NCBI RefSeq assembly: GCF_004319545.1
Contig: NZ_CP036313.1
Coordinates: 3,846,501-3,910,500, forward strand
Length of the DNA: 64,000 nt
DNA from: Desulfobacter hydrogenophilus
GTDB lineage: Bacteria; Desulfobacterota; Desulfobacteria; Desulfobacterales; Desulfobacteraceae
Direction: 5' to 3'
In this document: one piece after another, positions 1 through 64,000 of the stretch
Position numbering within the stretch: position 1 is the first letter of the stretch
Layout of the letters: the number at the start of each line of letters is the position of its first letter
Translations under genes and position numbers: made by a program
Notes under the pieces: model-generated
What the model saw: the letters and a program-made list of their open reading frames with translations, nothing else
The model's database searches: none
Told to the model about the DNA's origin: nothing

Positions 1-1
1 T

Positions 2-3000
2 CTTCACTACGGCAAACCCAAAGATGCCTGGGATGCTGAACCTATCTTGAAAAACCTTATTAAAGACCTGAAGCACCTGGAAAAGGATCATGGGCTGTGT
101 CCGGATTTGATCTTTTTTAGCGGCGATCTGGCCTTTGGTCAAATGGGGCCTGAACCGGGAAAAAATTTAGAGGATCAGTATAAAGGCGTTGAAAAATTTT
201 TGGAGCAGGTAAGAACCGCTTTTTCAAAGCAGATCTCCAAAACGCGTATTTTTCTTGTTCCGGGCAACCATGACGTGAACCGTAAACGGGTGGGTAACAT
301 GTCCACCATGTTTATCGACAGTCTGGATGACCAGGAGAGCATCTCGGATTTTATGGCCGGCGGCGGGGAGGACTGGAATCGGGTCATGGACCGCCTGGAA
401 GACTACCGCAATTTTTTAAAGAATTTCGGCAACCCGGTGCTGCTCCAGGACCGAGATCGCTTGACCTACGGCACCACGGTTGACATTAACGGTATTCAGG
501 TGGGCATTGCCGGGTTCAATACGGTTTGGAGCAGCGGGCGAAACAGCAAGGAGGAAAATGGCAAACTCCGGGTAGCCTGGAAATGGCAGAATACAAGGGT
601 GCAAAAGGAAATGGAAGATGCCCGGGTCAAGATCGCCCTGTTCCACCACCCTGTCTCCTGGGGGTCGGAGCCGGACAAAACCTTTGCAGATGATAAGTTG
701 AGAAATGAGTTTCACTTTATTTTGTCCGGCCATGAGCACAAGATCGGAGTCACCCCTAATGCTGATGGCCGTGCCGGTATTGCCGCCTATGCCTGCTACG
801 ATCGGTCACGGGGCAGCGGGTACAATATCTGCTGCCTGGATTTTGAAAATCAAACAGGTGAAGTTCATTTAAGAAAATACAGCACCGAGGACGGAGGCGG
901 CTGGGTCCGCAGGACTACACCCAAGGCCCGGGACGGGCGATATCATCTGGAACATCTGGACAGGTGGATGCCGCAGCAGGACAACTCAAAACTCAAAGAC
1001 CCTATAGAACCGGTTCCCTCGGCCATTTCCGCATCGGCTCCTTCCGGCCCGGACCCTGAGTTTGAACGGCAACTGGCCCTATATAAACGCAGGGCCGTAT
1101 CCCTGTATGAAAAATTGCCCATGATCGGGTTTGGTGCCCGGCTGCGGGTCTCCATCCGCATCAAGGATATTTATATGCCCCTGCGCGCCATGGTGGATGA
1201 TGCCGTCCAGTCCGGGCAATGCTATGCCGATCCCCAGGATGCGGCCAGGTGCCTGGAAAAAATAGGGCGAAACACCTCAATTTCCATTCCCGACGCCTTT
1301 CAGGTGTGCCGAAAGAACAAAGGCCGGGGCATTGTTATTTTAGGGGATCCGGGTTCCGGCAAGACCACCCATTTAAAGCGTCTGTTCTTGTGGGCGCTGT
1401 CCAAAGATCATGAAACCATCGGACTGCCCGCCGGAATCATCCCTTTGTTTCTGCCCCTGCGCGAACTTAAAAGTTCAAATATCAAAAATTTTATCCATGA
1501 CTGTATGGCAGATGCAGGCCTTGAAATGACTAAAGAATTCACGGATCGGCTCCTGGATCATCATCCGGTGCTTTTGCTGTTTGACGGTCTGGACGAAATT
1601 CAGAAGACGACACTGCGGGTTGAAGCAGTACGCAATATTTCCCGGTTCATGACCGGTCGCAGCAATCTGTATGCGGCCGTAACCTGCCGTTTTGCAGGGT
1701 ATACGGCCACGGCCCGGCTGGACAATGAATTTATGGAACTGCATCTGCGCCCATTGACCCGGAACCAGGCCCAGGACTTTATCCACACCTGGTATCGGCT
1801 TGTGGAAACTGCGGACAACAAGAATTTGTCCCAGGCCCAGGACCTTGCCGTTAAAAAGGCCGACGACCTGATTGAGAACTTGTCATCCAATGATTTCAGG
1901 GCCGGCCGGGTCTTTGAAATGACCCGCAATCCCTTGCTTTTGACCAATATCTGTTTGGTACACCGGGACGGGGGGCGACTGCCCAGAACCCGGGGCAAAT
2001 TGTACAGGGCCGCCATGGATGTGCTGCTGGAATTCTGGCGGGGTTTTAGAGGGGTAGAAGTTCGCATCGGCGCGGATCTGGGCCAGCGGGTGCTCCAGCC
2101 CGTGGCTCTGTGGATGCACCAAAAAGAAAACAGGATCCGGGCCAGTGCCGATGAGCTTGCGCCGGTGCTGGAAAAGGCTTTGGAAAAGGTTCGGTGGCCC
2201 CACGGGTCTGCGAGGGATTTTCTGCGCATGGTCCGGGATGACACAGGCCTGCTCACCGGCTGGGGAAACAGCACCTACGGGTTTATGCACCTGGGGTTCC
2301 AGGAGTATCTGGCCGCCTGCCATATTCGCCGCCTTTCCTTTGAGGATGACACCGTGCTGACCCAGTTGGCGGAACATTGGGGGCAGTCCTGGTGGCAGGA
2401 GGTAATCCTGCTGCTGTTGGGCCTGGAAGAGCCGTCAAGGTTCAAGGCGTTCATGACCCAGGTGGTCAAACTACCTGCATTTTCCAATGACCCTGACATG
2501 GCCAAGCGCTGCCTGGAGGATGCTGCGGAAATCGACTGGACCCCGTTCTTGGACCTGCTGGCCGCAGCGCCGGGTAAAGATCCCCAATTGTGGGACCGGC
2601 AACTGACAGCCCTGAGGATACTTGACCGGCATGCCAAAGACCGGCTCAAACCCCTGGCAGGCAACCTTAAAGACCATCCCATGCCGCAGATTCGGCAGCG
2701 GTTTTCAGTTCAGCAACGCCGTCAGGACGAAAATGTGGTGGTTCACGGAGACATTCAATATGAGATGGTGAATATTCCAGGGGGCAAAATTACCATAGAC
2801 TCCTCCGAAATTGAGCTCGATCCTTTTTACATGGGGCGCTATCCTGTGACCAATCGGCAGTATGCCCTGTATTTAAAGGCCAATCCCAAGGCCAGAGAAC
2901 CGGAATACTGGGGACACCGTGAATACAACGGGGAGAGCCAGCCCGTGGTGGGCGTGTCCTGGGATGAGGCCCGTGATTTTGCCCAATGGGTTGGGCTTGA

Positions 3001-3367
3001 ACTGCCCTCTGAAGCCCAGTGGGAATTCGCCTGCAGGGCTGGGACCACGACCCGGTTTTATACCGGTGATGCGGATGAGGATTTGGTCCGGGCTGGATGG
3101 TATAAGGATAATTCCGGTGACAGGTTACATTCGGTGGGGGAAAAAGAACCCAATGCATACGGGCTGTATGACATGCATGGTAATGTAAGGGAGTGGACTA
3201 CAGATAAAATTATGGGCTCGGACCGGGTGTTCTGCGGCGGTGCGTTCGATCTCTCGGCCCAGTTTTGCCGGTCTGCTTCCCGTTACGGCGAGCCCCCGTC
3301 CATCCGTATCCGTTCCTTTGGGTTTCGGCTGGTGCTGCTCACAGGCCGGGAAAATATAGAATATTAA
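2..3367 (+). CDS. Metallophosphoesterase-NACHT-FGE (STAND) protein, 5' partial
   Basis: The reading frame is open from the window edge, so the true start lies upstream. The first visible residues, LHYGKP, look like the end of the first metallophosphatase motif (DxH). The N-terminal ~290 residues carry calcineurin-type phosphoesterase motifs: SGDLAFG, PGNHDVN, LFHHPV and SGHEHK. A NACHT NTPase follows, with Walker A GDPGSGKTT (about residue 430 counted from position 47) and Walker B LLLFDGLDE (about residue 513). From about residue 900 there is an FGE-sulfatase/C-type-lectin-like domain ending in GGAF...CRSASR...GFRLV. This is the architecture of bacterial NLR-like (STAND) defence proteins: a phosphoesterase effector, an oligomerising ATPase and a C-terminal sensor domain. 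An anti-phage role is inferred from architecture only. A second, broken NACHT gene follows 11 bp downstream. Confidence 0.85.
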   Translation, partial: LHYGKPKDAWDAEPILKNLIKDLKHLEKDHGLCPDLIFFSGDLAFGQMGPEPGKNLEDQYKGVEKFLEQVRTAFSKQISKTRIFLVPGNHDVNRKRVGNMSTMFIDSLDDQESISDFMAGGGEDWNRVMDRLEDYRNFLKNFGNPVLLQDRDRLTYGTTVDINGIQVGIAGFNTVWSSGRNSKEENGKLRVAWKWQNTRVQKEMEDARVKIALFHHPVSWGSEPDKTFADDKLRNEFHFILSGHEHKIGVTPNADGRAGIAAYACYDRSRGSGYNICCLDFENQTGEVHLRKYSTEDGGGWVRRTTPKARDGRYHLEHLDRWMPQQDNSKLKDPIEPVPSAISASAPSGPDPEFERQLALYKRRAVSLYEKLPMIGFGARLRVSIRIKDIYMPLRAMVDDAVQSGQCYADPQDAARCLEKIGRNTSISIPDAFQVCRKNKGRGIVILGDPGSGKTTHLKRLFLWALSKDHETIGLPAGIIPLFLPLRELKSSNIKNFIHDCMADAGLEMTKEFTDRLLDHHPVLLLFDGLDEIQKTTLRVEAVRNISRFMTGRSNLYAAVTCRFAGYTATARLDNEFMELHLRPLTRNQAQDFIHTWYRLVETADNKNLSQAQDLAVKKADDLIENLSSNDFRAGRVFEMTRNPLLLTNICLVHRDGGRLPRTRGKLYRAAMDVLLEFWRGFRGVEVRIGADLGQRVLQPVALWMHQKENRIRASADELAPVLEKALEKVRWPHGSARDFLRMVRDDTGLLTGWGNSTYGFMHLGFQEYLAACHIRRLSFEDDTVLTQLAEHWGQSWWQEVILLLLGLEEPSRFKAFMTQVVKLPAFSNDPDMAKRCLEDAAEIDWTPFLDLLAAAPGKDPQLWDRQLTALRILDRHAKDRLKPLAGNLKDHPMPQIRQRFSVQQRRQDENVVVHGDIQYEMVNIPGGKITIDSSEIELDPFYMGRYPVTNRQYALYLKANPKAREPEYWGHREYNGESQPVVGVSWDEARDFAQWVGLELPSEAQWEFACRAGTTTRFYTGDADEDLVRAGWYKDNSGDRLHSVGEKEPNAYGLYDMHGNVREWTTDKIMGSDRVFCGGAFDLSAQFCRSASRYGEPPSIRIRSFGFRLVLLTGRENIEY

Positions 3368-3378
3368 GGACAATACAT

Positions 3379-4324
3379 ATGGAACCAATATCTTTGATCA
3401 TGGGGGCGTTGAGCGCAGGGGCTTCTACTGCCGGAAAAGAGCTTATCAAAAAGGGGGCCGCAGAAGCCTACGAGAAGTTGAAATCACTGATCGTTGACCG
3501 GATCAGGGCGCGCAAGGCAGATTCCACCGAACTTATTTTAGATAAATTTGAACAAAAGCCCGAGATTTGCAAAGACCTTTTGACCGATGAATTAAATGAA
3601 CTTGGTATTGCATCGGATGGTGATGTGATTCAAGCTGCAGAAACGCTTTTGAAATTAATGCCCCAGGGAAAAAAGGTCATTGCCCAATACTATTCTGAAT
3701 ACCATGCGCCTGTGACCCGGATAGAGTATGTTGAACATTTGACTGTAAATGCCGCGAAAATAGAAACGGAAGTGCCTGGCCGGCAAGTCACTGAAACAAA
3801 TTCAGATCAACTGACTCTAGTACTATACGTCTATCTAAGAAAAGTCATGACCGAGAACCGCATGTTGCCCCTGGAAGGCATTGATCCGGAGGTCCGGCGT
3901 GACGGCGGATCTTCCATGCATCTGGAAGGGGTTTACACCCCGTTGTTTGCCCGGTCCGGGAGATCAGACAAGGATATGCGCTTTGGTGAACTTGCAGAGG
4001 ATGATCCAAGGGAACATGACCGGCAAGTGCCTCTGGTGGAACTTTTCAATACCCCGGACCAGCCCTGCTGGGTTTTGCTGGGTGATCCCGGATATGGAAA
4101 AACAACCTTTGCATGCTTTCTGGCCTTTTGCATGGCCGGCGCGCTCTTGGGATCAAAGCAGGGCAATTTAACGCATTTGAAAACCCCTCTGCCAGTGGAT
4201 GATGGATGACCCCGATTCTTATGACTGGGGCCTTGGTGCACTGCTGCCGCTCAAAGTCGTGCTGCGCCGCCTGGCAGATCAGCCCTGTCTGGCTGAAAAG
4301 GGAATAATACCTGTGCATGCGTAG
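3379..4324 (+). pseudogene. Truncated, frameshifted NACHT/STAND protein
   Basis: The ATG at 3379 opens 277 codons. There is an alpha-helical N-terminal region (MEPISLIMGALSAG...), then a region containing LEGVYTPLF, and a Walker A motif LLGDPGYGKTTF near the end. The frame then stops at 4207-4209. From 4202 another frame continues with DSYDWGLGALLPLKVVLRRL, which is what normally follows Walker A in NACHT proteins of this kind, and it stops at 4322-4324. The gene therefore carries a frameshift around 4200 and has lost Walker B and everything after it. A full-length relative would be expected to exceed 800 residues. It probably duplicated the function of the intact STAND gene upstream. A truncated N-terminal domain could still be made from the first frame. 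Confidence 0.75.
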
Positions 4325-4624
4325 ACACTCTATGCTCGAGAATCGGGAGATCTCGGCGGTTCAAGTCCTGCAGGGGGAATTATCCGTACGCCTCCTTAGG
4401 ACCGTAGATTAAATAAGTTGTCCCTAAACCACATTTAGAATTGCTGAAAAAAGGTTTCATGCACCTGCTTTTTTTAGTATGTTAGTCCACCAATTGATGT
4501 ATTGGCATATCATCTATCGTAGAAATATTAAGATAGGTATAAGGGTAAAATGTACATATTAATTTAGTAAGTTATATTATAAAATAAAAACAGAAAAATA
4601 CAAAAAATCAGGAGAAAATACATC
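4325..4624. other. AT-rich gap with MITE remnant and RBS of next gene
   Basis: This stretch separates the broken NACHT gene from the DUF2760 gene. It holds a single terminal-repeat remnant (4398-4420) of the repeat family seen intact at 30688 and 49844. The rest is AT-rich with no reading frame I can support. An AGGAGA ribosome-binding site at about 4610 serves the GTG start at 4625. Confidence 0.6.
4398..4420. repeat. Remnant end of the ~163-bp palindromic MITE
   Basis: The 23 bases match the left end of the elements at 30688 and 49844, with one C-to-T change in the core AGGACCGCAGATTAAATAA. No second end is found nearby, so this is a decayed or partly deleted copy. It lies just beyond the point where the NACHT pseudogene ends. 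Confidence 0.6.
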
Positions 4625-5428
4625 GTGAACGCAACAAAGGCATATGCGACTAAATCATTTACAGTTATTGTACTGTTTATGCTGATCATCGGCGGAGCGG
4701 TAAGTGCCGGAATCTATTTCGGACTAAAGAAGCTGGCACTCATCTTTGCACCTGGATCTGAGGGAATAATTACTATTCCCGGAATCAATGAGACATTTAC
4801 CATTCAAAGCCTGGCTGATGTGACTCATTTTTTAGAAATGGCGACAACGCAATATATTGCCTACATTGTTATATTCACAATCCTTGTTTTTTTATGTTTG
4901 GGCCTTATTCTTTGGATTCTTTTAAAATTAAGCGTGGGGTCATTGTTTGGGAATCATGTTTCCATGCCTGATGAGAAAAAAGGCCGGGAAAGTGCTGAAG
5001 GAGCAAAGAAAAAGGATTATGTAGAGAAACGATTGGAACAAGAGCGACAAAAAAGACTTTTTCTGCATTTTATATCGGTGTTACAACGAGAAGGGCGATT
5101 GTTGGATTTTTTTGCGGAAGAACTGTCTGTGTATGATGATGAGCAGATTGGCGCTGCCGTTAGAAGCATACAGGAAGACTGCAAGAAGAGTGTCGATAAG
5201 TATCTGTCTTTGGTGCCGGTGATTGATAAAGAAGAAGGGGATGTGGTTGAAGTTGAATCGGGTTTTGATCCCAATGCCATCACATTAACGGGGAATGTTT
5301 CAGGTGAACCACCTTTTACAGGGGTGTTGAGGCATCGGGGATGGAAAGCTGCAAAAAATGAGGTACCCAAACTGTCAGATGTACAGGATGCCTCCATTGT
5401 TGCGCCGGCAGAAGTTGAAGTTGAATAG
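4625..5428 (+). CDS. DUF2760-type membrane protein of an Hsp70 module
   Basis: This 267-residue protein has two predicted membrane segments, at about residues 10-38 and 82-106. A charged helical region (EKRLEQERQKRLFLHFISVL) and a C-terminal soluble part follow, the latter containing GEPPFTGVLRHRGWK. The layout fits the DUF2760 family, which I recall as commonly encoded next to divergent Hsp70 genes; the biochemical role is unknown. The start is a GTG preceded by AGGAGA at a good distance. Two Hsp70-like genes follow with gaps of 30 and 19 bp, so the three are probably one operon. I infer that it anchors or recruits the chaperones to the membrane. Confidence 0.75.
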   Translation: MNATKAYATKSFTVIVLFMLIIGGAVSAGIYFGLKKLALIFAPGSEGIITIPGINETFTIQSLADVTHFLEMATTQYIAYIVIFTILVFLCLGLILWILLKLSVGSLFGNHVSMPDEKKGRESAEGAKKKDYVEKRLEQERQKRLFLHFISVLQREGRLLDFFAEELSVYDDEQIGAAVRSIQEDCKKSVDKYLSLVPVIDKEEGDVVEVESGFDPNAITLTGNVSGEPPFTGVLRHRGWKAAKNEVPKLSDVQDASIVAPAEVEVE

Positions 5429-5458
5429 ACAATTTTTATTTATTTGTAGGAGTGTGCC

Positions 5459-7276
5459 GTGAAAGAGGGCCGATATATCGTTGGAATAGATCTTGGGACA
5501 ACAAATTGCGTGGTGGCCTACTCAGATATGCAGGCTGAAAGAGCCCCCAGGGAAATGGCAAAAATAAACCTTTTCAGAGTGCCGCAACTCACAGGTCCCG
5601 GGGTGGTTGAATTAAGAGATTCTCTTCCCTCGTTTCTTTATGTCAAGGAAGGGCATGAAGACGCTTCAAACTCCTTAGAATTGCCATGGCAACAAGAAGA
5701 CACGGTTACTGTCGCAGGTGAATTTGCAAGAGAAAGAGGGGCCGACGTTCCCCATAAACTCATTTCTTCGGCAAAGTCATGGTTGTGTAATGCGGCGGTG
5801 GATCGAGAAACCCCCATTTTGCCCTGGAACACCACAAAAGATATCGAGAAATTGTCTCCGGTCCAGGCTTCATGTGCGCTGCTCAGGCATATAAAAAATG
5901 CCTGGAATCATGAAATGGCGGCTGATGATCCAGATCTTTGCCTTGAAAACCAAGCCATCTACCTGACGGTTCCGGCTTCGTTTGATGCGGTGGCCAGAGA
6001 ATTGACGGTAAAGTCTGCGAAAATGGCCGGTTTGAAAGATATTGTCCTCATTGAAGAGCCGCAATCCGCCTTTTATGCCTGGATTGATAAAGCAGGTGAT
6101 GACTGGAGAGATCAGGTGGAAAAAGGCGATCTTGTCCTGGTCTGTGATATCGGCGGCGGTACCAGCGATTTCAGTCTTATTGAGGTGAACGAGGGGGCGG
6201 ATGGCCTTTTAAATCTTGAACGCGTGGCTGTGGGAAATCATCTTCTTGTTGGGGGCGATAACCTGGATTTGACGCTCTCATACTTTCTTGCAGCCAAACT
6301 TCGAGAAAAAAAACAGAAGCTGGATGACTGGCAGATGAGAGGACTTGTTCACGCCTGCAGAAAAGCAAAAGAAAACTTGTTTTCATCTGAAGGTCCCGAT
6401 GAGTATCCCGTAACTGTTTTGGGAAGAGGGTCCAGCCTGATTAAAGGAACGATTAAACTGAGTTTGAAACTGGCGGATGTACAGCAGGTCGTGTTGGATG
6501 GGTTTTTTCCGGCATGCAGCTTGGATGACAAACCCGCGGGAAGCAGTACAACAGGCATGAAAGAGTTTGGTCTTTCCTATGAGTCCGATCCTGCCATCAC
6601 GCGGCATTTGGCTCAATTTATATCTTCTCATACAGATGACCAAGGAAATCCAAGACTGCCCACTGCCGTTGTCTTTAACGGCGGCGTCATGAAGTCCCCT
6701 TTGATCAGAGAACGGGTTCTGGATGTACTAAAGCAGTGGCACAGTGCAGCCGGAAGTGGGGAAATACGGCAGATCAATGCCGTTGATTTTGATCTTTCCG
6801 TGGCCTGGGGCGCTTCGTACTATGGTCAAGCTGCCCGTGGAGAAGGCATTAAAATACGCGGCGGACTCGGGATGTCCTACTATATGGCCATTGAAGCTGC
6901 TATGCCAGCTATTCCAGGGCTTGCCATGCCCACCAGGGCCCTTTGCATTGCCCCCTTTGGTATGGAAGAAGGCAGCCAGGCAGAAAGTAAAGATCGTCTG
7001 TTTAATCTGGTGGTGGGTGAAAAAGTCACGTTTGATATCATGAGTTCTCCCAATCGCCCTGACGATCAGCTCGGAGATGTGATAGATAATTGGGAGGATA
7101 TGGGGATTATAAGCTTAACCTCCATTGAAACCGAGCTGGAAGGAACGGACGAGGGCTTTATACCTGTCACTTTTGAAGTCAAGGTGACCGAAATCGGTAC
7201 CCTCGAGTTTTGGGCCTGCGCACGGGATGATGATCGCAAATGGCGTTTGGAGCTGAATGTAAGACCCAAGGTGTAA
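5459..7276 (+). CDS. Divergent Hsp70-family chaperone (short paralogue)
   Basis: This 605-residue protein has the actin/Hsp70 ATPase signatures. They are phosphate-1 VGIDLGTTNCVVAY near the N terminus, the phosphate-2 motif CDIGGGTSDFSLIEV, and an adenosine-type motif in VVFNGGVMKSPLIRERV. It has only a short substrate-binding region and no DnaK-like lid or EEVD tail. The start is GTG, with TAGGAG just upstream. It shares its architecture with the next gene, which has an extra C-terminal domain, so the two probably arose by duplication and may work together. The substrate is unknown. It is not the housekeeping DnaK. Confidence 0.88.
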   Translation: MKEGRYIVGIDLGTTNCVVAYSDMQAERAPREMAKINLFRVPQLTGPGVVELRDSLPSFLYVKEGHEDASNSLELPWQQEDTVTVAGEFARERGADVPHKLISSAKSWLCNAAVDRETPILPWNTTKDIEKLSPVQASCALLRHIKNAWNHEMAADDPDLCLENQAIYLTVPASFDAVARELTVKSAKMAGLKDIVLIEEPQSAFYAWIDKAGDDWRDQVEKGDLVLVCDIGGGTSDFSLIEVNEGADGLLNLERVAVGNHLLVGGDNLDLTLSYFLAAKLREKKQKLDDWQMRGLVHACRKAKENLFSSEGPDEYPVTVLGRGSSLIKGTIKLSLKLADVQQVVLDGFFPACSLDDKPAGSSTTGMKEFGLSYESDPAITRHLAQFISSHTDDQGNPRLPTAVVFNGGVMKSPLIRERVLDVLKQWHSAAGSGEIRQINAVDFDLSVAWGASYYGQAARGEGIKIRGGLGMSYYMAIEAAMPAIPGLAMPTRALCIAPFGMEEGSQAESKDRLFNLVVGEKVTFDIMSSPNRPDDQLGDVIDNWEDMGIISLTSIETELEGTDEGFIPVTFEVKVTEIGTLEFWACARDDDRKWRLELNVRPKV

Positions 7277-7295
7277 CGACCTTTAGGAGATTATT

Positions 7296-10124
7296 GTGGA
7301 TTTACAAGATAAACGGTACGTGGTCGGGATTGATCTGGGGACGACCAATTCAGCGGTATCATATGCTGATCTGACGGGCATAGATACAAATAGAGCCGGA
7401 GCCGGCATCGGCAATGAAATAAAAGTTTTCAGGGTGCCTCAATTAACCGGGCCGGGTGAGTTTACGCCTGCCCCAGTGCTGCCCTCGTTTTTATATATTC
7501 CGGGTGATTACGATGTTTCCAAAGATGCGCTGAAACATCCATGGAAAAAGGAAAATGATCTGTTTGCCGGTGTCTTTGCAAGGGAGCATGGTTCACAAAT
7601 TCCATCCCGGCTGGTTTCATCCGCAAAAAGCTGGCTGTGTCATTCCCGGGCCGACCGGGAAGCACCGATTCTGCCATGGGGATCCCAGAATGTGGATAAA
7701 ATATCTCCGGTCAAGGCGACCAGTGAATATTTGAGACATATTCGAAAAGCTTGGAATCATTGGGTTAAAGATGAGGATTTGTTTCTTGAAAATCAATTTA
7801 CAGTTATCACGGTTCCTGCGTCATTTGATGAAGCCGCACGTGAATATACGCTAAAGGCAGCCAGAGATGCCGGGTTCAGTAAAAATATCACGCTGCTGGA
7901 AGAGCCGCTTGCCGCGTTTTATGCATGGGTGACACGCCATGAGCATGACTGGCAGTCCCATGTCAAAGCAGATGATTTGATCCTTGTTTGCGATGTGGGC
8001 GGGGGTACAACCGACTTCACCTTGATCTCATTGAAAGAGGCACAAGGCAGTCCGCGGTTTGAGCGGGTGGCTGTCGGGGATCACCTTATCCTTGGCGGAG
8101 ATAATATTGACCTGACTCTGGCCCGCTATGTCGCATCAAAATTTAAGCAAAAAGCAAACCTTACGGCGGATCAATGGAAAACACTGAGTTATAAATGCCG
8201 GGCCGCAAAAGAAACGCTTCTTTTGGACAGCGATAAAAAGGGTGATGAAACCCGGGTTAGAATTGTATTAAGAGGAGAGGGACGTTCTCTTATCGCAAAT
8301 ACACTGTCAGCGGATCTGGAAAAAGATGAGCTGGAAGATATCTTGTGCAAAGGCTTTTTTCCAGAGGTTGAGCCCAGCCTTGCCAATCCTAAAAAAGCGG
8401 GAAAGGCAATGGCTGAATTTGGGCTGCCATATGAGCAGGAGCCTGCAATAACCCGTCATATCGGATGGTTTTTAGAGCGCCATCGTGAAAGTGTTAAAGC
8501 TCTTCTGGGTAAAGATCCCATACCTGATCATATTTTGTTTAATGGCGGCTCATTGAAACCGTCTGTGTTTCAAAGCAAAATCAGGTCCGCTATCGGAAAA
8601 TGGTTTTCCTGTGAGGATCAGTCGTTACCGAAATTGCTGGATAATAATGATCCGGACCTTTCTGTTGCCTTGGGAGCCTCTTACTATGGTCTTGTCAAAC
8701 AAGGCATCGGTGTGCGTGTGGGCAGCGGCAGTCCCAGAAGTTATTATATCGGCATTGCTTCGGATAAATTTCAGGATAAACATCGCTCTCAAAGTGGAAG
8801 CTATGACGCAACGTGTGAAAACGTATTGTGCGTTGTGGAGCGTGGCCTGGATGAAGGATCGTTGATCCAGCTGCCACAGATGGAATTTGAGGTCGTAACC
8901 AACCAGCCGGTTCTTTTTTCAATGTTCAGCTCCAGTTTTAGATCTGGTGATAAAAGTGGGGACATTCTGCAGGTCGATGATTCCCTGACACCGCTGCCGC
9001 CGCTGAAAACCATCATTAAATTTGGGAAAAAAGGGGAATCAAAACGGATTCCGGTTAAAGTTGAGGTAGAATATACCGAAATGGGAACACTTGCGATGTG
9101 GTGCCGTTCAAACGTGTCGTCCCATCGTTGGAAGCTTCAGTTTCAATTGCGCGAACCCCAGATCGGAGAAGCCAACGAGAGTGAAGTCTATGATGATGAC
9201 ACTGTAAACAATGTCCGTAAACTGTTGACGGACGCATTTTCCGGATCTGCGGACAGAGCTCAATTGCCTTCCGTTGTAAAAAATATAGAAAAGCTGGTTG
9301 AGACAAAGAAAAATAAATGGCCTTTGTCCTTCCTTAGAGCTGTGGCAGATCATTTGATTGCAAATGTCAAATGGCGGGGCAATAGTCCGGAACATGAAAT
9401 TCGGTGGCTAAACTTGACCGGATTTTGTATGCGACCGGGTTTTGGGGATGCATTTGATGAGGCGCGTATTCCAAAATTGTGGAAAGTTTATTTACAAAGA
9501 AGCCTGTTTTCTAAAGCCAAACAAAATGCCGTTGAATGGTGGATATTTTGCCGTCGCATTGCAGGGGGATTAACCGCCGGTCAACAGCGGCAGTTTTTTC
9601 AGGATGTTTCCAGCTATTTATTGGCGGATAACGGTGCCGGCAAAAAAGTGCCTAAGCAAGAGATGACAGAGGTGTGGATGGCCGCAGCAAACATGGAGCG
9701 ATTGTTGATAAAAGACAAAATCGCTTTGTCAAAAAAGCTGATCCCCCAGTTGAAACCGGGTAAAACACCGCATCAAATGTTTTGGGCGCTGTCTAGAATT
9801 GGCGCCAGAGAGCTGCTTTATGGGTCTGTGGATCGAGTTGTGCCGGCAAAAGAGGTGGAGCGGTGGACAAAAAGATTGATGAAAATCAATTGGACGCCCA
9901 AGGATCAAGTCGCTGCTGCATTGGCCCAGATTCTTAGGAAAACCGGAGATCGAACGCGTGATGTTTCCCCGGAGATTATTCAAATCATGGTGCCGTGGCT
10001 TGAACAGATGCAGGCACCTAAAAAGTCCTTGAATATGATTCAGACCGTCATTCCCATTGAGTCAGCTGATGAAGCTTCCATCTTTGGAGAGAGCCTGCCC
10101 CAGGGCCTTATACTGAAACACTAA
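7296..10124 (+). CDS. Divergent Hsp70 with C-terminal DUF3731-like domain
   Basis: This 942-residue protein starts at a GTG behind TAGGAGA. The N-terminal ATPase half carries VGIDLGTTNSAVSYAD, CDVGGGTTDFTLIS and LFNGGSLKPSVF. About 320 further residues follow the chaperone core (from about residue 620). They are helical, with repeated Trp/Arg-rich stretches such as KNKWPLSFLRAVADHL and WWIFCRRIAGGL, and they fit the DUF3731 region found on large Hsp70-like proteins. With the preceding genes it forms a DUF2760-Hsp70-Hsp70 operon. Nucleotide-dependent chaperone activity follows from the family. Partner specificity through the extra domain is an inference. Confidence 0.85.
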   Translation: MDLQDKRYVVGIDLGTTNSAVSYADLTGIDTNRAGAGIGNEIKVFRVPQLTGPGEFTPAPVLPSFLYIPGDYDVSKDALKHPWKKENDLFAGVFAREHGSQIPSRLVSSAKSWLCHSRADREAPILPWGSQNVDKISPVKATSEYLRHIRKAWNHWVKDEDLFLENQFTVITVPASFDEAAREYTLKAARDAGFSKNITLLEEPLAAFYAWVTRHEHDWQSHVKADDLILVCDVGGGTTDFTLISLKEAQGSPRFERVAVGDHLILGGDNIDLTLARYVASKFKQKANLTADQWKTLSYKCRAAKETLLLDSDKKGDETRVRIVLRGEGRSLIANTLSADLEKDELEDILCKGFFPEVEPSLANPKKAGKAMAEFGLPYEQEPAITRHIGWFLERHRESVKALLGKDPIPDHILFNGGSLKPSVFQSKIRSAIGKWFSCEDQSLPKLLDNNDPDLSVALGASYYGLVKQGIGVRVGSGSPRSYYIGIASDKFQDKHRSQSGSYDATCENVLCVVERGLDEGSLIQLPQMEFEVVTNQPVLFSMFSSSFRSGDKSGDILQVDDSLTPLPPLKTIIKFGKKGESKRIPVKVEVEYTEMGTLAMWCRSNVSSHRWKLQFQLREPQIGEANESEVYDDDTVNNVRKLLTDAFSGSADRAQLPSVVKNIEKLVETKKNKWPLSFLRAVADHLIANVKWRGNSPEHEIRWLNLTGFCMRPGFGDAFDEARIPKLWKVYLQRSLFSKAKQNAVEWWIFCRRIAGGLTAGQQRQFFQDVSSYLLADNGAGKKVPKQEMTEVWMAAANMERLLIKDKIALSKKLIPQLKPGKTPHQMFWALSRIGARELLYGSVDRVVPAKEVERWTKRLMKINWTPKDQVAAALAQILRKTGDRTRDVSPEIIQIMVPWLEQMQAPKKSLNMIQTVIPIESADEASIFGESLPQGLILKH

Positions 10125-10176
10125 CCCAGGCCTGGACTGATACCTTTCTCGATGTTGTTGTGAAAAAAAGGACAAC

Positions 10177-12360
10177 GTGAACAAATTTGCATATTTTATG
10201 TCCAGTTATGCCCTTAAGGCATTATCAGGGCTTTCCAGAACCCGGATAAACATTCATCATCAGGAAAAGATTCCAGACGGCTCCATTATTTTCATTGCCA
10301 ACCATTTCACCCGGATTGAAACGATATTTTTACCGTATCACCTCCACGGCATAACGAAAAAAGCCATATGGTCTTTGGCAGATGCCAGCCTTTTTGCCGG
10401 CGGGTTAAAAAGCGTTCTTGATGCCATGGGTGCCATTTCCACCAAAAATCCTAACCGAAATTACCTTATTACGAAAACCCTTTTAGACGGCGAATCATCA
10501 TGGATCATTTTTCCGGAAGGAAGAATGGTGAAGAATAAAAAGCTTGTCAATGACGGCAGGTTTGAATCTCAGGTTGATAAACTGGTTCACCGGCCCCGTT
10601 CCGGGGCTGCAGTGATCGCACTGCAAAGTGAATTTTACCGGGAACGGCTGCGGCGGATGAAAACCATAAATCCCAAAGAGTTTGCACGCCTCATCGACTG
10701 GTTTGAAATCAAGGACCCGGAAAAGGTTTTAAGTCAAACAACCTATGTAGTGCCCACAAATATAACCTATTATCCCATGCGGGCAAAAGAGAATCTGCTC
10801 TCTTCTCTTGCCCAGAAGCTTATGGAAAATCCCTCCCAGAAGGTCATGGATGAGCTGATGACCGAAGGCAGCATGATTTTATCCGGTGTCCAGGTTGATA
10901 TTCGGTTTGCCAATCCCATAAAAATGGCTGATTATTTTAATAACTCATTTATTGAAAGTGATCTGACATCAAGACGGAAAATTTTTTTCAGCAGACGTAT
11001 GTGCTCGGCCCCTATTATAAAAGCAGCCAGCCAGGAGATCCTTCACAAATTCATGGCCGATGTTTATGGCATGACGACCCTGAATTATGATCATATCTTT
11101 ACCTGTCTGGTTAAGTATATGCCGCCCTCATCCCTTGGCATTGATCCCTATGATTTAAGATGCAGGGCATACCTAGCAATTGCCGGGAAAATGATGGAGA
11201 CGGGCCGCTGTTTTCACAACGATTTTTATGATAACCAGATTCATCTGTTGACCGACGACAGAAATAAACGGTTTGCTACATTTCTTGACACAGCCCTTGA
11301 AACCGGTGTCCTCTATGTAAAAAACAACGGTAAATTATTTAAAAGACAGGACAAATTTGAAGCAGATGTCGGTTTTCAGGGGGTGAGAATGAAGAACCCC
11401 CTCTATGTGGTTGCCAATGAAGTCGAGCCGCTTCAGGATATCGTGATGTTTATCAAGGGTATTGCCGAAAAAAGTGCCGTTGAGATAGAGCAGCAGATTC
11501 GTCATGGTTTGATGGACAAAGCCTTAAGAGACTATGATCTTGATTACGAAAAAGTTGGAACTCCAAGTGAAACATTTGACAAAGAGGCCGGTAGGCCCAT
11601 TCTTTTTGAGCCGAGCCAAGGCCGGCCCGGTATTCTTTTGATTCACAATTATCTTGCCTGTCCCAAAGAGATGAAACCCCTGGCTGATTTTCTCAGTGCT
11701 CTTGGCTACACTGTATTTGTGCCGCGTCTTAAAGGGCATGGCACCGCACCTGAAGACCTTTCACAGACAAGTTATAAGGACTGGATTGACAGTGTGGAAG
11801 AAGGTTATGTTATTTTAAAGCATAGAACGCCGTCTGTTTTTGTCGGTGGGTTTTTTACGGGTGCCGGACTTGCCCTTGAGCTTGCTTCCCGGATACCGGA
11901 AATTGACGGTATTTTTGCCGTTTCCCCACCGTTAAATCTCAAAGATGCGGGGTGGCAATCTTCTACTGCTGCTGAATTCTGGCATCGTATGCTGCAAAAA
12001 GCCCGTTTTGTTGACAAAAAGCTTGATAAGGGCATGAAAAATACCTGCTCGATATGCTACCATCAAAATCCTGCCAAAGGTATGAAAGCGCTTGAAAAAT
12101 TGATCAAATACATGGAAGAAAGACTGTCGTTCGTTACCGCGCCCCTTTTATTCCTGCAGTCCGGCAAACAGTTTCATAGCAACACAGCAAATGCTGAAAA
12201 ATTATTTAAGCTTGTTAGCTCTAACCGGAAAGACTTTTTTTTCTTTAACGTAGACTGTCACAATATTCTTTCAGGCAGAGACTCAACACGGGTATTCAGA
12301 TCAATTGCCGACTTTTTTGCCTTGGTTGAACAGGAACGCTACCAGTCTATGGGAAAATAA
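10177..12360 (+). CDS. PlsC-like acyltransferase fused to a degenerate alpha/beta hydrolase
   Basis: This 727-residue protein starts at a GTG behind AAAAGGA. The N-terminal third is a PlsC/LPLAT-type acyltransferase, with NHFTRIE in place of the usual HX4D block and IIFPEGRMV as the FPEG block. The C-terminal third (about residues 480-720) has an alpha/beta-hydrolase fold: [41 protein letters not shown] and DCHNIL. The nucleophile elbow reads G-F-F-T-G, so the Ser position is Phe560. The acid-containing strand ([11 protein letters not shown]) lacks the usual Asp, while His695 is kept. The hydrolase half is therefore probably inactive and may bind lipid. The substrate is unknown; a role in membrane lipid acylation is likely. 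Its end overlaps the convergent SDR gene by 22 bp. Confidence 0.75.
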
Positions 12361-13907
12361 TCCTTTAAAAATTTTCCACACCAATGTTTTCCAGTTAAGA
12401 TGCCGTGGAAAAAAGGGTCGCAGATTCGCGCTGCACCGTCCACAATATCCAACGGAGGCTGAAAATCGTGGCGCTCTTGTTTTAATTGGGCAAGACGTGC
12501 CGGATCCTCATCCGTGACCCAGCCGGTATCCACGGCGTTCATGTAAATGCCATATTTTGCAAGATCTTCGGCCGCCGTATGCGTGAGCATGTTTAACGCT
12601 GCCTTGGCCATATTGGTATGGGGATGGCGGCTGCCTTTTTTAAAACGCAGAAATTTGCCTTCCATGGCCGAGACATTGACAATATGTTTTTGACCGGTAA
12701 AATCTGTTTTCATGATCTGGGCCAGACGGTTGCACAAAACAAAAGGGGCCACATTGTTAACCAGCTGAATTTCGAGCATCTCTGCCGTTTCAATTTCTCC
12801 CAGTTTCAGTCGCCAGGAGTTGGTTTTCCGAAGATCCACCTGCTGGAGATCGGCATCCAGAATCTTTTCCGGGAATACCTGGGGCGCATCAATACTGTGG
12901 TCATAGGAATAGGGAATCTGGGAGAGCTGGGCAGACTGACGCAACCCGATGCCGGGGGTTGTGCCGTTCCAGGAGACCGGCAACACGTCTTCGCCACCTA
13001 CATCACGGGGCAGATTTGTTGTCACCTGGGCTACGCAGTCCCGGTAATGGCCTAAAAGCATTGCCGCTTCTGGAGGTAAAGATGAAATATTTTTTTGTTC
13101 GGTGTCCATCAGATGGGCATAGAATCCGGGTGGGCGTCGAACGGTCTGGGCCGCATTATTGATCAAAATATCAAGGCGCGAATATGTCTGTTTGACATGA
13201 TCACAGAACAGCTCCACGCTGGGAATATGACGCAGATCCAGCCCGTAGATATGGAGCCTGTGCCCCCATTGGCCAAAATCGGGCTCTTTGGAAAATCTTA
13301 AGGCCGAATCCTTGGGAAAGCGTGTGGTGGCAATGACCCGGGCCCCGGCTTTAAGCATCATCACCGTGGCCTGGTATCCGATTTTAAGCCTGGAGCCTGT
13401 GATGACGGCAATCTGTCCTTCAAGGGATGCGGTCTGAAACCGCTTTTGATAGTTGAGTTGCGCACATTCAGGACACATGCTGTCATAAAAATGGTGAAGC
13501 AATGTGAATTTAGCCTTACACACATAGCAATTGCGGGGAGAATCAAGGTGCTCTGCCGTCTTGTGGATTTCAACTGCGGGACCTTCAAGCCGGGGCGGCG
13601 CCTTGAACACGGACGCCTCCCGGGCCTTTCTGATACCTGTCTGTGCTCTCATCTGCCGCTCTTTTGCCACAGCAGCAAGGCGCATCTGTCGCTTTTTATC
13701 CTTGTTCCGCTTTTTTATTTCAGCTTTGTCCGGCCGGGATATTTTGCCGGCAGCCTTAATTAAAGCAATGCGGTCCGCTTCGCAGATTTTTGCCAAAAGC
13801 TCAGACCGGTCAGCCAGGGTTTCCAGTACCTTAATGCAACGGTCAATGTCTTCAAGTATCGATTTTTCATCTTCCGGGGCGGTCTGCTCCGGACAAAGGG
13901 TTTCCAC
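12339..13907 (-). CDS. SDR-family protein with zinc-ribbon-like insert, catalytic Tyr absent
   Basis: This 522-residue protein starts at a GTG with AAGGA upstream. The N terminus (about residues 1-120) is charged and helical. A C-x2-C...C-x2-C pair (CYVC...CPEC) follows, suggesting a small zinc site. From about residue 165 there is a Rossmann SDR domain with ITGSRLKIG and [10 protein letters not shown], then VNVSAMEG (Ser) and [10 protein letters not shown]. Where SDR enzymes have YxxxK this protein has Thr431-x3-Lys435, so the canonical proton-donating Tyr is missing. A roughly 100-residue insertion separates NNAAQ from the rest of the fold. It may be a non-canonical dehydrogenase or a binding protein. 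It is unlikely to be the missing OleD, which is a typical YxxxK enzyme. Confidence 0.75.
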
Positions 13908-14023
13908 GATATCGGCTTCCTTTTATAAGCATAGAAAAATGGCAATTATTATAGCTGATTATAGAATTTGTCAACCCAAGGATGGATTCGTTAACGATCG
14001 GCTTTAATTATTATGAAAAAAAA

Positions 14024-14055
14024 GGGCCGGCAGTATAACATCTGACTGCCGGCCC
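14024..14055 (-). terminator. Intrinsic terminator of the TmcB-like gene
   Basis: An 11-bp perfect stem GGGCCGGCAGT/ACTGCCGGCCC with a 10-base loop is followed, on the minus strand, by a run of T residues. It lies 25 bp after the stop codon of the selenoprotein gene. Confidence 0.85.
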
Positions 14056-14079
14056 TGTATCTGCTCGAACAGAGTCTTA

Positions 14080-15405
14080 CTACATGGCGCTTTCAGGATG
14101 GAAGACGTTTACCTCTTTAAGGTCATCTTTCAAGTATTCCCTTTCATTGGGTCCGAGAATACCCAACGACAGACTGAGCAAGGTCCATAAATGAACGACG
14201 CCATAATGCCCTTCATAATGTTCGCTGAGCTCATGAATCTGCGCATGACAGTTGTGGCAGGCGGCAATGCAGTAATCCGCACCGGTGGCCTTTATTTGAT
14301 CGTCTTTCACCTTCCCGTAGGTCAAGCGTTCTTCTTTGAAACCAGACTGGAGAGTTCCCCCCCCACCACCGCAACAGTAGTTGTTGGAACGGTTGGGCTG
14401 CATATCAATGAAGTTTTCTTCACCTACAATGGATTTGATAACAAAACGCAGATCGTCGGCAATGGGATCTCCATAACTCTTTCTGACAATCTGGCAGGGA
14501 TCCTGTACCGTGAATTTAATCTTCAGGTCTTTATTCCAGTCGGAACTGGGTTTAAGCCGACCTTCACGGATCCATTTTGCATAGTATTCGTAAATGTTTT
14601 TGATTTCTAAGTTTTCAGTATCAAGATTGAATTTTTTCGCTCCGGCCCGGACCGAGAAAGTTACGTGCCCTCACTCGGTATTGAGATACGTCTTACACCC
14701 CAAATGCTTGGCCTGATTAATGCTGGTCTCTGTCAGATGTTTCCAGGATTCGTCATCTGCCAGAAACATACAATAGTTTTCACCACCCCATCCTTTGGAT
14801 CCATAGGTCCAGTTGATTCCGGCGGTATGAAGAATTTTCCATAAGGGGACCATCTCGTCGGGTTCGGTGACCGGTTCCCTGGAGTTCTGGTTAAGGAAGA
14901 ATTCAGCACCCTCCTTATCAATGGGGGCTTCCATATCTTCAAATTCCGGTTGGGCTTCCTTATACTCTTCGAGAACATCCTCAACCACAAATTCAAAATC
15001 TTCCTCTGAGGTACCCATGGCTGAACCGGTATCGTGCATCAAGGCCGCGTCACAGGAACCCAAGATGCCTTTTGGGCGCTCTTCTCTGGGACGTAATGTC
15101 CTGGCATTGTAAACAAGCTGGGGAATATCAATTTTCATGGGACAGACATAGATGCAGCGCATGCACATGGTGCACATCCAGGGCCAGTTTGATGCAACAA
15201 TTTCTTCATCCATGCCCAGGGCAGCCATACGCAAAAATTTTCTGGGGTCCATGCCTGCCAGCCCGGTGGCCGGGCAACCTGATGCGCAGACGCCACATGT
15301 CAGGCAGGCATTAAGATTTCCGCCATCGGGCAGAATCTCTTTAACCTTGTCGATAAAAGTTGAGGCCTTTTTCTTTTGGCCCAGTTTGATGACAGTTTCT
15401 GCCAT
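14080..15405 (-). CDS. TmcB/HdrD-like Fe-S subunit, predicted selenoprotein (Sec245)
   Basis: Read through one in-frame TGA at 14671-14673, this is a continuous protein of 441 residues. Residues 30-110 carry two 4Fe-4S clusters (CLTCGVCASGCP and CTMCMRCIYVCP). The C-terminal half has two CCG (heterodisulfide reductase-type) modules. The second is intact, with NNYCCGGGGG and CHNCHAQ. In the first, the conserved ECGH motif reads E-UGA-G-H, so the UGA sits exactly on a cluster-ligand Cys. Homology continues without interruption or frame change on both sides, which argues for selenocysteine and against a pseudogene. TmcB, HmcF, DsrK and HdrD are membrane-complex electron carriers in sulfate reducers. 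Here no tmcA/C/D neighbours are seen and a terminator follows, so its partner is unclear. The ATG is preceded by GGA. Confidence 0.85.
14635..14673 (-). promoter_or_regulatory. UGA (Sec) codon with candidate bacterial SECIS hairpin
   Basis: The UGA is at 14671-14673. Starting 12 bases after it, the mRNA can fold as UUU + CUCGG, loop UCCGGG, CC-G-GAG and CG-AAA, with small bulges. This puts a G-containing apical loop about 20-25 bases after the UGA, which is the right range for a bacterial SECIS. The hairpin was drawn by eye and not energy-tested. Confidence 0.5.
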
Positions 15406-15450
15406 GTCGTTTCCTTTCTTAAATACAGTTAAAGGTGAACAATCAGCATG

Positions 15451-15525
15451 TTAATGGTAGTTGTGGGTTTCCATGATCACCTGGATATCTGTTTTTTCTT
15501 TGTTAATGTCAGACAGTTTCCTCAT
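15451..15525 (-). CDS. Possible 24-residue leader ORF upstream of the TmcB-like gene
   Basis: An ATG with AGGA and AAGG upstream opens a 24-codon frame, beginning MRKLSDINKEKTD, 45 bp before the selenoprotein start. It is polar and lacks a membrane segment. Nothing is recognised in it. The good ribosome-binding site is the only support, so it may be a translated leader, a micro-protein or chance. Confidence 0.3.
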   Translation of the reverse strand: MRKLSDINKEKTDIQVIMETHNYH

Positions 15526-15794
15526 GGTTTACGCCTTATTTCCTTAGGGATTGTTTCTATAATACATTGATTATATTCATCATAATGTTTGCTAAAGAAA
15601 AAACCCCATCTATCGGTAAAAAACTATAGCAAATAATAATAGCGAATTCAATTGAATGATCAAAAATTGGTGGTCTGGTTTTAAATACCTTGGTGCCGCG
15701 GGTGATTTCTTTAGGTTTGTTTTCTTGTTTTTATATGAAAATTCCAATAAATTGTTTTTTCACTTTTAAATCTAAATTTATAAAAAAGGAAAAA

Positions 15795-16136
15795 ATGTCA
15801 ATGTTGATCAATCTTCTGATTTTAAGCGTTGCGGTATTTCTGGTGGCCAATTTTTTACCCGGTATTCAGGTTAAACATTTTGGGACGGCCATTATGGTGG
15901 CCATTGTCTACAGCCTAATCAATTTTTTCTTTGGCTGGTTGCTGATTCTTTTATCCCTTCCTTTTATAATCATTACATTCGGGCTGTTCAAACTGGTGAT
16001 CAATGCCGTGCTGCTCTGGCTCACCGATAAAATGCTTGATGATTTTCAAATTAAAGATTTTTTTACAACGTTTATCGCTGCCCTGTGCATCACCCTTGTT
16101 GATTCTATTATAAAATGGGGCATGGCATCCATGTGA
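15795..16136 (+). CDS. Phage-holin-family (YvlD-type) four-TM membrane protein
   Basis: This 113-residue protein has four hydrophobic segments: LINLLILSVAVFLVANFLP, IMVAIVYSLINFFFGWLL, FIIITFGLFKLVINAVLLWL and TFIAALCITLVDSI. The ITFGLF-x-L-x-INA block is typical of the mycobacteriophage holin superfamily IV (PF04020), which is common in bacteria outside phages. AAGGA lies just before this ATG. An upstream in-frame start at 15690 has no such site, so I chose 15795. No lysis genes are nearby, so a housekeeping envelope role is more likely than lysis. It is convergent with the aroF-pheA fusion. Confidence 0.75.
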   Translation: MSMLINLLILSVAVFLVANFLPGIQVKHFGTAIMVAIVYSLINFFFGWLLILLSLPFIIITFGLFKLVINAVLLWLTDKMLDDFQIKDFFTTFIAALCITLVDSIIKWGMASM

Positions 16137-16146
16137 TGCCTGAATA

Positions 16147-18015
16147 TCAGTAACGTCCCAGCACTCTAAGGGTTTCCACCTTTTTTGAAAGGGCGTCCAG
16201 TACTGGATTGGAAACCGTGTCATCCAGGTCCGCTTCCAGGTCGGCATAAAACAGGTATTCCCAGGGCTTTCCCGCCACGGGCCGTGATTCCAGTTTGACC
16301 AGGTTGATATGGTGGTCGCTAAAAATCTGCATCACTTCAAGCAGGGCGCCCGGGCGGTTGCCGGTTGAAAAGATGATGGAGGTTTTGTCCGCTTTTTTAT
16401 GTCCCTTAAATTCCCTGGCAATGACGGCAAATCGTGTATAATTCATGGGGTTGTCTTCAATGGATTCGTGGGCCACGTCCATGTCAAAGATTTCAGCGGC
16501 CATGGCAGGACCAATGGCGGCCACTGACGGATCAAGTTCTTTGGTCTGTTTTACCGCAGAGACACCTGTACGCACAGGTAAAATTTCAGTCGCTGTCATC
16601 TGAACCAGGTAGTTTTGGCACTGGGCAATGACATGGGACGGGGCAAGGATCGTTTTAACAGCCGAAACATCTACGCCCGGATGGGTGATCAGCGCATGTT
16701 TGATACGGATGGTCATTTCACCGATAATTTTCAGATTGTGGGTCTGGAGCAGATCATAGTTTTCGTGGACGGATCCGGACAGGGAATTTTCCACAGGTAC
16801 CACCCCATATGATGCGCTGTTGTTTTTAACGGCAGTGAAGATCTCTTTGAATGACATCATGGTCATTGGGGTGACATCATTTCCGAAATAGGAGAGGCAG
16901 GCCTTGTGAGAATAGGTCCCGGGCTCCCCGATAATGGCGCAGGCCGCAGTATTTTGGGTATGGGTGTCGGGGATAAATTCCTTTTTTTTCAGGTAATTAA
17001 AATCCAGTTGTTTGCCCACCACCGGTGCAATCACATAAATATCCCTGGTCAGGTTACCGAACTGTTCGGGATAAAGGCTTTGGGGACCGTCGGAAAGGGC
17101 CTTGTCCGGGTCGCTGTGAACCTCAATCATCAGGGCATCGGCACCTGCTGCCACTGCGGCCCGGGCCATGGGTGCCACCTTTTCACGGATGCCGGTGGCA
17201 TGGCTGGGATCAATGACAATGGGCAGGTGGGTAAGCTTTTTTAAAACCGGGATGGCAGACAGGTCCAGGGTATTTCTGGTATAGGGCTCAAAGGTTCTGA
17301 TACCCCGTTCACACAGGATGATATTGGTGTTGCCTCCAGCGGCAATATATTCGGCAGACATGAGCCATTCCTGGATGGTGGCTGCAAGACCGCGTTTGAG
17401 CACCACAGGCTTGCTCATTTTACCGGCACATTTGAGCAGTTCAAAGTTCTGCATATTCCGGGCCCCGATCTGGACCACATCCACGTATTTTTCCATGAGC
17501 TCTGCCTGGGCCGGAGAGGTCATTTCGGTCACCACGCCAAGGCCGGTCTCTTCCCGGACCTGGGCCAGAATTTTTAAGCCCTCTTCTTCAAGTCCCTGGA
17601 AAGAGTACGGAGATGACCGGGGTTTATACGCCCCGCCCCGGAACAGGACGGCCCCGTATTTTTTCACTTCACGTGCAATGGTCATGGCCTGGTCGCGGCT
17701 CTCAACAGCGCAGGGTCCTGCAATGATGGCAATGCGGTCGCCGCCCACGGTCACCGCCCCGGCCTTGACCAGGGTGTCTTCGGCTTTAAATTCCCGGCTG
17801 ACAAGTTTGTGGGCCGTGGAAATGGGTACGGCCGTTTCCACACCATCAAGATCTGCATAAGCATCCGCATTTCGTTTCACCCGTGCCGCTGTGATGCCGA
17901 TGATCCGTCTGCCGGCATCTGTGATCCGGCTTACAATACATCCGTCGGTTGCAAGGGATGCGTCGATGGCAGCCTGCTGTGCGTTTGTTATTGTCGATTC
18001 AAGTATCAGTTTCAT
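16147..18015 (-). CDS. DAHP synthase-prephenate dehydratase fusion
   Basis: This 622-residue bifunctional enzyme joins the first step of the shikimate pathway to the phenylalanine branch. Residues 1-~345 are an AroF(I-beta)/KDPS-type DAHP synthase with IIAGPCAVESR, FRGGAYKPRSSPYSFQG, KRGLAATIQEW and IDPSHATGIRE. Residues ~355-530 are prephenate dehydratase with IGEPGTYSHKA, VPVENSLSGSV and the catalytic NYTRF motif. An ACT domain follows (GALLEVMQIF and LESRP), where Phe would bind for feedback inhibition. The ATG at 18015 has GGAGAA upstream. The frame is open further upstream through the attenuator, but that part is leader RNA. Expression is probably controlled by the Phe leader peptide and hairpins at 18061-18248. 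Such fusions are uncommon compared with chorismate mutase-dehydratase. Confidence 0.92.
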   Translation of the reverse strand: MKLILESTITNAQQAAIDASLATDGCIVSRITDAGRRIIGITAARVKRNADAYADLDGVETAVPISTAHKLVSREFKAEDTLVKAGAVTVGGDRIAIIAGPCAVESRDQAMTIAREVKKYGAVLFRGGAYKPRSSPYSFQGLEEEGLKILAQVREETGLGVVTEMTSPAQAELMEKYVDVVQIGARNMQNFELLKCAGKMSKPVVLKRGLAATIQEWLMSAEYIAAGGNTNIILCERGIRTFEPYTRNTLDLSAIPVLKKLTHLPIVIDPSHATGIREKVAPMARAAVAAGADALMIEVHSDPDKALSDGPQSLYPEQFGNLTRDIYVIAPVVGKQLDFNYLKKKEFIPDTHTQNTAACAIIGEPGTYSHKACLSYFGNDVTPMTMMSFKEIFTAVKNNSASYGVVPVENSLSGSVHENYDLLQTHNLKIIGEMTIRIKHALITHPGVDVSAVKTILAPSHVIAQCQNYLVQMTATEILPVRTGVSAVKQTKELDPSVAAIGPAMAAEIFDMDVAHESIEDNPMNYTRFAVIAREFKGHKKADKTSIIFSTGNRPGALLEVMQIFSDHHINLVKLESRPVAGKPWEYLFYADLEADLDDTVSNPVLDALSKKVETLRVLGRY

Positions 18016-18060
18016 CCGCTGAAATTCTCCTTTTCCCAGGCTCTTAGGCACTGACGTTTG

Positions 18061-18152
18061 GTAAAAAAACAAAAACCCCGGAAAAAATCTTCCCGGGGCC
18101 TTGGGCCTGAAAACAAAAAGGCCCCGGGTGGTCTTACCGTCCACCCGGGGCC
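18061..18152 (-). promoter_or_regulatory. Transcription attenuator of the aroF-pheA fusion
   Basis: In transcript order, segment 1 (GGCCCCGGGTGG) pairs perfectly over 12 bp with segment 2 (CCACCCGGGGCC). Segment 3 (GGCCCCGGGA) pairs with segment 4 (CCGGGG), which is followed by TTTTTGTTTTTTT, an intrinsic terminator. Nine bases of segment 2 (CCCGGGGCC) are an exact complement of segment 3, giving a mutually exclusive antiterminator. A Phe-rich leader peptide ends 24 bases before segment 1. Hairpin 1:2 is also followed by T-rich sequence, so two tandem terminators are an alternative reading. Confidence 0.8.
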
Positions 18153-18176
18153 TGTATATGTAGAATTTACATAAAG

Positions 18177-18248
18177 CTAAACCGGATGAACGCCCCTAAA
18201 ATAAAAGAAGCGTCCAAAATTAAAAAAGAAATTGTCAGTTTCGATCAT
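18177..18248 (-). CDS. Phenylalanine leader peptide (pheL-like)
   Basis: A 23-codon frame starting MIETDNFFFNFGRFFYF holds seven Phe codons and one Tyr, then ends in TAG at 18177-18179. It sits directly upstream of three alternative hairpin segments and a gene whose product makes prephenate and phenylpyruvate. This is the pattern of ribosome-stalling attenuation. An in-frame ATG two codons upstream (18254) is an equally possible start, and neither has a strong ribosome-binding site. The peptide is not homologous in sequence to E. coli PheL; the similarity is functional. Confidence 0.82.
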   Translation of the reverse strand: MIETDNFFFNFGRFFYFRGVHPV

Positions 18249-18291
18249 TCTCATTTTTCGGTCAGCCTTTAAAGCATTAAAAAATAATGCG

Positions 18292-18320
18292 ACACTAACA
18301 GCGACCCAAGGCCATGTCAA
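18292..18320 (-). promoter_or_regulatory. Candidate sigma70 promoter for the Phe leader
   Basis: On the minus strand a perfect TTGACA (18315-18320) is followed, after 17 bases, by TAGTGT (18292-18297), a weak -10. Transcription would begin about 35-40 bases before the leader peptide. Confidence 0.5.
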
Positions 18321-18547
18321 GGTGAAATACATTAAGTTTATTTTCTGTTTTTCATTCAAAGCATGCACAAATTATGATACCAAAATATTCATAACAGCGT
18401 TGGATAATACCAGGTCAACGACTGGGAAAAAGAAGGTGAAAGCAATGATGGAGTTAGATGATATTCGCAGTGGTGTCGGGTTTTTCAAAGAGGTTGTAAA
18501 CTGGGTTCAATCTCTGATTGACAAAGAAAAGCGAAAATATTTGGGTG

Positions 18548-18880
18548 CTATCTTTTCCAACCGCCAAACAGATGAAGATGCAGGTGGAAGATTTCCTGGC
18601 CCCCGCCTTTTTCTACATTAAATAGCAGCTTGTATCCGGATTTGTCTATGCCCTCTTTCAGGGCCATCTTTGCGGCCAGGGTGAACAGTCCTCCCACAAG
18701 TTGAGTATGCCCAGGTTCAATGTCGTTGACGCTGCGGATATGGATTTTGGGCACTATCAGCAGGTGGACAGGGGCTTGGGGGTGGATATCCCTGAACACT
18801 ACATAGTCGCTGTCTTCATACAACATGTCGCTGGGCAGTTCATGGTTTGCAATTTTACAGAAAAGACAGTTGTCAGGCAT
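18548..18880 (-). CDS. HIT-family (HinT-like) nucleotide hydrolase
   Basis: This 110-residue protein begins CLFCKIANHELPSDMLYED and ends with the histidine triad in FHLHLHLFGGW. Both are hallmarks of HinT-type purine nucleoside phosphoramidases. The residues APVHLLIVPK also match the family core. The ATG follows AGGAGA. It lies 30 bp after sir2 on the same strand and is probably co-transcribed. It is intact, at the usual family length. Confidence 0.93.
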   Translation of the reverse strand: MPDNCLFCKIANHELPSDMLYEDSDYVVFRDIHPQAPVHLLIVPKIHIRSVNDIEPGHTQLVGGLFTLAAKMALKEGIDKSGYKLLFNVEKGGGQEIFHLHLHLFGGWKR

Positions 18881-18910
18881 ATTTTTTTCTCCTTTTTTTG
18901 CGATCAGGCA

Positions 18911-19654
18911 TCAAATAAGCTCATCAATGGCTTCCATGAGATGTTCCATGGCCCTTGTGGCGTTGTCCTGGATGAATATATCCGTTATCCGGTCGGTATA
19001 TTCCGACGGGTCCGGGTTGATTTCTATAATTGTGGTGCCACCGGCCTTGGCCCTGGAAGGCAGCGTGTTGGCCGGGGCCACCGTGCCTGTGGTGCCGATG
19101 AGTATCATGCAATCCGCTTTTTGGGACGCATCAATGGATTTAGACGCCGCATATTGGGGAATGGCTTCCCCGAAAAACACCACATCAGGTTTCATCAAAC
19201 CACCGCAGGTAAAACAAGTGGGGGGCAGATGATTCATGTCCACCTGGGCCACATTCACTTTTTGCCCGCAGTTCATGCAGATAATTTGTTTTAATGACCC
19301 GTGAAATTCGTAAACGTCTGTGTTGCCGGCATCCTTGTGCAGGTTGTCAATATTCTGGGTGATGACTGATTTTAACAGGCCCCGCTGTTCCATCTCAGCC
19401 AGAGCATAGTGGGCGGTATTGGGCAGGACATGACCAAACAGATCATAAAAAATATCCCTGATGATCTCCCAGGCCCTGGCCGTGTCCTGGAGAAAATATT
19501 CAATTTCAAAAGTTTTGGGATCATATTTATTCCACAGCCCGTTTCTGCCCCGAAACGGCGGGATACCGCTTTCAACGGAGATACCGGCACCGGTAAAGGC
19601 CACACAGTAGTGGGAATCAACAATTTGTTTGGCAGCTTCTTGATAAATATTCAT
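18911..19654 (-). CDS. Sir2-family NAD-dependent protein deacylase
   Basis: This 247-residue protein has the sirtuin signatures GAGISVESGIPPFRG near residue 22, TQNIDNLH, the catalytic His in EFHGSL, a zinc site (CMNC and CFTC) and GTTGTVAPAN. It would remove acyl groups from lysines using NAD and produce O-acyl-ADP-ribose. HIT proteins act on nucleotide adducts, so the sir2-HIT pairing makes metabolic sense. The end is intact. A 143-bp MITE sits just upstream of the start, within the likely promoter region. Confidence 0.93.
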   Translation of the reverse strand: MNIYQEAAKQIVDSHYCVAFTGAGISVESGIPPFRGRNGLWNKYDPKTFEIEYFLQDTARAWEIIRDIFYDLFGHVLPNTAHYALAEMEQRGLLKSVITQNIDNLHKDAGNTDVYEFHGSLKQIICMNCGQKVNVAQVDMNHLPPTCFTCGGLMKPDVVFFGEAIPQYAASKSIDASQKADCMILIGTTGTVAPANTLPSRAKAGGTTIIEINPDPSEYTDRITDIFIQDNATRAMEHLMEAIDELI

Positions 19655-19682
19655 AATATATCATTACCTTCCGGGGTTTACA

Positions 19683-19825
19683 CTCGATGATCCAGTTTTT
19701 GTTAATTTGACCAACTTCGGCGGTGGAAAAAATTTTTACTCCTCAAAATATATTGTATATTCCTCCGGTTTAAAATTGTTTCCGCCTTGAATTTGAACAA
19801 ATTCCCTAAAAACTGGATTATCGAG
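19683..19825. mobile_element. 143-bp MITE derived from the IS at the right edge
   Basis: The terminal inverted repeats CTCGATGATCCAGTTTTT (left) and AAAAACTGGATTATCGAG (right) match with one difference. A perfect 6-bp direct repeat, TTTACA, flanks the element (19677-19682 and 19826-19831). The left end is identical to the end of the IS element at 62724. The interior is too short to encode anything, so this is a non-autonomous derivative. Confidence 0.85.
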
Positions 19826-19917
19826 TTTACACTTGCCCAGGGGATTGTTATTTTAATTTCTCTAACGGTTAAAGATAACTAAATTTTGAAATGGCGTAAA
19901 GGTAAATCAAAACACAG

Positions 19918-20490
19918 ATGAATGCAGACAAAGGACGATCTTCCGAAATGCAAGATAACCCGGCAGGCACCCTTACCGTGGACCAGGTGGCCGAAAATCT
20001 TTCAGCCTTTGCCATTGACAGGGCTGATATTAAATCGCTGTTAGGCGCAATCCCTGAAGGGCATCCCATAGACCTGAACTGTCTGGAATATGAACTGGCC
20101 ATTCTAAAAATTTTGAGTGTGGGGTGGGGGCTTGCCTTTTTCATGCCGGTAACAGATGTGAACAAGACACCTTTGACCCAGGCATTCTGGGAACAGATTC
20201 GGGAGATTTCCAACAATGTGTCAACCTTGACGGAAACCACCACAGGCACCCGCGTTGATTATTTTGGCATACTCAAGGAACGCCTGGATACCTTTGTGAA
20301 GCAGATGCAGGAAAACCAGACCGAAGATGCTGATCCCACCAGCATTATGGGCCCTGTATTTGCCGATGCCTGCGGGGCTCCGGATGATCCCATGGTTATC
20401 CTTGCCGGAACCAAGATGTTTGCCCTGACCCTGGGGGCGGTCAAAGAGTACCTGGCCGCCGTGAAAATAAAAGATATCACCATTCATTGA
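19918..20490 (+). CDS. Hypothetical protein upstream of the rhomboid gene
   Basis: This protein of about 190 residues contains one mildly hydrophobic stretch (ILKILSVGWGLAFFMPV) and no motif I recognise. It looks soluble, with a helical C terminus (LAGTKMFALTLGAVKEYLAAVKI). Neither 19918 nor the later ATG at 19948 has a clear ribosome-binding site, so the start is uncertain. It ends 28 bp before the rhomboid gene and may be the first gene of the operon that runs to oleC. Confidence 0.6.
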   Translation: MNADKGRSSEMQDNPAGTLTVDQVAENLSAFAIDRADIKSLLGAIPEGHPIDLNCLEYELAILKILSVGWGLAFFMPVTDVNKTPLTQAFWEQIREISNNVSTLTETTTGTRVDYFGILKERLDTFVKQMQENQTEDADPTSIMGPVFADACGAPDDPMVILAGTKMFALTLGAVKEYLAAVKIKDITIH

Positions 20491-20518
20491 CTCCCTAAAA
20501 CAGGTCTCTTTTTTCGTT

Positions 20519-21229
20519 ATGATAAATAACCGGATAAAATTTACGATACAGGCCGTGATCTGGATTAACGTGGTCATGTATGCCGTGTCCCTGCTGTTCT
20601 CCCGGGGGGTTCATTTTACCCTGAATCCTTTAAATGCCCTGGCACCGTCCAGCGACGCCCTGATCTTTCTTGGTGCCTCCGGAACCATGGCCTTGGCCTA
20701 TACCAATGACTGGAGCAGCATTTTCACCGCAAACTGGCTGCACGGCAGTCTGTTGCACATCCTTTTCAACATGCTGGCGCTTCGAACCCTTGTTCCGCTC
20801 ACGGCAAAGGAGTTTGGGGTATACCGGATGCTGTCCATTTATATCCTTTCCGGTGCAGGTGGTTTTTTTCTTTCCTGTCTGGGCGGTGTGCCTTTGACCA
20901 TTGGCGCCTCTGCCGGTCTTTGCGGGCTGATTGGTGCCTTGTTTTATTTTGGCTGGTCCCGGGGGGGGAGCTGGGGAAAGATGGTGTTTGATCAGACCAA
21001 ATCCTGGATTTTCAGCCTGGTGCTTATTGGACTGATCCTGCCGAATATCAACAATTGGGGCCATGGTGGCGGGTTTGCCGCAGGCTTTATCCTGGCATTT
21101 CTCTTTGGGTATGAGGAGCGCCGCAGATCAGGGAACATTGATATCCTGATTTGTGCGGGAATGTCCTTGTTCACCTGTCTTCTTCTATTCCGTTCAATTT
21201 TTCAAGGCATGGCAGCGATAGTAAAATAA
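20519..21229 (+). CDS. Rhomboid-family intramembrane serine protease
   Basis: This 236-residue, roughly six-TM protein keeps the rhomboid catalytic dyad: Ser in GASAGLCGLIGA and His in NNWGHGGGFAAGF. The preceding HILFNMLALRTL matches the conserved H-x-x-x-N helix. It would cleave membrane-protein substrates within the bilayer. It ends 67 bp before the PfaC-like gene. A direct role in lipid or olefin synthesis is not evident. Confidence 0.92.
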   Translation: MINNRIKFTIQAVIWINVVMYAVSLLFSRGVHFTLNPLNALAPSSDALIFLGASGTMALAYTNDWSSIFTANWLHGSLLHILFNMLALRTLVPLTAKEFGVYRMLSIYILSGAGGFFLSCLGGVPLTIGASAGLCGLIGALFYFGWSRGGSWGKMVFDQTKSWIFSLVLIGLILPNINNWGHGGGFAAGFILAFLFGYEERRRSGNIDILICAGMSLFTCLLLFRSIFQGMAAIVK

Positions 21230-21296
21230 GGGTATTTTACACAAATTTTACAAAGCCTGCTTGCAATCTTTTCCCGGGTCAACTATATGGGGCTCC

Positions 21297-24200
21297 ATGA
21301 GTTTGAAACGCGTAGATATTGCTGTGGTCGGCATGTCCGGTATTTTTCCCGGCGCCTGTGATACCCAACAGTTCATTGCCAACGTCATGGCGAAAAAATC
21401 CAGTGTAATCCCGGTACCCCAAGACCGGTGGGGAGTGCCGCCTGACATCATGGTGGACAACCGCGCCGGCGCGCCTTTACCGGACCGTGCCTGCAGCCGG
21501 TTTGCAGGACTGATTTCCAAATCCGTGTTCAATCCTGCCGATTTAGACTTTTGCGGGGCGGATAAGGCCGGGCATGGTCTTGATAATGATTTTTTCCACG
21601 CCCTGGACCCGGTACACCATTTAACCCTTGCCGCCGGCATTGATTTGATTACCCACGCTGGGCTTTCCAAAGAAAGCCGGGGGCGCACAGGGGTTGTGCT
21701 GGCTGCCATTGCCCTGCCCACGCCGGGAGCATCACGGCTGACCCATAATCTTTTTTTGACACCCAACCCCGCAATGCCCTCCCGGCAACAGGCCTGGGGC
21801 GCCGGTATGCTGTCGGCACCTGCATCTATTCTGGCAAGGGTCTTGGGTTTAAACGGCGGCAGTTTTACCCTGGATGCCGCCTGTGCCTCGTCTTTGTTTT
21901 CCATAAAGCTTGCCTGCGAACAATTGCTGTCAGGAAAGGCGGATGCCATGGTGGCCGGCGGGGTTTCCCGGCCTCAGTCCCTTTACACCCAGGTGGGATT
22001 TACCCAGCTCCAGGCCCTGTCACCCACGGGTCGGTGCGCCCCCTTTGATCGGGATGCCAATGGTCTGGTGGTGGGGGAGGGTGCAGGAATTGTTCTGCTC
22101 AAACGCCTGGATGATGCCCTGGCCTGCCGAGATACCATCCACGCTGTGATCAAAGGATGGGGCGTGAGCAACGATATTGAAGGAAACCTGGTGGCCCCGG
22201 CCAGTGAAGGCCAGGTCCGAGCCATGAATAGTGCCTTTGATATGGCCGGTTGGGCCTTTGGTGATATCCAGTACATGGAGTGCCACGGCTCCGGGACCCC
22301 CAAGGGGGATCAGGTGGAAGTCCACAGTATCATGCAGATGCTTGAAAAATATCGGTGCATGGACACGGCCTTGTCCATTGGGTCGGTGAAGTCCAACATC
22401 GGCCATATGCTGACCGGTGCCGGTGCGGCCGGGTTCATCAAAACGATTATGGCCATGAACCAGGGGCTGCTGCCACCATCCAACAATTTCAATGCCCTGC
22501 CCGATGACTCGCCTTTTAAGGATACCGGTGTCAGGGTTCAGGATACGCCCGCTGCCTGGGCACCTGCTGGTGACGGTCAGCCTTTGCGGGCGGCAGTGTC
22601 TGCCTTTGGGTTTGGCGGCATCAATGCCCAGATCCTTGTGGAATCTTTTAAGGCCGAATCTCGCCGTTATGCGGTGGGTTTTGCGCCAGCCCCAGCCGAA
22701 GAATGCGTTCCCTGCGCCATTGTGGGCATGGGCCTGATATCGGGGGGCGCTGACTGCCTTGGGGATTTTTCCCGGCTTATTTTTGGGGAGAAAACGCCTG
22801 TTGGCCGCTCCGGAGAAGCCAGGTGGCGCAGAGCCGATCATCTACCCCCTGAAATTCGCAGGGCTTTAACCCTGTTCATGGATGAGCTGAGTATTGATCT
22901 TAAAGATTTCAATATCCCCCCCAATCAGATGAACCAGATTCTGCCCCAGCATCTGATTATGCTTAAATCTGCCATGGCGGCTCTGGCAGATGCCGGTATA
23001 TCTTCAAAACCTGATGCGTCACAACCGCTCCGGGTAAACATGGGCTGTGCCGTGGGTATTGAATTTGATTTCGGGGCAACGGATTACCACTTAAGATGGC
23101 AGATCCAGGGACAGGAAAAAGATGTCTCTAAAGAGTTGCTGGACACCATCGGGCCGTCATTAAATTTTGGTTCAACACTGGGTGCCCTTGGGGGTATCGT
23201 GGCGTCCCGCCTAGCCCGGGCATTTAAACTGGGTGGCCCCTGCTTTACCCTGTCTGCGGATGAAGCCTCGGGGCAGACGGCCATTGATATTGCCGTTAAA
23301 TCCCTGTCCGCAGGGGAGACCGATACCTTTTTATGTGCGGCTGTGGATCTTGCCGCCGACATTAGAAGCTTTACCCGGAATCTGGTCCTGACCGGAGCAG
23401 ACCCCATGGCCCTGCCTTCGGAAGGCGCTGTGGCCCTGGTGCTCAAACCCCTGGAAGCCGCGCAGAAGGACAATGACCGGATTTATGCCGTGGTCAATGG
23501 TGTGGGACGAGCCGGGGGGGCTGCTTTTGCCGGGGAAATCGGTGATCAGGCCCAAGTCTCACGGTCAACGGTTGTTCAAAAGTCCTTACAAATGGCCCTG
23601 GATCATGCCGGTATGGACGTCAATGATATTGGGCTTGGTGCCGTGACGCACAGTGCGTCTCATTTTCTGGGGGCAGGGGAGGTGTCTGGACTTGAATTCA
23701 ACGCCTTTCCGGTTTTCTGCCCGTCTGCTTTGTCAGGCCATACCGGGGCAGCTGCAGGCCTTTTTACCGTTACGGCTGCCGCATTGTGTCTTTATACCCA
23801 AAAGTTTCCAGGTCCTTTGTCCAATGCCCCCGGCATTCCCCAAACCGCTGTTGCAGGCTGCCTGACCCGGGATGGTATTGCAGGACACGTTGTATTGTCA
23901 GGCCACCAGAATGCAGGGCAGGGTGGGGACACCTTGACCGTTTCGGTGACCCGGGAAAAAAATGGGCATTCACCCACCTGCATAAAAATTCCTGTTACCC
24001 GTCCGCCTTTTCCACGGGGTCTGATTGCCACAGAAGCTTTTGATTGCTGCCCTGGACCGCTCGAAGCCCCACTTTCTATCCCCTGTGACACACTTCCAGG
24101 ACTGCTGGCCCATACCCAGGCGGTGACGGCCAGGGCCCATGAGCGTTTCCTCGAATTATCCGCCCAGAATACCCAGGCTATGGCCGAACAGCTTGCTGTC

Positions 24201-25493
24201 ATTGCCGGCGCAGGGTCAACGGGGTGGCATGCATCAACCGGTCTGGAACCGGTCTGCCCGCTCCAGGAAATTCCTAAGATTCCTGAGGTATTCATGGACC
24301 GAAACCAATGCCTTGAATTTGCCGTGGGAAAAGCCGGAAACGTGCTGGGGCCGGATTTCGATATCATTGACACCTACCCGGTCCGGGTGCGGTTGCCGAA
24401 TGAACCGTTGATGCTGGTGGACCGGATTGTTTCCGTGCATGGAGAAAAACTGTCCTTAACTTCAGGGAAAGTGATTACCCAGCATGATGTGCATGAAAAT
24501 GCCTGGTACCTGGACGGCGGCAAAGCCCCGGTTTCCATCTCCATTGAAGCGGGCCAGGCGGATCTCTTTCTTTGCTCCTGGTTGGGCATAGACCATGTGG
24601 TTAAAGGCAAACGCAAATACCGGCTGCTTGATGCCAAGGTGACGTTCCACCGCAGCCTGCCCGTGCCTGGTGAAACCATTGAATACCACATTGAGATTGA
24701 CCGTTTTTTAAGGCAGGGGGATATTTATCTTTTCTTTTTTCATTATCAAGGATACATCAATCAGCTGCCCTTTATCTCCATGCGCGATGGGTGCGCAGGC
24801 TTTTTCACCGAACAGGAGGTTGAAAATTCCGGCGGCATTATTCTGAAAAATGAAGACAAGGAAATGAATGTACAGGGGGCGCCACCAGCCTGGTTTGCAC
24901 CGGTGAAGCGGCTAAGCCTGAATGATGAACAGGTGGATGCCCTTCGCACAGGGGATCTTGAAACAGCATTCGGCGCAGATTTTCAAGGAAAGCGCGCCGG
25001 AAAAAATCAATGGCTGCCCGGCGGTCCCATGCGCCTGATCCACCGGGTTCTCGACCTGGATCCCACCGGCGGTCGGTTTGGCATGGGCCGGATTATTGCC
25101 CAGGCGGATATCCATCCCGATGACTGGTTTTTGACCTGCCATTTTATTGATGACATGGTGATGCCGGGCACCCTGATGTATGAGTGTTGTGCACATACCC
25201 TGCGGGTTTTTGTCCAGCGCATGGGCTGGGTTCTGCCGGATGACGGCATCTGCTATGATGTGCTGGAAAAAAACGAAAGTGATTTGAAGTGCCGGGGGCC
25301 TGTGACCCGCGCCACAAAAAAAACCCTTTACGACATTGAAATAAAATCAATCGGATATGAACCCCAGCCTTTTGTGACGGCGGATGCCCATATGTTTTCA
25401 GATGATCTTGAAATTGTGTTTTACAAGGATATGGGGATAAAACTTACTGGGTTGACCCGCCAGGATCTTGAGGCGTACTGGAGGAAAAAATGA
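21297..25493 (+). CDS. PfaC-like polyketide/PUFA synthase subunit (KS-CLF-DH-DH)
   Basis: The domain order of this 1398-residue protein is that of PfaC from bacterial PUFA synthases. The ketosynthase (1-~450) has DAACASS (Cys196), ECHGSGTPKGD (His330) and KSNIGHMLTGAGAAG (His370). The second KS-like domain (~470-880) has Glu656 where the Cys should be (SADEASG), marking it as a chain-length factor. Two FabA-like hotdog dehydratases follow (from ~1000 to the end), with histidines in DVHENAWYL (1066) and DIHPDDWF (1273), the latter followed by VMPGTLMYE. No acyltransferase, ACP, KR or ER is present, so it must work with carriers encoded elsewhere. I chose the ATG at 21297 over the in-frame TTG at 21261 because TGGGG precedes it. 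It overlaps oleA by 4 bp, so its product probably feeds the Ole enzymes. Confidence 0.88.
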   Translation: MSLKRVDIAVVGMSGIFPGACDTQQFIANVMAKKSSVIPVPQDRWGVPPDIMVDNRAGAPLPDRACSRFAGLISKSVFNPADLDFCGADKAGHGLDNDFFHALDPVHHLTLAAGIDLITHAGLSKESRGRTGVVLAAIALPTPGASRLTHNLFLTPNPAMPSRQQAWGAGMLSAPASILARVLGLNGGSFTLDAACASSLFSIKLACEQLLSGKADAMVAGGVSRPQSLYTQVGFTQLQALSPTGRCAPFDRDANGLVVGEGAGIVLLKRLDDALACRDTIHAVIKGWGVSNDIEGNLVAPASEGQVRAMNSAFDMAGWAFGDIQYMECHGSGTPKGDQVEVHSIMQMLEKYRCMDTALSIGSVKSNIGHMLTGAGAAGFIKTIMAMNQGLLPPSNNFNALPDDSPFKDTGVRVQDTPAAWAPAGDGQPLRAAVSAFGFGGINAQILVESFKAESRRYAVGFAPAPAEECVPCAIVGMGLISGGADCLGDFSRLIFGEKTPVGRSGEARWRRADHLPPEIRRALTLFMDELSIDLKDFNIPPNQMNQILPQHLIMLKSAMAALADAGISSKPDASQPLRVNMGCAVGIEFDFGATDYHLRWQIQGQEKDVSKELLDTIGPSLNFGSTLGALGGIVASRLARAFKLGGPCFTLSADEASGQTAIDIAVKSLSAGETDTFLCAAVDLAADIRSFTRNLVLTGADPMALPSEGAVALVLKPLEAAQKDNDRIYAVVNGVGRAGGAAFAGEIGDQAQVSRSTVVQKSLQMALDHAGMDVNDIGLGAVTHSASHFLGAGEVSGLEFNAFPVFCPSALSGHTGAAAGLFTVTAAALCLYTQKFPGPLSNAPGIPQTAVAGCLTRDGIAGHVVLSGHQNAGQGGDTLTVSVTREKNGHSPTCIKIPVTRPPFPRGLIATEAFDCCPGPLEAPLSIPCDTLPGLLAHTQAVTARAHERFLELSAQNTQAMAEQLAVIAGAGSTGWHASTGLEPVCPLQEIPKIPEVFMDRNQCLEFAVGKAGNVLGPDFDIIDTYPVRVRLPNEPLMLVDRIVSVHGEKLSLTSGKVITQHDVHENAWYLDGGKAPVSISIEAGQADLFLCSWLGIDHVVKGKRKYRLLDAKVTFHRSLPVPGETIEYHIEIDRFLRQGDIYLFFFHYQGYINQLPFISMRDGCAGFFTEQEVENSGGIILKNEDKEMNVQGAPPAWFAPVKRLSLNDEQVDALRTGDLETAFGADFQGKRAGKNQWLPGGPMRLIHRVLDLDPTGGRFGMGRIIAQADIHPDDWFLTCHFIDDMVMPGTLMYECCAHTLRVFVQRMGWVLPDDGICYDVLEKNESDLKCRGPVTRATKKTLYDIEIKSIGYEPQPFVTADAHMFSDDLEIVFYKDMGIKLTGLTRQDLEAYWRKK

Positions 25494-26542
25494 AGTACGA
25501 CAAGGTGTTTATTGAATCCTTTGGATATGAGCTGGCACCCCACATCGTGACCAGCCGGGAAATTGATGAAAAACTCACTCCTTTTTTTGAGACTGTTGGG
25601 TTTGTGCCCGGCCAGCTGGAGGCATTGACCGGTATCCGGGAACGCCGATACTGGGATAAGGAGCATACCCTGGCCGAACATGCGGCCGTGGCAGGTCAAC
25701 GGGCTCTGGATGAAGCAGATATTAATCCCAAAGAACTGGGGGCCCTTTGTTTTTGCGGGGTGTGCCAGGACGGATTTGAACCGGCTACATCCTGTGCGGT
25801 GGCAGACAAAATCGGTGTGGGGCCAAGAACCCATGTCTATGACGTAAAATCTGCCTGCCTTGGCATGATCACGGGCATGGTTCATGTGGCCAATGAGATC
25901 CAGCTCGGGCATATTAAGGCGGGACTCGTGGTCTCCTGCGAATCGGCCCGGCAGATTGTTGACGCCACCATTGAAGAGATAAACACCCACAAAAGCATTG
26001 ACTTTTATAGAAGGGCTGTGGCCACCATGACCGGGGGCTCCGGAGCCGCGGCAATTCTGCTCACCGACGGGACCCTGGGCAAATCTTCGACGCCGCGTCA
26101 TAAAATCAAAGGCGGGGTGGTGAACAATACCATCCGTCATTGGGATCTTTGTTACTGGGGATTTGAACACAAGGGCATGCCCACAGATTCAAGGGTGATT
26201 ATGCGCACCGATGCCCAGAAAGTGCTTGATCACGGCACGGAACTGGCCATGGAAACCTATGACTTATTTCGCAACGAGTTGGCGTTGCCTGAAAATAAGC
26301 CGGATAAATTTGTTGCCCATCAGGTCGGGGAGGGCCATCATAACAAATTTTATACGGCCATGAAAATTGACCGAAAAAAGGATTTTATCACCTTTCCTTT
26401 CCTGGGAAATGTGGGGTCCGTGTCCCTGCCGATTTCAGCGGCCATTGCCGATGAACGCGGATTTCTTGTGCCCGGCGATTTTGTGGCCTTTTTAGGGGTG
26501 GGGTCCGGACTTAACTGCTATTTTCTGGGGGTTGAATGGTAA
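25490..26542 (+). CDS. oleA: OleA, acyl-CoA head-to-head condensing thiolase
   Basis: This 350-residue thiolase-fold enzyme would condense two fatty acyl-CoAs into a beta-keto acid. The OleA-specific Glu is present in DGFEPATSC (Glu97). The nucleophile is Cys123 (VKSACLGM), with His277 (AHQVG) and Asn307 (GNVGS) completing the site. FabH would instead have a shorter sequence without the EP-A/S-T motif. The start overlaps the PfaC-like gene by 4 bp (ATGA) and the end overlaps oleB by 7 bp, indicating tight translational coupling. Confidence 0.9.
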   Translation: MKYDKVFIESFGYELAPHIVTSREIDEKLTPFFETVGFVPGQLEALTGIRERRYWDKEHTLAEHAAVAGQRALDEADINPKELGALCFCGVCQDGFEPATSCAVADKIGVGPRTHVYDVKSACLGMITGMVHVANEIQLGHIKAGLVVSCESARQIVDATIEEINTHKSIDFYRRAVATMTGGSGAAAILLTDGTLGKSSTPRHKIKGGVVNNTIRHWDLCYWGFEHKGMPTDSRVIMRTDAQKVLDHGTELAMETYDLFRNELALPENKPDKFVAHQVGEGHHNKFYTAMKIDRKKDFITFPFLGNVGSVSLPISAAIADERGFLVPGDFVAFLGVGSGLNCYFLGVEW

Positions 26543-27447
26543 CAAGGACAATAAACGGACAGCTGACTTCCACCGCAGGGTTTGAGGAGCTTTACCCCTT
26601 TGAACCCCATTATGCCGATATTAACGGGCATAAAATGCATTATGTGGATCAGGGCAAGGGCAGGCCTGTGCTTATGGTCCACGGCAACCCCACCTGGTCC
26701 TTTTATTTCCGCCATCTGATCACCGGCCTTTCCGCTGGTTTTAGAACCATTGCCCCGGATCATATCGGGTGTGGTTTTTCAGACAAGCCGTCGGCTAAAA
26801 CGTATGATTACACCTTGGATCAAAGGGTGGCGGACCTGGATGCCCTTGTCAGACGGCTGAATATTAATGAAAAAATATCGCTGATCGTGCATGATTGGGG
26901 CGGAATGATCGGACTTGCCTGGGCCTTGGACAACCTGGACCGGGTGGATAAAATTGTCATCACCAACACATCGGGATTTTTCCTGCCGGCGTCCAAGCGC
27001 TTTCCGACAGCGCTATGGGCCATAAAATATCTTGCCCCCTTTGCTGTACCTGCTGTTTTAGGTGCCAACCTTTTTGCCCGGGGCGCCTTGTATCTTGCCC
27101 CGGAAACCCGGCTGCCCCAATCTGTTAAAAAAGGTCTTGTTGCCCCGTACAATAGTTGGGCAAATCGCATTGCCACCTTAAAATTTGTCCAGGATATACC
27201 GATAACAGCAAACGACAGAAGTTATGCCAGAGTCCAGAAAGTGGATCAGGGGCTTAACGCCCTTAGCCCGGATCAGCTCATGTTTTTATGGGGAACCCGG
27301 GATTTTGTTTTTGATATTCATTTCCTTGAGGAATTTAAAAACAGATTTCCCCGATCCCGTGCCCATGTATTTGAGGATGCCGGCCATTACCTGTTCGAAG
27401 ATAAGCCCGGGCCTACCCTTGAATTGATTCAAAACTTTTTGTCCTGA
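26536..27447 (+). CDS. oleB: OleB, beta-lactone decarboxylase of the haloalkane-dehalogenase fold
   Basis: This 303-residue alpha/beta hydrolase has HGNPTWSFYF (oxyanion region), nucleophile Asp120 in VHDWGGMIG, an acid in GTRDFVFD and His284 in DAGHYLFED. The sequence is haloalkane-dehalogenase-like. Between oleA and oleC it is best read as OleB, which turns the beta-lactone made by OleC into a cis-olefin and CO2. It overlaps the end of oleA by 7 bp. It is intact and a normal length. Confidence 0.88.
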   Translation: MVTRTINGQLTSTAGFEELYPFEPHYADINGHKMHYVDQGKGRPVLMVHGNPTWSFYFRHLITGLSAGFRTIAPDHIGCGFSDKPSAKTYDYTLDQRVADLDALVRRLNINEKISLIVHDWGGMIGLAWALDNLDRVDKIVITNTSGFFLPASKRFPTALWAIKYLAPFAVPAVLGANLFARGALYLAPETRLPQSVKKGLVAPYNSWANRIATLKFVQDIPITANDRSYARVQKVDQGLNALSPDQLMFLWGTRDFVFDIHFLEEFKNRFPRSRAHVFEDAGHYLFEDKPGPTLELIQNFLS

Positions 27448-27500
27448 CATTTTCTTTTGTATTTTGACTTTCAGATTCATGCCGGATAAATTGGGGTGTT

Positions 27501-28175
27501 ATGGGACTATTAAAAAAGAAAAAAAAGGATGAACCCACGGAGCCGGCTGCCGAGGAACAGGTCGGTGACGAGTCCACGTCAGCCAAACCCAAGAAAAAAT
27601 CTTTGTTAAAAAAGCTGATTATTATTCTGCTTAGTCTGGGCATTCTTGGGGGGGGCGGATTCTTTGTGTACACCAAGTTTCTTTCAGGTTCCGGTACCGA
27701 AGACGGTCGGGTTTATCAACCTGTAGCCCTTGCCCATGTCACCCTGCCCCACGAGATGCTCGCCTTTTGTTTCCACCGCATGCCCGGACTTTACGATGCC
27801 CTGGTGGCCTTCAACATAGAAATGGTTTTATTTGATGCTGAAATTGCCCGTATTGATGCCGTGGGCACCAAGTACCCCGATCAAAAAAAGATTACCGACA
27901 GCCAGAAAAAAGTATGGGACAAAGGCATGCAGTCTTTAAAAAAATCCTTTGAAAAATTGGAAAAACCCATTAAAGAAACCTTTGTACTGTTCCAGGTCAA
28001 CCCGACCCAGGGACAGGAAAAAATTGATCAGACTGCTGAACAGATGATCCAGGTCGCCAACCAAGCCCTGGAAAAAGCCCAGGAACTGACAGCGCCGCTA
28101 AAGGACGCCATGCCCAAAGCCCCCGAAGGTATGATCAAAGGAACCCTGTATAAAATAAAAAAGATGTTTTTATGA
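27501..28175 (+). CDS. Small membrane-anchored lysine-rich protein between oleB and oleC
   Basis: This 224-residue protein begins with a lysine-rich cytoplasmic tail (GLLKKKKKDEPTE...), followed by one membrane segment (LIIILLSLGILGGGGFFVY, about residues 36-56). A mostly helical exported domain follows, with many Lys, Glu and Gln residues. I recognise no family. Its stop overlaps the oleC start (ATGA), so it is translationally coupled to the hydrocarbon genes. Standard ole clusters do not contain such a protein. It could anchor the Ole assembly at the membrane or handle the product; both are inferences. Confidence 0.75.
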   Translation: MGLLKKKKKDEPTEPAAEEQVGDESTSAKPKKKSLLKKLIIILLSLGILGGGGFFVYTKFLSGSGTEDGRVYQPVALAHVTLPHEMLAFCFHRMPGLYDALVAFNIEMVLFDAEIARIDAVGTKYPDQKKITDSQKKVWDKGMQSLKKSFEKLEKPIKETFVLFQVNPTQGQEKIDQTAEQMIQVANQALEKAQELTAPLKDAMPKAPEGMIKGTLYKIKKMFL

Positions 28176-29824
28176 CACGCTATACAAATATTGCCCAAAG
28201 CCTGAAACAATCCGCTGACATCCATCCATTCAAACGTGCCGTGGTCTACCCTGCCTCACGGGATCGCTCCGGGCGGGTTCTTTACAGCCAGCTGACTTTT
28301 TGTCAGCTTGACCAGCAGTCCGATTGCCTTGCCGCAGGTCTTGACAGCATCGGCATTGGCCGGGGGACCCGCACCATTTTGATGGTGACCCCTGGCATGG
28401 ATTTTTTTCTTACGGTGTTTGCCATGTTCAAGGTCGGGGCAGTGCCCGTGGTGGTGGATCCGGGCATGGGTATTGACCGGATGCTGCAATGCCTTTCCCA
28501 AAGCCGACCCAAGGCCTTTATCGGCATTGAAAAGGCCCATGTGCTTCGAACCCTGCGCCCCGGATATTTTAAAACGGTGAAGCGATGGGTGACCGTGGGC
28601 AGAAAATGGTTCTGGGGCGGGCACACCCTGAACCAGCTGATGAACAGGTTCCCGGGCACACCTTTCAAACAGGTGCAGACCACGGAGAATGAAATAGCGG
28701 CCATTGTATTTACCACCGGCTCCACAGGTCCTGCCAAGGGCGTCATATACACCCATGGGAATTTTGAGGCCCAGATTCGTCAAATTCAGTCCCATTTTCA
28801 GATTGCGCCCGATGAGGTGGACCTGCCCACTTTTCCGCTCTTTGCTTTGTTTGATCCTGCCCTGGGCATGACTGCCGTGATCCCGGATATGGACCCCACC
28901 AAACCGGCCCTGGTGAATCCGGTAAAAATTATCGAGGCCATTGAAAATCATGGTGTGACCAATATGTTTGCATCTCCGGCCCTGTTGAACCGGGTGGGAA
29001 AATACGGCCGGGAAAATGAGATCAAACTGCCGTCATTGCGCCGGGTGGTTTCCGCAGGCGCCCCTGTCAGTCCGGCCAATATTGAACAGTTTTCATCCAT
29101 GCTGTCCGATAATATCCAGATTCACACACCCTACGGAGCCACGGAAGCGGTTCCTATCATATCCATCGGTTCCCATGAGATCCTGTCGGAAACCAGAAAA
29201 CTTTCGGAGCAGGGCTTTGGCATGTGCGTGGGCCGGCCCATCGCAGATACAAAAGTGAAATTGATCGAGATTTCCGACGAGCCCATCACCCAGATCCAAT
29301 ATGTTCAGGAGGTGCCTGAAAATCAGGTGGGGGAAATAACGGTAAAGGCAGATCTTGTAACCGAGCAATATTTTAACGATACCAATGCTGATCTTCTGGC
29401 CAAAATACCGGATACGGACGGCAAAGTATGGCACAGGATGGGGGATCTGGGCTGGAAGGATTCAAAGGGTAGAATCTGGTTTTGCGGCAGAAAGGCCCAC
29501 CGGATTGAAACCGGAAAAGAGACTTTGTTTACTATCCCCGTGGAAGCCATATTCAATAATCATGAAAAGGTTTACCGCAGTGCGCTCACAGGTGTCGGGC
29601 CCAAAAACCGTCAGATGCCCGTGGTGTTTGTGGAGCCTTTTGAGAAAATATCCGATGAAAAACAATTTATTCAGGAACTGTCTGATCTGGCCGGCAAAAA
29701 TCCTTTGACCGCCGGTATTGAATACATTTTCATTGAGTACAAATTTCCTGTGGATATCCGGCACAACTCCAAAATTTTCAGGGAAAAACTGGCGATCAAG
29801 GCCCGGGAGTTAATTACAGGATAA
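28172..29824 (+). CDS. oleC: OleC, beta-lactone synthetase (ANL superfamily)
   Basis: This 550-residue AMP-forming enzyme has VFTTGSTGPAKGV (P-loop), TPYGATEAVP, GDLGWKDSKGRIWFCGRKAH and a C-terminal Lys in DIRHNSKIFREKL. Its length and its place after oleA and oleB identify OleC, which converts a beta-hydroxy acid and ATP into a beta-lactone. It overlaps the preceding gene by 4 bp. In the usual pathway OleD makes the hydroxy acid, and no oleD follows here. Confidence 0.9.
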   Translation: MTRYTNIAQSLKQSADIHPFKRAVVYPASRDRSGRVLYSQLTFCQLDQQSDCLAAGLDSIGIGRGTRTILMVTPGMDFFLTVFAMFKVGAVPVVVDPGMGIDRMLQCLSQSRPKAFIGIEKAHVLRTLRPGYFKTVKRWVTVGRKWFWGGHTLNQLMNRFPGTPFKQVQTTENEIAAIVFTTGSTGPAKGVIYTHGNFEAQIRQIQSHFQIAPDEVDLPTFPLFALFDPALGMTAVIPDMDPTKPALVNPVKIIEAIENHGVTNMFASPALLNRVGKYGRENEIKLPSLRRVVSAGAPVSPANIEQFSSMLSDNIQIHTPYGATEAVPIISIGSHEILSETRKLSEQGFGMCVGRPIADTKVKLIEISDEPITQIQYVQEVPENQVGEITVKADLVTEQYFNDTNADLLAKIPDTDGKVWHRMGDLGWKDSKGRIWFCGRKAHRIETGKETLFTIPVEAIFNNHEKVYRSALTGVGPKNRQMPVVFVEPFEKISDEKQFIQELSDLAGKNPLTAGIEYIFIEYKFPVDIRHNSKIFREKLAIKARELITG

Positions 29825-29842
29825 GATACCGGTTATTAGAAG

Positions 29843-30307
29843 ATGAGATACAGATACATCAACTCCCAAATCGGTCCTTTGATGCTGGCCGGCCACACAA
29901 CGCTTGAACTTATCCGTTTTCCGGTCAAAGGTAAAAAAAAGGCGCCTGAAATAGGTTGGGTAGAGGACAACACCAGATTTCCCGATGCCGTATTCCAACT
30001 GGCGCAATATTTTGAAGGCCGGTTAAAACAATTTGACCTTGATCTTCAGCCCATAGGAACGGATTTCCAGAAACAGGTCTGGCAGGCGCTTTTAACTATT
30101 CCTTACGGGACCACGGTGACCTATGGTGAGATCGCCAAACGAATTCATAACCCCAAAGCCTTCAGAGCCGTGGGCCTTGCCAACAGGTGTAACCCCATCC
30201 CCATCATTATTCCCTGCCATCGTGTGATCGGCAAAAATGGTAAATTAACCGGATTTGCCGGCGGCCTTGGCATCAAACAAGCTCTTCTGGATCTGGAAAA
30301 ATCCTGA
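29843..30307 (+). CDS. ogt: Methylated-DNA-protein-cysteine methyltransferase (Ogt)
   Basis: This 154-residue protein carries the active-site motif IPCHRVIGKNG with the acceptor Cys. The upstream helix-turn-helix block reads IPYGTTVTYGEIAKRI and NRCNPIPI. It transfers alkyl groups from O6-alkylguanine to itself. It lies 18 bp after oleC and may be transcribed with it by readthrough, but no functional link is apparent. Confidence 0.93.
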   Translation: MRYRYINSQIGPLMLAGHTTLELIRFPVKGKKKAPEIGWVEDNTRFPDAVFQLAQYFEGRLKQFDLDLQPIGTDFQKQVWQALLTIPYGTTVTYGEIAKRIHNPKAFRAVGLANRCNPIPIIIPCHRVIGKNGKLTGFAGGLGIKQALLDLEKS

Positions 30308-30361
30308 AATCAAAAGGCCTATAAAAGGACATTTCCGGACAGATTTTTTTTAATGTCTATT

Positions 30362-30649
30362 TCAGGACAAAGGACCAAGCGCATCAACGGCTGCCATGCA
30401 CACGGCCACGGATGATTGGGGATGTTCGGCTGAAAATGCCGTATCTTCTTTTAAAAATGTTGCACGCCAATTGGTTTCGGTCATGCTTTTGGGGCACAGA
30501 TCTTTTAACTGAAAGGTAAATCCTTTGGTTTCTAGAATCCCGGCAAGTTCCATGGCTGCATTAATATTATAGACAGCCTGGTTTGGAACGGACTCACCGA
30601 GAAGCTGTTTTAGTTGTTCTTCTATATTTTCAACTGCAGATTCGGACAT
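30362..30649 (-). CDS. Small hypothetical protein
   Basis: A 95-residue acidic frame on the minus strand starts MSESAVENIEEQLKQLLGE. The C-terminal pattern W-R-A-T-F...S-V-A-V-C-M-A-A-V-D-A-L resembles small proteins annotated as phage ABA-sandwich domains, but the match is weak. It is convergent with ogt. A full ~163-bp MITE lies 38 bp upstream of its start. Confidence 0.5.
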   Translation of the reverse strand: MSESAVENIEEQLKQLLGESVPNQAVYNINAAMELAGILETKGFTFQLKDLCPKSMTETNWRATFLKEDTAFSAEHPQSSVAVCMAAVDALGPLS

Positions 30650-30687
30650 TATATTCTCCCATACGACGGTGGTTTACGTTTTTCATA

Positions 30688-30850
30688 AGGACCGCAGATT
30701 AAATAAGTTGGGCAGAAATAACGCCGAATTTTGGTTCATCTACAAGGCGCATTAAAGGTTGAATAGCAGGCCCTATTGGGCCTTTGATGCAACGAAGTCG
30801 ATGGGCCAAAAGGCAAACTATTTCGTTCAAGTTATTTAATCTGCGGTCCT
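30688..30850. mobile_element. ~163-bp near-palindromic MITE, copy A
   Basis: The element has perfect 19-bp terminal inverted repeats, AGGACCGCAGATTAAATAA and its complement. The whole length is loosely self-complementary, with a central AGGCCC-TATT-GGGCCT-type hairpin. A second copy at 49844-50005 agrees over nearly all positions. There is no coding capacity and no matching transposase in this window. Confidence 0.82.
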
Positions 30851-31101
30851 AAGGATGCAGCATCATCCATTGCTCAACTGGTTTATAGATTGTACGCCTA
30901 ATCCGGGGGTGGTGAAAAGGAATTTCTGGTTTTAGAATGGGAATTGACATATTCAGAATAAGTCAAAATAGCCAGACACGGTGTATTGCCGATTAGAATA
31001 AACTTACCGTGGTTTTTTTGACTTGCCTGGAAAAACTTCAGCATTTATAGTATTTATTTATTGTTTTAATTGCATTTTCTAATAAAAAGTAAGGAGAAAA
31101 A
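30851..31101. other. Upstream region of pstS
   Basis: This is AT-rich non-coding sequence between the MITE and pstS. I see no Pho box that I can defend. An AAGGAGA ribosome-binding site lies just before the pstS start. Confidence 0.5.
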
Positions 31102-31938
31102 ATGAAACAGGTATTCAAACTGTTCCCGTGTTTTATAGTATTGTCCATAATTGCGTTTACCGCAGGCATTGTATGTGCGTCCGAGCTTGACGCATTCAAG
31201 GGTGAAAAGGGGGTGTTGCGCATCGCCGGGGGCACGGCCCACATCCCTGTCATGAAAGAGGTGGCCAAGCGAATTATGAAAATGAATTCTGATATCCAGA
31301 TTACCATTGCCGGCGGCGGATCCGGTGCCGGGATTAAACAAGTGGGAGAGGGCCTGGTGGACATCGGCAACTCCGGTCGTAAACCCACGGATGAAGAAAT
31401 TTCTAAATATAATCTTTCCATGTATAAATGGGCCATTGACGGTGTGGGCACGGTGGTCCACCCGTCCAATCCGGTCAAGGCCCTTTCCGGCGAACAGCTC
31501 AAAGGTATTTATGCCGGAAAAATCGTAAACTGGAATGAACTTGGCGGTGAAGACCGGCCCATCAACATTTATACAAGGGACAATGCTTCCGGTACCCGTG
31601 ATGTATTCTGGAAAAAAGCCCTGGGCAAAGGGGATATTTCCGAGAAAGCCAATTTTGTTGCTTCCAATGGTGCCATGAAGGCGGCCGTCACCAATAATCC
31701 CTATGCCATTGGATATGTTTCCGTGGGGTACATGGATGAAACGGTTGCACCGATTGCCCTGGACGGGGTTATTCCTACTCTGAAAACAGTTCAGTCCGGC
31801 GAATACATGGTTGCCAGAGGCCTTTTCAGCAATACCAAAGGCGAATATACAGGGCTTGCCAAAAAGCTGATTACCTACCTGCTCAGTCCCGAAGGCCAAA
31901 AAATTGTTTCTGACATGGGATTCATTCCTGTTAACTAA
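31102..31938 (+). CDS. pstS: PstS, periplasmic phosphate-binding protein
   Basis: This 278-residue protein has an N-terminal signal peptide (hydrophobic residues 3-22, ending near CAS). It carries the phosphate-binding signatures TIAGGGSGAGIK and TRDNASGTRDVF, and EKANFVASNGAM. The ATG follows AAGGAGA. It is the first gene of pstSCAB and overlaps pstC by one base. No phoU or regulator pair is seen after pstB. Confidence 0.95.
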   Translation: MKQVFKLFPCFIVLSIIAFTAGIVCASELDAFKGEKGVLRIAGGTAHIPVMKEVAKRIMKMNSDIQITIAGGGSGAGIKQVGEGLVDIGNSGRKPTDEEISKYNLSMYKWAIDGVGTVVHPSNPVKALSGEQLKGIYAGKIVNWNELGGEDRPINIYTRDNASGTRDVFWKKALGKGDISEKANFVASNGAMKAAVTNNPYAIGYVSVGYMDETVAPIALDGVIPTLKTVQSGEYMVARGLFSNTKGEYTGLAKKLITYLLSPEGQKIVSDMGFIPVN

Positions 31939-32786
31939 TGTCGTTGAAGGATAAATGTGCACCGGCTGTTTTTGCGGGTGCATCTTTTTTGTGCGCGGCT
32001 GTGACCCTCTGTGTTTTAGGTTTCATGGTTATGCTGAGTCTGCCTGTCCTTGAAAGTGGCATGCTCTGGAAAATTTTGACCGATTCCTGGTCTCCAGACC
32101 ATGGTCGGTTCGGCATACTGGCCATGATTGCAGGCACCTTTTACATCGCCTCTTTAAGTCTTGTCATCAGTTTTCCTATCAGTCTTGGGTGCTCATTTTT
32201 TATGCAGATTACCCATAAGGGGATAGCAGGTCGGTTACTCAAAAAATTTGTCCAGTTCATGACTGCCATTCCCACAGTGATTTACGGGTTTGTGGGGGTG
32301 TTTCTACTGGTTCCCCTGGTCCGGGATCTATTTTCCCATGGATCAGGTATGAGCATATTAACTGCGGCCATTATGCTTGGCCTGCTCATTTCCCCCACCA
32401 TGATTCTGTTTTTTTGTGCAAGCTTTGAACGCGTGCCTAAAATTTATACGGATGCCGTGGATTCCCTTGGGGCAACTTCTTTTCAGAAACTGTTGTACGT
32501 GGTTTTACCCCAGGCATGGCCCGGTGTTTTGACCGGGTTGATTCTGGCCTTTGGCCGGGCCATGGGAGATACCCTGGTGGCCCTGATGCTCAGCGGAAAC
32601 AGTGTCATGCTGCCGACTTCCGTCTTGGATTCGGCCCGGACACTGACCGCCCACATTGCCATGATCATTGCTGCGGATTTTGACAGTATTGAATTTAAGA
32701 CCATATTTGTCAGCGGTGCGGTCCTGTATCTGATGACAGGTTTGGGGATTTTTTTGGCACGCATCTCCGGCCGAAGGATGGAATAA
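31938..32786 (+). CDS. pstC: PstC, phosphate ABC transporter permease
   Basis: This 282-residue membrane protein has about six TM segments. The EAA-like loop reads ATSFQKLLYVVLPQAWPGVLTG and is followed by GRAMGDTLVALMLSGN. Its order between pstS and pstA identifies PstC. It overlaps both neighbouring genes by one base, which suggests strict translational coupling. Confidence 0.93.
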   Translation: MSLKDKCAPAVFAGASFLCAAVTLCVLGFMVMLSLPVLESGMLWKILTDSWSPDHGRFGILAMIAGTFYIASLSLVISFPISLGCSFFMQITHKGIAGRLLKKFVQFMTAIPTVIYGFVGVFLLVPLVRDLFSHGSGMSILTAAIMLGLLISPTMILFFCASFERVPKIYTDAVDSLGATSFQKLLYVVLPQAWPGVLTGLILAFGRAMGDTLVALMLSGNSVMLPTSVLDSARTLTAHIAMIIAADFDSIEFKTIFVSGAVLYLMTGLGIFLARISGRRME

Positions 32787-33670
32787 TGTCACAACACTTA
32801 CCTGACAGGCTTTTATCCGTTTTTTCCTGGCTCTGTGCCTTGGTGCTCACAGCTGGCGTTTCCATCATTATTGGATTTTTGATCCTGAAAGGGGGGCGGT
32901 CCCTGAATCTGGATCTCATTTTTGCAGACACCCGTCCCTGGGATGCCATCCTGCTTAAACGTCAGGTGTTCGGCGGCCTGTTTCCAGCCATTGCCGGAAC
33001 TTTCCTGCTGATCCTGCTGTCCGTGGGGATTGCTCTGCCCCTGGGACTTTGTGCCGGAATTTATCTGGCTGAATATGCATCGTCAAAGGCCAGGAACGTT
33101 TTTGGCTTTATAGTGGATCTTCTTGCTGGAATCCCTTCCATTGTCGTGGGGCTATTCGGCTTTTCCATTACTATTTTTCTGCACCATTTTTACAACAGTC
33201 GAATTTATCCGTGTTTGTTGATTTCAGCCCTGTCCCTTGCATTTCTCGTGCTGCCCTATATCATCAAAACCACCCAGGGGGCCATTGACAGAATACCACT
33301 TTTAACCCGACTCACCGCACCGGGGTTAGGTGCCACAAAATTGCAGAATGTAGTGTTGGTTCTGCTGCCTTTGGCCCTTTCAGACATTGTTTCCGGTGTA
33401 GTCCTTGCCATTGGGCGATGTGCCGAGGATACGGCCGTAATTATGCTCACCGGCGTGGTGGCCACCGCAGGTGTTCCCAAATCCCTTTTTTCCAGTTTTG
33501 AAGCCCTGCCATTTTATATCTATTATACGGCATCGGAATACACAGGTCCCGCAGAACTGGTGAAAGGATACGGTGCCGCCCTTATTCTGCTTTTGATCTG
33601 TTCAATGCTTTTTGTATTTGCCCATCTCATAAAAAGGCTGATTGATCGCAGGGCAGGAATAATGATGTAG
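32786..33670 (+). CDS. pstA: PstA, phosphate ABC transporter permease
   Basis: This 294-residue, six-TM permease has ALPLGLCAGIYLAEYA, DLLAGIPSIVVGLFG and the EAA loop GLGATKLQNVVLVLLPLALS, followed by GRCAEDTAVIMLTG. These are PstA hallmarks. It follows pstC with a one-base overlap and ends 10 bp before pstB. Confidence 0.93.
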   Translation: MSQHLPDRLLSVFSWLCALVLTAGVSIIIGFLILKGGRSLNLDLIFADTRPWDAILLKRQVFGGLFPAIAGTFLLILLSVGIALPLGLCAGIYLAEYASSKARNVFGFIVDLLAGIPSIVVGLFGFSITIFLHHFYNSRIYPCLLISALSLAFLVLPYIIKTTQGAIDRIPLLTRLTAPGLGATKLQNVVLVLLPLALSDIVSGVVLAIGRCAEDTAVIMLTGVVATAGVPKSLFSSFEALPFYIYYTASEYTGPAELVKGYGAALILLLICSMLFVFAHLIKRLIDRRAGIMM

Positions 33671-33680
33671 GAATCAAAAT

Positions 33681-34382
33681 ATGCAAAATCCGATTAAAAT
33701 AAAAATCAGACATCTTTATTTTTATTACAAGACCCGGACCATCCTGGAAAATATCAATATTGATATTCATGCCAATACTATAACCTCTATTACCGGGCCG
33801 TCAGGGCAGGGAAAATCCTCATTTCTAACCATATTAAACCGGCTTTGCCACAACATGGACGGCGCAAGGGTTGACGGACAGGTAACCATTGATTTCGGCA
33901 ACGGATTTGAGGATATTTTTCAAAAAAATTATGCGCTGCCTGAATTGAGAAAAAGGGTGGGGATGGTATTCCAGGCACCCAACCCCTTGCCCGTGAGCAT
34001 TTACAAAAACGTGACCTTCCCTTTGAAACTTGCCGGAAAAAAGAATAAGGACAGTATTCGGGAAAAGGTGAAAAATGCCCTTGAACATGCTTTTTTGTGG
34101 GATGAGGTCAAGGACAGACTGTCCGATGATGCACGCCTTCTTTCAGGCGGCCAGCAGCAGCGGCTTTGCCTGGCAAGATCTCTTGTTCTGGACCCCCAGG
34201 TACTGCTGCTGGACGAGCCTACCTCCAGCCTGGATGAAACGTCGGTCCAGGTCATTGAGGAGCTGTTGGCTCGGTTAAAAAACAGATGTACGATCATAAT
34301 GGTTTCCCATTATATGGACCAGGTTAAACGTGTTGCCGATCAGCAGTTTATTTTACGTGATCGGCAATTGAAACCTGGATAG
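33681..34382 (+). CDS. pstB: PstB, phosphate ABC transporter ATPase
   Basis: This 233-residue ATPase has Walker A GPSGQGKSS, a Q-loop in GMVFQAPNPLP, the signature LSGGQQQRLCLARSL and Walker B VLLLDEPTSSLD. It is slightly shorter than usual PstB and ends at LRDRQLKPG. Its position completes pstSCAB. It is convergent with the DHH-CBS gene, 10 bp away. Confidence 0.92.
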   Translation: MQNPIKIKIRHLYFYYKTRTILENINIDIHANTITSITGPSGQGKSSFLTILNRLCHNMDGARVDGQVTIDFGNGFEDIFQKNYALPELRKRVGMVFQAPNPLPVSIYKNVTFPLKLAGKKNKDSIREKVKNALEHAFLWDEVKDRLSDDARLLSGGQQQRLCLARSLVLDPQVLLLDEPTSSLDETSVQVIEELLARLKNRCTIIMVSHYMDQVKRVADQQFILRDRQLKPG

Positions 34383-34392
34383 GGCATCGGTT

Positions 34393-35694
34393 TTAATCGG
34401 GCAACAAATCATAAAAATACATCATGGCATCGGACCGGGTGATGATGCCGATGATTTTTCCCTCTTTCATGACCGGAATTCTTCCGATATCATGCCGGAT
34501 CATGAGGCGGGCCGATTCAAAGGCACTTTTATCATATTCAATGGTAACCAATTTTCGGCTCATAATGGCTTTAATCGGGGACTGCATCTGATTTGACTTT
34601 TTGACTTTTCTAAAATCACGTCTTGAAACAACGCCCACAAGATTATCGTCGTCGTCCACAACAGGCATGCCCGAACATCCCATTTCGCGAAGCATCATGG
34701 CCACATCACCCACAGGAGTGTCTTCTTTTACTGTCACCACAGGGTAGGACATAATATCGGAGAGCATGACCGAGGAATATTGGTTGCCCTTGAGCAATTC
34801 CAGGACGGTTTCTAATAATGCATCCGGATTCGCACCCTTGACCAGGGCCGAGCCGGCGCCGGGATGGCCTCCACCGCCAATCGATCGCATAAGCACGCCA
34901 ATGTTGATTTCATCTACCCCGCTTCTGCCGATTACCATACATTTGTCTTTTTTTATGTCCCTGAATATACCTATGGCCACATCTACATTCATCAATTCCC
35001 GGTACATCTGCATCACCATGGCCAGATTTTCCACCCGACTGTAAATTTCTACCCGGGAGACACTCAGTGAAAAGCCGTTAACCTCACTTCGTTCTGCCTG
35101 CCGTATCATGTCAAAGAGGATTTCTTTTTGTTTTTTGCCGTATGCCGGTTGCAAAAAGGTGCCCAGGATATTGAGATCAGCTTTGCGGTCCAGCAGAAAA
35201 CCTGCGGCATAGGCGTCCTCGGGACGAGTAGACGGATAGGACAGGTGACCTGTATCCTCGTAAAGGCCGATTAGAAACAATGTCGCCTGAATCGGGGTGA
35301 TCAATTTCCGTTCTTTTTCGATTTGTTGAACAAACAGGGTTACTGCAGCTCCTGTCTGAGAGAGATGCGATTCCCGGGCGTCAATATCCCCGTCTTCGTG
35401 GTGGTCCCAGACAATGATATCAAGGTCTGACTTTTCGGATAAAGCGCTTAATCGCTGGTCCAGGCGGGACCATGAGTGGGTGTCTACGCAGATAAGGGTA
35501 TCTACAGTATCCAGGTCCACCTCTTTGGGTGTCCACAAATTAAGAAGATCTTTGTGAATGGCTAAAAAATTTTTAAGGTTTGCATTAATTGTCCCGGGAA
35601 GGACTGGCCTGGCATCCGGATATATGATGGTGGCTGCGACAAGGCATGCCAGTGCATCAAAATCAGAACCTTTATGTGTGGTGATGATCTTCAT
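34393..35694 (-). CDS. DHH/DHHA1 phosphoesterase with two CBS domains
   Basis: This 433-residue protein has a DHH domain (THKGSDFDALA, CVDTHSW and WDHHEDGD), a DHHA1 domain ending in GGGGHPGAGSA, then a CBS pair (VMLSDIMSYPVVTV and IKAIMSRKLVTIEY). In many deltaproteobacteria this unit is fused to a C-terminal CCA/poly(A) polymerase, but here the protein stops after the CBS pair. Phosphoesterase activity on a small nucleotide or RNA end is likely, with adenosine nucleotides as CBS ligands. I prefer the ATG at 35694, seven codons inside the longer frame, because AGAGG precedes it. Confidence 0.85.
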   Translation of the reverse strand: MKIITTHKGSDFDALACLVAATIIYPDARPVLPGTINANLKNFLAIHKDLLNLWTPKEVDLDTVDTLICVDTHSWSRLDQRLSALSEKSDLDIIVWDHHEDGDIDARESHLSQTGAAVTLFVQQIEKERKLITPIQATLFLIGLYEDTGHLSYPSTRPEDAYAAGFLLDRKADLNILGTFLQPAYGKKQKEILFDMIRQAERSEVNGFSLSVSRVEIYSRVENLAMVMQMYRELMNVDVAIGIFRDIKKDKCMVIGRSGVDEINIGVLMRSIGGGGHPGAGSALVKGANPDALLETVLELLKGNQYSSVMLSDIMSYPVVTVKEDTPVGDVAMMLREMGCSGMPVVDDDDNLVGVVSRRDFRKVKKSNQMQSPIKAIMSRKLVTIEYDKSAFESARLMIRHDIGRIPVMKEGKIIGIITRSDAMMYFYDLLPD

Positions 35695-36647
35695 AGGGCC
35701 TCTTTGTTGTGGCAAGTGTTTTCATCAGGGGGTTGATCCATTTTACATCCTTTCCGTATACTATATAATCATTATTCGATAGTGCCTCAACTTTTATCGT
35801 GTTAAAATCTAAATTTCGCCAGGTTCGGGATGTATTCAAATCATTATTTGCCGTCAAGAAAATTAAGGCGGTTGTGGTCAGGTATCGTACCGTTTCCATA
35901 AGGCAAGGTCATTGGCGAAGAAACCTACGAACATATTTTTGACAAGGGATTTCGGTGCAGATCCAGCCTTTTTGCAGGATATCGGGATGGAATCCAAGGG
36001 GCTGGAATTTTCCAAATATATTACCAAGGCATGACAAAGCCTGGTTGATTTTTCTGGATATGGTTCACAACTTCATATCCACCTTTGAAAACAAGGCTGA
36101 AGCCTCGGACTGGTTCCCTATGCTCAGCACCTGGTTCGGTCTGTGCAAACTGCCTTTAATTCCAGAATGCCATATCGTTAATAAAATTTCTTTGGGAAAA
36201 TTTAACTTTATAGGAGTTGTTACATGTTTTTTTGAGAGAAATTCATAGGGGAGTTTGCATTTTGCCTGCTATTTGATAATCTGTGCCGGAGAATATTAAA
36301 AATGAAGATGGATAAAATTTTTACATTAGTAATTGCTATGATATTAGGGTGTTATCTTTATAATAGGTTTTTTGTCGGTTGGTCAGACGTTTGTCGGTTG
36401 CGTCTATGTTGGGAATGGCTGCCATTTTCGGGTTTGCAGAGCCGGGGCTTGCATGCCAATCCGGCCTTGACTTTAGTGTGCACACCCTGGCATCGAAGGT
36501 TCTTGGAAAAACAGCACTAATTATGCGATCCAGGGGCGTTTACGGGGATATGAACCGCAAATTTGACCGGGTGAGCAAAACAAATCTCATTTGCAGCAAA
36601 TGAAATGGATTGGCAATAACATATAAAAAATTTTTAAAGCAGGAAAA
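35695..36647. other. Long gap with decayed or weak coding sequence
   Basis: No gene can be supported here. At 35900-36250 short stretches that look coding fall in different frames, for example DFGADPAFLQDIGMESKGLE and DWFPMLSTWFGLCKLPLIPE. Each is soon broken by stops, as in an old pseudogene. At 36379-36603 a 74-codon frame with a signal-like start (ASMLGMAAIFGFAEPGLA) begins at a TTG without a clear ribosome-binding site. I do not recognise any of these. Confidence 0.5.
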
Positions 36648-37313
36648 ATGAATCAGGACACAAAAAAAGAGAACATGATCACCCGTCAGGCCTTTTATAT
36701 TTCCATTCTGATTTCCCTGACACTGGGATTTTTGATGGGCACTGCATATACATCGCTTAAGCTGGCGGATTCAAAACAGCCGGGCATAGGACAGATGCCG
36801 CCGGCCATGATGGGGAATACGCCAAAAGGGATGCCTGGGCCTGAAAAAAGGGCTGGCGGAAATCAGAAACCTGGCCTTGCGGCCATGGCAGATCCACAAA
36901 TCAAGGAATTGCAGGCGTTTTTAAAAGAAAATCCCGATAATGCGCAAGCCTGGATTAAACTGGGCAATGCTTTTTTTGATCTGGACCGTTTTGGGGATGC
37001 CATCAATGCCTATGAAAAATCTTTGTCTATTGAGCCGGACCATCCACATGTCCTCACGGACCTTGGGGTGATGTATCGACGGAACAATGAACCGGAAAAA
37101 GCTTTAAAAGCCTTTAGCAAGGCCGTTGTTCTTCAGCCTGATTTTGAAATTGCCTGGTTTAACAAGGGCATTGTCTATATGCACGATCTCAATGATATCC
37201 CCAAAGCCATTGAGGCCTGGGAACAGTTAGTAAAAGTAAATCCAACGGCCCAGACATCCGGAGGTACACTCGTGTCTGAACTGATTGAAAAGCTTAAAAC
37301 CAAAGGCCGGTAA
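36648..37313 (+). CDS. Membrane-anchored TPR protein
   Basis: This 221-residue protein has an N-terminal membrane segment (FYISILISLTLGFLMGTAY) and a Pro/Gly/Met-rich linker. At least three tetratricopeptide repeats follow, for example AWIKLGNAFFDLDRFGDAI and VLTDLGVMYRRNNEPEKAL. It probably serves as a protein-interaction platform outside or at the membrane, similar in layout to cytochrome-c biogenesis TPR proteins. AGGAA precedes the ATG. Its stop overlaps the next start by one base, so the two are coupled. Confidence 0.82.
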   Translation: MNQDTKKENMITRQAFYISILISLTLGFLMGTAYTSLKLADSKQPGIGQMPPAMMGNTPKGMPGPEKRAGGNQKPGLAAMADPQIKELQAFLKENPDNAQAWIKLGNAFFDLDRFGDAINAYEKSLSIEPDHPHVLTDLGVMYRRNNEPEKALKAFSKAVVLQPDFEIAWFNKGIVYMHDLNDIPKAIEAWEQLVKVNPTAQTSGGTLVSELIEKLKTKGR

Positions 37314-38050
37314 TGCAGGGCATCAGAAGGTTTTTTCCCGCTTCACCCAAGGGGTGGGAATATGACCTTGTGTATAAACGCATCCGCCATATTTATTTCA
37401 GGATATACCCGGATAAAAAAATCGTTCGGATTTCTGCGCCCTCTCAAATTACCCCCCAAACGCTGGAACGCGCCATTCAGGCCAAATCTGCCTGGCTAAT
37501 GGAGAAAATGAATGCCCTGGGCAATGTGCCGCTGCCTTCTAACCCATGGCCTGCGATGAAGGATAGCTGTTCATGCATGGTATGGGGCAGGCAACGGCCT
37601 GTGGTCCGTGGAGCTCTTAATTCCCGGCCTGGGATCTGTTTGACGACTGAATCCGAAATCATTATCCGGGTGCCTTCCGATTTCGATGCAAAAAAAGAGG
37701 AAACTCTGTGGAATAGATGGCTGCGTTCGCTTTTAACCGAACGTATTCAAATTTTGCTTGAAAAATGGCAACCGGTCATGGGGGTGGAACCATCCGAAGT
37801 TAGGCTGAAAAAAATGAAAACCCGTTGGGGTTCTTGCAACACGATTGTAAGGCGCATCTGGATAAATGCGGTTCTTGTACACCTGGAACCCTGCCTGCTT
37901 GAGTATGTGTTGGTCCATGAACTTGTCCACCTGCTGGAACCTGGTCACACAAAGCGTTTCTATCAGATTATGGAAACATATCTGCCTGACTGGAAAATAA
38001 AAGAATCACGCCTGAATCAAATAGCATTAAGACAGTGTCTCTCTAACTGA
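37313..38050 (+). CDS. YgjP-like (M48-type) metallopeptidase domain protein
   Basis: This 245-residue protein has the zinc-peptidase motif VHELVHLLEPGH (HExxH), preceded by KMKTRWGSCN and INAVLVHL. These three blocks are typical of the YgjP/DUF45 family. The third ligand would lie in the H-x-x-x-F-Y region that follows. It is coupled to the TPR gene by a one-base overlap. Its 3' end overlaps the convergent HDOD gene by 8 bp. Confidence 0.85.
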   Translation: MQGIRRFFPASPKGWEYDLVYKRIRHIYFRIYPDKKIVRISAPSQITPQTLERAIQAKSAWLMEKMNALGNVPLPSNPWPAMKDSCSCMVWGRQRPVVRGALNSRPGICLTTESEIIIRVPSDFDAKKEETLWNRWLRSLLTERIQILLEKWQPVMGVEPSEVRLKKMKTRWGSCNTIVRRIWINAVLVHLEPCLLEYVLVHELVHLLEPGHTKRFYQIMETYLPDWKIKESRLNQIALRQCLSN

Positions 38051-40445
38051 AAATATAAAAACCTAGGTTTTTTGCATAAGGCGGCGGGTTGTAGTATTCG
38101 CCGTAAATGTAATTACCCTGGATATTTCTGACCGCCACCCTGCGTTTAATCAATGCCCGTTTAATATCATCCAGGTTGAATTCAATATCCAGAAAATCAT
38201 TGACATGGATGCGGTGGGATTTTGATATTCTGAATCCAATAGCGGATAACGACACCTGCTCCACACGGACTTTTCCAAATTCTCCGGTTTTAAGGCGTTT
38301 GAACTGGCCTTGGAGGTATACGGATTTTCCGAAATTTTTAATGGTTTCTTTCTTGATTTGTTCCGGGGATGTTCCTTTCACATCTTCGGCATCTTTACGG
38401 GCGATTTCTTTTTCTACCAGCCCCTGGATGTTCTCCTGCATATCTGCTACTTCACTTTCCTGGTCCGGCTGCCGCGTTTTGGACAGGGCCTGGGCCACAA
38501 GCTTTTTGAGTTGACCTGCATCTTCACCTGCCATGGTGTAGGTTTGGATGGAAATAGATGAAAATTTTTGTTTGTCATCCTTTGTGGCTACGGTCAGTGT
38601 CTTTTTTATTCTTGCCTGGGCTTTCTGGGCACCATCGGAATAGGTCAAGGGCAAAAGGGCAATAAAGCTGTTGTTTGCATACCTGAAAATCAAATCTTCA
38701 CGGCGTTTGGTTTTATTCAAAAGGGTGGCCAATTTTTTGACGGCCTCATCACATTTCTCCTTCCCAAGTGCCTCATACTGCCTTGTCAGGCCGTTCACCA
38801 CAAGAATAAGGATGGAAAAAATCCGACCAAATCGGGCCTGGAAATCATTGGCGCCTGCAACGATACGTTCAAAGCTGAATCTGTTTTTCAGTCCGGTCAG
38901 ACTGTCCCGGGTGGCTATGTTTGTCAGTGTCTGGTGGTAGTATGACCGTTCAATGGCAATGCCCGCATATTCGGCAATGGAGGTCAGCAGGTTAAGGTCA
39001 TGTTCACTGAATGTTTCTTCATTGACCCGGTTGACCAGCTCAATGACCCCGAAAATTTTGTTATCGGTTTTCAATGGTGTGGCAATGATGGAGCGGGTGT
39101 TGAACCGGGTGTGTTTATCCACCCTGTTGCTGAATCTTTCATCAGTTGTTACATCATCCACTACAAGGGGTTTACCTGTCTTCATGACATACCCGGCAAT
39201 GCCCTCTCCCTTGGGTAGTCTTACGCCCTGCAGGCGTTTGCTGTTGGTGCCTATCACCACGGAAAAAACCATGTCGCCGGTTTTGGGGTCCTTGAGCAAG
39301 ATGGACCAGTGGCAGGGTTGAAAAACACAGCCCACCTGGTACAGAACAATATCCAGCACTTCCTTGACAGTTTTGGCCTTGGAAAGCGATTTGCCCATTT
39401 CAAAACCAATGTCCGGGGGCAAAATATCACCATGGCTTAAGTGTGTATCCTGTATCCGGCTTGTGGGGTCTCCCTGGTAATAATATTTTGTATTGGCACG
39501 GGACAGTTTGATATTCGCCCACAATAGGTTTTCCTTAAGCTGATCTATTGATGGGAAAACGAATTTGTAAAAGGCTGAGATCTGTTCGATCTCTTTGTTC
39601 ATTTCAAGAATGCAGGTGATAATATCGATTTTTTTCGGGTTAACACAGGCTTCCACCTCCGGGGCAAGAATGGGGGGGCGGATGAAATCAAAGGATCCCA
39701 TACCCTGGGTCCAGCATAGGAAATCTGCCATACTGACAATGGCGATCAATTGTTTTTCCTCTTCGGCCAGACCGTGGTTTTCAAAAGATTGGTGGTGGTA
39801 TTTTACGGCCAGTACCAGATTTTCGGGAAGCTGCCATCGGGTGCAGAAAAAAGCCCCGATATCATCATGCCCTATCCCGATTTCCGATCGTTCCTTTTCA
39901 ATGACAAGGTCTGTGGATTCCGACAAATTTTTAATAAATTCGCCATAGCTTTGATGTCCCTGCAGATCTAAAAAAATTTTTCCCACATCGTGGAGTAAGC
40001 CTGCTGTATAGGCTTCTTCCGGGTTTGGGTATTCGATTCTCTGGGCTATTTTCATGCTCAGCACTGCCACCGCAAGGCTGTGGCGCCAGAATATAAGCCG
40101 GTTAAATTCTTTTGTATGACCGTTTTTAAATATCTTTTCGAAAATAGCCATGCCCAAGGCAAGCTTTTTGATTTCATCAAAACCGAGGATGACAACTGCG
40201 TCCAGCAGCGTGGTCACCTTTCTGCTTAAACCGTAAAATGCTGAATTGACAAGCTCCAGAACCCGGATGGAAATACCAGGGTCCGTCTCCACAATTTTTG
40301 CCACCTCCTCCAGAGACGCTGTATCATTTTTTGATACTTCAAGCAGTTTGGCTGCTACCTGGGGGAAACTTGGCACGGTATCACGGTCAAGGGTCAAGAC
40401 GGCCTGGATATCGGATTCGGAGGGAAGGTTTAGTTTATCAGTCAT
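38043..40445 (-). CDS. HDOD-GAF-degenerate GGDEF-PilZ regulatory protein
   Basis: Four modules are visible in this 800-residue protein. An HDOD domain covers about 1-280 (FPQVAAKLLEVSKNDTA and AGLLHDVGKIFLD). A GAF domain covers about 365-505 (GYVMKTGKPLVVDDVTTDE). A GGDEF-like domain lies at about 520-660 (DSLTGLKNRFSFE), and a PilZ-like C terminus ends at NLGFYIFS. The GGDEF signature reads RYANNSF, so diguanylate cyclase activity is very unlikely. With a PilZ-like end the protein may sense rather than make cyclic di-GMP. The ATG at 40445 has AAAAGGTG upstream; an in-frame GTG four codons earlier overlaps that site. Confidence 0.85.
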   Translation of the reverse strand: MTDKLNLPSESDIQAVLTLDRDTVPSFPQVAAKLLEVSKNDTASLEEVAKIVETDPGISIRVLELVNSAFYGLSRKVTTLLDAVVILGFDEIKKLALGMAIFEKIFKNGHTKEFNRLIFWRHSLAVAVLSMKIAQRIEYPNPEEAYTAGLLHDVGKIFLDLQGHQSYGEFIKNLSESTDLVIEKERSEIGIGHDDIGAFFCTRWQLPENLVLAVKYHHQSFENHGLAEEEKQLIAIVSMADFLCWTQGMGSFDFIRPPILAPEVEACVNPKKIDIITCILEMNKEIEQISAFYKFVFPSIDQLKENLLWANIKLSRANTKYYYQGDPTSRIQDTHLSHGDILPPDIGFEMGKSLSKAKTVKEVLDIVLYQVGCVFQPCHWSILLKDPKTGDMVFSVVIGTNSKRLQGVRLPKGEGIAGYVMKTGKPLVVDDVTTDERFSNRVDKHTRFNTRSIIATPLKTDNKIFGVIELVNRVNEETFSEHDLNLLTSIAEYAGIAIERSYYHQTLTNIATRDSLTGLKNRFSFERIVAGANDFQARFGRIFSILILVVNGLTRQYEALGKEKCDEAVKKLATLLNKTKRREDLIFRYANNSFIALLPLTYSDGAQKAQARIKKTLTVATKDDKQKFSSISIQTYTMAGEDAGQLKKLVAQALSKTRQPDQESEVADMQENIQGLVEKEIARKDAEDVKGTSPEQIKKETIKNFGKSVYLQGQFKRLKTGEFGKVRVEQVSLSAIGFRISKSHRIHVNDFLDIEFNLDDIKRALIKRRVAVRNIQGNYIYGEYYNPPPYAKNLGFYIFS

Positions 40446-40516
40446 TATGCACGGCACCTTTTTAGAAGCGTCCTGATCATAAATTTAATGTTTAAACCCT
40501 GATCCAGAGGCCTGAA

Positions 40517-41572
40517 TCAGGGTTGGACATAGTCATCAATTTCCGGGTACCGGGTTCTGAAAACCTTAAATTCGTTCAGTGTCCGGTCGTCAGATGGATC
40601 AAGGGCAAATAACCGGTTTAGAATTTCTGCCGCCTCAATAACCTTATTGCGTTTCTCTCCCGGCTCTGTTTCGATAAGACGCAGCTGTCCCAACAGAGCG
40701 AATTTGTCTTCAGACACAGACAGCACCTGATCATAATAATGTCTTGCCTGGGCGAATTGTTTCATCTGCAGGCAGGCATCTGCAATGCGGGTTTTCGCGA
40801 TGGCTGGATTCATTCCGTTTATCATGGCTTTTTCCCACAGCTGTTTTGCTTTTTCGTATTCCTTATTGCCCCGGGCACAATCTGCCAGTCCGTCCATTGC
40901 ATAGACATTCCGGGGGTCAATCTCCAGAATCTGTTCGAACAAATCCTTTGCATTTAAAAAATCTTCTTGTCTGCGAAAAAAATTGGCCAGTGCGCCGATG
41001 GCTCTGGGATTTTTGGGCTGTTTTACTACAAGCTTTTCAAGGAGCGGTCCGGCCAGGTCAAAGGCCTTGAGACGGATATAGAGATTGCCAAGACCTGACA
41101 GGGCAAAGGGATCATCAGGGTTTAGAGTGATGGATTTTTCGTATATTTTTCTGGCAGCAGTAAAGTTACCTTTTTTGGTCAACGCATCAGCCAGCCGGGT
41201 CATCACCAGGTAGTTTTCAGGATAAGCATCCAGGGCCTGGGTCCAGATATCTATGGCACTCTCCAGGTTGTTGGTACCCCTGTATGCATCGCCAAGACCA
41301 GACATGGCAAACGGATTCAAAGGGTCTGCCTCAAGGCACCTTTGATAATATTTCGCAGCCGTTGTAAATTGTCTTTGCATACGTTTGGCATCGCCTAACG
41401 CTACCAGTACATAAGGATTTTTAGGCGATAGTTCCAAGGCGGATATCAACATCGGTTCCGCCTCTTTGGGCTTTCGAATGCGAATGAGAGCACGGGCCTT
41501 TTTGCAAAGATTCAATGCGTTGACTGCATAATTTTCATTATCTTGCTGTTTTTCTTTAACAATTTTCTGCAT
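40517..41572 (-). CDS. TPR-repeat protein
   Basis: This 351-residue protein consists almost wholly of tetratricopeptide repeats (about eight). Examples are NPYVLVALGDAKRMQRQFTT, NPFAMSGLGDAYRGTNNLES and DPFALSGLGNLYIRLKAFDL. No signal peptide is present, so it is probably a cytoplasmic scaffold. It lies 71 bp upstream of the HDOD gene on the same strand and may share its transcript. The partner is not known. Confidence 0.85.
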   Translation of the reverse strand: MQKIVKEKQQDNENYAVNALNLCKKARALIRIRKPKEAEPMLISALELSPKNPYVLVALGDAKRMQRQFTTAAKYYQRCLEADPLNPFAMSGLGDAYRGTNNLESAIDIWTQALDAYPENYLVMTRLADALTKKGNFTAARKIYEKSITLNPDDPFALSGLGNLYIRLKAFDLAGPLLEKLVVKQPKNPRAIGALANFFRRQEDFLNAKDLFEQILEIDPRNVYAMDGLADCARGNKEYEKAKQLWEKAMINGMNPAIAKTRIADACLQMKQFAQARHYYDQVLSVSEDKFALLGQLRLIETEPGEKRNKVIEAAEILNRLFALDPSDDRTLNEFKVFRTRYPEIDDYVQP

Positions 41573-41829
41573 TAGTTGTAAGCCTAATCACGTATAAATA
41601 TACGTTCAATTGTGTGTAGTACTCGGTTTGTGAATTCGATTAACTTAATATCTAATCGTGCGGTTGAGTTTTTGTCAATGGGAAAAATTCTAAATTGTCG
41701 TGTCATTCTGATTCCGGATATATCGGAGAAATAGAATAAAATTGGAATCGTCGGGATTTAGGACGTATTTGTGGTACAGCACAGTAAAAAGAGATTGGCC
41801 CTTTTCCAAAAATTTGGTAAAAGTTTCAT

Positions 41830-42933
41830 ATGTATGATGTCATTATTATCGGTGCCGGACCTGCCGGGACAACAGCCGGATATCTTTTGGGGCGAGCCGG
41901 GTTTTCCGTCCTTTTGTTGGACAGAAAAAATTTTCCCAGGAAAAAAGCATGTGCCGGCGGGATTACGCCCAAGGCTATGGCTCTGTTTCCCTTTGATATT
42001 TCCGGCCTTGTTCGCGGTACCTGCCGGGAGGTGAAAATTATCCGTCCTGGAGATGCCTCTTTTATTGTCAAAGCCAAGACCCCTTTGTGTTACATTACCA
42101 AAAGGATGGATTTGGACGCCTATGCATTGGGAAAAGCGGTGCAGGCCGGGTGTCGGTTTAAAAAAATAGACAGGATCATCCGTCTTAATCAGGACGCTCA
42201 TGGTGTCAGTTTGACCCTGTCCTGTGATGATAAAACCGATGTTGTCAGGGCCGGTTATCTGATCGGGGCCGATGGTGCCAACTCAATGATTCGCAGGCTT
42301 ATTAGTGCTCAACGGTCGTGTATCATTAAACTGCCTGCCCTGGAAGCTGATGTGCCTGTAAAAAACGCAGGACTTCATCCCATGACCTTTGATTTTTCCA
42401 GGGAAATTAAAGGGTATTACTGGATATTTCCCCGCAAAACCCATGTAAATATCGGCATTTTCAGTGCCCGTCCCAATGGAACCATGAACCGGGCTCTATT
42501 GAAAAATTATGCCATGGATCGGCTTAAAACAGATACCTTGACGGATGTTAAGGGATATCCCATTGCCACAAGCTGTGGCAGAACACATCTGGGAACAGGC
42601 CGTGTACTTCTGACAGGGGACGCGGCCGGCCTGGCAGAACCTTTGTTGGGAGAGGGGATTTATTCTGCGTTACAATCCGGTGTCCTTTCTGCCCGGGCCA
42701 TTGAGCATGCTGTTGGCCAAAAAGCGTCTACACCTTCAGATGCGCTTGGCTGGTACAGGCAAGCCCTTGGGGATTTGAAATTGGATTTGCGGCTTTACCG
42801 GTGTTGTGCATCTATTCTATATAAATTTCCAAAATGGTCACTTGCTGTCGGCTCATGCAATATTTTACATAATTGTTTTTCCAGGGGGTATTCCAAAGGA
42901 AAGACCCTGCACGAAATGTTAATGCCCTTTTGA
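41830..42933 (+). CDS. Geranylgeranyl reductase-family FAD oxidoreductase
   Basis: This 367-residue flavoprotein has the N-terminal FAD motif VIIIGAGPAGTTAGYLL and a second nucleotide motif, GRVLLTGDAAGLAEPLLGEG. The block KKACAGGITPKA matches the geranylgeranyl reductase family. It would reduce isoprenoid double bonds or a related substrate. It stands alone, 408 bp before glnK. Related menaquinone chemistry (menA at 61191) is distant, so the substrate stays open. Confidence 0.85.
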   Translation: MYDVIIIGAGPAGTTAGYLLGRAGFSVLLLDRKNFPRKKACAGGITPKAMALFPFDISGLVRGTCREVKIIRPGDASFIVKAKTPLCYITKRMDLDAYALGKAVQAGCRFKKIDRIIRLNQDAHGVSLTLSCDDKTDVVRAGYLIGADGANSMIRRLISAQRSCIIKLPALEADVPVKNAGLHPMTFDFSREIKGYYWIFPRKTHVNIGIFSARPNGTMNRALLKNYAMDRLKTDTLTDVKGYPIATSCGRTHLGTGRVLLTGDAAGLAEPLLGEGIYSALQSGVLSARAIEHAVGQKASTPSDALGWYRQALGDLKLDLRLYRCCASILYKFPKWSLAVGSCNILHNCFSRGYSKGKTLHEMLMPF

Positions 42934-42942
42934 TTCTGTATA

Positions 42943-43005
42943 GCAGCCACGGGTTGACCTGATTTGGTCTGCCGATACTCTGACTCAACCACAACAAAGT
43001 GTGAA
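42943..43005 (+). repeat. Dispersed non-coding repeat, copy R1
   Basis: The core CAGCCACGGGTTGAC, then TTGGTCT and ACCACAACAAAG, matches the complement of copy R3 (47689-47746) with small indels. It starts 10 bp after the flavoprotein gene. Confidence 0.55.
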
Positions 43006-43269
43006 AGTCGCTTAACAATTCATTGGGGCTTCATATAGAGATACAAATCCCTGCTTTTTAATTATTGTTTTTATGTATGTAAATACAAAAACGTATTAAC
43101 TTTCACGCCCTCTTGGTGTTATTATGCATGAAACCACATTAATGTAATCAATTATATCCCAAAAATGTTATTTCCTTCCAATGTGTTTCAGAAAAAATAA
43201 AACAAGAAGTTCATAATAAATTTTAATAATTTCAATTATATACATTAAAATATTAAAAAAAATAATTTT

Positions 43270-43285
43270 TGGCATCCCTCTTGCT
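43270..43285 (+). promoter_or_regulatory. Sigma54 (RpoN) promoter of glnK-amtB
   Basis: TGGCAT, five bases, then TTGCT give the GG and GC dinucleotides at exactly 12-base spacing, fitting the -24/-12 consensus. It lies 58 bp before the glnK start. Nitrogen-limited expression through NtrC is the standard logic for this operon. Confidence 0.88.
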
Positions 43286-43300
43286 GTTTAGGAAACTTAA

Positions 43301-43681
<381 letters not shown>

Positions 43682-43690
43682 AATTTAAAT

Positions 43691-43753
43691 AACGGCCATG
43701 GGTTGACTTGGTCTATTAATACCAAAACTTATTGGAACTTTTATATAAAAAGT
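43691..43753 (+). repeat. Dispersed non-coding repeat, copy R2
   Basis: GCCATGGGTTGACTTGGTCT followed by ACTTATTGGAACTTTTATAT is found between glnK and amtB. The same two blocks occur inverted at 47649-47748, where about 37 extra bases separate them. Confidence 0.65.
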
Positions 43754-43779
43754 AATATTAATAAGGAGATTAAAACAAA

Positions 43780-45102
43780 ATGAAGTATATACTGATGATT
43801 CTAACTTCGCTGGCTTGTACCATCACCGCAGCATGGGCCGGGACGGACGACGCCCCGACAGTGCTTTCCAACGCCGATGCCATTAAAATGGTCCAGACCC
43901 ATGCCAACTACGTCTGGACTCTTGTTGCAGCAGTACTTGTTTTCTTTATGCAGGCAGGATTCGCCATGGTGGAAGCAGGGTTCACCCGTGCCAAAAACGC
44001 TATAAATATCATGATGAAAAACTTGATGGACTTTTCCATGGGCTCACTTTTCTACTGGGCTATTGGGTTTGGTCTGATGTTCGGTGTCTCTAAAACCGGT
44101 TTTTTTGGTACCACCGGTTTTTTTCTAAGTGATTTTGAGGTGGGTGGAGATCCCTGGGTACTGGCCTTCTGGATGTTTCAGGTTGTGTTTGCCGCAACTG
44201 CTGCCACCATTGTTTCCGGTGCCATGGCTGAACGTACTAAATTTACAGGTTACCTTGTGTACAGTGCCGTTCTATCCGCATTGATTTATCCCATCTTTGG
44301 TTCCTGGGCCTGGGGATCGCTGTTCAACGGTTCCGGCTGGCTTGAAGGTCTTGGCTTCATTGATTTTGCAGGCTCCACAGTTGTTCATTCCGTGGGTGGA
44401 TGGGCTGCATTGGCAGGTGCAATTGTTCTTGGTCCCCGTCTTGGAAAGTTTACCAAAGACGGCGGTATTAAACCTATTCTGGGTCACAATATCCCCCTGG
44501 CAGCCCTTGGCGTGTTCATCCTGTGGGTCGGCTGGTTTGGTTTCAACCCGGGTTCTACCACTACAGCAGATACATCTATTGCAATGATTTTTGTAAATAC
44601 CAACATGGCAGCGGCCACAGGCTGTGTTATGGCCATGATCGTTTCCTGGATTAAATTTGGAAAACCTGAAGTGGGCATGAGTTTGAACGGTGCCCTGGCA
44701 GGCCTGGTGGGTATTACCGCCGGCTGCGCTAATGTAACACCCGGTTCCGCTATTATTATCGGCGCGGTTGCCGGTATTCTAGTTGTCTTCTCCGTAATGT
44801 TTTTCGATAAAATCAGAGTTGACGATCCCGTTGGCGCAGTTTCCGTACATGGTGTATGCGGTGCCTGGGGTACCCTTGCTGCGGGTATCTTTAATATCGG
44901 CGGTACAAGCATTAAAATTATCTCCGTACAGTGCATCGGTATGGCTTCCTGCTTTGCATGGACATTCTGCACAGCGTTTATCCTGTTCAAGGTGATTGAC
45001 TCTACCATGGGCTTAAGGGTATCCCCTGAAGAAGAAATTGAAGGCCTGGACTCCACAGAACATGGCGGTAATGCATATCCTGACTTTTCCGCCAACCATT
45101 AA
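43780..45102 (+). CDS. amtB: AmtB ammonium transporter
   Basis: This 440-residue protein has an N-terminal signal-like segment and about 11 TM helices. The family blocks are MVEAGFTRAKNAINIMMKN, DFAGSTVVHSVGGWAALAG (first pore His), GWFGFNPGST and GAVSVHGVCGAWGTLAAG (second pore His). AGGAG precedes the ATG. It conducts ammonium and is gated by the adjacent PII protein. A hairpin at 45115 probably ends the transcript. Confidence 0.95.
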   Translation: MKYILMILTSLACTITAAWAGTDDAPTVLSNADAIKMVQTHANYVWTLVAAVLVFFMQAGFAMVEAGFTRAKNAINIMMKNLMDFSMGSLFYWAIGFGLMFGVSKTGFFGTTGFFLSDFEVGGDPWVLAFWMFQVVFAATAATIVSGAMAERTKFTGYLVYSAVLSALIYPIFGSWAWGSLFNGSGWLEGLGFIDFAGSTVVHSVGGWAALAGAIVLGPRLGKFTKDGGIKPILGHNIPLAALGVFILWVGWFGFNPGSTTTADTSIAMIFVNTNMAAATGCVMAMIVSWIKFGKPEVGMSLNGALAGLVGITAGCANVTPGSAIIIGAVAGILVVFSVMFFDKIRVDDPVGAVSVHGVCGAWGTLAAGIFNIGGTSIKIISVQCIGMASCFAWTFCTAFILFKVIDSTMGLRVSPEEEIEGLDSTEHGGNAYPDFSANH

Positions 45103-45114
45103 TTGATTATGCCT

Positions 45115-45149
45115 CAGGCTGCTGTTGCAAACCTTTTGACAGCAGCCTG
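45115..45149 (+). terminator. Probable terminator after amtB
   Basis: An 11-bp stem CAGGCTGCTGT/ACAGCAGCCTG begins 12 bp after the amtB stop and is followed by a T-rich stretch. The T run is imperfect. Confidence 0.65.
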
Positions 45150-45244
45150 GCATTTTCCTTCTATACAGGCAGAACAATGCACGAATAAAGGTAACGCAAC
45201 CACCTGCATATTTGCTCTGCGTCTTCTTTACGCGTGAGACGCCT

Positions 45245-45287
45245 AAAATACCTGCCGCCTCCCTCCCTCTAAGGCGGCAGGTATTTT
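45245..45287. terminator. Strong bidirectional terminator between amtB and the TonB receptor
   Basis: A 16-bp perfect stem (AAAATACCTGCCGCCT and its complement, 11-base loop) ends in TTTTTT on the plus strand and has A residues at the other end. It can therefore stop both converging transcripts. Confidence 0.85.
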
Positions 45288-45364
45288 TTCAAATCGATTT
45301 CCGCAACCAATCATTTATTCTTGTGGCAACAAATTCAGCAGATAAATTAATAATTGCTCTGCTA

Positions 45365-45394
45365 AACGAACGTTAAATGCAACCAACGTTCGTT
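45365..45394. repeat. Perfect inverted repeat AACGAACGTT-N10-AACGTTCGTT
   Basis: Two perfect 10-base arms are separated by 10 bases. It lies between the terminator and the 3' end of the TonB receptor gene. It lacks a T run, so it looks more like an operator or a processing hairpin than a terminator. Confidence 0.5.
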
Positions 45395-45430
45395 GACATT
45401 GCAGGCCTCTATGGGGATTTTTTTCAAAAT

Positions 45431-47443
45431 TTAAAATTCATAGGTAACCCGGATAAAGCCTCCCCGTTGGATCTGGGTTGAAACCATACTGATGAGTTCA
45501 GACTGGCCTTGTTGTTTAGCATCATGTAAGAGGTTATGTCCCACAATTTCAAATTTCCAGTCAGGAGACGGTTGCCAGGATAGGGAAAGTGTCAAATCAA
45601 AAATGCCTGATTGGTCCTGCACATCAATGTCGTGGGTATAAGTTAGCCAGGTGTTAAACCTTACAGTATCAGACCATTTAAATCTGGACTGAAAAGAAAA
45701 TTTGTGAGTGGAATAAAAACTGTTTAAAAACTCTTCCAACTCTCCACCAAACTCAAAATCCATATTCATGTAACTATAGCCTGCGATCAATTTCCAGTCC
45801 TTTGCTGCCTGAAATTCAAGAAGGGCTTCCATCCCATAGGTATCGCCTTCCAGGTCGTTATTGGCCAGGCTGATTTGATCAATACCGGCAGGTAACCCAT
45901 TGCTGAATATAATGGATGGGTCCAGGTTACTTCCTGTACGAAGATTGCGGTATTGGTTGTAAAAAAATGACAGTGATAAATTTGCCCGGTCTGAAATAAG
46001 GGTTTTAGCACCCCATTCAATGGCTGTTAATTCTTCGGATTTAAATTCCTCATCGCCTCTGAACGTGACCATTACCGGTATGGGAAATGGCATAAGGGCG
46101 TTCGGCGTTGGGTTAAGTGAATGGCCCGGAGGATATAAGGCAACAACGACTTCACCATTAGCATCCATGCGGGAAGGCGTCCGGACGGCCCGGGATACAG
46201 CTCCCCACAACGATAGTGATGGAGAGGCTTTCCACAATAATCTTGTGCTGGGCTGAATTTCCCACCCGGTAAAGTCATTGTGTTCAAATTTTCCACCAAG
46301 GGTAAGAGTTAGATCAGGTCTTAAAGAATATTCATCCTGGATAAATAAACTGTAAAGTTTATATTGATCTTTGATCGGTTCCATATTCGTATGGGAATGG
46401 GCCGTCATGTCATCCCAATAAAATCGCATATTACCGCCCAATGTCAGTGTATGGTCTTGGCCGATCGGCTGGATTAATTGAAATTCGTTATCCAAGACCT
46501 TAACACTTGCATCATAAAACGCTTCTTTTCTTACTGTATAGCTATAGTACGTTTGGAAAGAGAGGGTGGCATCAGATCCCAGCGGACCTGACCACCGAGT
46601 CATTAGAGAGCCTTCTGTAGAATCCGTATCATCATTGAATAAATCGTGATAATCATCCTCGATACCAACTCGATCAAAATTTGTTCCTTCTCTGCCATGA
46701 TAAAAACTGCCAGTGGTATTACCTGTTATCCGATCACCGTTAAAATCCCATCTAAACCCCAAGCGCCCCATAGACATATCATCGTCAGCCCCGCTACCGT
46801 TGAGAAGGCTGTCATCCCTCGAAGACGCCTTAGCTGTAATCCGAAGGCTGTTGTTGTCTGATATTTCACGGCTAAACATGGCACTTACCCCGGCTCTTTC
46901 TTCAGTGCCTCCCCATGCAGTCAACTTGGCCCCTAACGTTTTTTCTACAGGCATGGTGATAATGTTAATAATTCCGTTGACCGCATTTGCACCCCACAGC
47001 GCTGCACCTGGTCCTAAAATCACCTCAATTCGATCAATTTCGGCCAACACTAAATCCTGCATATCCCAGAATGTTCCAGAAAATATCGGGGTATAAATGC
47101 TCCTGCCATCAATCATAACCAACAATTTATTGGCAAATTGTCCGTTAAATCCCCTGGCACTGACAGCCCAGCGGTTAGCATCGAATTGAATCACATCAAG
47201 TCCTGGCACCATTTTTAAAAGGCCGGGAATGCTGTTGGCTCCTGAATGGCGAATATCTTCCTGGGTAATCACAAATACGGCGGCCGGGGTATCCAATAGG
47301 CGGGTCGGCGCTTTTGCCACAGAAGTAACCTCAATATCCATTAACTCTTCAAGTGTGAGTTCAAGTATATCCGCATCCTTAGCATATGAAACTGTTGATA
47401 CCAGGCATGCCAATAAAAAGAGAAATAAACGAATAAAATTCAT
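45431..47443 (-). CDS. TonB-dependent outer-membrane receptor
   Basis: This 670-residue protein has a signal peptide (about residues 1-21). After it come LELTLEELMDIEVTSVAKAP and a plug domain (TPAAVFVITQEDIRHSG, VMIDGRSIYTP and ALWGANAVNGIINII). A beta-barrel ending in the terminal F of VTYEF completes it. Receptors of this subtype, starting with the TLEELMDIEV motif, are often encoded with YfiR (DUF4154) proteins and sensor kinases. A damaged YfiR-like gene does lie upstream on the other strand. The ligand is unknown. Confidence 0.92.
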   Translation of the reverse strand: MNFIRLFLFLLACLVSTVSYAKDADILELTLEELMDIEVTSVAKAPTRLLDTPAAVFVITQEDIRHSGANSIPGLLKMVPGLDVIQFDANRWAVSARGFNGQFANKLLVMIDGRSIYTPIFSGTFWDMQDLVLAEIDRIEVILGPGAALWGANAVNGIINIITMPVEKTLGAKLTAWGGTEERAGVSAMFSREISDNNSLRITAKASSRDDSLLNGSGADDDMSMGRLGFRWDFNGDRITGNTTGSFYHGREGTNFDRVGIEDDYHDLFNDDTDSTEGSLMTRWSGPLGSDATLSFQTYYSYTVRKEAFYDASVKVLDNEFQLIQPIGQDHTLTLGGNMRFYWDDMTAHSHTNMEPIKDQYKLYSLFIQDEYSLRPDLTLTLGGKFEHNDFTGWEIQPSTRLLWKASPSLSLWGAVSRAVRTPSRMDANGEVVVALYPPGHSLNPTPNALMPFPIPVMVTFRGDEEFKSEELTAIEWGAKTLISDRANLSLSFFYNQYRNLRTGSNLDPSIIFSNGLPAGIDQISLANNDLEGDTYGMEALLEFQAAKDWKLIAGYSYMNMDFEFGGELEEFLNSFYSTHKFSFQSRFKWSDTVRFNTWLTYTHDIDVQDQSGIFDLTLSLSWQPSPDWKFEIVGHNLLHDAKQQGQSELISMVSTQIQRGGFIRVTYEF

Positions 47444-47972
47444 TTGGTTAAATAACCTTTCATTCCTTTAGTAAAAACTCAGAATCACTTTAAGTGTGTC
47501 GTATTACTTCTCTATGGAGGTCTCGATCAATCTTTGAGATTTCGCATCTTACACAAGATTATTCATTGATCTTACGAATTTTATACGCGATGATCAAGTT
47601 TTTAAAGAGAGAAATCCAGTGAATTTGCATTTGAGTACAAGCTCCAGAACTATTTTATATAAAAGTTCCAATAAGTTACTGAATTAATTTCATGCTTTGT
47701 TGTGGGTTGAACCTCGGTGTTGATAGACCAAGTCAGTCCATGGCTGTTATATAGAGCTATTTGCTGCATTTATGGATGAAGCCTCAAAAATCACAGGGAG
47801 GCGCACAAGTCATGGCATTATGTTATAGACAAGGGGGGGCTGTATGAAGCACCCTGCGCTGTTAAAATAGAACAGTTGCTATTGCTTGCGTGAACGTATT
47901 TTGGTTACACTCAAATTTTTTGGATGGTGAACACATGGAAGACGGAGCGAACGGATATTTTTCGACCATTGA
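47444..47972. other. Intergenic region with repeat R3 and a lone IS-end-like sequence
   Basis: This region separates the divergent TonB receptor and YfiR-like genes. It holds inverted repeat copy R3 (47649-47748). At 47585-47604 it also holds ACGCGATGATCAAGTTTTTA, which matches the IS terminal repeat at 62723 in 17 of the first 19 positions. No second end is visible. No gene is evident. Confidence 0.55.
47649..47748 (-). repeat. Dispersed non-coding repeat, copy R3 (inverted)
   Basis: On the minus strand this contains CCATGGACTGACTTGGTCTA, then an internal block shared with R1, then ACTTATTGGAACTTTTATAT shared with R2. It is the longest of the three copies and combines segments seen separately in R1 and R2. 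Confidence 0.65.
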
Positions 47973-48449
47973 CGTCATACGCAGTATTTACACAAAAATA
48001 ACCTGGCAGTTTTAATCTATCTGTATAATTTTTCCAAATTTATCCGCTGGCCGGCCAAGGCATTTAATAACGAAGACGAACTGTTTGTCATTGGCGTTGT
48101 GGGCAAAGATGCGTTCCTGGAAATCTCAGCAGTGCTTGAATCAGGCAAAATCGGCACCCATGACATTTCAGTTCGATACTACAGCAAAATTGATGAAATT
48201 AAGGGTTGCCACCTGCTTTATATCCATCAAAAAACCCCTGACTTTTGGCAGCCCTTAATCCGTAAATTGAAAAATTCAGGCACTGTCATGGTGGGGGAGG
48301 CCAGCACTTTTGCAAGACAAGGCGGCATGATTCAATTTATGACCATTAAAAATAAATTACGATTTATAATCAATTTCAAGGCTGTAAAGGCGGCTGGTTT
48401 TGATCTGGATTCCCGTTTGCTTTCCCTGGCCCTTGAATTAATCAAATAA
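47973..48449 (+). pseudogene. YfiR-family (DUF4154) protein, 5' end damaged
   Basis: The frame from 47973 carries the YfiR core: LIYLYNFSKFIRWPAKAF, LFVIGVVGKDAF, GCHLLYIHQK, TFARQGGMIQFM and LRFIINFKAVKAAGF. Homology begins before the first ATG (48099), yet a stop at 47970-47972 blocks the frame upstream. No good start or signal peptide is present, although YfiR proteins are normally periplasmic. The gene has probably lost its 5' end through deletion or frameshift. YfiR relatives repress membrane diguanylate cyclases or act with TonB receptors. Confidence 0.65.
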
Positions 48450-48538
48450 TATGGTGCAGTTCCCACAATAATACTATTTATGTGGCGTGTAACTCTTGCC
48501 AGTAAAGGTTTTGACTTTTTTTGTTAAAAAAATTTTTT

Positions 48539-49411
48539 ATGACGGTTTCAGTCAGTCGGCCCGTTGCCGGTATTTTTTGGGGTGCAATAATCATCAGTTT
48601 TTCAAGCGTGATGGTGACGTTATCCCATGTGAATCCTATAATTTCAGCATTTTACCGTGTTTTTTGGGGATGCTTGTTTCTTCTGATCCCCTGTGGTTTA
48701 AACAATGAATTTAAACAGATTGATCTTAAGCCCTGTTTAGGGGCTGTCGGGTGCGGGTTTTTTTTTGCCGTGGATCTTATCTCCTGGCATTTTTGCATTG
48801 AATATGTGGGGCCGGGTCTTGCCACCATTCTTGGAAATCTGCAAGTTTTTATCATGGCCCTGGTGGGCGCATTTCTGTTCAAGGAGAGGTTGGGGACAGC
48901 CTATATGATTGCCTTGACCCTGGCCATTTTGGGACTGTATATGATTATCGGCATGGACATGGCACAGTTGACGCCTGAATATTTGACCGGTGTGGGTTTG
49001 GGCGTTATAACCGCTCTAAGTTACAGTGTTTTTCTTTTACTTATGCGTATGGTTCACTCCGGGGATGACGTTCCCATGTTTATCTACCAGGTAATCGTGA
49101 CAGGGGTTTGTGCCCTTATCATTGGATCTATAGCTGTTTTTATGGGCCGTTCCTTTATTATTCCGGATTTTTCATCTTTGGCTGCCCTGGTCTGTCTCGG
49201 TCTTTTGTCCCAGGGATTGGCCTGGGTAATTATATCCCATTATCTTCCCAGGGTGGATACCTCCAGGGCCGGACTGATTTTGTTACTGCAACCCGCGTTG
49301 TCATTTGTATGGGATGTGGTGTTTTTTGATCGGCTAACCGGCATGATGGGGTGGCTTGGCGTATCCATAGTGCTGTCTGCCATTTATATGGGCATGATGC
49401 GAAGGGCTTAA
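48539..49411 (+). CDS. EamA-family (DMT) transporter
   Basis: This protein of about 290 residues has ten predicted TM helices in two EamA repeats. Typical blocks are FYRVFWGCLFLLIP and GPGLATILGNLQVFIMALVGAFLFKERL in the first half, and SRAGLILLLQPALSFVWDVVFFDRL in the second. It probably exports a metabolite or amino acid. The start is uncertain: the ATG at 48539 lacks a ribosome-binding site, and an in-frame TTG at 48521 has a weak AAAGG upstream. Confidence 0.88.
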   Translation: MTVSVSRPVAGIFWGAIIISFSSVMVTLSHVNPIISAFYRVFWGCLFLLIPCGLNNEFKQIDLKPCLGAVGCGFFFAVDLISWHFCIEYVGPGLATILGNLQVFIMALVGAFLFKERLGTAYMIALTLAILGLYMIIGMDMAQLTPEYLTGVGLGVITALSYSVFLLLMRMVHSGDDVPMFIYQVIVTGVCALIIGSIAVFMGRSFIIPDFSSLAALVCLGLLSQGLAWVIISHYLPRVDTSRAGLILLLQPALSFVWDVVFFDRLTGMMGWLGVSIVLSAIYMGMMRRA

Positions 49412-49446
49412 TTTCTTAAAATACACCCGATTTTGTGAGACGGAAA

Positions 49447-49806
49447 TCAGGCCAAAGGCATTTTTGTTATCGGCGTGCATCCAGGCATCATGAAAGCCGG
49501 TTTAATGATATTATGCCTAGCCAGACAATCCAGTATATCCATGGCATTCCCGGTGACAAAGGCGAACATGCGAATTCTGTTTTCAACAAGACGAGCCGCA
49601 TAGGTTTCGGAAATTGCACCGCAAACCAGGGCCGTGACTTTTTCACGGTTTAAAAGCGCTGCCAGGGCAATTATGTCGTCCGGCTGGAAAGATTCATATT
49701 TTTTATTATGAATGTTTTGATTTTCAATATCGGCAATTAAAAGCGTTTGTGCTGCGTCAAACACAGGAGAGACCCGGTTTCCCCAAGTGGTAATCGCAAT
49801 TTTCAT
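49447..49806 (-). CDS. NifX/NifB-like (orange-protein type) cluster-binding protein
   Basis: This 119-residue protein of the dinitrogenase iron-molybdenum cofactor family starts MKIAITTWGNRVSPVFDAA and contains ALVCGAISETYAARLVENR. Members bind Fe-S or Mo-containing clusters; in sulfate reducers one such family is the orange protein (ORP). A strong GGAGGAG precedes the ATG. The next gene upstream on the same strand, beyond a MITE, is a sigma54 activator, an arrangement also seen in orp loci. No nif genes are in view. Confidence 0.85.
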   Translation of the reverse strand: MKIAITTWGNRVSPVFDAAQTLLIADIENQNIHNKKYESFQPDDIIALAALLNREKVTALVCGAISETYAARLVENRIRMFAFVTGNAMDILDCLARHNIIKPAFMMPGCTPITKMPLA

Positions 49807-49843
49807 GATCTCCTCCTCTTAGAAATCTTTGTTGCCAGAATTA

Positions 49844-50005
49844 AGGACCGCAGATTAAACAAATTAGGCAAAAATAACGCTGAATTTTGGTTCATCTACA
49901 AGGCGCATTAAAGGTTGAATAGCAGGCCTATTGGGCCTTTGATCCAACGAAGTAGATGGACCAAAAGGCAAGCTATTTCGTTTAAATTATATAATCTGCG
50001 GTCCT
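49844..50005. mobile_element. ~162-bp near-palindromic MITE, copy B
   Basis: It has the same 5' end as copy A (AGGACCGCAGATTAAA) and ends TCTGCGGTCCT. The interior matches copy A over nearly its whole length, with scattered substitutions. It sits between the NifX-like gene and the sigma54 activator, so it separates what may once have been a single operon. Confidence 0.82.
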
Positions 50006-50159
50006 AAATATGCAAAGGCTGTGCCTCAACAGCCCTCGGGGAACAACAGCGGCAAACCCCTGCCAGGCTTGTATTTTTTTTCCGGCAGATCCCGGGTATG
50101 TTGTTATTGTTGCAAAAAAGAGACTTGTAAACGTTTTTCGGTTGCAAGGATAATCTCTT

Positions 50160-51503
50160 TTACAATTGAATACCTAATTTTTTGATACGCCTGAACAGGG
50201 TGCTTTTGTGTATCCCTAAGTCCCGGGCTGCGGCATTGCGGTTATTGTTATTTCGTTTCAACGCGTCCGTAATCATTTTAATTTGCGCTGCAACCACCGG
50301 ATTTTTATTGTCACCGGCTTCCGGTCCTGATTTGGCTACAAGCGACGGCGGCAAATGCGCCATGGTAATGAACTCCTTGGCACATAGGACAAAGGCATGT
50401 TCAATGATATTCTCAAGTTCCCTGATATTTCCGGGGAAATCATGGGCCATGAATGCGGCAAGCACCTCAGGAGAAAGCCCCTGGATCATTTTATTTCGGC
50501 GCAGGTTCAACCGGGAGATGAACTGATCTACTAGATAGGGAATATCCTCCATTCTATGGCGCAAAGGCGGCAGGGATATTTTAATAACATTGATGCGGTA
50601 ATAAAGATCCTGCCGGAATTCCTTGTTTTCCACCATAGTTGTCAGATTTTTATTGGTGGCGGCAATAATTCTGACATTGGATTGCTCTTTGGCTATACCG
50701 CCAAGCGGTGTGTATTCGCGTTCCTGAAGAACCCTAAGCAGCCTGACCTGAAAGGCCGGGCTTGTGTCTGCGATTTCATCAAGAAATATCGTACCCGTGT
50801 CTGCCAGGGCAAAATGTCCGGGCTTATCTTTTACTGCATGGGTAAATGCCCCTTTTTTGTATCCAAATAGTTCCGATTCCAGCAATGTGTCCGGTAGGGC
50901 CCCGCAGTTGATGGCCACAAAAGGGGCATCTTTTCTATGGCTGGTGTTGTGAATGGCCTTTGCCATTAACTCTTTTCCAGTACCTGTTTCTCCTTCGATC
51001 AAAACGGAGGAATCGCTTTCAGCAATCTGGGGAAGGATATTGAAAATATTTTTCATGGCACTGGAGTTGCTTACCATATCGCCAACCCGGACTCCTCCGG
51101 TCAACTCCTTTCTTAAGGCTTCCACCACAGAGTGATCCCTGAAGGTTTCCACCCCGCCCAGAACCTCACCATCTTTATCAATAAGCAGAGAGGTTGATGC
51201 AGTGATCGGAATTTTTTTTTGCTGAATGTTAATAATATATGCGGAACTTGATACAAACGGTTTGCCCTGATCCATTGTCTTTTTCAGGGCACAGCCCTGT
51301 TCACACATATTGGAACGGAAAACATCCCAGCAATGACAACCTATGGCATCCTGCCGGCAGATGCCGGTAATCTCTTCGGCAGCCCTGTTAAAAGAGGTGA
51401 TTTTCCAGTTGTAGTCAATGGTAAAGACCCCGTCTGAAATTGAATCCAGGATGATTTTTGTGGTATCAATGCTTAATGGGGTATTTCTATCATTTTGGGA
51501 CAT
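50160..51503 (-). CDS. PAS-AAA-Fis sigma54-dependent activator with GAFTHA motif
   Basis: This 447-residue protein has an N-terminal PAS domain (about 15-125) containing five cysteines (49, 56, 58, 67, 71) that could hold a redox or Fe-S site. The AAA+ domain follows, with Walker A GETGTGKE (171-178) and Walker B IFLDEI. A Fis-type helix-turn-helix lies at the end (RNAAARDLGIHKSTLFRRIK). The sigma54-contact loop reads GAFTHA where the consensus is GAFTGA. It probably controls nearby redox or cluster-related genes such as the NifX-like gene. Confidence 0.92.
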   Translation of the reverse strand: MSQNDRNTPLSIDTTKIILDSISDGVFTIDYNWKITSFNRAAEEITGICRQDAIGCHCWDVFRSNMCEQGCALKKTMDQGKPFVSSSAYIINIQQKKIPITASTSLLIDKDGEVLGGVETFRDHSVVEALRKELTGGVRVGDMVSNSSAMKNIFNILPQIAESDSSVLIEGETGTGKELMAKAIHNTSHRKDAPFVAINCGALPDTLLESELFGYKKGAFTHAVKDKPGHFALADTGTIFLDEIADTSPAFQVRLLRVLQEREYTPLGGIAKEQSNVRIIAATNKNLTTMVENKEFRQDLYYRINVIKISLPPLRHRMEDIPYLVDQFISRLNLRRNKMIQGLSPEVLAAFMAHDFPGNIRELENIIEHAFVLCAKEFITMAHLPPSLVAKSGPEAGDNKNPVVAAQIKMITDALKRNNNNRNAAARDLGIHKSTLFRRIKKLGIQL

Positions 51504-51894
51504 GTCGGAGAATCCTTTTATATTTGACCCTAATTTAAATCATATGAAGCGCTTTTTTGCAACCGTTTAATATAGATTTATTCAGCCCAAATCGCATAAT
51601 TGCCACTGGCTGATGATCCTTTAATGAAAGCTTAAATAGATATAAGTTAATGAATATTTGCAATTATGCAACTGTATTTTCCATGTGTTAAGCTGGAATA
51701 TATTTCGAATCTGCAACTAAACTTAATTGAGCAATGGCTATAATCATATTTTTAGAGAAATAATATCGAAAATTTGTTTTTTAAATTAAAGTATATTCAA
51801 AATATGTCCGAACAGTATTCTAAGGGTTTAATAGACAAAAAGAAATATACAGCCTTTCTAACCGGCAACCTATAAAAACAGGAGACACAAGAAA
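51504..51894. promoter_or_regulatory. Divergent control region of the activator and flaG
   Basis: This is AT-rich non-coding sequence. GCATAATTGC (51594-51603) and its exact complement (51660-51669) form a spaced inverted repeat. A possible flagellar sigma28 promoter, TAAA-N16-TCCGAACA (51787-51814), lies 80 bp before flaG and matches the -10 consensus only partly. A GGAGA site precedes the flaG ATG. Confidence 0.4.
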
Positions 51895-52278
51895 ATGAAT
51901 ATGACCGCAAAATCGCTTACGGCACAAGAAACCATCCAGGAAAGAGCGCCTTTGATTTCTGTAGATAAGCTTCAAAGTGTACAGAAAAACGTTGAAAATA
52001 CCCAGACAAAGGGAAACAAGGAATCCTCGAGCCAGACCAGCGGACAGCAGATGAGCACCGAAGAGGTCAAAGAGATGGTCGAGTCTTTTCAGGAGATGTC
52101 CGAGACCATTCAAACCAAATTAAGCTTTTCGGTTGATGAAGAGAACAATGAAATCGTTGTTAAGATTTTCGATAAGGAGTCCGAAGAGTTGCTCCGCCAG
52201 TTTCCATCCGATGAGATGCTCTCTTTACAGAATAAAATGAGTGATCTTGCCGGATTTCTGTTTGATCAGAAGGTTTGA
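51895..52278 (+). CDS. flaG: FlaG-family flagellar protein
   Basis: This 127-residue protein has a disordered N terminus and a C-terminal FlaG domain (LSFSVDEENNEIVVKIFDKES and LLRQFPSDEMLSLQNKMSDL). FlaG affects flagellar filament length in other bacteria. No flagellin, fliD or fliS is next to it, so it is a lone flagellar gene here. GGAGA lies upstream, and a strong terminator follows at 52347. Confidence 0.9.
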   Translation: MNMTAKSLTAQETIQERAPLISVDKLQSVQKNVENTQTKGNKESSSQTSGQQMSTEEVKEMVESFQEMSETIQTKLSFSVDEENNEIVVKIFDKESEELLRQFPSDEMLSLQNKMSDLAGFLFDQKV

Positions 52279-52346
52279 TAAAATAATTCTATAGCTAATA
52301 AATTATCGCAGTTCTTGTGTTTTAAGCTTTGTCTTTCCTGTCGTTT

Positions 52347-52385
52347 AAAACCCGGTATTCATGTTAACGCTTTATACCGGGTTTT
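52347..52385. terminator. Bidirectional terminator between flaG and ettA
   Basis: A 12-bp perfect stem AAAACCCGGTAT/ATACCGGGTTTT with a 15-base loop is followed by T residues on the plus strand. It separates two converging genes. Confidence 0.88.
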
Positions 52386-52394
52386 TTTATCTTT

Positions 52395-54077
52395 TTATCG
52401 GGTCAACTGGCGGTATTTGATCCTTGTGGGCTGGCTTTCCTTGATGCCCAGTCGTTTTCTGCGATCCTTTTCATAGTCTGAATAGGATCCTTCAAAGAAC
52501 AGGGTCCGGCTGTCGCCTTCAAATGCAAGGATATGGGTGGCAAGGCGGTCCAGGAACCAGCGATCATGGCTGATGATCACAGCGCACCCTGCAAAGTTTT
52601 CAATGGCTTCTTCCAATGCCCGCATGGTATTGACATCCAGGTCGTTGGTGGGTTCGTCCAAAAGCAGCAGATTGCCCTGTTTTTGCAGCAGGGTGGCCAT
52701 GTGTACCCGGTTGCGCTCACCCCCTGAAATATCTTTTACCTTTTTCTGCTGGTCAGAGCCGGAGAAGTTAAATTTGCCCACATAGGCCCGGGCATTGATT
52801 TCCCTATCCCCCAGCAAAAGGGTATCGCTTCCGCCGGAGATCACTTCATAAATAGTTTTTTCAGGATCCAGGGTGTCCCGTTCCTGGTCCACATAAGCAA
52901 CGCGTACGCTGTCGCCGATTTCAATGGTGCCGGAATCGGGTTTTTCCTTACCGGTAATCATTTTAAATAGCGTGGTTTTACCGGCACCGTTGGGACCAAC
53001 CACACCCACAATGGCACCCGGTGGAAGAACAAAATTCATATCTTCCACCAGAAGTTTGTCCTCAAAGGCCTTGGAAACATTTTGCGCCACAACAACCTTT
53101 GAACCAAGCCGTGGTCCCGGCGGAATAAAGATTTCCATTTTTTGTTCCTGCTGTTTGCTGTCCTTGTTGAGCAACTCCTCATAAGCCGTGATTCTGGCTT
53201 TTGATTTAGAGCGTCGGCCTTTGGGCGACATCTTGATCCACTCAAGCTCCCTGGCCAATGTTTGGCGGCGCTTGCTCTCGCTTTTTTCTTCTTTTGCCAG
53301 ACGCTGCTGTTTCTGTTCCAGCCAAGAAGAGTAATTGCCTTTCCAGGGAATGCCTTCGCCTCTGTCCAGTTCCAGAATCCAGCCTGCCACATTGTCCAGG
53401 AAATAGCGGTCATGGGTTACGGCAATGACCGTACCTTCAAATCGGTTTAAATGCTGTTCCAACCAGCCCACGGATTCTGCATCAAGATGGTTGGTCGGCT
53501 CATCCAAAAGCAGAATGTCGGGTTTTTGCAGCAGCAGACGGCATAGGGCCACCCGGCGCTTTTCACCACCGGAGATCACGCTGACAGGGGTATTTTCGGG
53601 CGGACAACGAAGGGCGTCCATGGCCATTTTAAGCTGGGCATCCAGATCCCAGGCATCCATGTGGTCAAGTTTTTCCTGCAGCTTTCCCTGTTTGTCCAAA
53701 AGGGCGTCCATCTCATCGTCGGACATGGGTTCTGCAAAGGCTTCAGATATCTTTTCGTATTCGTTTAACAGGTCTACGGTTTCCTGAACTCCTTCTTCCA
53801 CAACTTCCCGCACGGTTTTATCCGAGTCCACCAGGGGTTCCTGTTCAAGAAAGCCCACGGTAAATCCCTTGGATAAGATGGTTTCACCGACAAACTCGGT
53901 GTCTATCCCTGCCATAATATTTAAAAGTGTAGATTTACCTGAACCGTTAAGACCAAGCACACCAATTTTTGCCCCGTAAAAATAGGACAGTGAAATATCC
54001 TTGAGCACCTGGCGGGTGCCATGGAATTTGCTCACATTGAGCATCGAGTAAATAACTTTTTTAGTATCTTCGGACAT
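52395..54077 (-). CDS. ettA: EttA-like ABC-F translation factor
   Basis: This 560-residue soluble protein has two ABC domains: Walker [10 protein letters not shown] and GPNGAGKTT, with signatures [15 protein letters not shown] and [14 protein letters not shown]. Between them is the P-site tRNA interaction motif linker ([15 protein letters not shown]). The ATYPICAL EttA features [11 protein letters not shown] at the N terminus and [15 protein letters not shown] at the C terminus fit the family, which throttles translation according to ATP level. GGAGA precedes the ATG. It is the last gene of the helicase-ridA-ettA operon. Confidence 0.93.
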
Positions 54078-54094
54078 ATATAATCTCCTGCATT

Positions 54095-54478
54095 CTATTT
54101 TTTGTCACACACGGCAATACACTCAATTTCCACCAGGGCATCTTTGGGAAGACGTCCCACCTGAAAGGCGGATCTGGCCGGTTTATGGCCGTCAAGGGTC
54201 GCTTCGTAAATCTGGTTCATACCTGCAAAATCATCCATGGACGCCAGAAACACCGTAGTTTTTACAATATTTTTCAAGCTTGTATGGCAATCCTTAAGTA
54301 CGGCTTCAAGATTGGACATGACCTGCCGGGTCTGATCTTCAATGGTGATACCCACAATTTCACCTGTGGCGGGATCCAGGGGGATCTGTCCGGCACAGTA
54401 TACCGTATCGTTGTGGATTACGGCATGGGAATAGGGTCCCACGGCTGCGGGTGCATTTTTTGATATAACAGGTGTCAT
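54095..54478 (-). CDS. ridA: RidA-family enamine/imine deaminase
   Basis: This 127-residue protein has VGPYSHAVIHNDTVYCAGQIP at the start, TRQVMSNLEAVLKD, the conserved Arg in KPARSAFQVGRLP and VEIECIAV at the end. It hydrolyses reactive enamine intermediates made by PLP enzymes. GGAGA precedes the ATG. The gaps of 18 and 17 bp to the helicase and ettA genes indicate one transcript. Confidence 0.95.
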   Translation of the reverse strand: MTPVISKNAPAAVGPYSHAVIHNDTVYCAGQIPLDPATGEIVGITIEDQTRQVMSNLEAVLKDCHTSLKNIVKTTVFLASMDDFAGMNQIYEATLDGHKPARSAFQVGRLPKDALVEIECIAVCDKK

Positions 54479-54496
54479 GTATGGTCTCTCCTTATC

Positions 54497-56647
54497 TTAA
54501 AAGACTGTAACCACTGGCGCTTTGAGTATCATATCAATAGCTTGGGCCGCTGTTTTGGCAAACACAGGAAAATCTTGATTCAGATGTGTCATCTGACGCA
54601 GATTTTCCGCAGTTCTCAAAACCAGCCTAGCAAAATCACCTTCGGCAAAATCCGACTTGTGCATCAGCTCATCCCAAGGCGTGTCATGGGCCCAGGCATA
54701 AATTAGCGATGCCGGTTGTATAAAAAGGTTGGGCGCAGGAAATCCTGACTGCAGCATTTTTACGGCAAAGGGTTTCAGTCCCAGGCGCAACGCCAGGAAC
54801 GCATCCTTAAGTCGTTTGGAAAGAGACGTATTGAACAACATATCATCCTTGAACTCCTTTTCATTGACAAATGAGGCCATCATAGCTGCTAAAAGCGCCG
54901 GATCACGCTCGGGTAAAAGTTTGTCCCGAAGAGACTGGGCCACAAGCAGCGGCGAATCAATACGCAGTTTAGATGCCCATATGCCATCTTCGGTCAGGGT
55001 GCTGGGTTTTGTCCCTTCAGGCGAAACAAAGCCTTCTTGGATCAAAAAGTCCATGTGTTCCGTAAAATCCAGCCATAAATATTCCATATCGTTGCCGAAT
55101 TTTTTTCTGGCCTTTCTGCCGCTTTTCCCGGCTTTTGCGCCAATGGCAATGAGATGGGAGGCAAAGGATTTTTCTAACAAGGTGCGCACCTGTTCCGGGG
55201 TGTTGGATAACAGAAGATTGAGCACCATGGAAAAATCAATTTTGATCTGGGAGTCTACATTTAAAGGCGGCGCATTCACCAGTTTGGCCACAAGGGACAC
55301 ATCCATGTATTTGCCCGGCAGTAGTGTGGCAAATCCGATGTTGTCCATGCCGCGTCTTCCGGCCCGTCCTGCCATCTGCTGGAATTCACTGGGAGTTAAT
55401 GACATAAAATCCCGGCCATTGAACCGGTCGGAATTGAGAATAACAACGGACCGGGCCGGAAAATTCACACCGGCCGCCACCGTGGATGTGGCAAACATGG
55501 CATCTAAAAGTCCTTCGGCCATTAACGTCTCCACCACCACTTTCCAGGCGGGCAGATGCCCTGAATGGTGGGCGGCCGTTGCGGTTTCCTCCAGGTAGGG
55601 CCGCTGGGGATGTGCGGATAAATGGGGGTTGTTTGCCGTAAGCTGTTCAAGTCGGTCCATCAGTGCCTGCTTTTTTTCAGGCGCATTTTTGCGCAGACTG
55701 CCATCGCATAATTTGATTGCCTGGTCGCATTCTGCCCGGGATTTCAAAAAAAAGATGGCCGGCAGCAGATCAAAGTGAGAAAGCACCTTGAGAATATCTG
55801 AAAATTTGGGCAGTCGACCAGGTGGGGCAAGCATAAGGCGTTTACCTGACTGGTTAAAATCATATACTTTTTTATAGAGACGGGTCCGCTTGCCGTCTGT
55901 CCCTGTTTTTTCAAGCAAAGGATAAAGGGTGCCCGAGGGATGAAAAAATAAAGGGAACAGGGGTACCGGCCGCTGGGTATTTTCCACCACTTTACACGCC
56001 TTGTCACGGATAGTGGACAGCCAGCCTGCAATCTGGTCCGGGTTGCCGATGGTTGCGGACAGCAAAAGCAGCGGGATGCGCACGGGCAGGTAGATCATGA
56101 TCTCCTCCCATACCACGCCGCGCTCGGCATCGCCGAGAAAGTGGGCTTCATCCAGGATAATCAGATCGCATTTTAGGTTCTGGCCCGTGTACATGGCATC
56201 ATAGAGTTGGTTCCTTAAAATTTCCGTGGTACCGATGATGATGTCCGCGGTTGTATTTTCCTTGATGTCGCCGGTGAGAATGCCCACCTTTTCCTTGCCG
56301 AAAATTTTTGAAAATCCGGCATGGATAGAATTGGTCAGCGCCTTTAGAGGCGTGGCATACCACACCTTACCGTTGTTTTCCAATATCCTTTTGGCGGCCT
56401 GTTCTGCAATCCAGGTTTTCCCGGCACCTGTGGGGGCTGTGACAAGACAGTCCGATGTGTGGATAGCTTCAATGGCTTCAAGCTGGAAGGGATCCGGTAT
56501 GAAAGGCTGTTTTTCGGGAACACCTATCCGATCAAAGGTTTTTTTCAATGATTTATCTGCCCCGGCAGTGAGCTCGGGGTAATGAATGGGACGTGATGGT
56601 CTGGATTCGGATTTTTTCTTTCCGGAACGATAATATCTTTTTTTCAT
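54497..56647 (-). CDS. Ski2-like DEAD/DEAH-box helicase
   Basis: This protein of about 716 residues has the SF2 helicase motifs TAPTGAGKT (I), LIILDEAHFLGD (II), LLSATIGNP (III), ATSTVAAGVNFPAR (V) and FQQMAGRAGRRG (VI). A C-terminal winged-helix/ratchet-like region follows. It resembles the Ski2/Mtr4 group, suggesting RNA or DNA unwinding. The N terminus is very basic (KKRYYRSGKKKSESRPSRP). The ATG at 56647 is chosen; an in-frame TTG six codons upstream is the alternative, and neither has a clear ribosome-binding site. It heads the operon with ridA and ettA. Confidence 0.88.
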   Translation of the reverse strand: MKKRYYRSGKKKSESRPSRPIHYPELTAGADKSLKKTFDRIGVPEKQPFIPDPFQLEAIEAIHTSDCLVTAPTGAGKTWIAEQAAKRILENNGKVWYATPLKALTNSIHAGFSKIFGKEKVGILTGDIKENTTADIIIGTTEILRNQLYDAMYTGQNLKCDLIILDEAHFLGDAERGVVWEEIMIYLPVRIPLLLLSATIGNPDQIAGWLSTIRDKACKVVENTQRPVPLFPLFFHPSGTLYPLLEKTGTDGKRTRLYKKVYDFNQSGKRLMLAPPGRLPKFSDILKVLSHFDLLPAIFFLKSRAECDQAIKLCDGSLRKNAPEKKQALMDRLEQLTANNPHLSAHPQRPYLEETATAAHHSGHLPAWKVVVETLMAEGLLDAMFATSTVAAGVNFPARSVVILNSDRFNGRDFMSLTPSEFQQMAGRAGRRGMDNIGFATLLPGKYMDVSLVAKLVNAPPLNVDSQIKIDFSMVLNLLLSNTPEQVRTLLEKSFASHLIAIGAKAGKSGRKARKKFGNDMEYLWLDFTEHMDFLIQEGFVSPEGTKPSTLTEDGIWASKLRIDSPLLVAQSLRDKLLPERDPALLAAMMASFVNEKEFKDDMLFNTSLSKRLKDAFLALRLGLKPFAVKMLQSGFPAPNLFIQPASLIYAWAHDTPWDELMHKSDFAEGDFARLVLRTAENLRQMTHLNQDFPVFAKTAAQAIDMILKAPVVTVF

Positions 56648-56760
56648 GTATCGTTTAAACCACAAATTAACTGAATACGCAATACGGTTCCCTTGGTGTA
56701 CGCTGCAAAGGCCATAGATTTGACTTTTATTTAATTGATTGAATATAAACTTTTATATTT

Positions 56761-57269
56761 TTATAGCACGTTTCGTGCCGAATCCATACCGAACATGTTG
56801 GTGTCCAGATCATGGACCGGAATAAACCTGAAGCCGGCTACATCATCCATGGGTGTAATCAAAGAAAAATTTTTGGCCTTGCAAGTGAATGCCATGTCGG
56901 TGATGGGATACACCACACAATTGTAAGGATAGGTATTGGCAAAAGAGCAGAAAAAGTCAAGGTCAAAAACGTCCAGATTCAGTTCTTCTTTTACCTCTCT
57001 GACCAGTGCATGGTCAATGCTTTCGCCCGGTTCGGAAAATCAACCGGGCAGATCCAAAGTGCCTTTGCCGGGTTCTTTTGCACGCACGGTGACCAGAATC
57101 CTGTTTTGATCGTCAAGGATGATGGCCATGGCTGCTGCGCACAATTAAGAAAGAATCCGAATCCGCATTCCCGGCATTTAAATGATTTGACGCTGTCAGG
57201 ATCAAGGCGGTTGCTGCCGCAGGAAGGGCAGAACTTAAATCGGTCGTGATTGGGATTGTTATGGGGCAT
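56761..57269 (-). pseudogene. Nudix hydrolase with zinc-ribbon N terminus, frameshifted and with nonsense codon
   Basis: The first part encodes a zinc ribbon (FCPSCGSNRL and FKCRECGFGFFLNC). A one-base deletion at about 57137-57142 then moves the rest, AMAIILDDQNRILVTVRA, into another frame. That frame carries the nudix box EPGESIDHALVREVKEEL and runs to a stop at 56761-56763. A TGA at 57040-57042 sits where the box needs its second Gly (LPG-stop-FSEPGES, probably GGA to TGA). Two independent lesions make it a pseudogene, and the TGA is not selenocysteine. The ancestor probably cleaved NADH or nucleoside diphosphate derivatives. Confidence 0.85.
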
Positions 57270-57282
57270 GGCAAAAATCCTA

Positions 57283-57633
57283 TCAGCAGGTTAAATGAAA
57301 GCAGGCGCTCACCGCTTTGTCCGGTGTTTGGGCGATTGTAGTGTTGAACATGGCTACGGCCGCATCCGTTGCCAGGGCTTTTAGTTCGATGCCCATGGCG
57401 AACAGCGCCTTTGGAAGACCCGGTGCCATTTTCATCCGGTCATTAACGCCGGTGCCGACAATGATTAGATTTGGCCTCAAAGGCAAAACCGACTCTAAAT
57501 CCGGCATGTCAAGCACATGACCTTCTTTTCTGCGCCAGTCCGGAAGGATTCGCCTGTCCGGGAGAATGATCAAATCGGCAGTGTATGTGTCAGTACCAAT
57601 AACCATTTGACCAAAAGCGAATGATGTTATCAT
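57283..57633 (-). CDS. Mth938/NDUFAF3-like (DUF498) protein
   Basis: This 116-residue protein has ITSFAFGQMVIGTDTYTADLII, LRPNLIIVGTGVNDRMKMAPGL and DAAVAMFNTT. These match the Mth938-domain family, related to the mitochondrial complex I assembly factor NDUFAF3. The bacterial function is not settled. It lies 13 bp upstream of the nudix pseudogene and was probably in an operon with it. Confidence 0.85.
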   Translation of the reverse strand: MITSFAFGQMVIGTDTYTADLIILPDRRILPDWRRKEGHVLDMPDLESVLPLRPNLIIVGTGVNDRMKMAPGLPKALFAMGIELKALATDAAVAMFNTTIAQTPDKAVSACFHLTC

Positions 57634-57726
57634 AGTTGACTTCCTTTATTGACCATTCAAGTGAATTTTCTGAGTTTAAATTATTTGTTTTTATAAGCAC
57701 AAGATGAGGTGTAAGTGAAGAATATT

Positions 57727-58072
57727 TTACAGGCGTTGTGCTTTTACCTGGGAAATTCGGTTAAGAACCAGGCCTGACCCCAGAATAAGTCCTCCGCCCA
57801 ACCAGAAATGCCAGGACACCGGATCATGAAGAAAGCCGATGCCGATCACGGCAGTGAAAATGGTTTCGCTGGATAAATATACCCCACCTTATTAATTGGG
57901 CAACAAGGGAAGTCAGGGCAATGTCTGCAAGCATGGTCCACTCAAGGGATGTCTTGGGAATAACCGGATCAAGGAGACAGGGTACAAGGGTTCGCATTGC
58001 ACCGATCAGGTAAAAATACAGATAGATCATGGCCGCGCTGTTTTTAGCCTTCAGAGCGCGGACAGTAATTTG
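57727..58072 (-). pseudogene. Remnant of an EamA/DMT transporter (C-terminal part)
   Basis: The frame from 58030 gives MIYLYFYLIGAMRTLVPCLL and ALTSLVAQLIRWG and stops soon after. The next frame continues with SSETIFTAVIGIGFLHDPV and FWLGGGLILGSGLVLNRI, a typical EamA C terminus, to a stop at 57727-57729. The N-terminal half is missing. The adjacent permease ends at its upstream edge. This is an inactivated fragment. Confidence 0.7.
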
Positions 58073-58075
58073 GGA

Positions 58076-58768
58076 TCATCTTGCCTGGCGCTCAAAACCC
58101 GGGATTTCCATACGTCGTTCCACATAGTTGAGAAGGATGCCGGCAAGGGAGACCAGAATCAAGTAATAAATTCCAACCACCAGGAAAGTCTCAACGTTTC
58201 TAAAGGTGGCCTTGGCAATGCCCCGGCCAATGCCGGTCATTTCATTGATGGTGATGATAGAGGCCAGGGATGAGTATTTGATCAGGTAAATGATCTCATT
58301 GCAGCACCCGGTAAAAGAGTGCCTGAACGCCTGGGGCAGGACAATGCTTTTCACCGAGGTAAACGGCGTCATGCCTAAAGCCTGGGCTGCTTTAAGTTGT
58401 CCTGTCTTGATGGAAAGAAGCCCACCCCGGATATATTCGGCGTGATAGGCCCCGGAGCAAAGGGAAAATCCAACAATGGCGCAGGTCACAGCGGACATGA
58501 CAATGCGTATCCCCCAAAAATTTGTGTAGGGCAGGGCAAAGTACCAAAAATAGAGCTGGACCACCAGTGGCGTGCCCCGGAACAAGGCCACATAAAAATC
58601 ACACAGTTTTTTTACAGGCCCAGGACCGTAAACCCCTAATGTGCCGGTAACGACACCGATCAAAAGGCCGAGCAGGGCCGACGGCACAATAAGCTTAATA
58701 CTTACAAAAAGTCCTGTGTTCAGGCTGGGTATGACCTGGTGTATGATAAAGGGGAAAAAGTCGTTCAC
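58076..58768 (-). CDS. Polar amino-acid ABC transporter permease (second)
   Basis: This 230-residue permease of the HisM/GlnP family has VALFRGTPLVVQLYFWYFAL and the EAA loop GQLKAAQALGMTPFTSVKSIVLPQAFR. Its start overlaps the ATPase gene end by 4 bp (ATGA). It is the last gene of the set SBP-permease-ATPase-permease and would form a heterodimer with the other permease. Confidence 0.92.
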   Translation of the reverse strand: MNDFFPFIIHQVIPSLNTGLFVSIKLIVPSALLGLLIGVVTGTLGVYGPGPVKKLCDFYVALFRGTPLVVQLYFWYFALPYTNFWGIRIVMSAVTCAIVGFSLCSGAYHAEYIRGGLLSIKTGQLKAAQALGMTPFTSVKSIVLPQAFRHSFTGCCNEIIYLIKYSSLASIITINEMTGIGRGIAKATFRNVETFLVVGIYYLILVSLAGILLNYVERRMEIPGFERQAR

Positions 58769-59541
58769 GCCTCAGCTCCGGTCAACTCTGAAATTTTGGC
58801 ACAAAAATCCCGGGTCCGTGATCCGCTGTTTTCAGCCAGAAGGACTGATGGCACCCCCTGTTCGGTAATGCGTCCGTTTTCCATGAACACGAATTCATGG
58901 GCAAGGCCTGCGGAAAAGCTGATCTGGTGGGTGGCCATGAGCATGGTCATCCCCGCCTTTGCCAAATCCCGGATCACCACCAGCACCTCGCTGATCAGTT
59001 CCGGGTCCAGGGCTGATGTGGGTTCATCCAAAAGCAGCACCTCCGGGTCCATGGCCAGGGCCCTTGCAATGGAAACCCGCTGCTTCTGCCCCCCGGACAA
59101 CTGGGCCGGATACAGCTCCATTTTATTTGACAGTCCAACCCGTGCAAGTTCCTCACATGCCCTGTCGTGGGCTTGTTTTTTTGCTTGTTTTTTTACTTTT
59201 TTCAGTGCAATGGCTACATTTTGGCGGGCAGATAAATGGTCAAACAGGTTAAAGTCCTGGAAGATCATCCCCACCTTTTGCCGCAACTGGTACAGATCCG
59301 TTTTTTTTTTAAAATTCACCGGTGTGCCGTCTAAAAGCAGTTGGCCATCTTCGGGGATGTGCAAAAGATTTAAGCATTGCAGCAATGTTGATTTACCGGA
59401 ACCCGATGGACCGATAAGCACTTTTAAATCCCCTTTGGCAAGGGTTAAATCCACATGGTTCAAAACGGTGTTGCCGCCAAGTTCCTTTACAATCCCCCGG
59501 GCTTCCAGAACAACTGGACCGGTACCATTGGGTGGTGTCAT
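58765..59541 (-). CDS. Polar amino-acid ABC transporter ATPase
   Basis: This 258-residue GlnQ-type ATPase has Walker A GPSGSGKST, MIFQDFNLFDHLSA, signature LSGGQKQRVSIARAL and Walker B VLLLDEPTSALDPE. The ATG follows an AAAGGGG-type site. It lies between the two permease genes, so it powers this importer. Confidence 0.93.
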   Translation of the reverse strand: MTPPNGTGPVVLEARGIVKELGGNTVLNHVDLTLAKGDLKVLIGPSGSGKSTLLQCLNLLHIPEDGQLLLDGTPVNFKKKTDLYQLRQKVGMIFQDFNLFDHLSARQNVAIALKKVKKQAKKQAHDRACEELARVGLSNKMELYPAQLSGGQKQRVSIARALAMDPEVLLLDEPTSALDPELISEVLVVIRDLAKAGMTMLMATHQISFSAGLAHEFVFMENGRITEQGVPSVLLAENSGSRTRDFCAKISELTGAEA

Positions 59542-59563
59542 ATCTCTTTGCCCCTTTCAAACA

Positions 59564-60265
59564 TCATTGGGTATATCCCTGTATTTGCATCTTCTTCTCC
59601 AATCGTTTAAGTCCCTTGACCCCAGCCCAGGTGAGTATAAAAAATATCAGTCCAGCAAACAGGGTAAAGGGCAGAGGTTTGTGGGTGATGGCAGCAACGG
59701 ACCGGGTCCGTGACATCAGTTCCGCCACCCCGATCACATAGGCGAGCGCCGAATCCTTTAAAACAATGGAGAATTCATTAGACCAGGCCGGAATGGAAAA
59801 CCGCAGTGCCTGGGGCAGAATAATGGCGGTTATGGCTGAAATGTCACCCATGCCAAGGGAGCGCGCAGCCTTAAGCTGCCCCTGGGGCAAAGAGAGGATC
59901 GCACCTTTAAAAATTTGGGTCTGATACGCCCCGGTGGTCATGCCTAAAACCAGGATGGCCGCAAAAAAGGCATCGCCAAGGGGCAAAAAATCCAAAGCCG
60001 GCACCTGGTCAAGCCAGGATAGAAGCCCAAAGTAAAATAAATAGAACAGCACAAGAACAGGTACGCCTCTGAAAAACCAGACATACAGTGCCACACAGCG
60101 CCGGGCAAAGGGATGTCCATACACTCGGATCACGGAAAAAGGGATGCCGATCAAAAGCCCTAAACCCATGGCCCCGATAATGAGAACCACCGTGATCCAT
60201 AGTCCTGAAAATATATAGGGCAGGGAGTCGGTTATGGAAGAAAAAAAAGTGAGCATGTTATGCAT
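59564..60265 (-). CDS. Polar amino-acid ABC transporter permease (first)
   Basis: This permease of about 233 residues has WFFRGVPVLVLFYLFYFGLL and the EAA loop GQLKAARSLGMGDISAITAIILPQALR, typical of the HisQ/GlnP family. An in-frame GTG start at 60313 would add 16 residues, but that stretch contains a strong intercistronic hairpin (60288-60311). The ATG at 60265 or 60256 is therefore more likely, although none has a clear ribosome-binding site. Confidence 0.88.
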   Translation of the reverse strand: MHNMLTFFSSITDSLPYIFSGLWITVVLIIGAMGLGLLIGIPFSVIRVYGHPFARRCVALYVWFFRGVPVLVLFYLFYFGLLSWLDQVPALDFLPLGDAFFAAILVLGMTTGAYQTQIFKGAILSLPQGQLKAARSLGMGDISAITAIILPQALRFSIPAWSNEFSIVLKDSALAYVIGVAELMSRTRSVAAITHKPLPFTLFAGLIFFILTWAGVKGLKRLEKKMQIQGYTQ

Positions 60266-60287
60266 GTTTAATCCGGGGTGGGAAACG

Positions 60288-60311
60288 GAACCGGGCAGAA
60301 ACGCCCGGTTC
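60288..60311 (-). promoter_or_regulatory. Intercistronic hairpin after the binding-protein gene
   Basis: A 9-bp perfect stem GAACCGGGC/GCCCGGTTC with a 6-base loop follows the binding-protein stop by about 13 bp and lacks a T run. Such hairpins often stabilise binding-protein mRNA so that it is made in excess over the permease. Confidence 0.6.
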
Positions 60312-60324
60312 ACAGTATTGGATG

Positions 60325-61077
60325 CTAGTGGATATCGTATTTGTCTTTAAGCACCTGCCACTGGGGATCAGCCATCAGTTTTTTCAACCCTTGGTTGAGT
60401 AGGTTCAAAAGTTTGTCATCACCCTTACGTACGGCATAACCATATTTTTCAGTGGGCACGTCAAAGGCACCGGCAGTCTTATAGGCCCCGTCTTTATTGA
60501 GTTCGTAGGCAATGGATGAATCCATGGCAGAACCGTCAATACGGCCGATCTTGAGATCTTCAATACTCAGGTCCGTTGAGTCATATTCCACAATTTCAAA
60601 TTTATATTTTTCTGTGGCAAGCAGATCCTTAAGACGTTTGGTGCTGGTGGTACCACGCTGGGAACCAATTTTTTTGCCCGTGGTCAACAGGGTATTGAGA
60701 TCCTCCGTCCGGTCCTTTAACACCACAAGCACCTGGCTGACTTCATAGTAGGCCATAGTGAAGTTGACAATTTTTTCCCTGGATTCTGTAGCGCTCATGC
60801 CGGATGCGATAAAGTCAATTTTTTTAGCATTGAGGGCGGGGATAATGCCGTCCCAGTCCATGGGCTGGTGTTTGACTTCAAAACCCATCTCCTTGGCGAT
60901 CCAATTCACGCACTCCACGTCAAAGCCTGCGGGATTGCCGGACTTATCCACATATCCAAAGGGCGGAAAACCAAAGTCAATACCGTTAATATAAACTTCT
61001 TTTGCGCCGGCAGGTGTCAGGCACAGACATGCAAATGCCGTTAAAACACTTATCAGCAATGCAATTTTTTTTATCAT
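60325..61077 (-). CDS. Polar amino-acid ABC transporter substrate-binding protein
   Basis: This 250-residue protein has a signal peptide (MIKKIALLISVLTAFACLCL, cleaved near AGA). The family-3 binding-protein pattern is GIDFGFPPFGYVDKSGNPAGFDVEC, given here as a pattern split over residues ~31-55, with KKIDFIASGMSATESREKIV and GAVRKGDDKLLNLLNQGL-like blocks. The ATG has AAAGGA upstream. It is the first gene of the transporter. A polar amino acid is the likely ligand; the sequence does not specify which one. Confidence 0.92.
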   Translation of the reverse strand: MIKKIALLISVLTAFACLCLTPAGAKEVYINGIDFGFPPFGYVDKSGNPAGFDVECVNWIAKEMGFEVKHQPMDWDGIIPALNAKKIDFIASGMSATESREKIVNFTMAYYEVSQVLVVLKDRTEDLNTLLTTGKKIGSQRGTTSTKRLKDLLATEKYKFEIVEYDSTDLSIEDLKIGRIDGSAMDSSIAYELNKDGAYKTAGAFDVPTEKYGYAVRKGDDKLLNLLNQGLKKLMADPQWQVLKDKYDIH

Positions 61078-61190
61078 CTCTCTATCCTTTCAATAAAAGG
61101 GGTATCAGGTTCTTCCTGATACCGGTTAATTTGAAGCATGTTAAATTATCAGAACTGCACCCCAGGTACAAGAAGAATAAATACAAGCTG

Positions 61191-62066
61191 TTATCCAATC
61201 ATAATTCCCATGGCAAAAAGCGCACTGAACATCAGCGCAAGCTTTGCGGTTTCTGCAAGCGCCAGGTTAAGAATTTTTCCATCCTGTTCAAAAATGATTT
61301 TAAATAGGGGATAGGATTTCCAGAAAACAGCCAGGGGCAACAGAATGACCCAGGACCAGCGGCCCGAGGCAAACATTAGACAGGGGATCAAAAAGGAAAA
61401 AAGGACCAGAAACACAAATTCCACCTTGGTACGCCAAGGACCGAGGATTACAGCCAGGGTCCGCTTGCCCGCGCCGGCATCTGTTACGATATCTCTTAGA
61501 TTGTTGACCACGATAATGGCTGTGACCAAAAGGCCGACAGGAACAGATGCTATGAAAACCGCTGTTGTCACTCCTCCTGCCATGAGATAATAGGTACCGA
61601 GTACTGCCACCGGTCCAAAAAAAATAAATACAAACACCTCGCCAAGGCCGTTAGACGCAATGGGAAAGGGACCGGCACTGTAAAAGAGAATCCCGAGAAG
61701 AGAGGCGATCACAATATACAGGATCACTACCCCTCCCTTGATAATTAAAAAGGAACCTAAGCCCAAGGCCAGCAGCATGGTCAGTATGAATGCGTTTCGA
61801 ACGGTCTCAGGGGGAATCAGACCGCTTTGAGTCATGCGCTTGGGGCCTTTCCGATCCGGGGTGTCAATCTGGTGCAGAAAATCAAAATAATCATTGGCCA
61901 AGTTCACGGATATCTGGATCAATAATGCGCCGGTTAAGGCTGCTGCAAACATCAGTGTTGAAAATTTGTGATCAGAAGTAGCGCAGGCCGCGCCAACGAC
62001 AACCGGGCAAGCCGCTGCCGGAAGGGTTCTAGGCCGGATGGCCAGCCACCAGTGGTATAGATTCAT
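61191..62066 (-). CDS. menA: MenA, 1,4-dihydroxy-2-naphthoate prenyltransferase
   Basis: This protein of about 291 residues is a UbiA-superfamily enzyme with eight or nine TM helices. The first Asp-rich motif lies in NLANDYFDFLHQIDTPD and the second in NNLRDIVTDAGAGKRTLAV. The tail IRPRTLPAAACPVVVG at the start is typical of MenA. It attaches the prenyl chain to DHNA in menaquinone synthesis at the membrane. I use the ATG at 62066 because AGGTGG lies nine bases before it. The upstream GTG at 62078 overlaps that site. Confidence 0.93.
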   Translation of the reverse strand: MNLYHWWLAIRPRTLPAAACPVVVGAACATSDHKFSTLMFAAALTGALLIQISVNLANDYFDFLHQIDTPDRKGPKRMTQSGLIPPETVRNAFILTMLLALGLGSFLIIKGGVVILYIVIASLLGILFYSAGPFPIASNGLGEVFVFIFFGPVAVLGTYYLMAGGVTTAVFIASVPVGLLVTAIIVVNNLRDIVTDAGAGKRTLAVILGPWRTKVEFVFLVLFSFLIPCLMFASGRWSWVILLPLAVFWKSYPLFKIIFEQDGKILNLALAETAKLALMFSALFAMGIMIG

Positions 62067-62298
62067 AATATGTTCCACCTGTTTTCTTGTAATCTTTTAA
62101 TAAATAATAGCAAAGCAAATACGCTGGTTGCAGTCGGTTTGTCAAGCCGGGGACTGAAATGTCTAATTTAGTATTGAAATCACAGCCCCTAATGGATAAA
62201 TTCGGTATAAGCTGGGATGGATTTTGCTGAGTACGCACGAGGCAAGAAAGATATTCTTTGATAAAGTTGATTTTAAAATTTAAATATTGGGGCTTTTA

Positions 62299-62640
62299 AT
62301 GGCTAACCTGTTTGAAAATATCCCTGATAACTTGGCGGCTGAACACTTTACTGATTTGATCAAAGGGGAAAATATTCGGATAGAACGTATTGTTTCTTTG
62401 GGTCATACTTCGCCTGAATTCGGTTGGTATAGCCAAGATGAAAATGAGTGGGTGATTGTATTAGAAGGTTCTGGTACAATTCTATTCGAAAACGGAATTG
62501 AACGAGTTTTAAATAAAGGGGATTATCTCAACATTCCGGCTCATACAAAACATAAGGTCATTCGAACCGATCCTAATAACATAACCATTTGGTTAGCTGT
62601 TTTTTATTGTAACTCTCTTATTGTTGACACTCTCTTTTGA
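62299..62640 (+). CDS. Small cupin-domain protein
   Basis: This 113-residue single-domain cupin has ENEWVIVLEGSGTILFENG and the second motif GDYLNIPAHTKHKVIRTD with metal-binding histidines. The family usually ends near WLAVFY; here about 12 extra residues follow, perhaps from a shifted stop. It may act on a small metabolite or stabilise another enzyme. It stands alone beside the IS element. Confidence 0.8.
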   Translation: MANLFENIPDNLAAEHFTDLIKGENIRIERIVSLGHTSPEFGWYSQDENEWVIVLEGSGTILFENGIERVLNKGDYLNIPAHTKHKVIRTDPNNITIWLAVFYCNSLIVDTLF

Positions 62641-62723
62641 CCGGATACCTTTTATAAAGTCAAGAACCAGGAAATAAGAGTAGGGTAGAATCGATATCAA
62701 TCTTCTTATTATGTTTGCTTTTA

Positions 62724-64000
62724 CTCGATGATCCAGTTTTTAAAAATTGACATGAGACCTCGCTGGCAGTTATTATCCCCATGCTAACAGAATGCTTTGT
62801 ATTTTAATGATGGGGCGGATTGATAATTCCCCCAAGAATTTAGATTCATGTGCTTTTGAGAATCGTTTGCCTTTACAAAATGCTCTTTTAAAAATACCGA
62901 GATCTGCTTGAAATGGGATTCTGGGTCATCACTATGAATGATTTGTTCGACAAAGGATAAGATGCAGTCAACTTTGACGGTGTCACATAGGCTGCCAACA
63001 GTTCTTGCGTGCAGTTTGTTATTTATCGAGGCCACCTGGTCAGGATGAAGCAGGAGACAATGATCAACCAACAGACTCAGGGTCAAACTTCTGTAAGACC
63101 CGTCTTCATCAGGTTGTTTGGTCAAATTTCCCCAGCCTTCATTCGTCTTATGGTCTTGAATAAAAACCTCTACTAACCATCTGAGTGTAAATGCGTCTAT
63201 GATATCAGGATATCGCCAGGTCAGATCCGAAGCGGCAAGATACCGATAGTCCTTTTCTCCAATGTATTTTATTGCAATGACAAATCTTTTTTTCTTATGA
63301 GCACACACATGTATTCTGGCACTTTTAATGAGTACAACAACCTCTTTACCTCCACGTACATGTATGGTCTTTTGAATTGGTTGAATATTTTTAAAATATG
63401 TTTCAACTGATTTTTTATCGCTCTTGAGTAAAATATTTTGATTGTACCTTATTTGGCTGATAACTTGGGCGTTTCCTGCAATTTTAGACGCTTCATCCAT
63501 GAACTCAGCATTCCCATATAAGGCATCTGCAACAATCGCTTCTATTTTTATTTCCGGGTGTTTCTCTACAAATATTTTTAAAAGAGCCTTGGCAATCATT
63601 GGAATGGTAGGATATTCTTCTGAGCGCACCGGTTTTTTTGGGCGTTCTGATTTTGGTACGCCAGCCTTTTTTAATCTTTTATCCTCCTTGGTCCATTCGC
63701 TGATTTTTGGATCAGGAATATGAAAGGCGTAGCCAATTGGAAAGCTGAGTTTTGGTGTTATCAACACCAAAAATACTAAGCCTTGCCCCATGCAAAAACC
63801 ACCCGTTGATTTGTCTTTTATTTTGTGGACTCCAAAAATTTTTGTTGTGCATTTACTACGCTTTTTATCGGAATCATCAATACTGACAACACCTTTGGTA
63901 ATGCCATATACTTTGAAAATAATTTTAAGGCTGAGATGAAACAGATGCTCCCAAGCAATTTTAGAATGGCGAAACATCCAGGAAAGAGCTGTAGTTTTAT
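62724..64000 (-). mobile_element. Insertion sequence with DDE transposase, cut by the window edge
   Basis: The visible end is CTCGATGATCCAGTTTTT at 62724-62741, 43 bp beyond the transposase stop. The same terminal repeat bounds the 143-bp MITE at 19683. The other end lies outside the window. Confidence 0.82.
62784..64000 (-). CDS. IS4-superfamily-type DDE transposase, 5' partial
   Basis: The frame is open through the window edge (KTTALSWMFRHSK upstream of the first ATG at 63977), so the N terminus is missing. DDE residues are visible in VVSIDDSDKKRSK (first Asp), EAIVADALYGNAEF (second Asp) and LRWLVEVFIQDHK, where Glu and Lys are spaced as in the Y-R-E-K motif of IS4-like enzymes. About 405 residues are present. 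There is no frameshift, so it may be active. Confidence 0.88.
   Translation of the reverse strand, partial: KTTALSWMFRHSKIAWEHLFHLSLKIIFKVYGITKGVVSIDDSDKKRSKCTTKIFGVHKIKDKSTGGFCMGQGLVFLVLITPKLSFPIGYAFHIPDPKISEWTKEDKRLKKAGVPKSERPKKPVRSEEYPTIPMIAKALLKIFVEKHPEIKIEAIVADALYGNAEFMDEASKIAGNAQVISQIRYNQNILLKSDKKSVETYFKNIQPIQKTIHVRGGKEVVVLIKSARIHVCAHKKKRFVIAIKYIGEKDYRYLAASDLTWRYPDIIDAFTLRWLVEVFIQDHKTNEGWGNLTKQPDEDGSYRSLTLSLLVDHCLLLHPDQVASINNKLHARTVGSLCDTVKVDCILSFVEQIIHSDDPESHFKQISVFLKEHFVKANDSQKHMNLNSWGNYQSAPSLKYKAFC

Follow-up and report, generated by a model that had tools for sequence, protein, structure and literature searches.

A PfaC-like synthase gene joined to oleA, oleB and oleC in Desulfobacter hydrogenophilus: probable part of a rearranged pfa-ole hydrocarbon pathway

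The window, a stretch of 64,000 nucleotides from the genome of Desulfobacter hydrogenophilus, carries five genes arranged head to tail between positions 21297 and 29824: a gene for a PfaC-like synthase, oleA, oleB, a gene for a small membrane protein, and oleC. These genes, the domains of the synthase and the flanking genes are as follows, with positions counted from the first letter of the window.

19918..20490, plus strand: open reading frame of 190 aa with no Pfam or NCBIfam match; an upstream neighbour in many Desulfobacteraceae loci
20519..21229, plus strand: rhomboid-family membrane protein (Pfam Rhomboid, 85.6 bits); upstream neighbour
21297..25493, plus strand: PfaC-like synthase, KS-CLF-(no AT)-DH1-DH2, 1398 aa (open reading frame and Pfam domains)
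21315..22490, plus strand: KS unit of the PfaC-like protein (PF00109 and PF02801)
22674..23996, plus strand: CLF unit of the PfaC-like protein, approximate limits (second ketoacyl-synt stretch and alignment to 6riw)
24393..24740, plus strand: DH1 hot-dog domain (PF07977, 23.5 bits)
25014..25418, plus strand: DH2 FabA-like dehydratase (PF07977, 105.7 bits; aligned to FabA chains)
25490..26542, plus strand: oleA, head-to-head Claisen condensing thiolase, 350 aa (NF006720, 412 bits)
26536..27447, plus strand: oleB, alpha/beta hydrolase, 303 aa; beta-lactone decarboxylase by family and position
27501..28175, plus strand: small membrane protein, 224 aa, between oleB and oleC
28172..29824, plus strand: oleC, olefin beta-lactone synthetase, 550 aa (NF006754, 723 bits)
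29843..30307, plus strand: ogt, methylated-DNA methyltransferase, 18 bp 3' of oleC

The reading frames and domains agree with a preliminary description of this DNA, which had reported a KS-CLF-DH-DH protein overlapping oleA by 4 bp, followed by oleA, oleB, the small membrane protein and oleC with two further overlaps. These overlaps measure 7 bp (oleA/oleB) and 4 bp (small membrane protein/oleC), and a gap of 53 bp separates oleB from the small membrane protein gene. Counts of promoter-like sites (22 between 19700 and 31300, with 12.3 expected) and of terminator-like sites (16 in the same interval, with 17.2 expected) did not place the ends of the operon. Of the 65 named loci with the PfaC N-terminus, 23 have a rhomboid gene no more than 500 bp 5' of PfaC. 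At the other end, ogt adjoins oleC in some congeners, and pfaD is the next gene detected in Desulfobacter latus and in two further genomes, G017 and G018.

An active-site KS, a Cys-less CLF and a DH pair are all present in the PfaC-like protein, which has ten full-length homologues at 85-90% identity within the genus and two further ones at 60%. The KS, for which chain 6riw is the closest solved structure, has a Cys (in LDAACASS) and two His that are invariant in a seven-row alignment (A1), and the CLF is a KS-type unit without the Cys, with SADEASG in place of the AACASS of the KS. In DH1 the motif reads WYLDGGKAPVSISIEAGQ, without the His that the other DH domains carry there, and DH2 keeps both His and Glu (CHF...PGTLMYE). 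Pfam returned no match to an AT domain in this protein; in relatives a longer insert, which matches AT weakly, occupies a site that spans about 70 aa in the window PfaC.

The Ole proteins are recognized with differing clarity by family models. OleA exceeds the NF006720 cut-off of 285 bits, and its residues 3-350 align to the OleA chain 3row, where the catalytic Cys, Glu, His and Asn all match their counterparts. OleC exceeds the NF006754 cut-off of 478 bits and scores 598 and 596 bits with the olefin beta-lactone synthetase models NF045785 and NF045786, whose cut-offs of 850 and 900 it does not reach. The window OleB matched no OleB-specific model, and its top models are haloalkane dehalogenases, every one below cut-off; an oleB homologue is found in all 41 named loci with PfaC and OleC. 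The small membrane protein has a Lys-rich N-terminus and, by eye, one hydrophobic segment, and it matched nothing in Pfam or NCBIfam. Its homologues are 35-79% identical to the window copy (alignment A3). Among named loci, 16 of the 24 that lack a second DH pair behind PfaC yielded a homologue, whereas none of the 17 with such a pair did.

Is the joining of a PUFA-synthase part to ole genes in one gene run, as originally described, peculiar to this strain? The joining is conserved well beyond it: of 41 named loci with PfaC and OleC, 36 also yielded OleA, and the five in which no OleA was detected (L174-L177 and L184) fall among the 17 that have a second DH pair. Moreover, 58 of 64 relatives that are at least 95% complete contain both OleA and PfaC, one has OleA alone, one has PfaC alone, and four have neither. 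The junction itself is a 4 bp overlap in 25 of the 42 named loci where it can be read (otherwise a 1 bp overlap in 3 and a gap in 14), and because the same overlap recurs so often it appears to be more than chance. A strain-specific linkage is ruled out, since the arrangement recurs across the family and the order. The idea of a decaying-cluster remnant was also rejected, in that many relatives preserve the reading frames, the 4 bp overlap and the residues of the KS, DH2 and OleA.

Relatives also reveal which other genes belong with the run. D. latus (L110), G017 and G018 share the order PfaC-oleA-oleB-small protein-oleC-pfaD-pfaA, oleC and pfaD being about 0.55-0.65 kb apart, and D. vibrioformis is another relative that has the window operon. 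Outside the family, pfaBC (KS-CLF-AT-DH x4) followed by oleA-B-C-D is found in many relatives, and one locus inside the order (L185) reads pfaD-pfaA-pfaBC-oleA-B-C-D. Outside the order, pfaA-pfaBC-oleA-B-C-D forms one run in five of six stretches (L226 and L228-L231), and in the sixth (L227) oleA alone was seen; no oleA, oleB or oleC was detected beside the PfaBC of this kind in L232, L233 and L238. The gene order of the relatives points to PfaD, PfaA, PfaC, OleABC and an unlinked OleD acting in one pathway.

The preliminary description had listed oleD and the AT, ACP, KR and ER functions as missing. For the operon this holds, but the genome contains an OleD homologue, PfaA and PfaD, so that the list stands there only for the AT: no PfaB-type AT was found by Pfam on the PfaC-like protein or by the FabD model over the genome, which matches PfaA and a megasynthase only. 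PfaD (ER; 614 bits, cut-off 449) and a split PfaA are encoded about 149 kb upstream of the ole operon. PfaA consists of two reading frames, KS-MAT-ACP-ACP and KR-PSDH-DH-DH (the last two being DH3-DH4, FabA domains), and its best piece scores 836 bits, below the cut-off of 1010 for the omega-3 PfaA model. The suggestion that carriers are borrowed from fatty-acid synthesis is not supported, considering that PfaA supplies a MAT, two ACPs, a KR and DHs and that neither a discrete FabD nor a canonical FabZ exceeds its cut-off in this genome. Perhaps the PfaC-like protein could still partner discrete type II enzymes and carriers, without PfaA or PfaD, given that these lie 149 kb off here and adjoin the operon in only three of the genus genomes seen. 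With pfaDA beside the operon in those three congeners and pfaA in one run with it elsewhere, and with neither a discrete FabD nor a canonical FabZ over cut-off, we regard such a partnership as highly improbable.

The OleD homologue is single-copy at E 1e-40 and lies more than 1.4 Mb from the operon; it scores best against the two OleD models, with 380 and 374 bits, each short of the cut-off of 580. Homologues at E 1e-40 or better occur in 89 of 98 relatives. Where PfaC is followed by a second DH pair, OleD comes after oleC in 14 of 17 named loci (one of the other three ends inside oleC); where that pair is absent, it does so in none of 24, a pattern that the window operon fits. An operon lacking oleD could in principle lead to a ketone or a beta-lactone instead of an olefin, as had been raised at the outset, and E. 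coli carrying OleA and Pfa genes, with the other Ole enzymes absent, is described in PMC6463001 as making a 31:8 ketone. However, the genome and most relatives do have an OleD homologue, and oleB is kept here, whereas the oleACD clusters credited with beta-lactones are without oleB (PMC7064751); a ketone or beta-lactone end product seems very unlikely. Two nearly complete genomes, G010 (99%) and G063 (98%), contain an OleD homologue without OleA and without PfaC of this type, and so OleD may serve another use.

What became of the second DH pair? In a DH tree rooted at midpoint, first and second pairs split at 100/100. The DH pair on the family's PfaA forms one group (100/100), placed with the second PfaBC pair of other families; support is weaker (ultrafast bootstrap 87-95) at the forks that separate this group from other second pairs. 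The second-pair segments of L075, L132, L147 and L167 were left out of the tree on account of a stop codon in the aligned stretch, and the DH-pair evidence excludes L190 and L192 (PfaD only) and L197 and L201 (partial or other type). An origin of DH3-DH4 as a copy of the PfaC pair DH1-DH2 was rejected on the placement of DH3-DH4 with the second pair of other families. Relative to the form in those families, the AT would have been lost, the second DH pair would have moved from PfaC to PfaA, oleD would have left the operon, and pfaDA would have come to lie 149 kb away in this genome.

The best explanation, judged from sequence comparisons, is that the window run is an operon for chain building and head-to-head coupling within a dedicated PUFA-synthase-to-olefin pathway in Desulfobacter, and we consider this likely. 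Against it speak the scores of OleC, OleD and PfaA below their specific cut-offs, the lack of a specific model match for OleB, DH1 without its usual His, the loci with PfaC or PfaBC in which ole genes were not detected, and the OleD homologues of G010 and G063. The pathway probably represents the known pfa-ole hydrocarbon pathway in rearranged form, because most of the seemingly missing parts sit elsewhere in the genome; pfaDA next to oleC in congeners, together with pfaBC-oleABCD elsewhere, likewise suggests a derived form. The MAT of PfaA would load malonyl units onto the PfaA ACPs, the ketosynthases of both PfaA and PfaC, together with the CLF, would elongate the chain, and the KR, the DH domains and PfaD would set the double bonds. 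Two of the resulting polyunsaturated acyl chains would be taken up by OleA, whose translation is probably coupled to that of PfaC; given that no PfaB-type AT was found, OleA possibly unloads them directly from the carrier. OleD would then reduce the product, OleC would close the beta-lactone and OleB would remove CO2, and the end product might be a long odd-carbon polyunsaturated alkene for the membrane, C31:9 or similar. The small membrane protein could, as a guess, tether the Ole complex.

The genome also encodes a 3918-aa megasynthase, separate from the Pfa genes and followed by a 239-aa PPTase, a candidate PfaE. Of 39 near-complete genomes of the family, 37 contain the N-terminal part of the megasynthase and 3 have FabZ over its cut-off; in other families FabZ exceeds it in 24 of 25. 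Enzymes of the PUFA-synthase type may have a further role in core fatty-acid synthesis, an idea proposed earlier for Desulfobacterium autotrophicum (PMC3098273). Could the Pfa proteins then make phospholipid or core acyl chains, with the ole junction incidental or a minor diversion? The 36 of 39 family genomes with no FabZ over cut-off, and the lack of a discrete FabD here, would be in keeping with this, as would the statements in PMC8174602 that Pfa genes complement fabD loss in E. coli (credited by the authors to the PfaA MAT) and that P. profundum fabD is dispensable while pfaA is intact. Nonetheless, the megasynthase with its PPTase is a better candidate for core synthesis, and the PfaC-oleA overlap and the co-occurrence of OleA argue for a dedicated link, which makes the core-lipid role unlikely, though not negligible. 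A more elaborate history can be offered only tentatively: the Desulfobacteraceae may have dismantled their type II synthase, keeping the megasynthase for ordinary chains and Pfa for hydrocarbon precursors; the move of DH3-DH4 may have freed a self-sufficient PfaA/PfaD, leaving PfaC as an OleA-tied, hydrocarbon-specific subunit; and OleA may unload the ACP after the AT loss.

If the dedicated PUFA-synthase-to-olefin pathway is correctly read, a widespread family of marine sulfate reducers gains a PUFA-synthase-fed hydrocarbon pathway, whose lipids could be part of the membrane and contribute to the hydrocarbons of sediments. With the AT lost, a testable question arises, namely whether OleA can unload a PUFA synthase unaided, and the moved DH domains would reveal parts of a PUFA synthase that are able to swap partner. 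That nearly all near-complete genomes of the family have no FabZ over cut-off, and that this genome shows no discrete FabD, offers an instance in which bacterial core fatty-acid synthesis could be related to PUFA synthases.

How does this arrangement compare with known systems? The oleABCD clusters of Xanthomonas, Micrococcus and others share the OleA/OleB/OleC/OleD chemistry but have no PUFA synthase and no PfaC partner; their substrates come from ordinary fatty-acid synthesis. In Shewanella, OleA is fed by Pfa-derived acyl chains, and in E. coli without FadD OleA is able to use Pfa products (both PMC6463001). Photobacterium profundum SS9 has its pfa and ole operons side by side (PMC4882568 and PMC6463001), and strain SS9R is listed as a non-producer of such hydrocarbon (PMC6463001). 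These two genera differ from the window organism in having separate pfa genes and ole as an operon of its own, which adjoins pfa in P. profundum SS9.

Among sulfate reducers, like the window organism, the MAG named Desulfosudis oleivorans (L178), the current name of Desulfococcus oleovorans, has pfaD-pfaA-pfaBC with a second DH pair; no ole genes were seen in this locus, whose contig ends about 2.7 kb further on. PMC3098273 gives a fused pfaBC for the Type C pfa-like cluster of Desulfatibacillum alkenivorans, and calls the configuration of the Type K cluster of Desulfococcus oleovorans similar to Type I. Types C and K carry the AT and all DH domains on pfaBC, and the window form is reduced and rearranged by comparison.

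Also close is the tandem pfaDABC-oleABCD of Geobacter bemidjiensis, which makes C31:9 (PMC4882568); it belongs to what Shulse and Allen (2011) call Type I among the pfa-like clusters, in which pfaBC is fused (PMC3098273). With the side-by-side operons of P. profundum SS9, the Geobacter tandem means that the joining of pfa and ole is less unusual than the preliminary description had supposed. The Geobacter comparison uses the published description of the cluster and not Geobacter genes by name; the likeness lies in equivalent kinds of enzymes and in pfa and ole forming one run. The window form differs from Type I in having no AT on PfaC, the second DH pair on PfaA, PfaA as two reading frames, an unlinked oleD, and the small membrane protein between oleB and oleC.

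Open reading frames and Pfam and NCBIfam domains bear out the first observation of the preliminary description, that a PfaC-like gene, oleA, oleB, a gene for a small membrane protein and oleC lie in one overlapping run. The junctions overlap by 4, 7 and 4 bp, with a single gap of 53 bp.

21297-25493, + strand: PfaC-like protein of 1398 aa, KS-CLF-DH-DH (Pfam, NCBIfam)
25490-26542, + strand: oleA, OleA-type thiolase (NCBIfam, Pfam)
26536-27447, + strand: oleB, alpha/beta hydrolase (Pfam, NCBIfam)
27501-28175, + strand, between oleB and oleC: small membrane protein of 224 aa, no known family
28172-29824, + strand: oleC, OleC-type ligase (Pfam, NCBIfam)

OleC-specific models give this oleC 598 and 596 bits, under their cut-offs. 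The same-strand 5' neighbors of the PfaC gene are a 190-aa ORF with no Pfam or NCBIfam match and a gene for a rhomboid-family protein (19918-21229), and an ogt gene lies 18 bp 3' of oleC. A rhomboid gene is found at most 500 bp from PfaC in 23 of 65 named loci.

The Cys and two His of the KS domain of the window PfaC are conserved in a seven-row alignment, and the CLF domain has SADEASG at the place of AACASS. In DH2 the FabA-type His is retained and Glu fills the acid position; DH1 lacks a His at the equivalent place, as it does in those relatives whose motif was located. OleA residues 3-350 align to chain 3row, and Cys, Glu, His and Asn line up between the two; we take 3row to be an OleA chain, and the roles of these four residues are likewise assumed.

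The preliminary description also called oleD, AT, ACP, KR and ER missing. This holds for the operon. In the genome (5.16 Mb, 3 contigs, rated 100% complete with 4.97% contamination) a PfaB-type AT was not found, but the others have counterparts, as two loci on its contig C1 indicate.

C1:189706-190698: OleD homologue of 330 aa, its best two models being OleD models (380 and 374 bits, cut-off 580)
about C1:3717531-3719201: PfaD, 614 bits, above cut-off

The OleD homologue is single-copy at E 1e-40. PfaA adjoins PfaD and is split into one ORF of 1368 aa (KS-MAT-ACP-ACP) and another of 1087 aa (KR-PSDH-FabA-FabA); this locus ends ~149 kb before the PfaC gene. With PfaD and the two-ORF PfaA, the genome encodes ACP, KR and ER functions as well as malonyl transfer. 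The proposal that PUFA-synthase and olefin genes are joined in one putative operon survives; most likely, the operon is a rearranged member of the known pfa-ole pathway and not a pathway short of half its enzymes. The hydrocarbon product and the carrier hand-off are predicted, and the small membrane protein is a possible new Ole-complex component.

The window PfaC is 87% identical to those of its nearest named relatives, Desulfobacter latus and D. vibrioformis, which places the genome in Desulfobacter or very close to it. In D. latus (locus L110) and genomes G017 and G018, the next gene found after oleC is pfaD, 0.55-0.65 kb on, followed by pfaA. PfaC of scanned relatives outside the family Desulfobacteraceae is often about 2350 aa; at loci L073 and L075 it reads KS-CLF-AT-DH x4, with a weak AT match below the Pfam cut-off, and at L052 it has four DH domains and no AT match. 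Locus L185 carries pfaD-pfaA-pfaBC-oleA-oleB-oleC-oleD as a single run, pfaBC being a fused PfaC with AT. Of 17 named loci with a second DH pair (DH3-DH4) behind PfaC, 14 have OleD directly after oleC, and one of the other three stops inside oleC; none of the 24 named loci lacking that pair has OleD there. Among the latter 24, which are of the family's type, 16 carry the small membrane protein, versus none of the 17 with the pair. Outside the order, oleA-B-C-D lie behind PfaBC in five of six stretches (L226-L231; L227 has oleA alone). Stretches L234-L236 hold oleA or oleA-B-C, either running to the end of the contig or accompanied by a weak OleD; oleA, oleB and oleC were not seen in the PfaBC-bearing stretches L232, L233 and L238. 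In Desulfosarcina and relatives (L174-L177, L184), oleB, oleC and oleD come after PfaBC, and OleA was not detected between them; it may lie at another locus, have diverged or have been replaced.

How did the two gene orders arise? A phylum-wide search recovered a PfaC-type DH (E 1e-60 or better) from 22 of 296 genomes, and wider stretches were examined for 12 of these plus G075 and G079. The second DH pair is on PfaBC in 13 of these 14 and on PfaA in one (G075); in the window's family it is on PfaA in all 12 stretches long enough to include that region. In a maximum-likelihood tree built from 57 DH pairs, first and second pairs separate at 100/100; the family's PfaA pair, one group at 100/100, falls among the second pairs, where the forks are weaker. 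The simplest reading of these sequences is that the second DH pair moved from PfaBC to PfaA. G075, with a DH pair on PfaA, a 1460-aa PfaC without AT match and oleD still behind oleC, is an intermediate form. An AT-matching insert persists in some family genera (23.6 bits at L055, 30.7 at L059, 18.3 at L066 and 37.2 at L069, of which L069 alone passes the cut-off of 32.7 bits), and the AT may therefore have been lost repeatedly.

In 64 genomes of relatives at least 95% complete, OleA and PfaC occur together in 58, each alone in 1 and neither in 4. The same genomes contain OleA with OleD in 59 cases, OleA without OleD in 0, OleD without OleA in 3 and neither in 2. Since the genomes share kinship, the Fisher values for OleA co-occurrence (0.005 and 3.9e-5) are indicative only. 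Across all 98 relatives, OleA reaches E 1e-80 or better in 83 and 1e-40 in 86, OleD reaches 1e-40 in 89, and PfaD exceeds its cut-off in 88. OleD occurs without OleA in G010, G011 and G063; in the G011 assembly, which has 610 contigs, pieces of PfaC lie at the ends of contigs, and G010 and G063 seem to be true exceptions. The congener G010, in which a search found neither OleA at E 1e-80 nor a window-type PfaC, retains an OleD homologue; its stretch L201 (G010:C1:50000-66000) has two tandem ORFs (782 and 796 aa) that each combine AT-like with PfaD-like parts.

Model searches found neither FabZ nor a discrete FabD above cut-off in this genome. The FabA/FabZ-type Pfam model has four matches, of which PfaC holds two and PfaA one, the fourth being an ApeI-like 139-aa protein near a multi-KS cluster, and the FabD model matches only PfaA and a megasynthase, both below cut-off (10 of 14 control genomes matched, 9 above cut-off). 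FabZ is above cut-off in 3/59 family genomes versus 30/39 of other families, or, at 95% completeness or more, 3/39 versus 24/25, the single miss being G075.

L093:3955-15711, - strand (C1 about 329954-341710): megasynthase of 3918 aa, with an ER-type domain, three KS-type stretches, AT, four ACPs, KR and a PKS-type DH
L093:3235-3954, - strand: PPTase directly after the megasynthase

The megasynthase is a candidate core fatty-acid synthase. Its N-terminal 690 aa match at E 1e-20 in 50/59 family genomes versus 8/39 others; because seven of those eight (G062, G066, G067, G072, G078, G082, G084) also have FabZ, the megasynthase alone does not track FabZ loss. Stretches L198-L200 (C1 2388000-2441000) cluster several KS proteins, an ApeI-like dehydratase, a thioesterase and an AMP ligase with B12-binding radical SAM proteins and a DegV/Dak2-radical SAM fusion, perhaps an aryl-polyene-like cluster. 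According to Shulse and Allen (PMC3098273), Desulfobacterium autotrophicum is without fabA and fabZ homologues, and its pfa-like cluster is suggested as core synthase; fabD loss in E. coli was complemented by Pfa genes, an effect credited to the PfaA MAT (PMC8174602).

No title on the rearranged Desulfobacter form was found in the open-access literature, a scope outside which most subscription papers fall, and this weakly suggests that the form is unpublished. Desulfobacteraceae-related oleC has been reported in anoxic water (PMC10176705). Shulse and Allen's paper (PMC3098273) assigns Types C, K and S pfa-like clusters to sulfate reducers and proposes that Type I clusters feed ole genes. In Geobacter bemidjiensis, according to PMC4882568, pfaD, A, B, C, oleA, B, C, D and pfaE stand in tandem, and C31:9 is produced.
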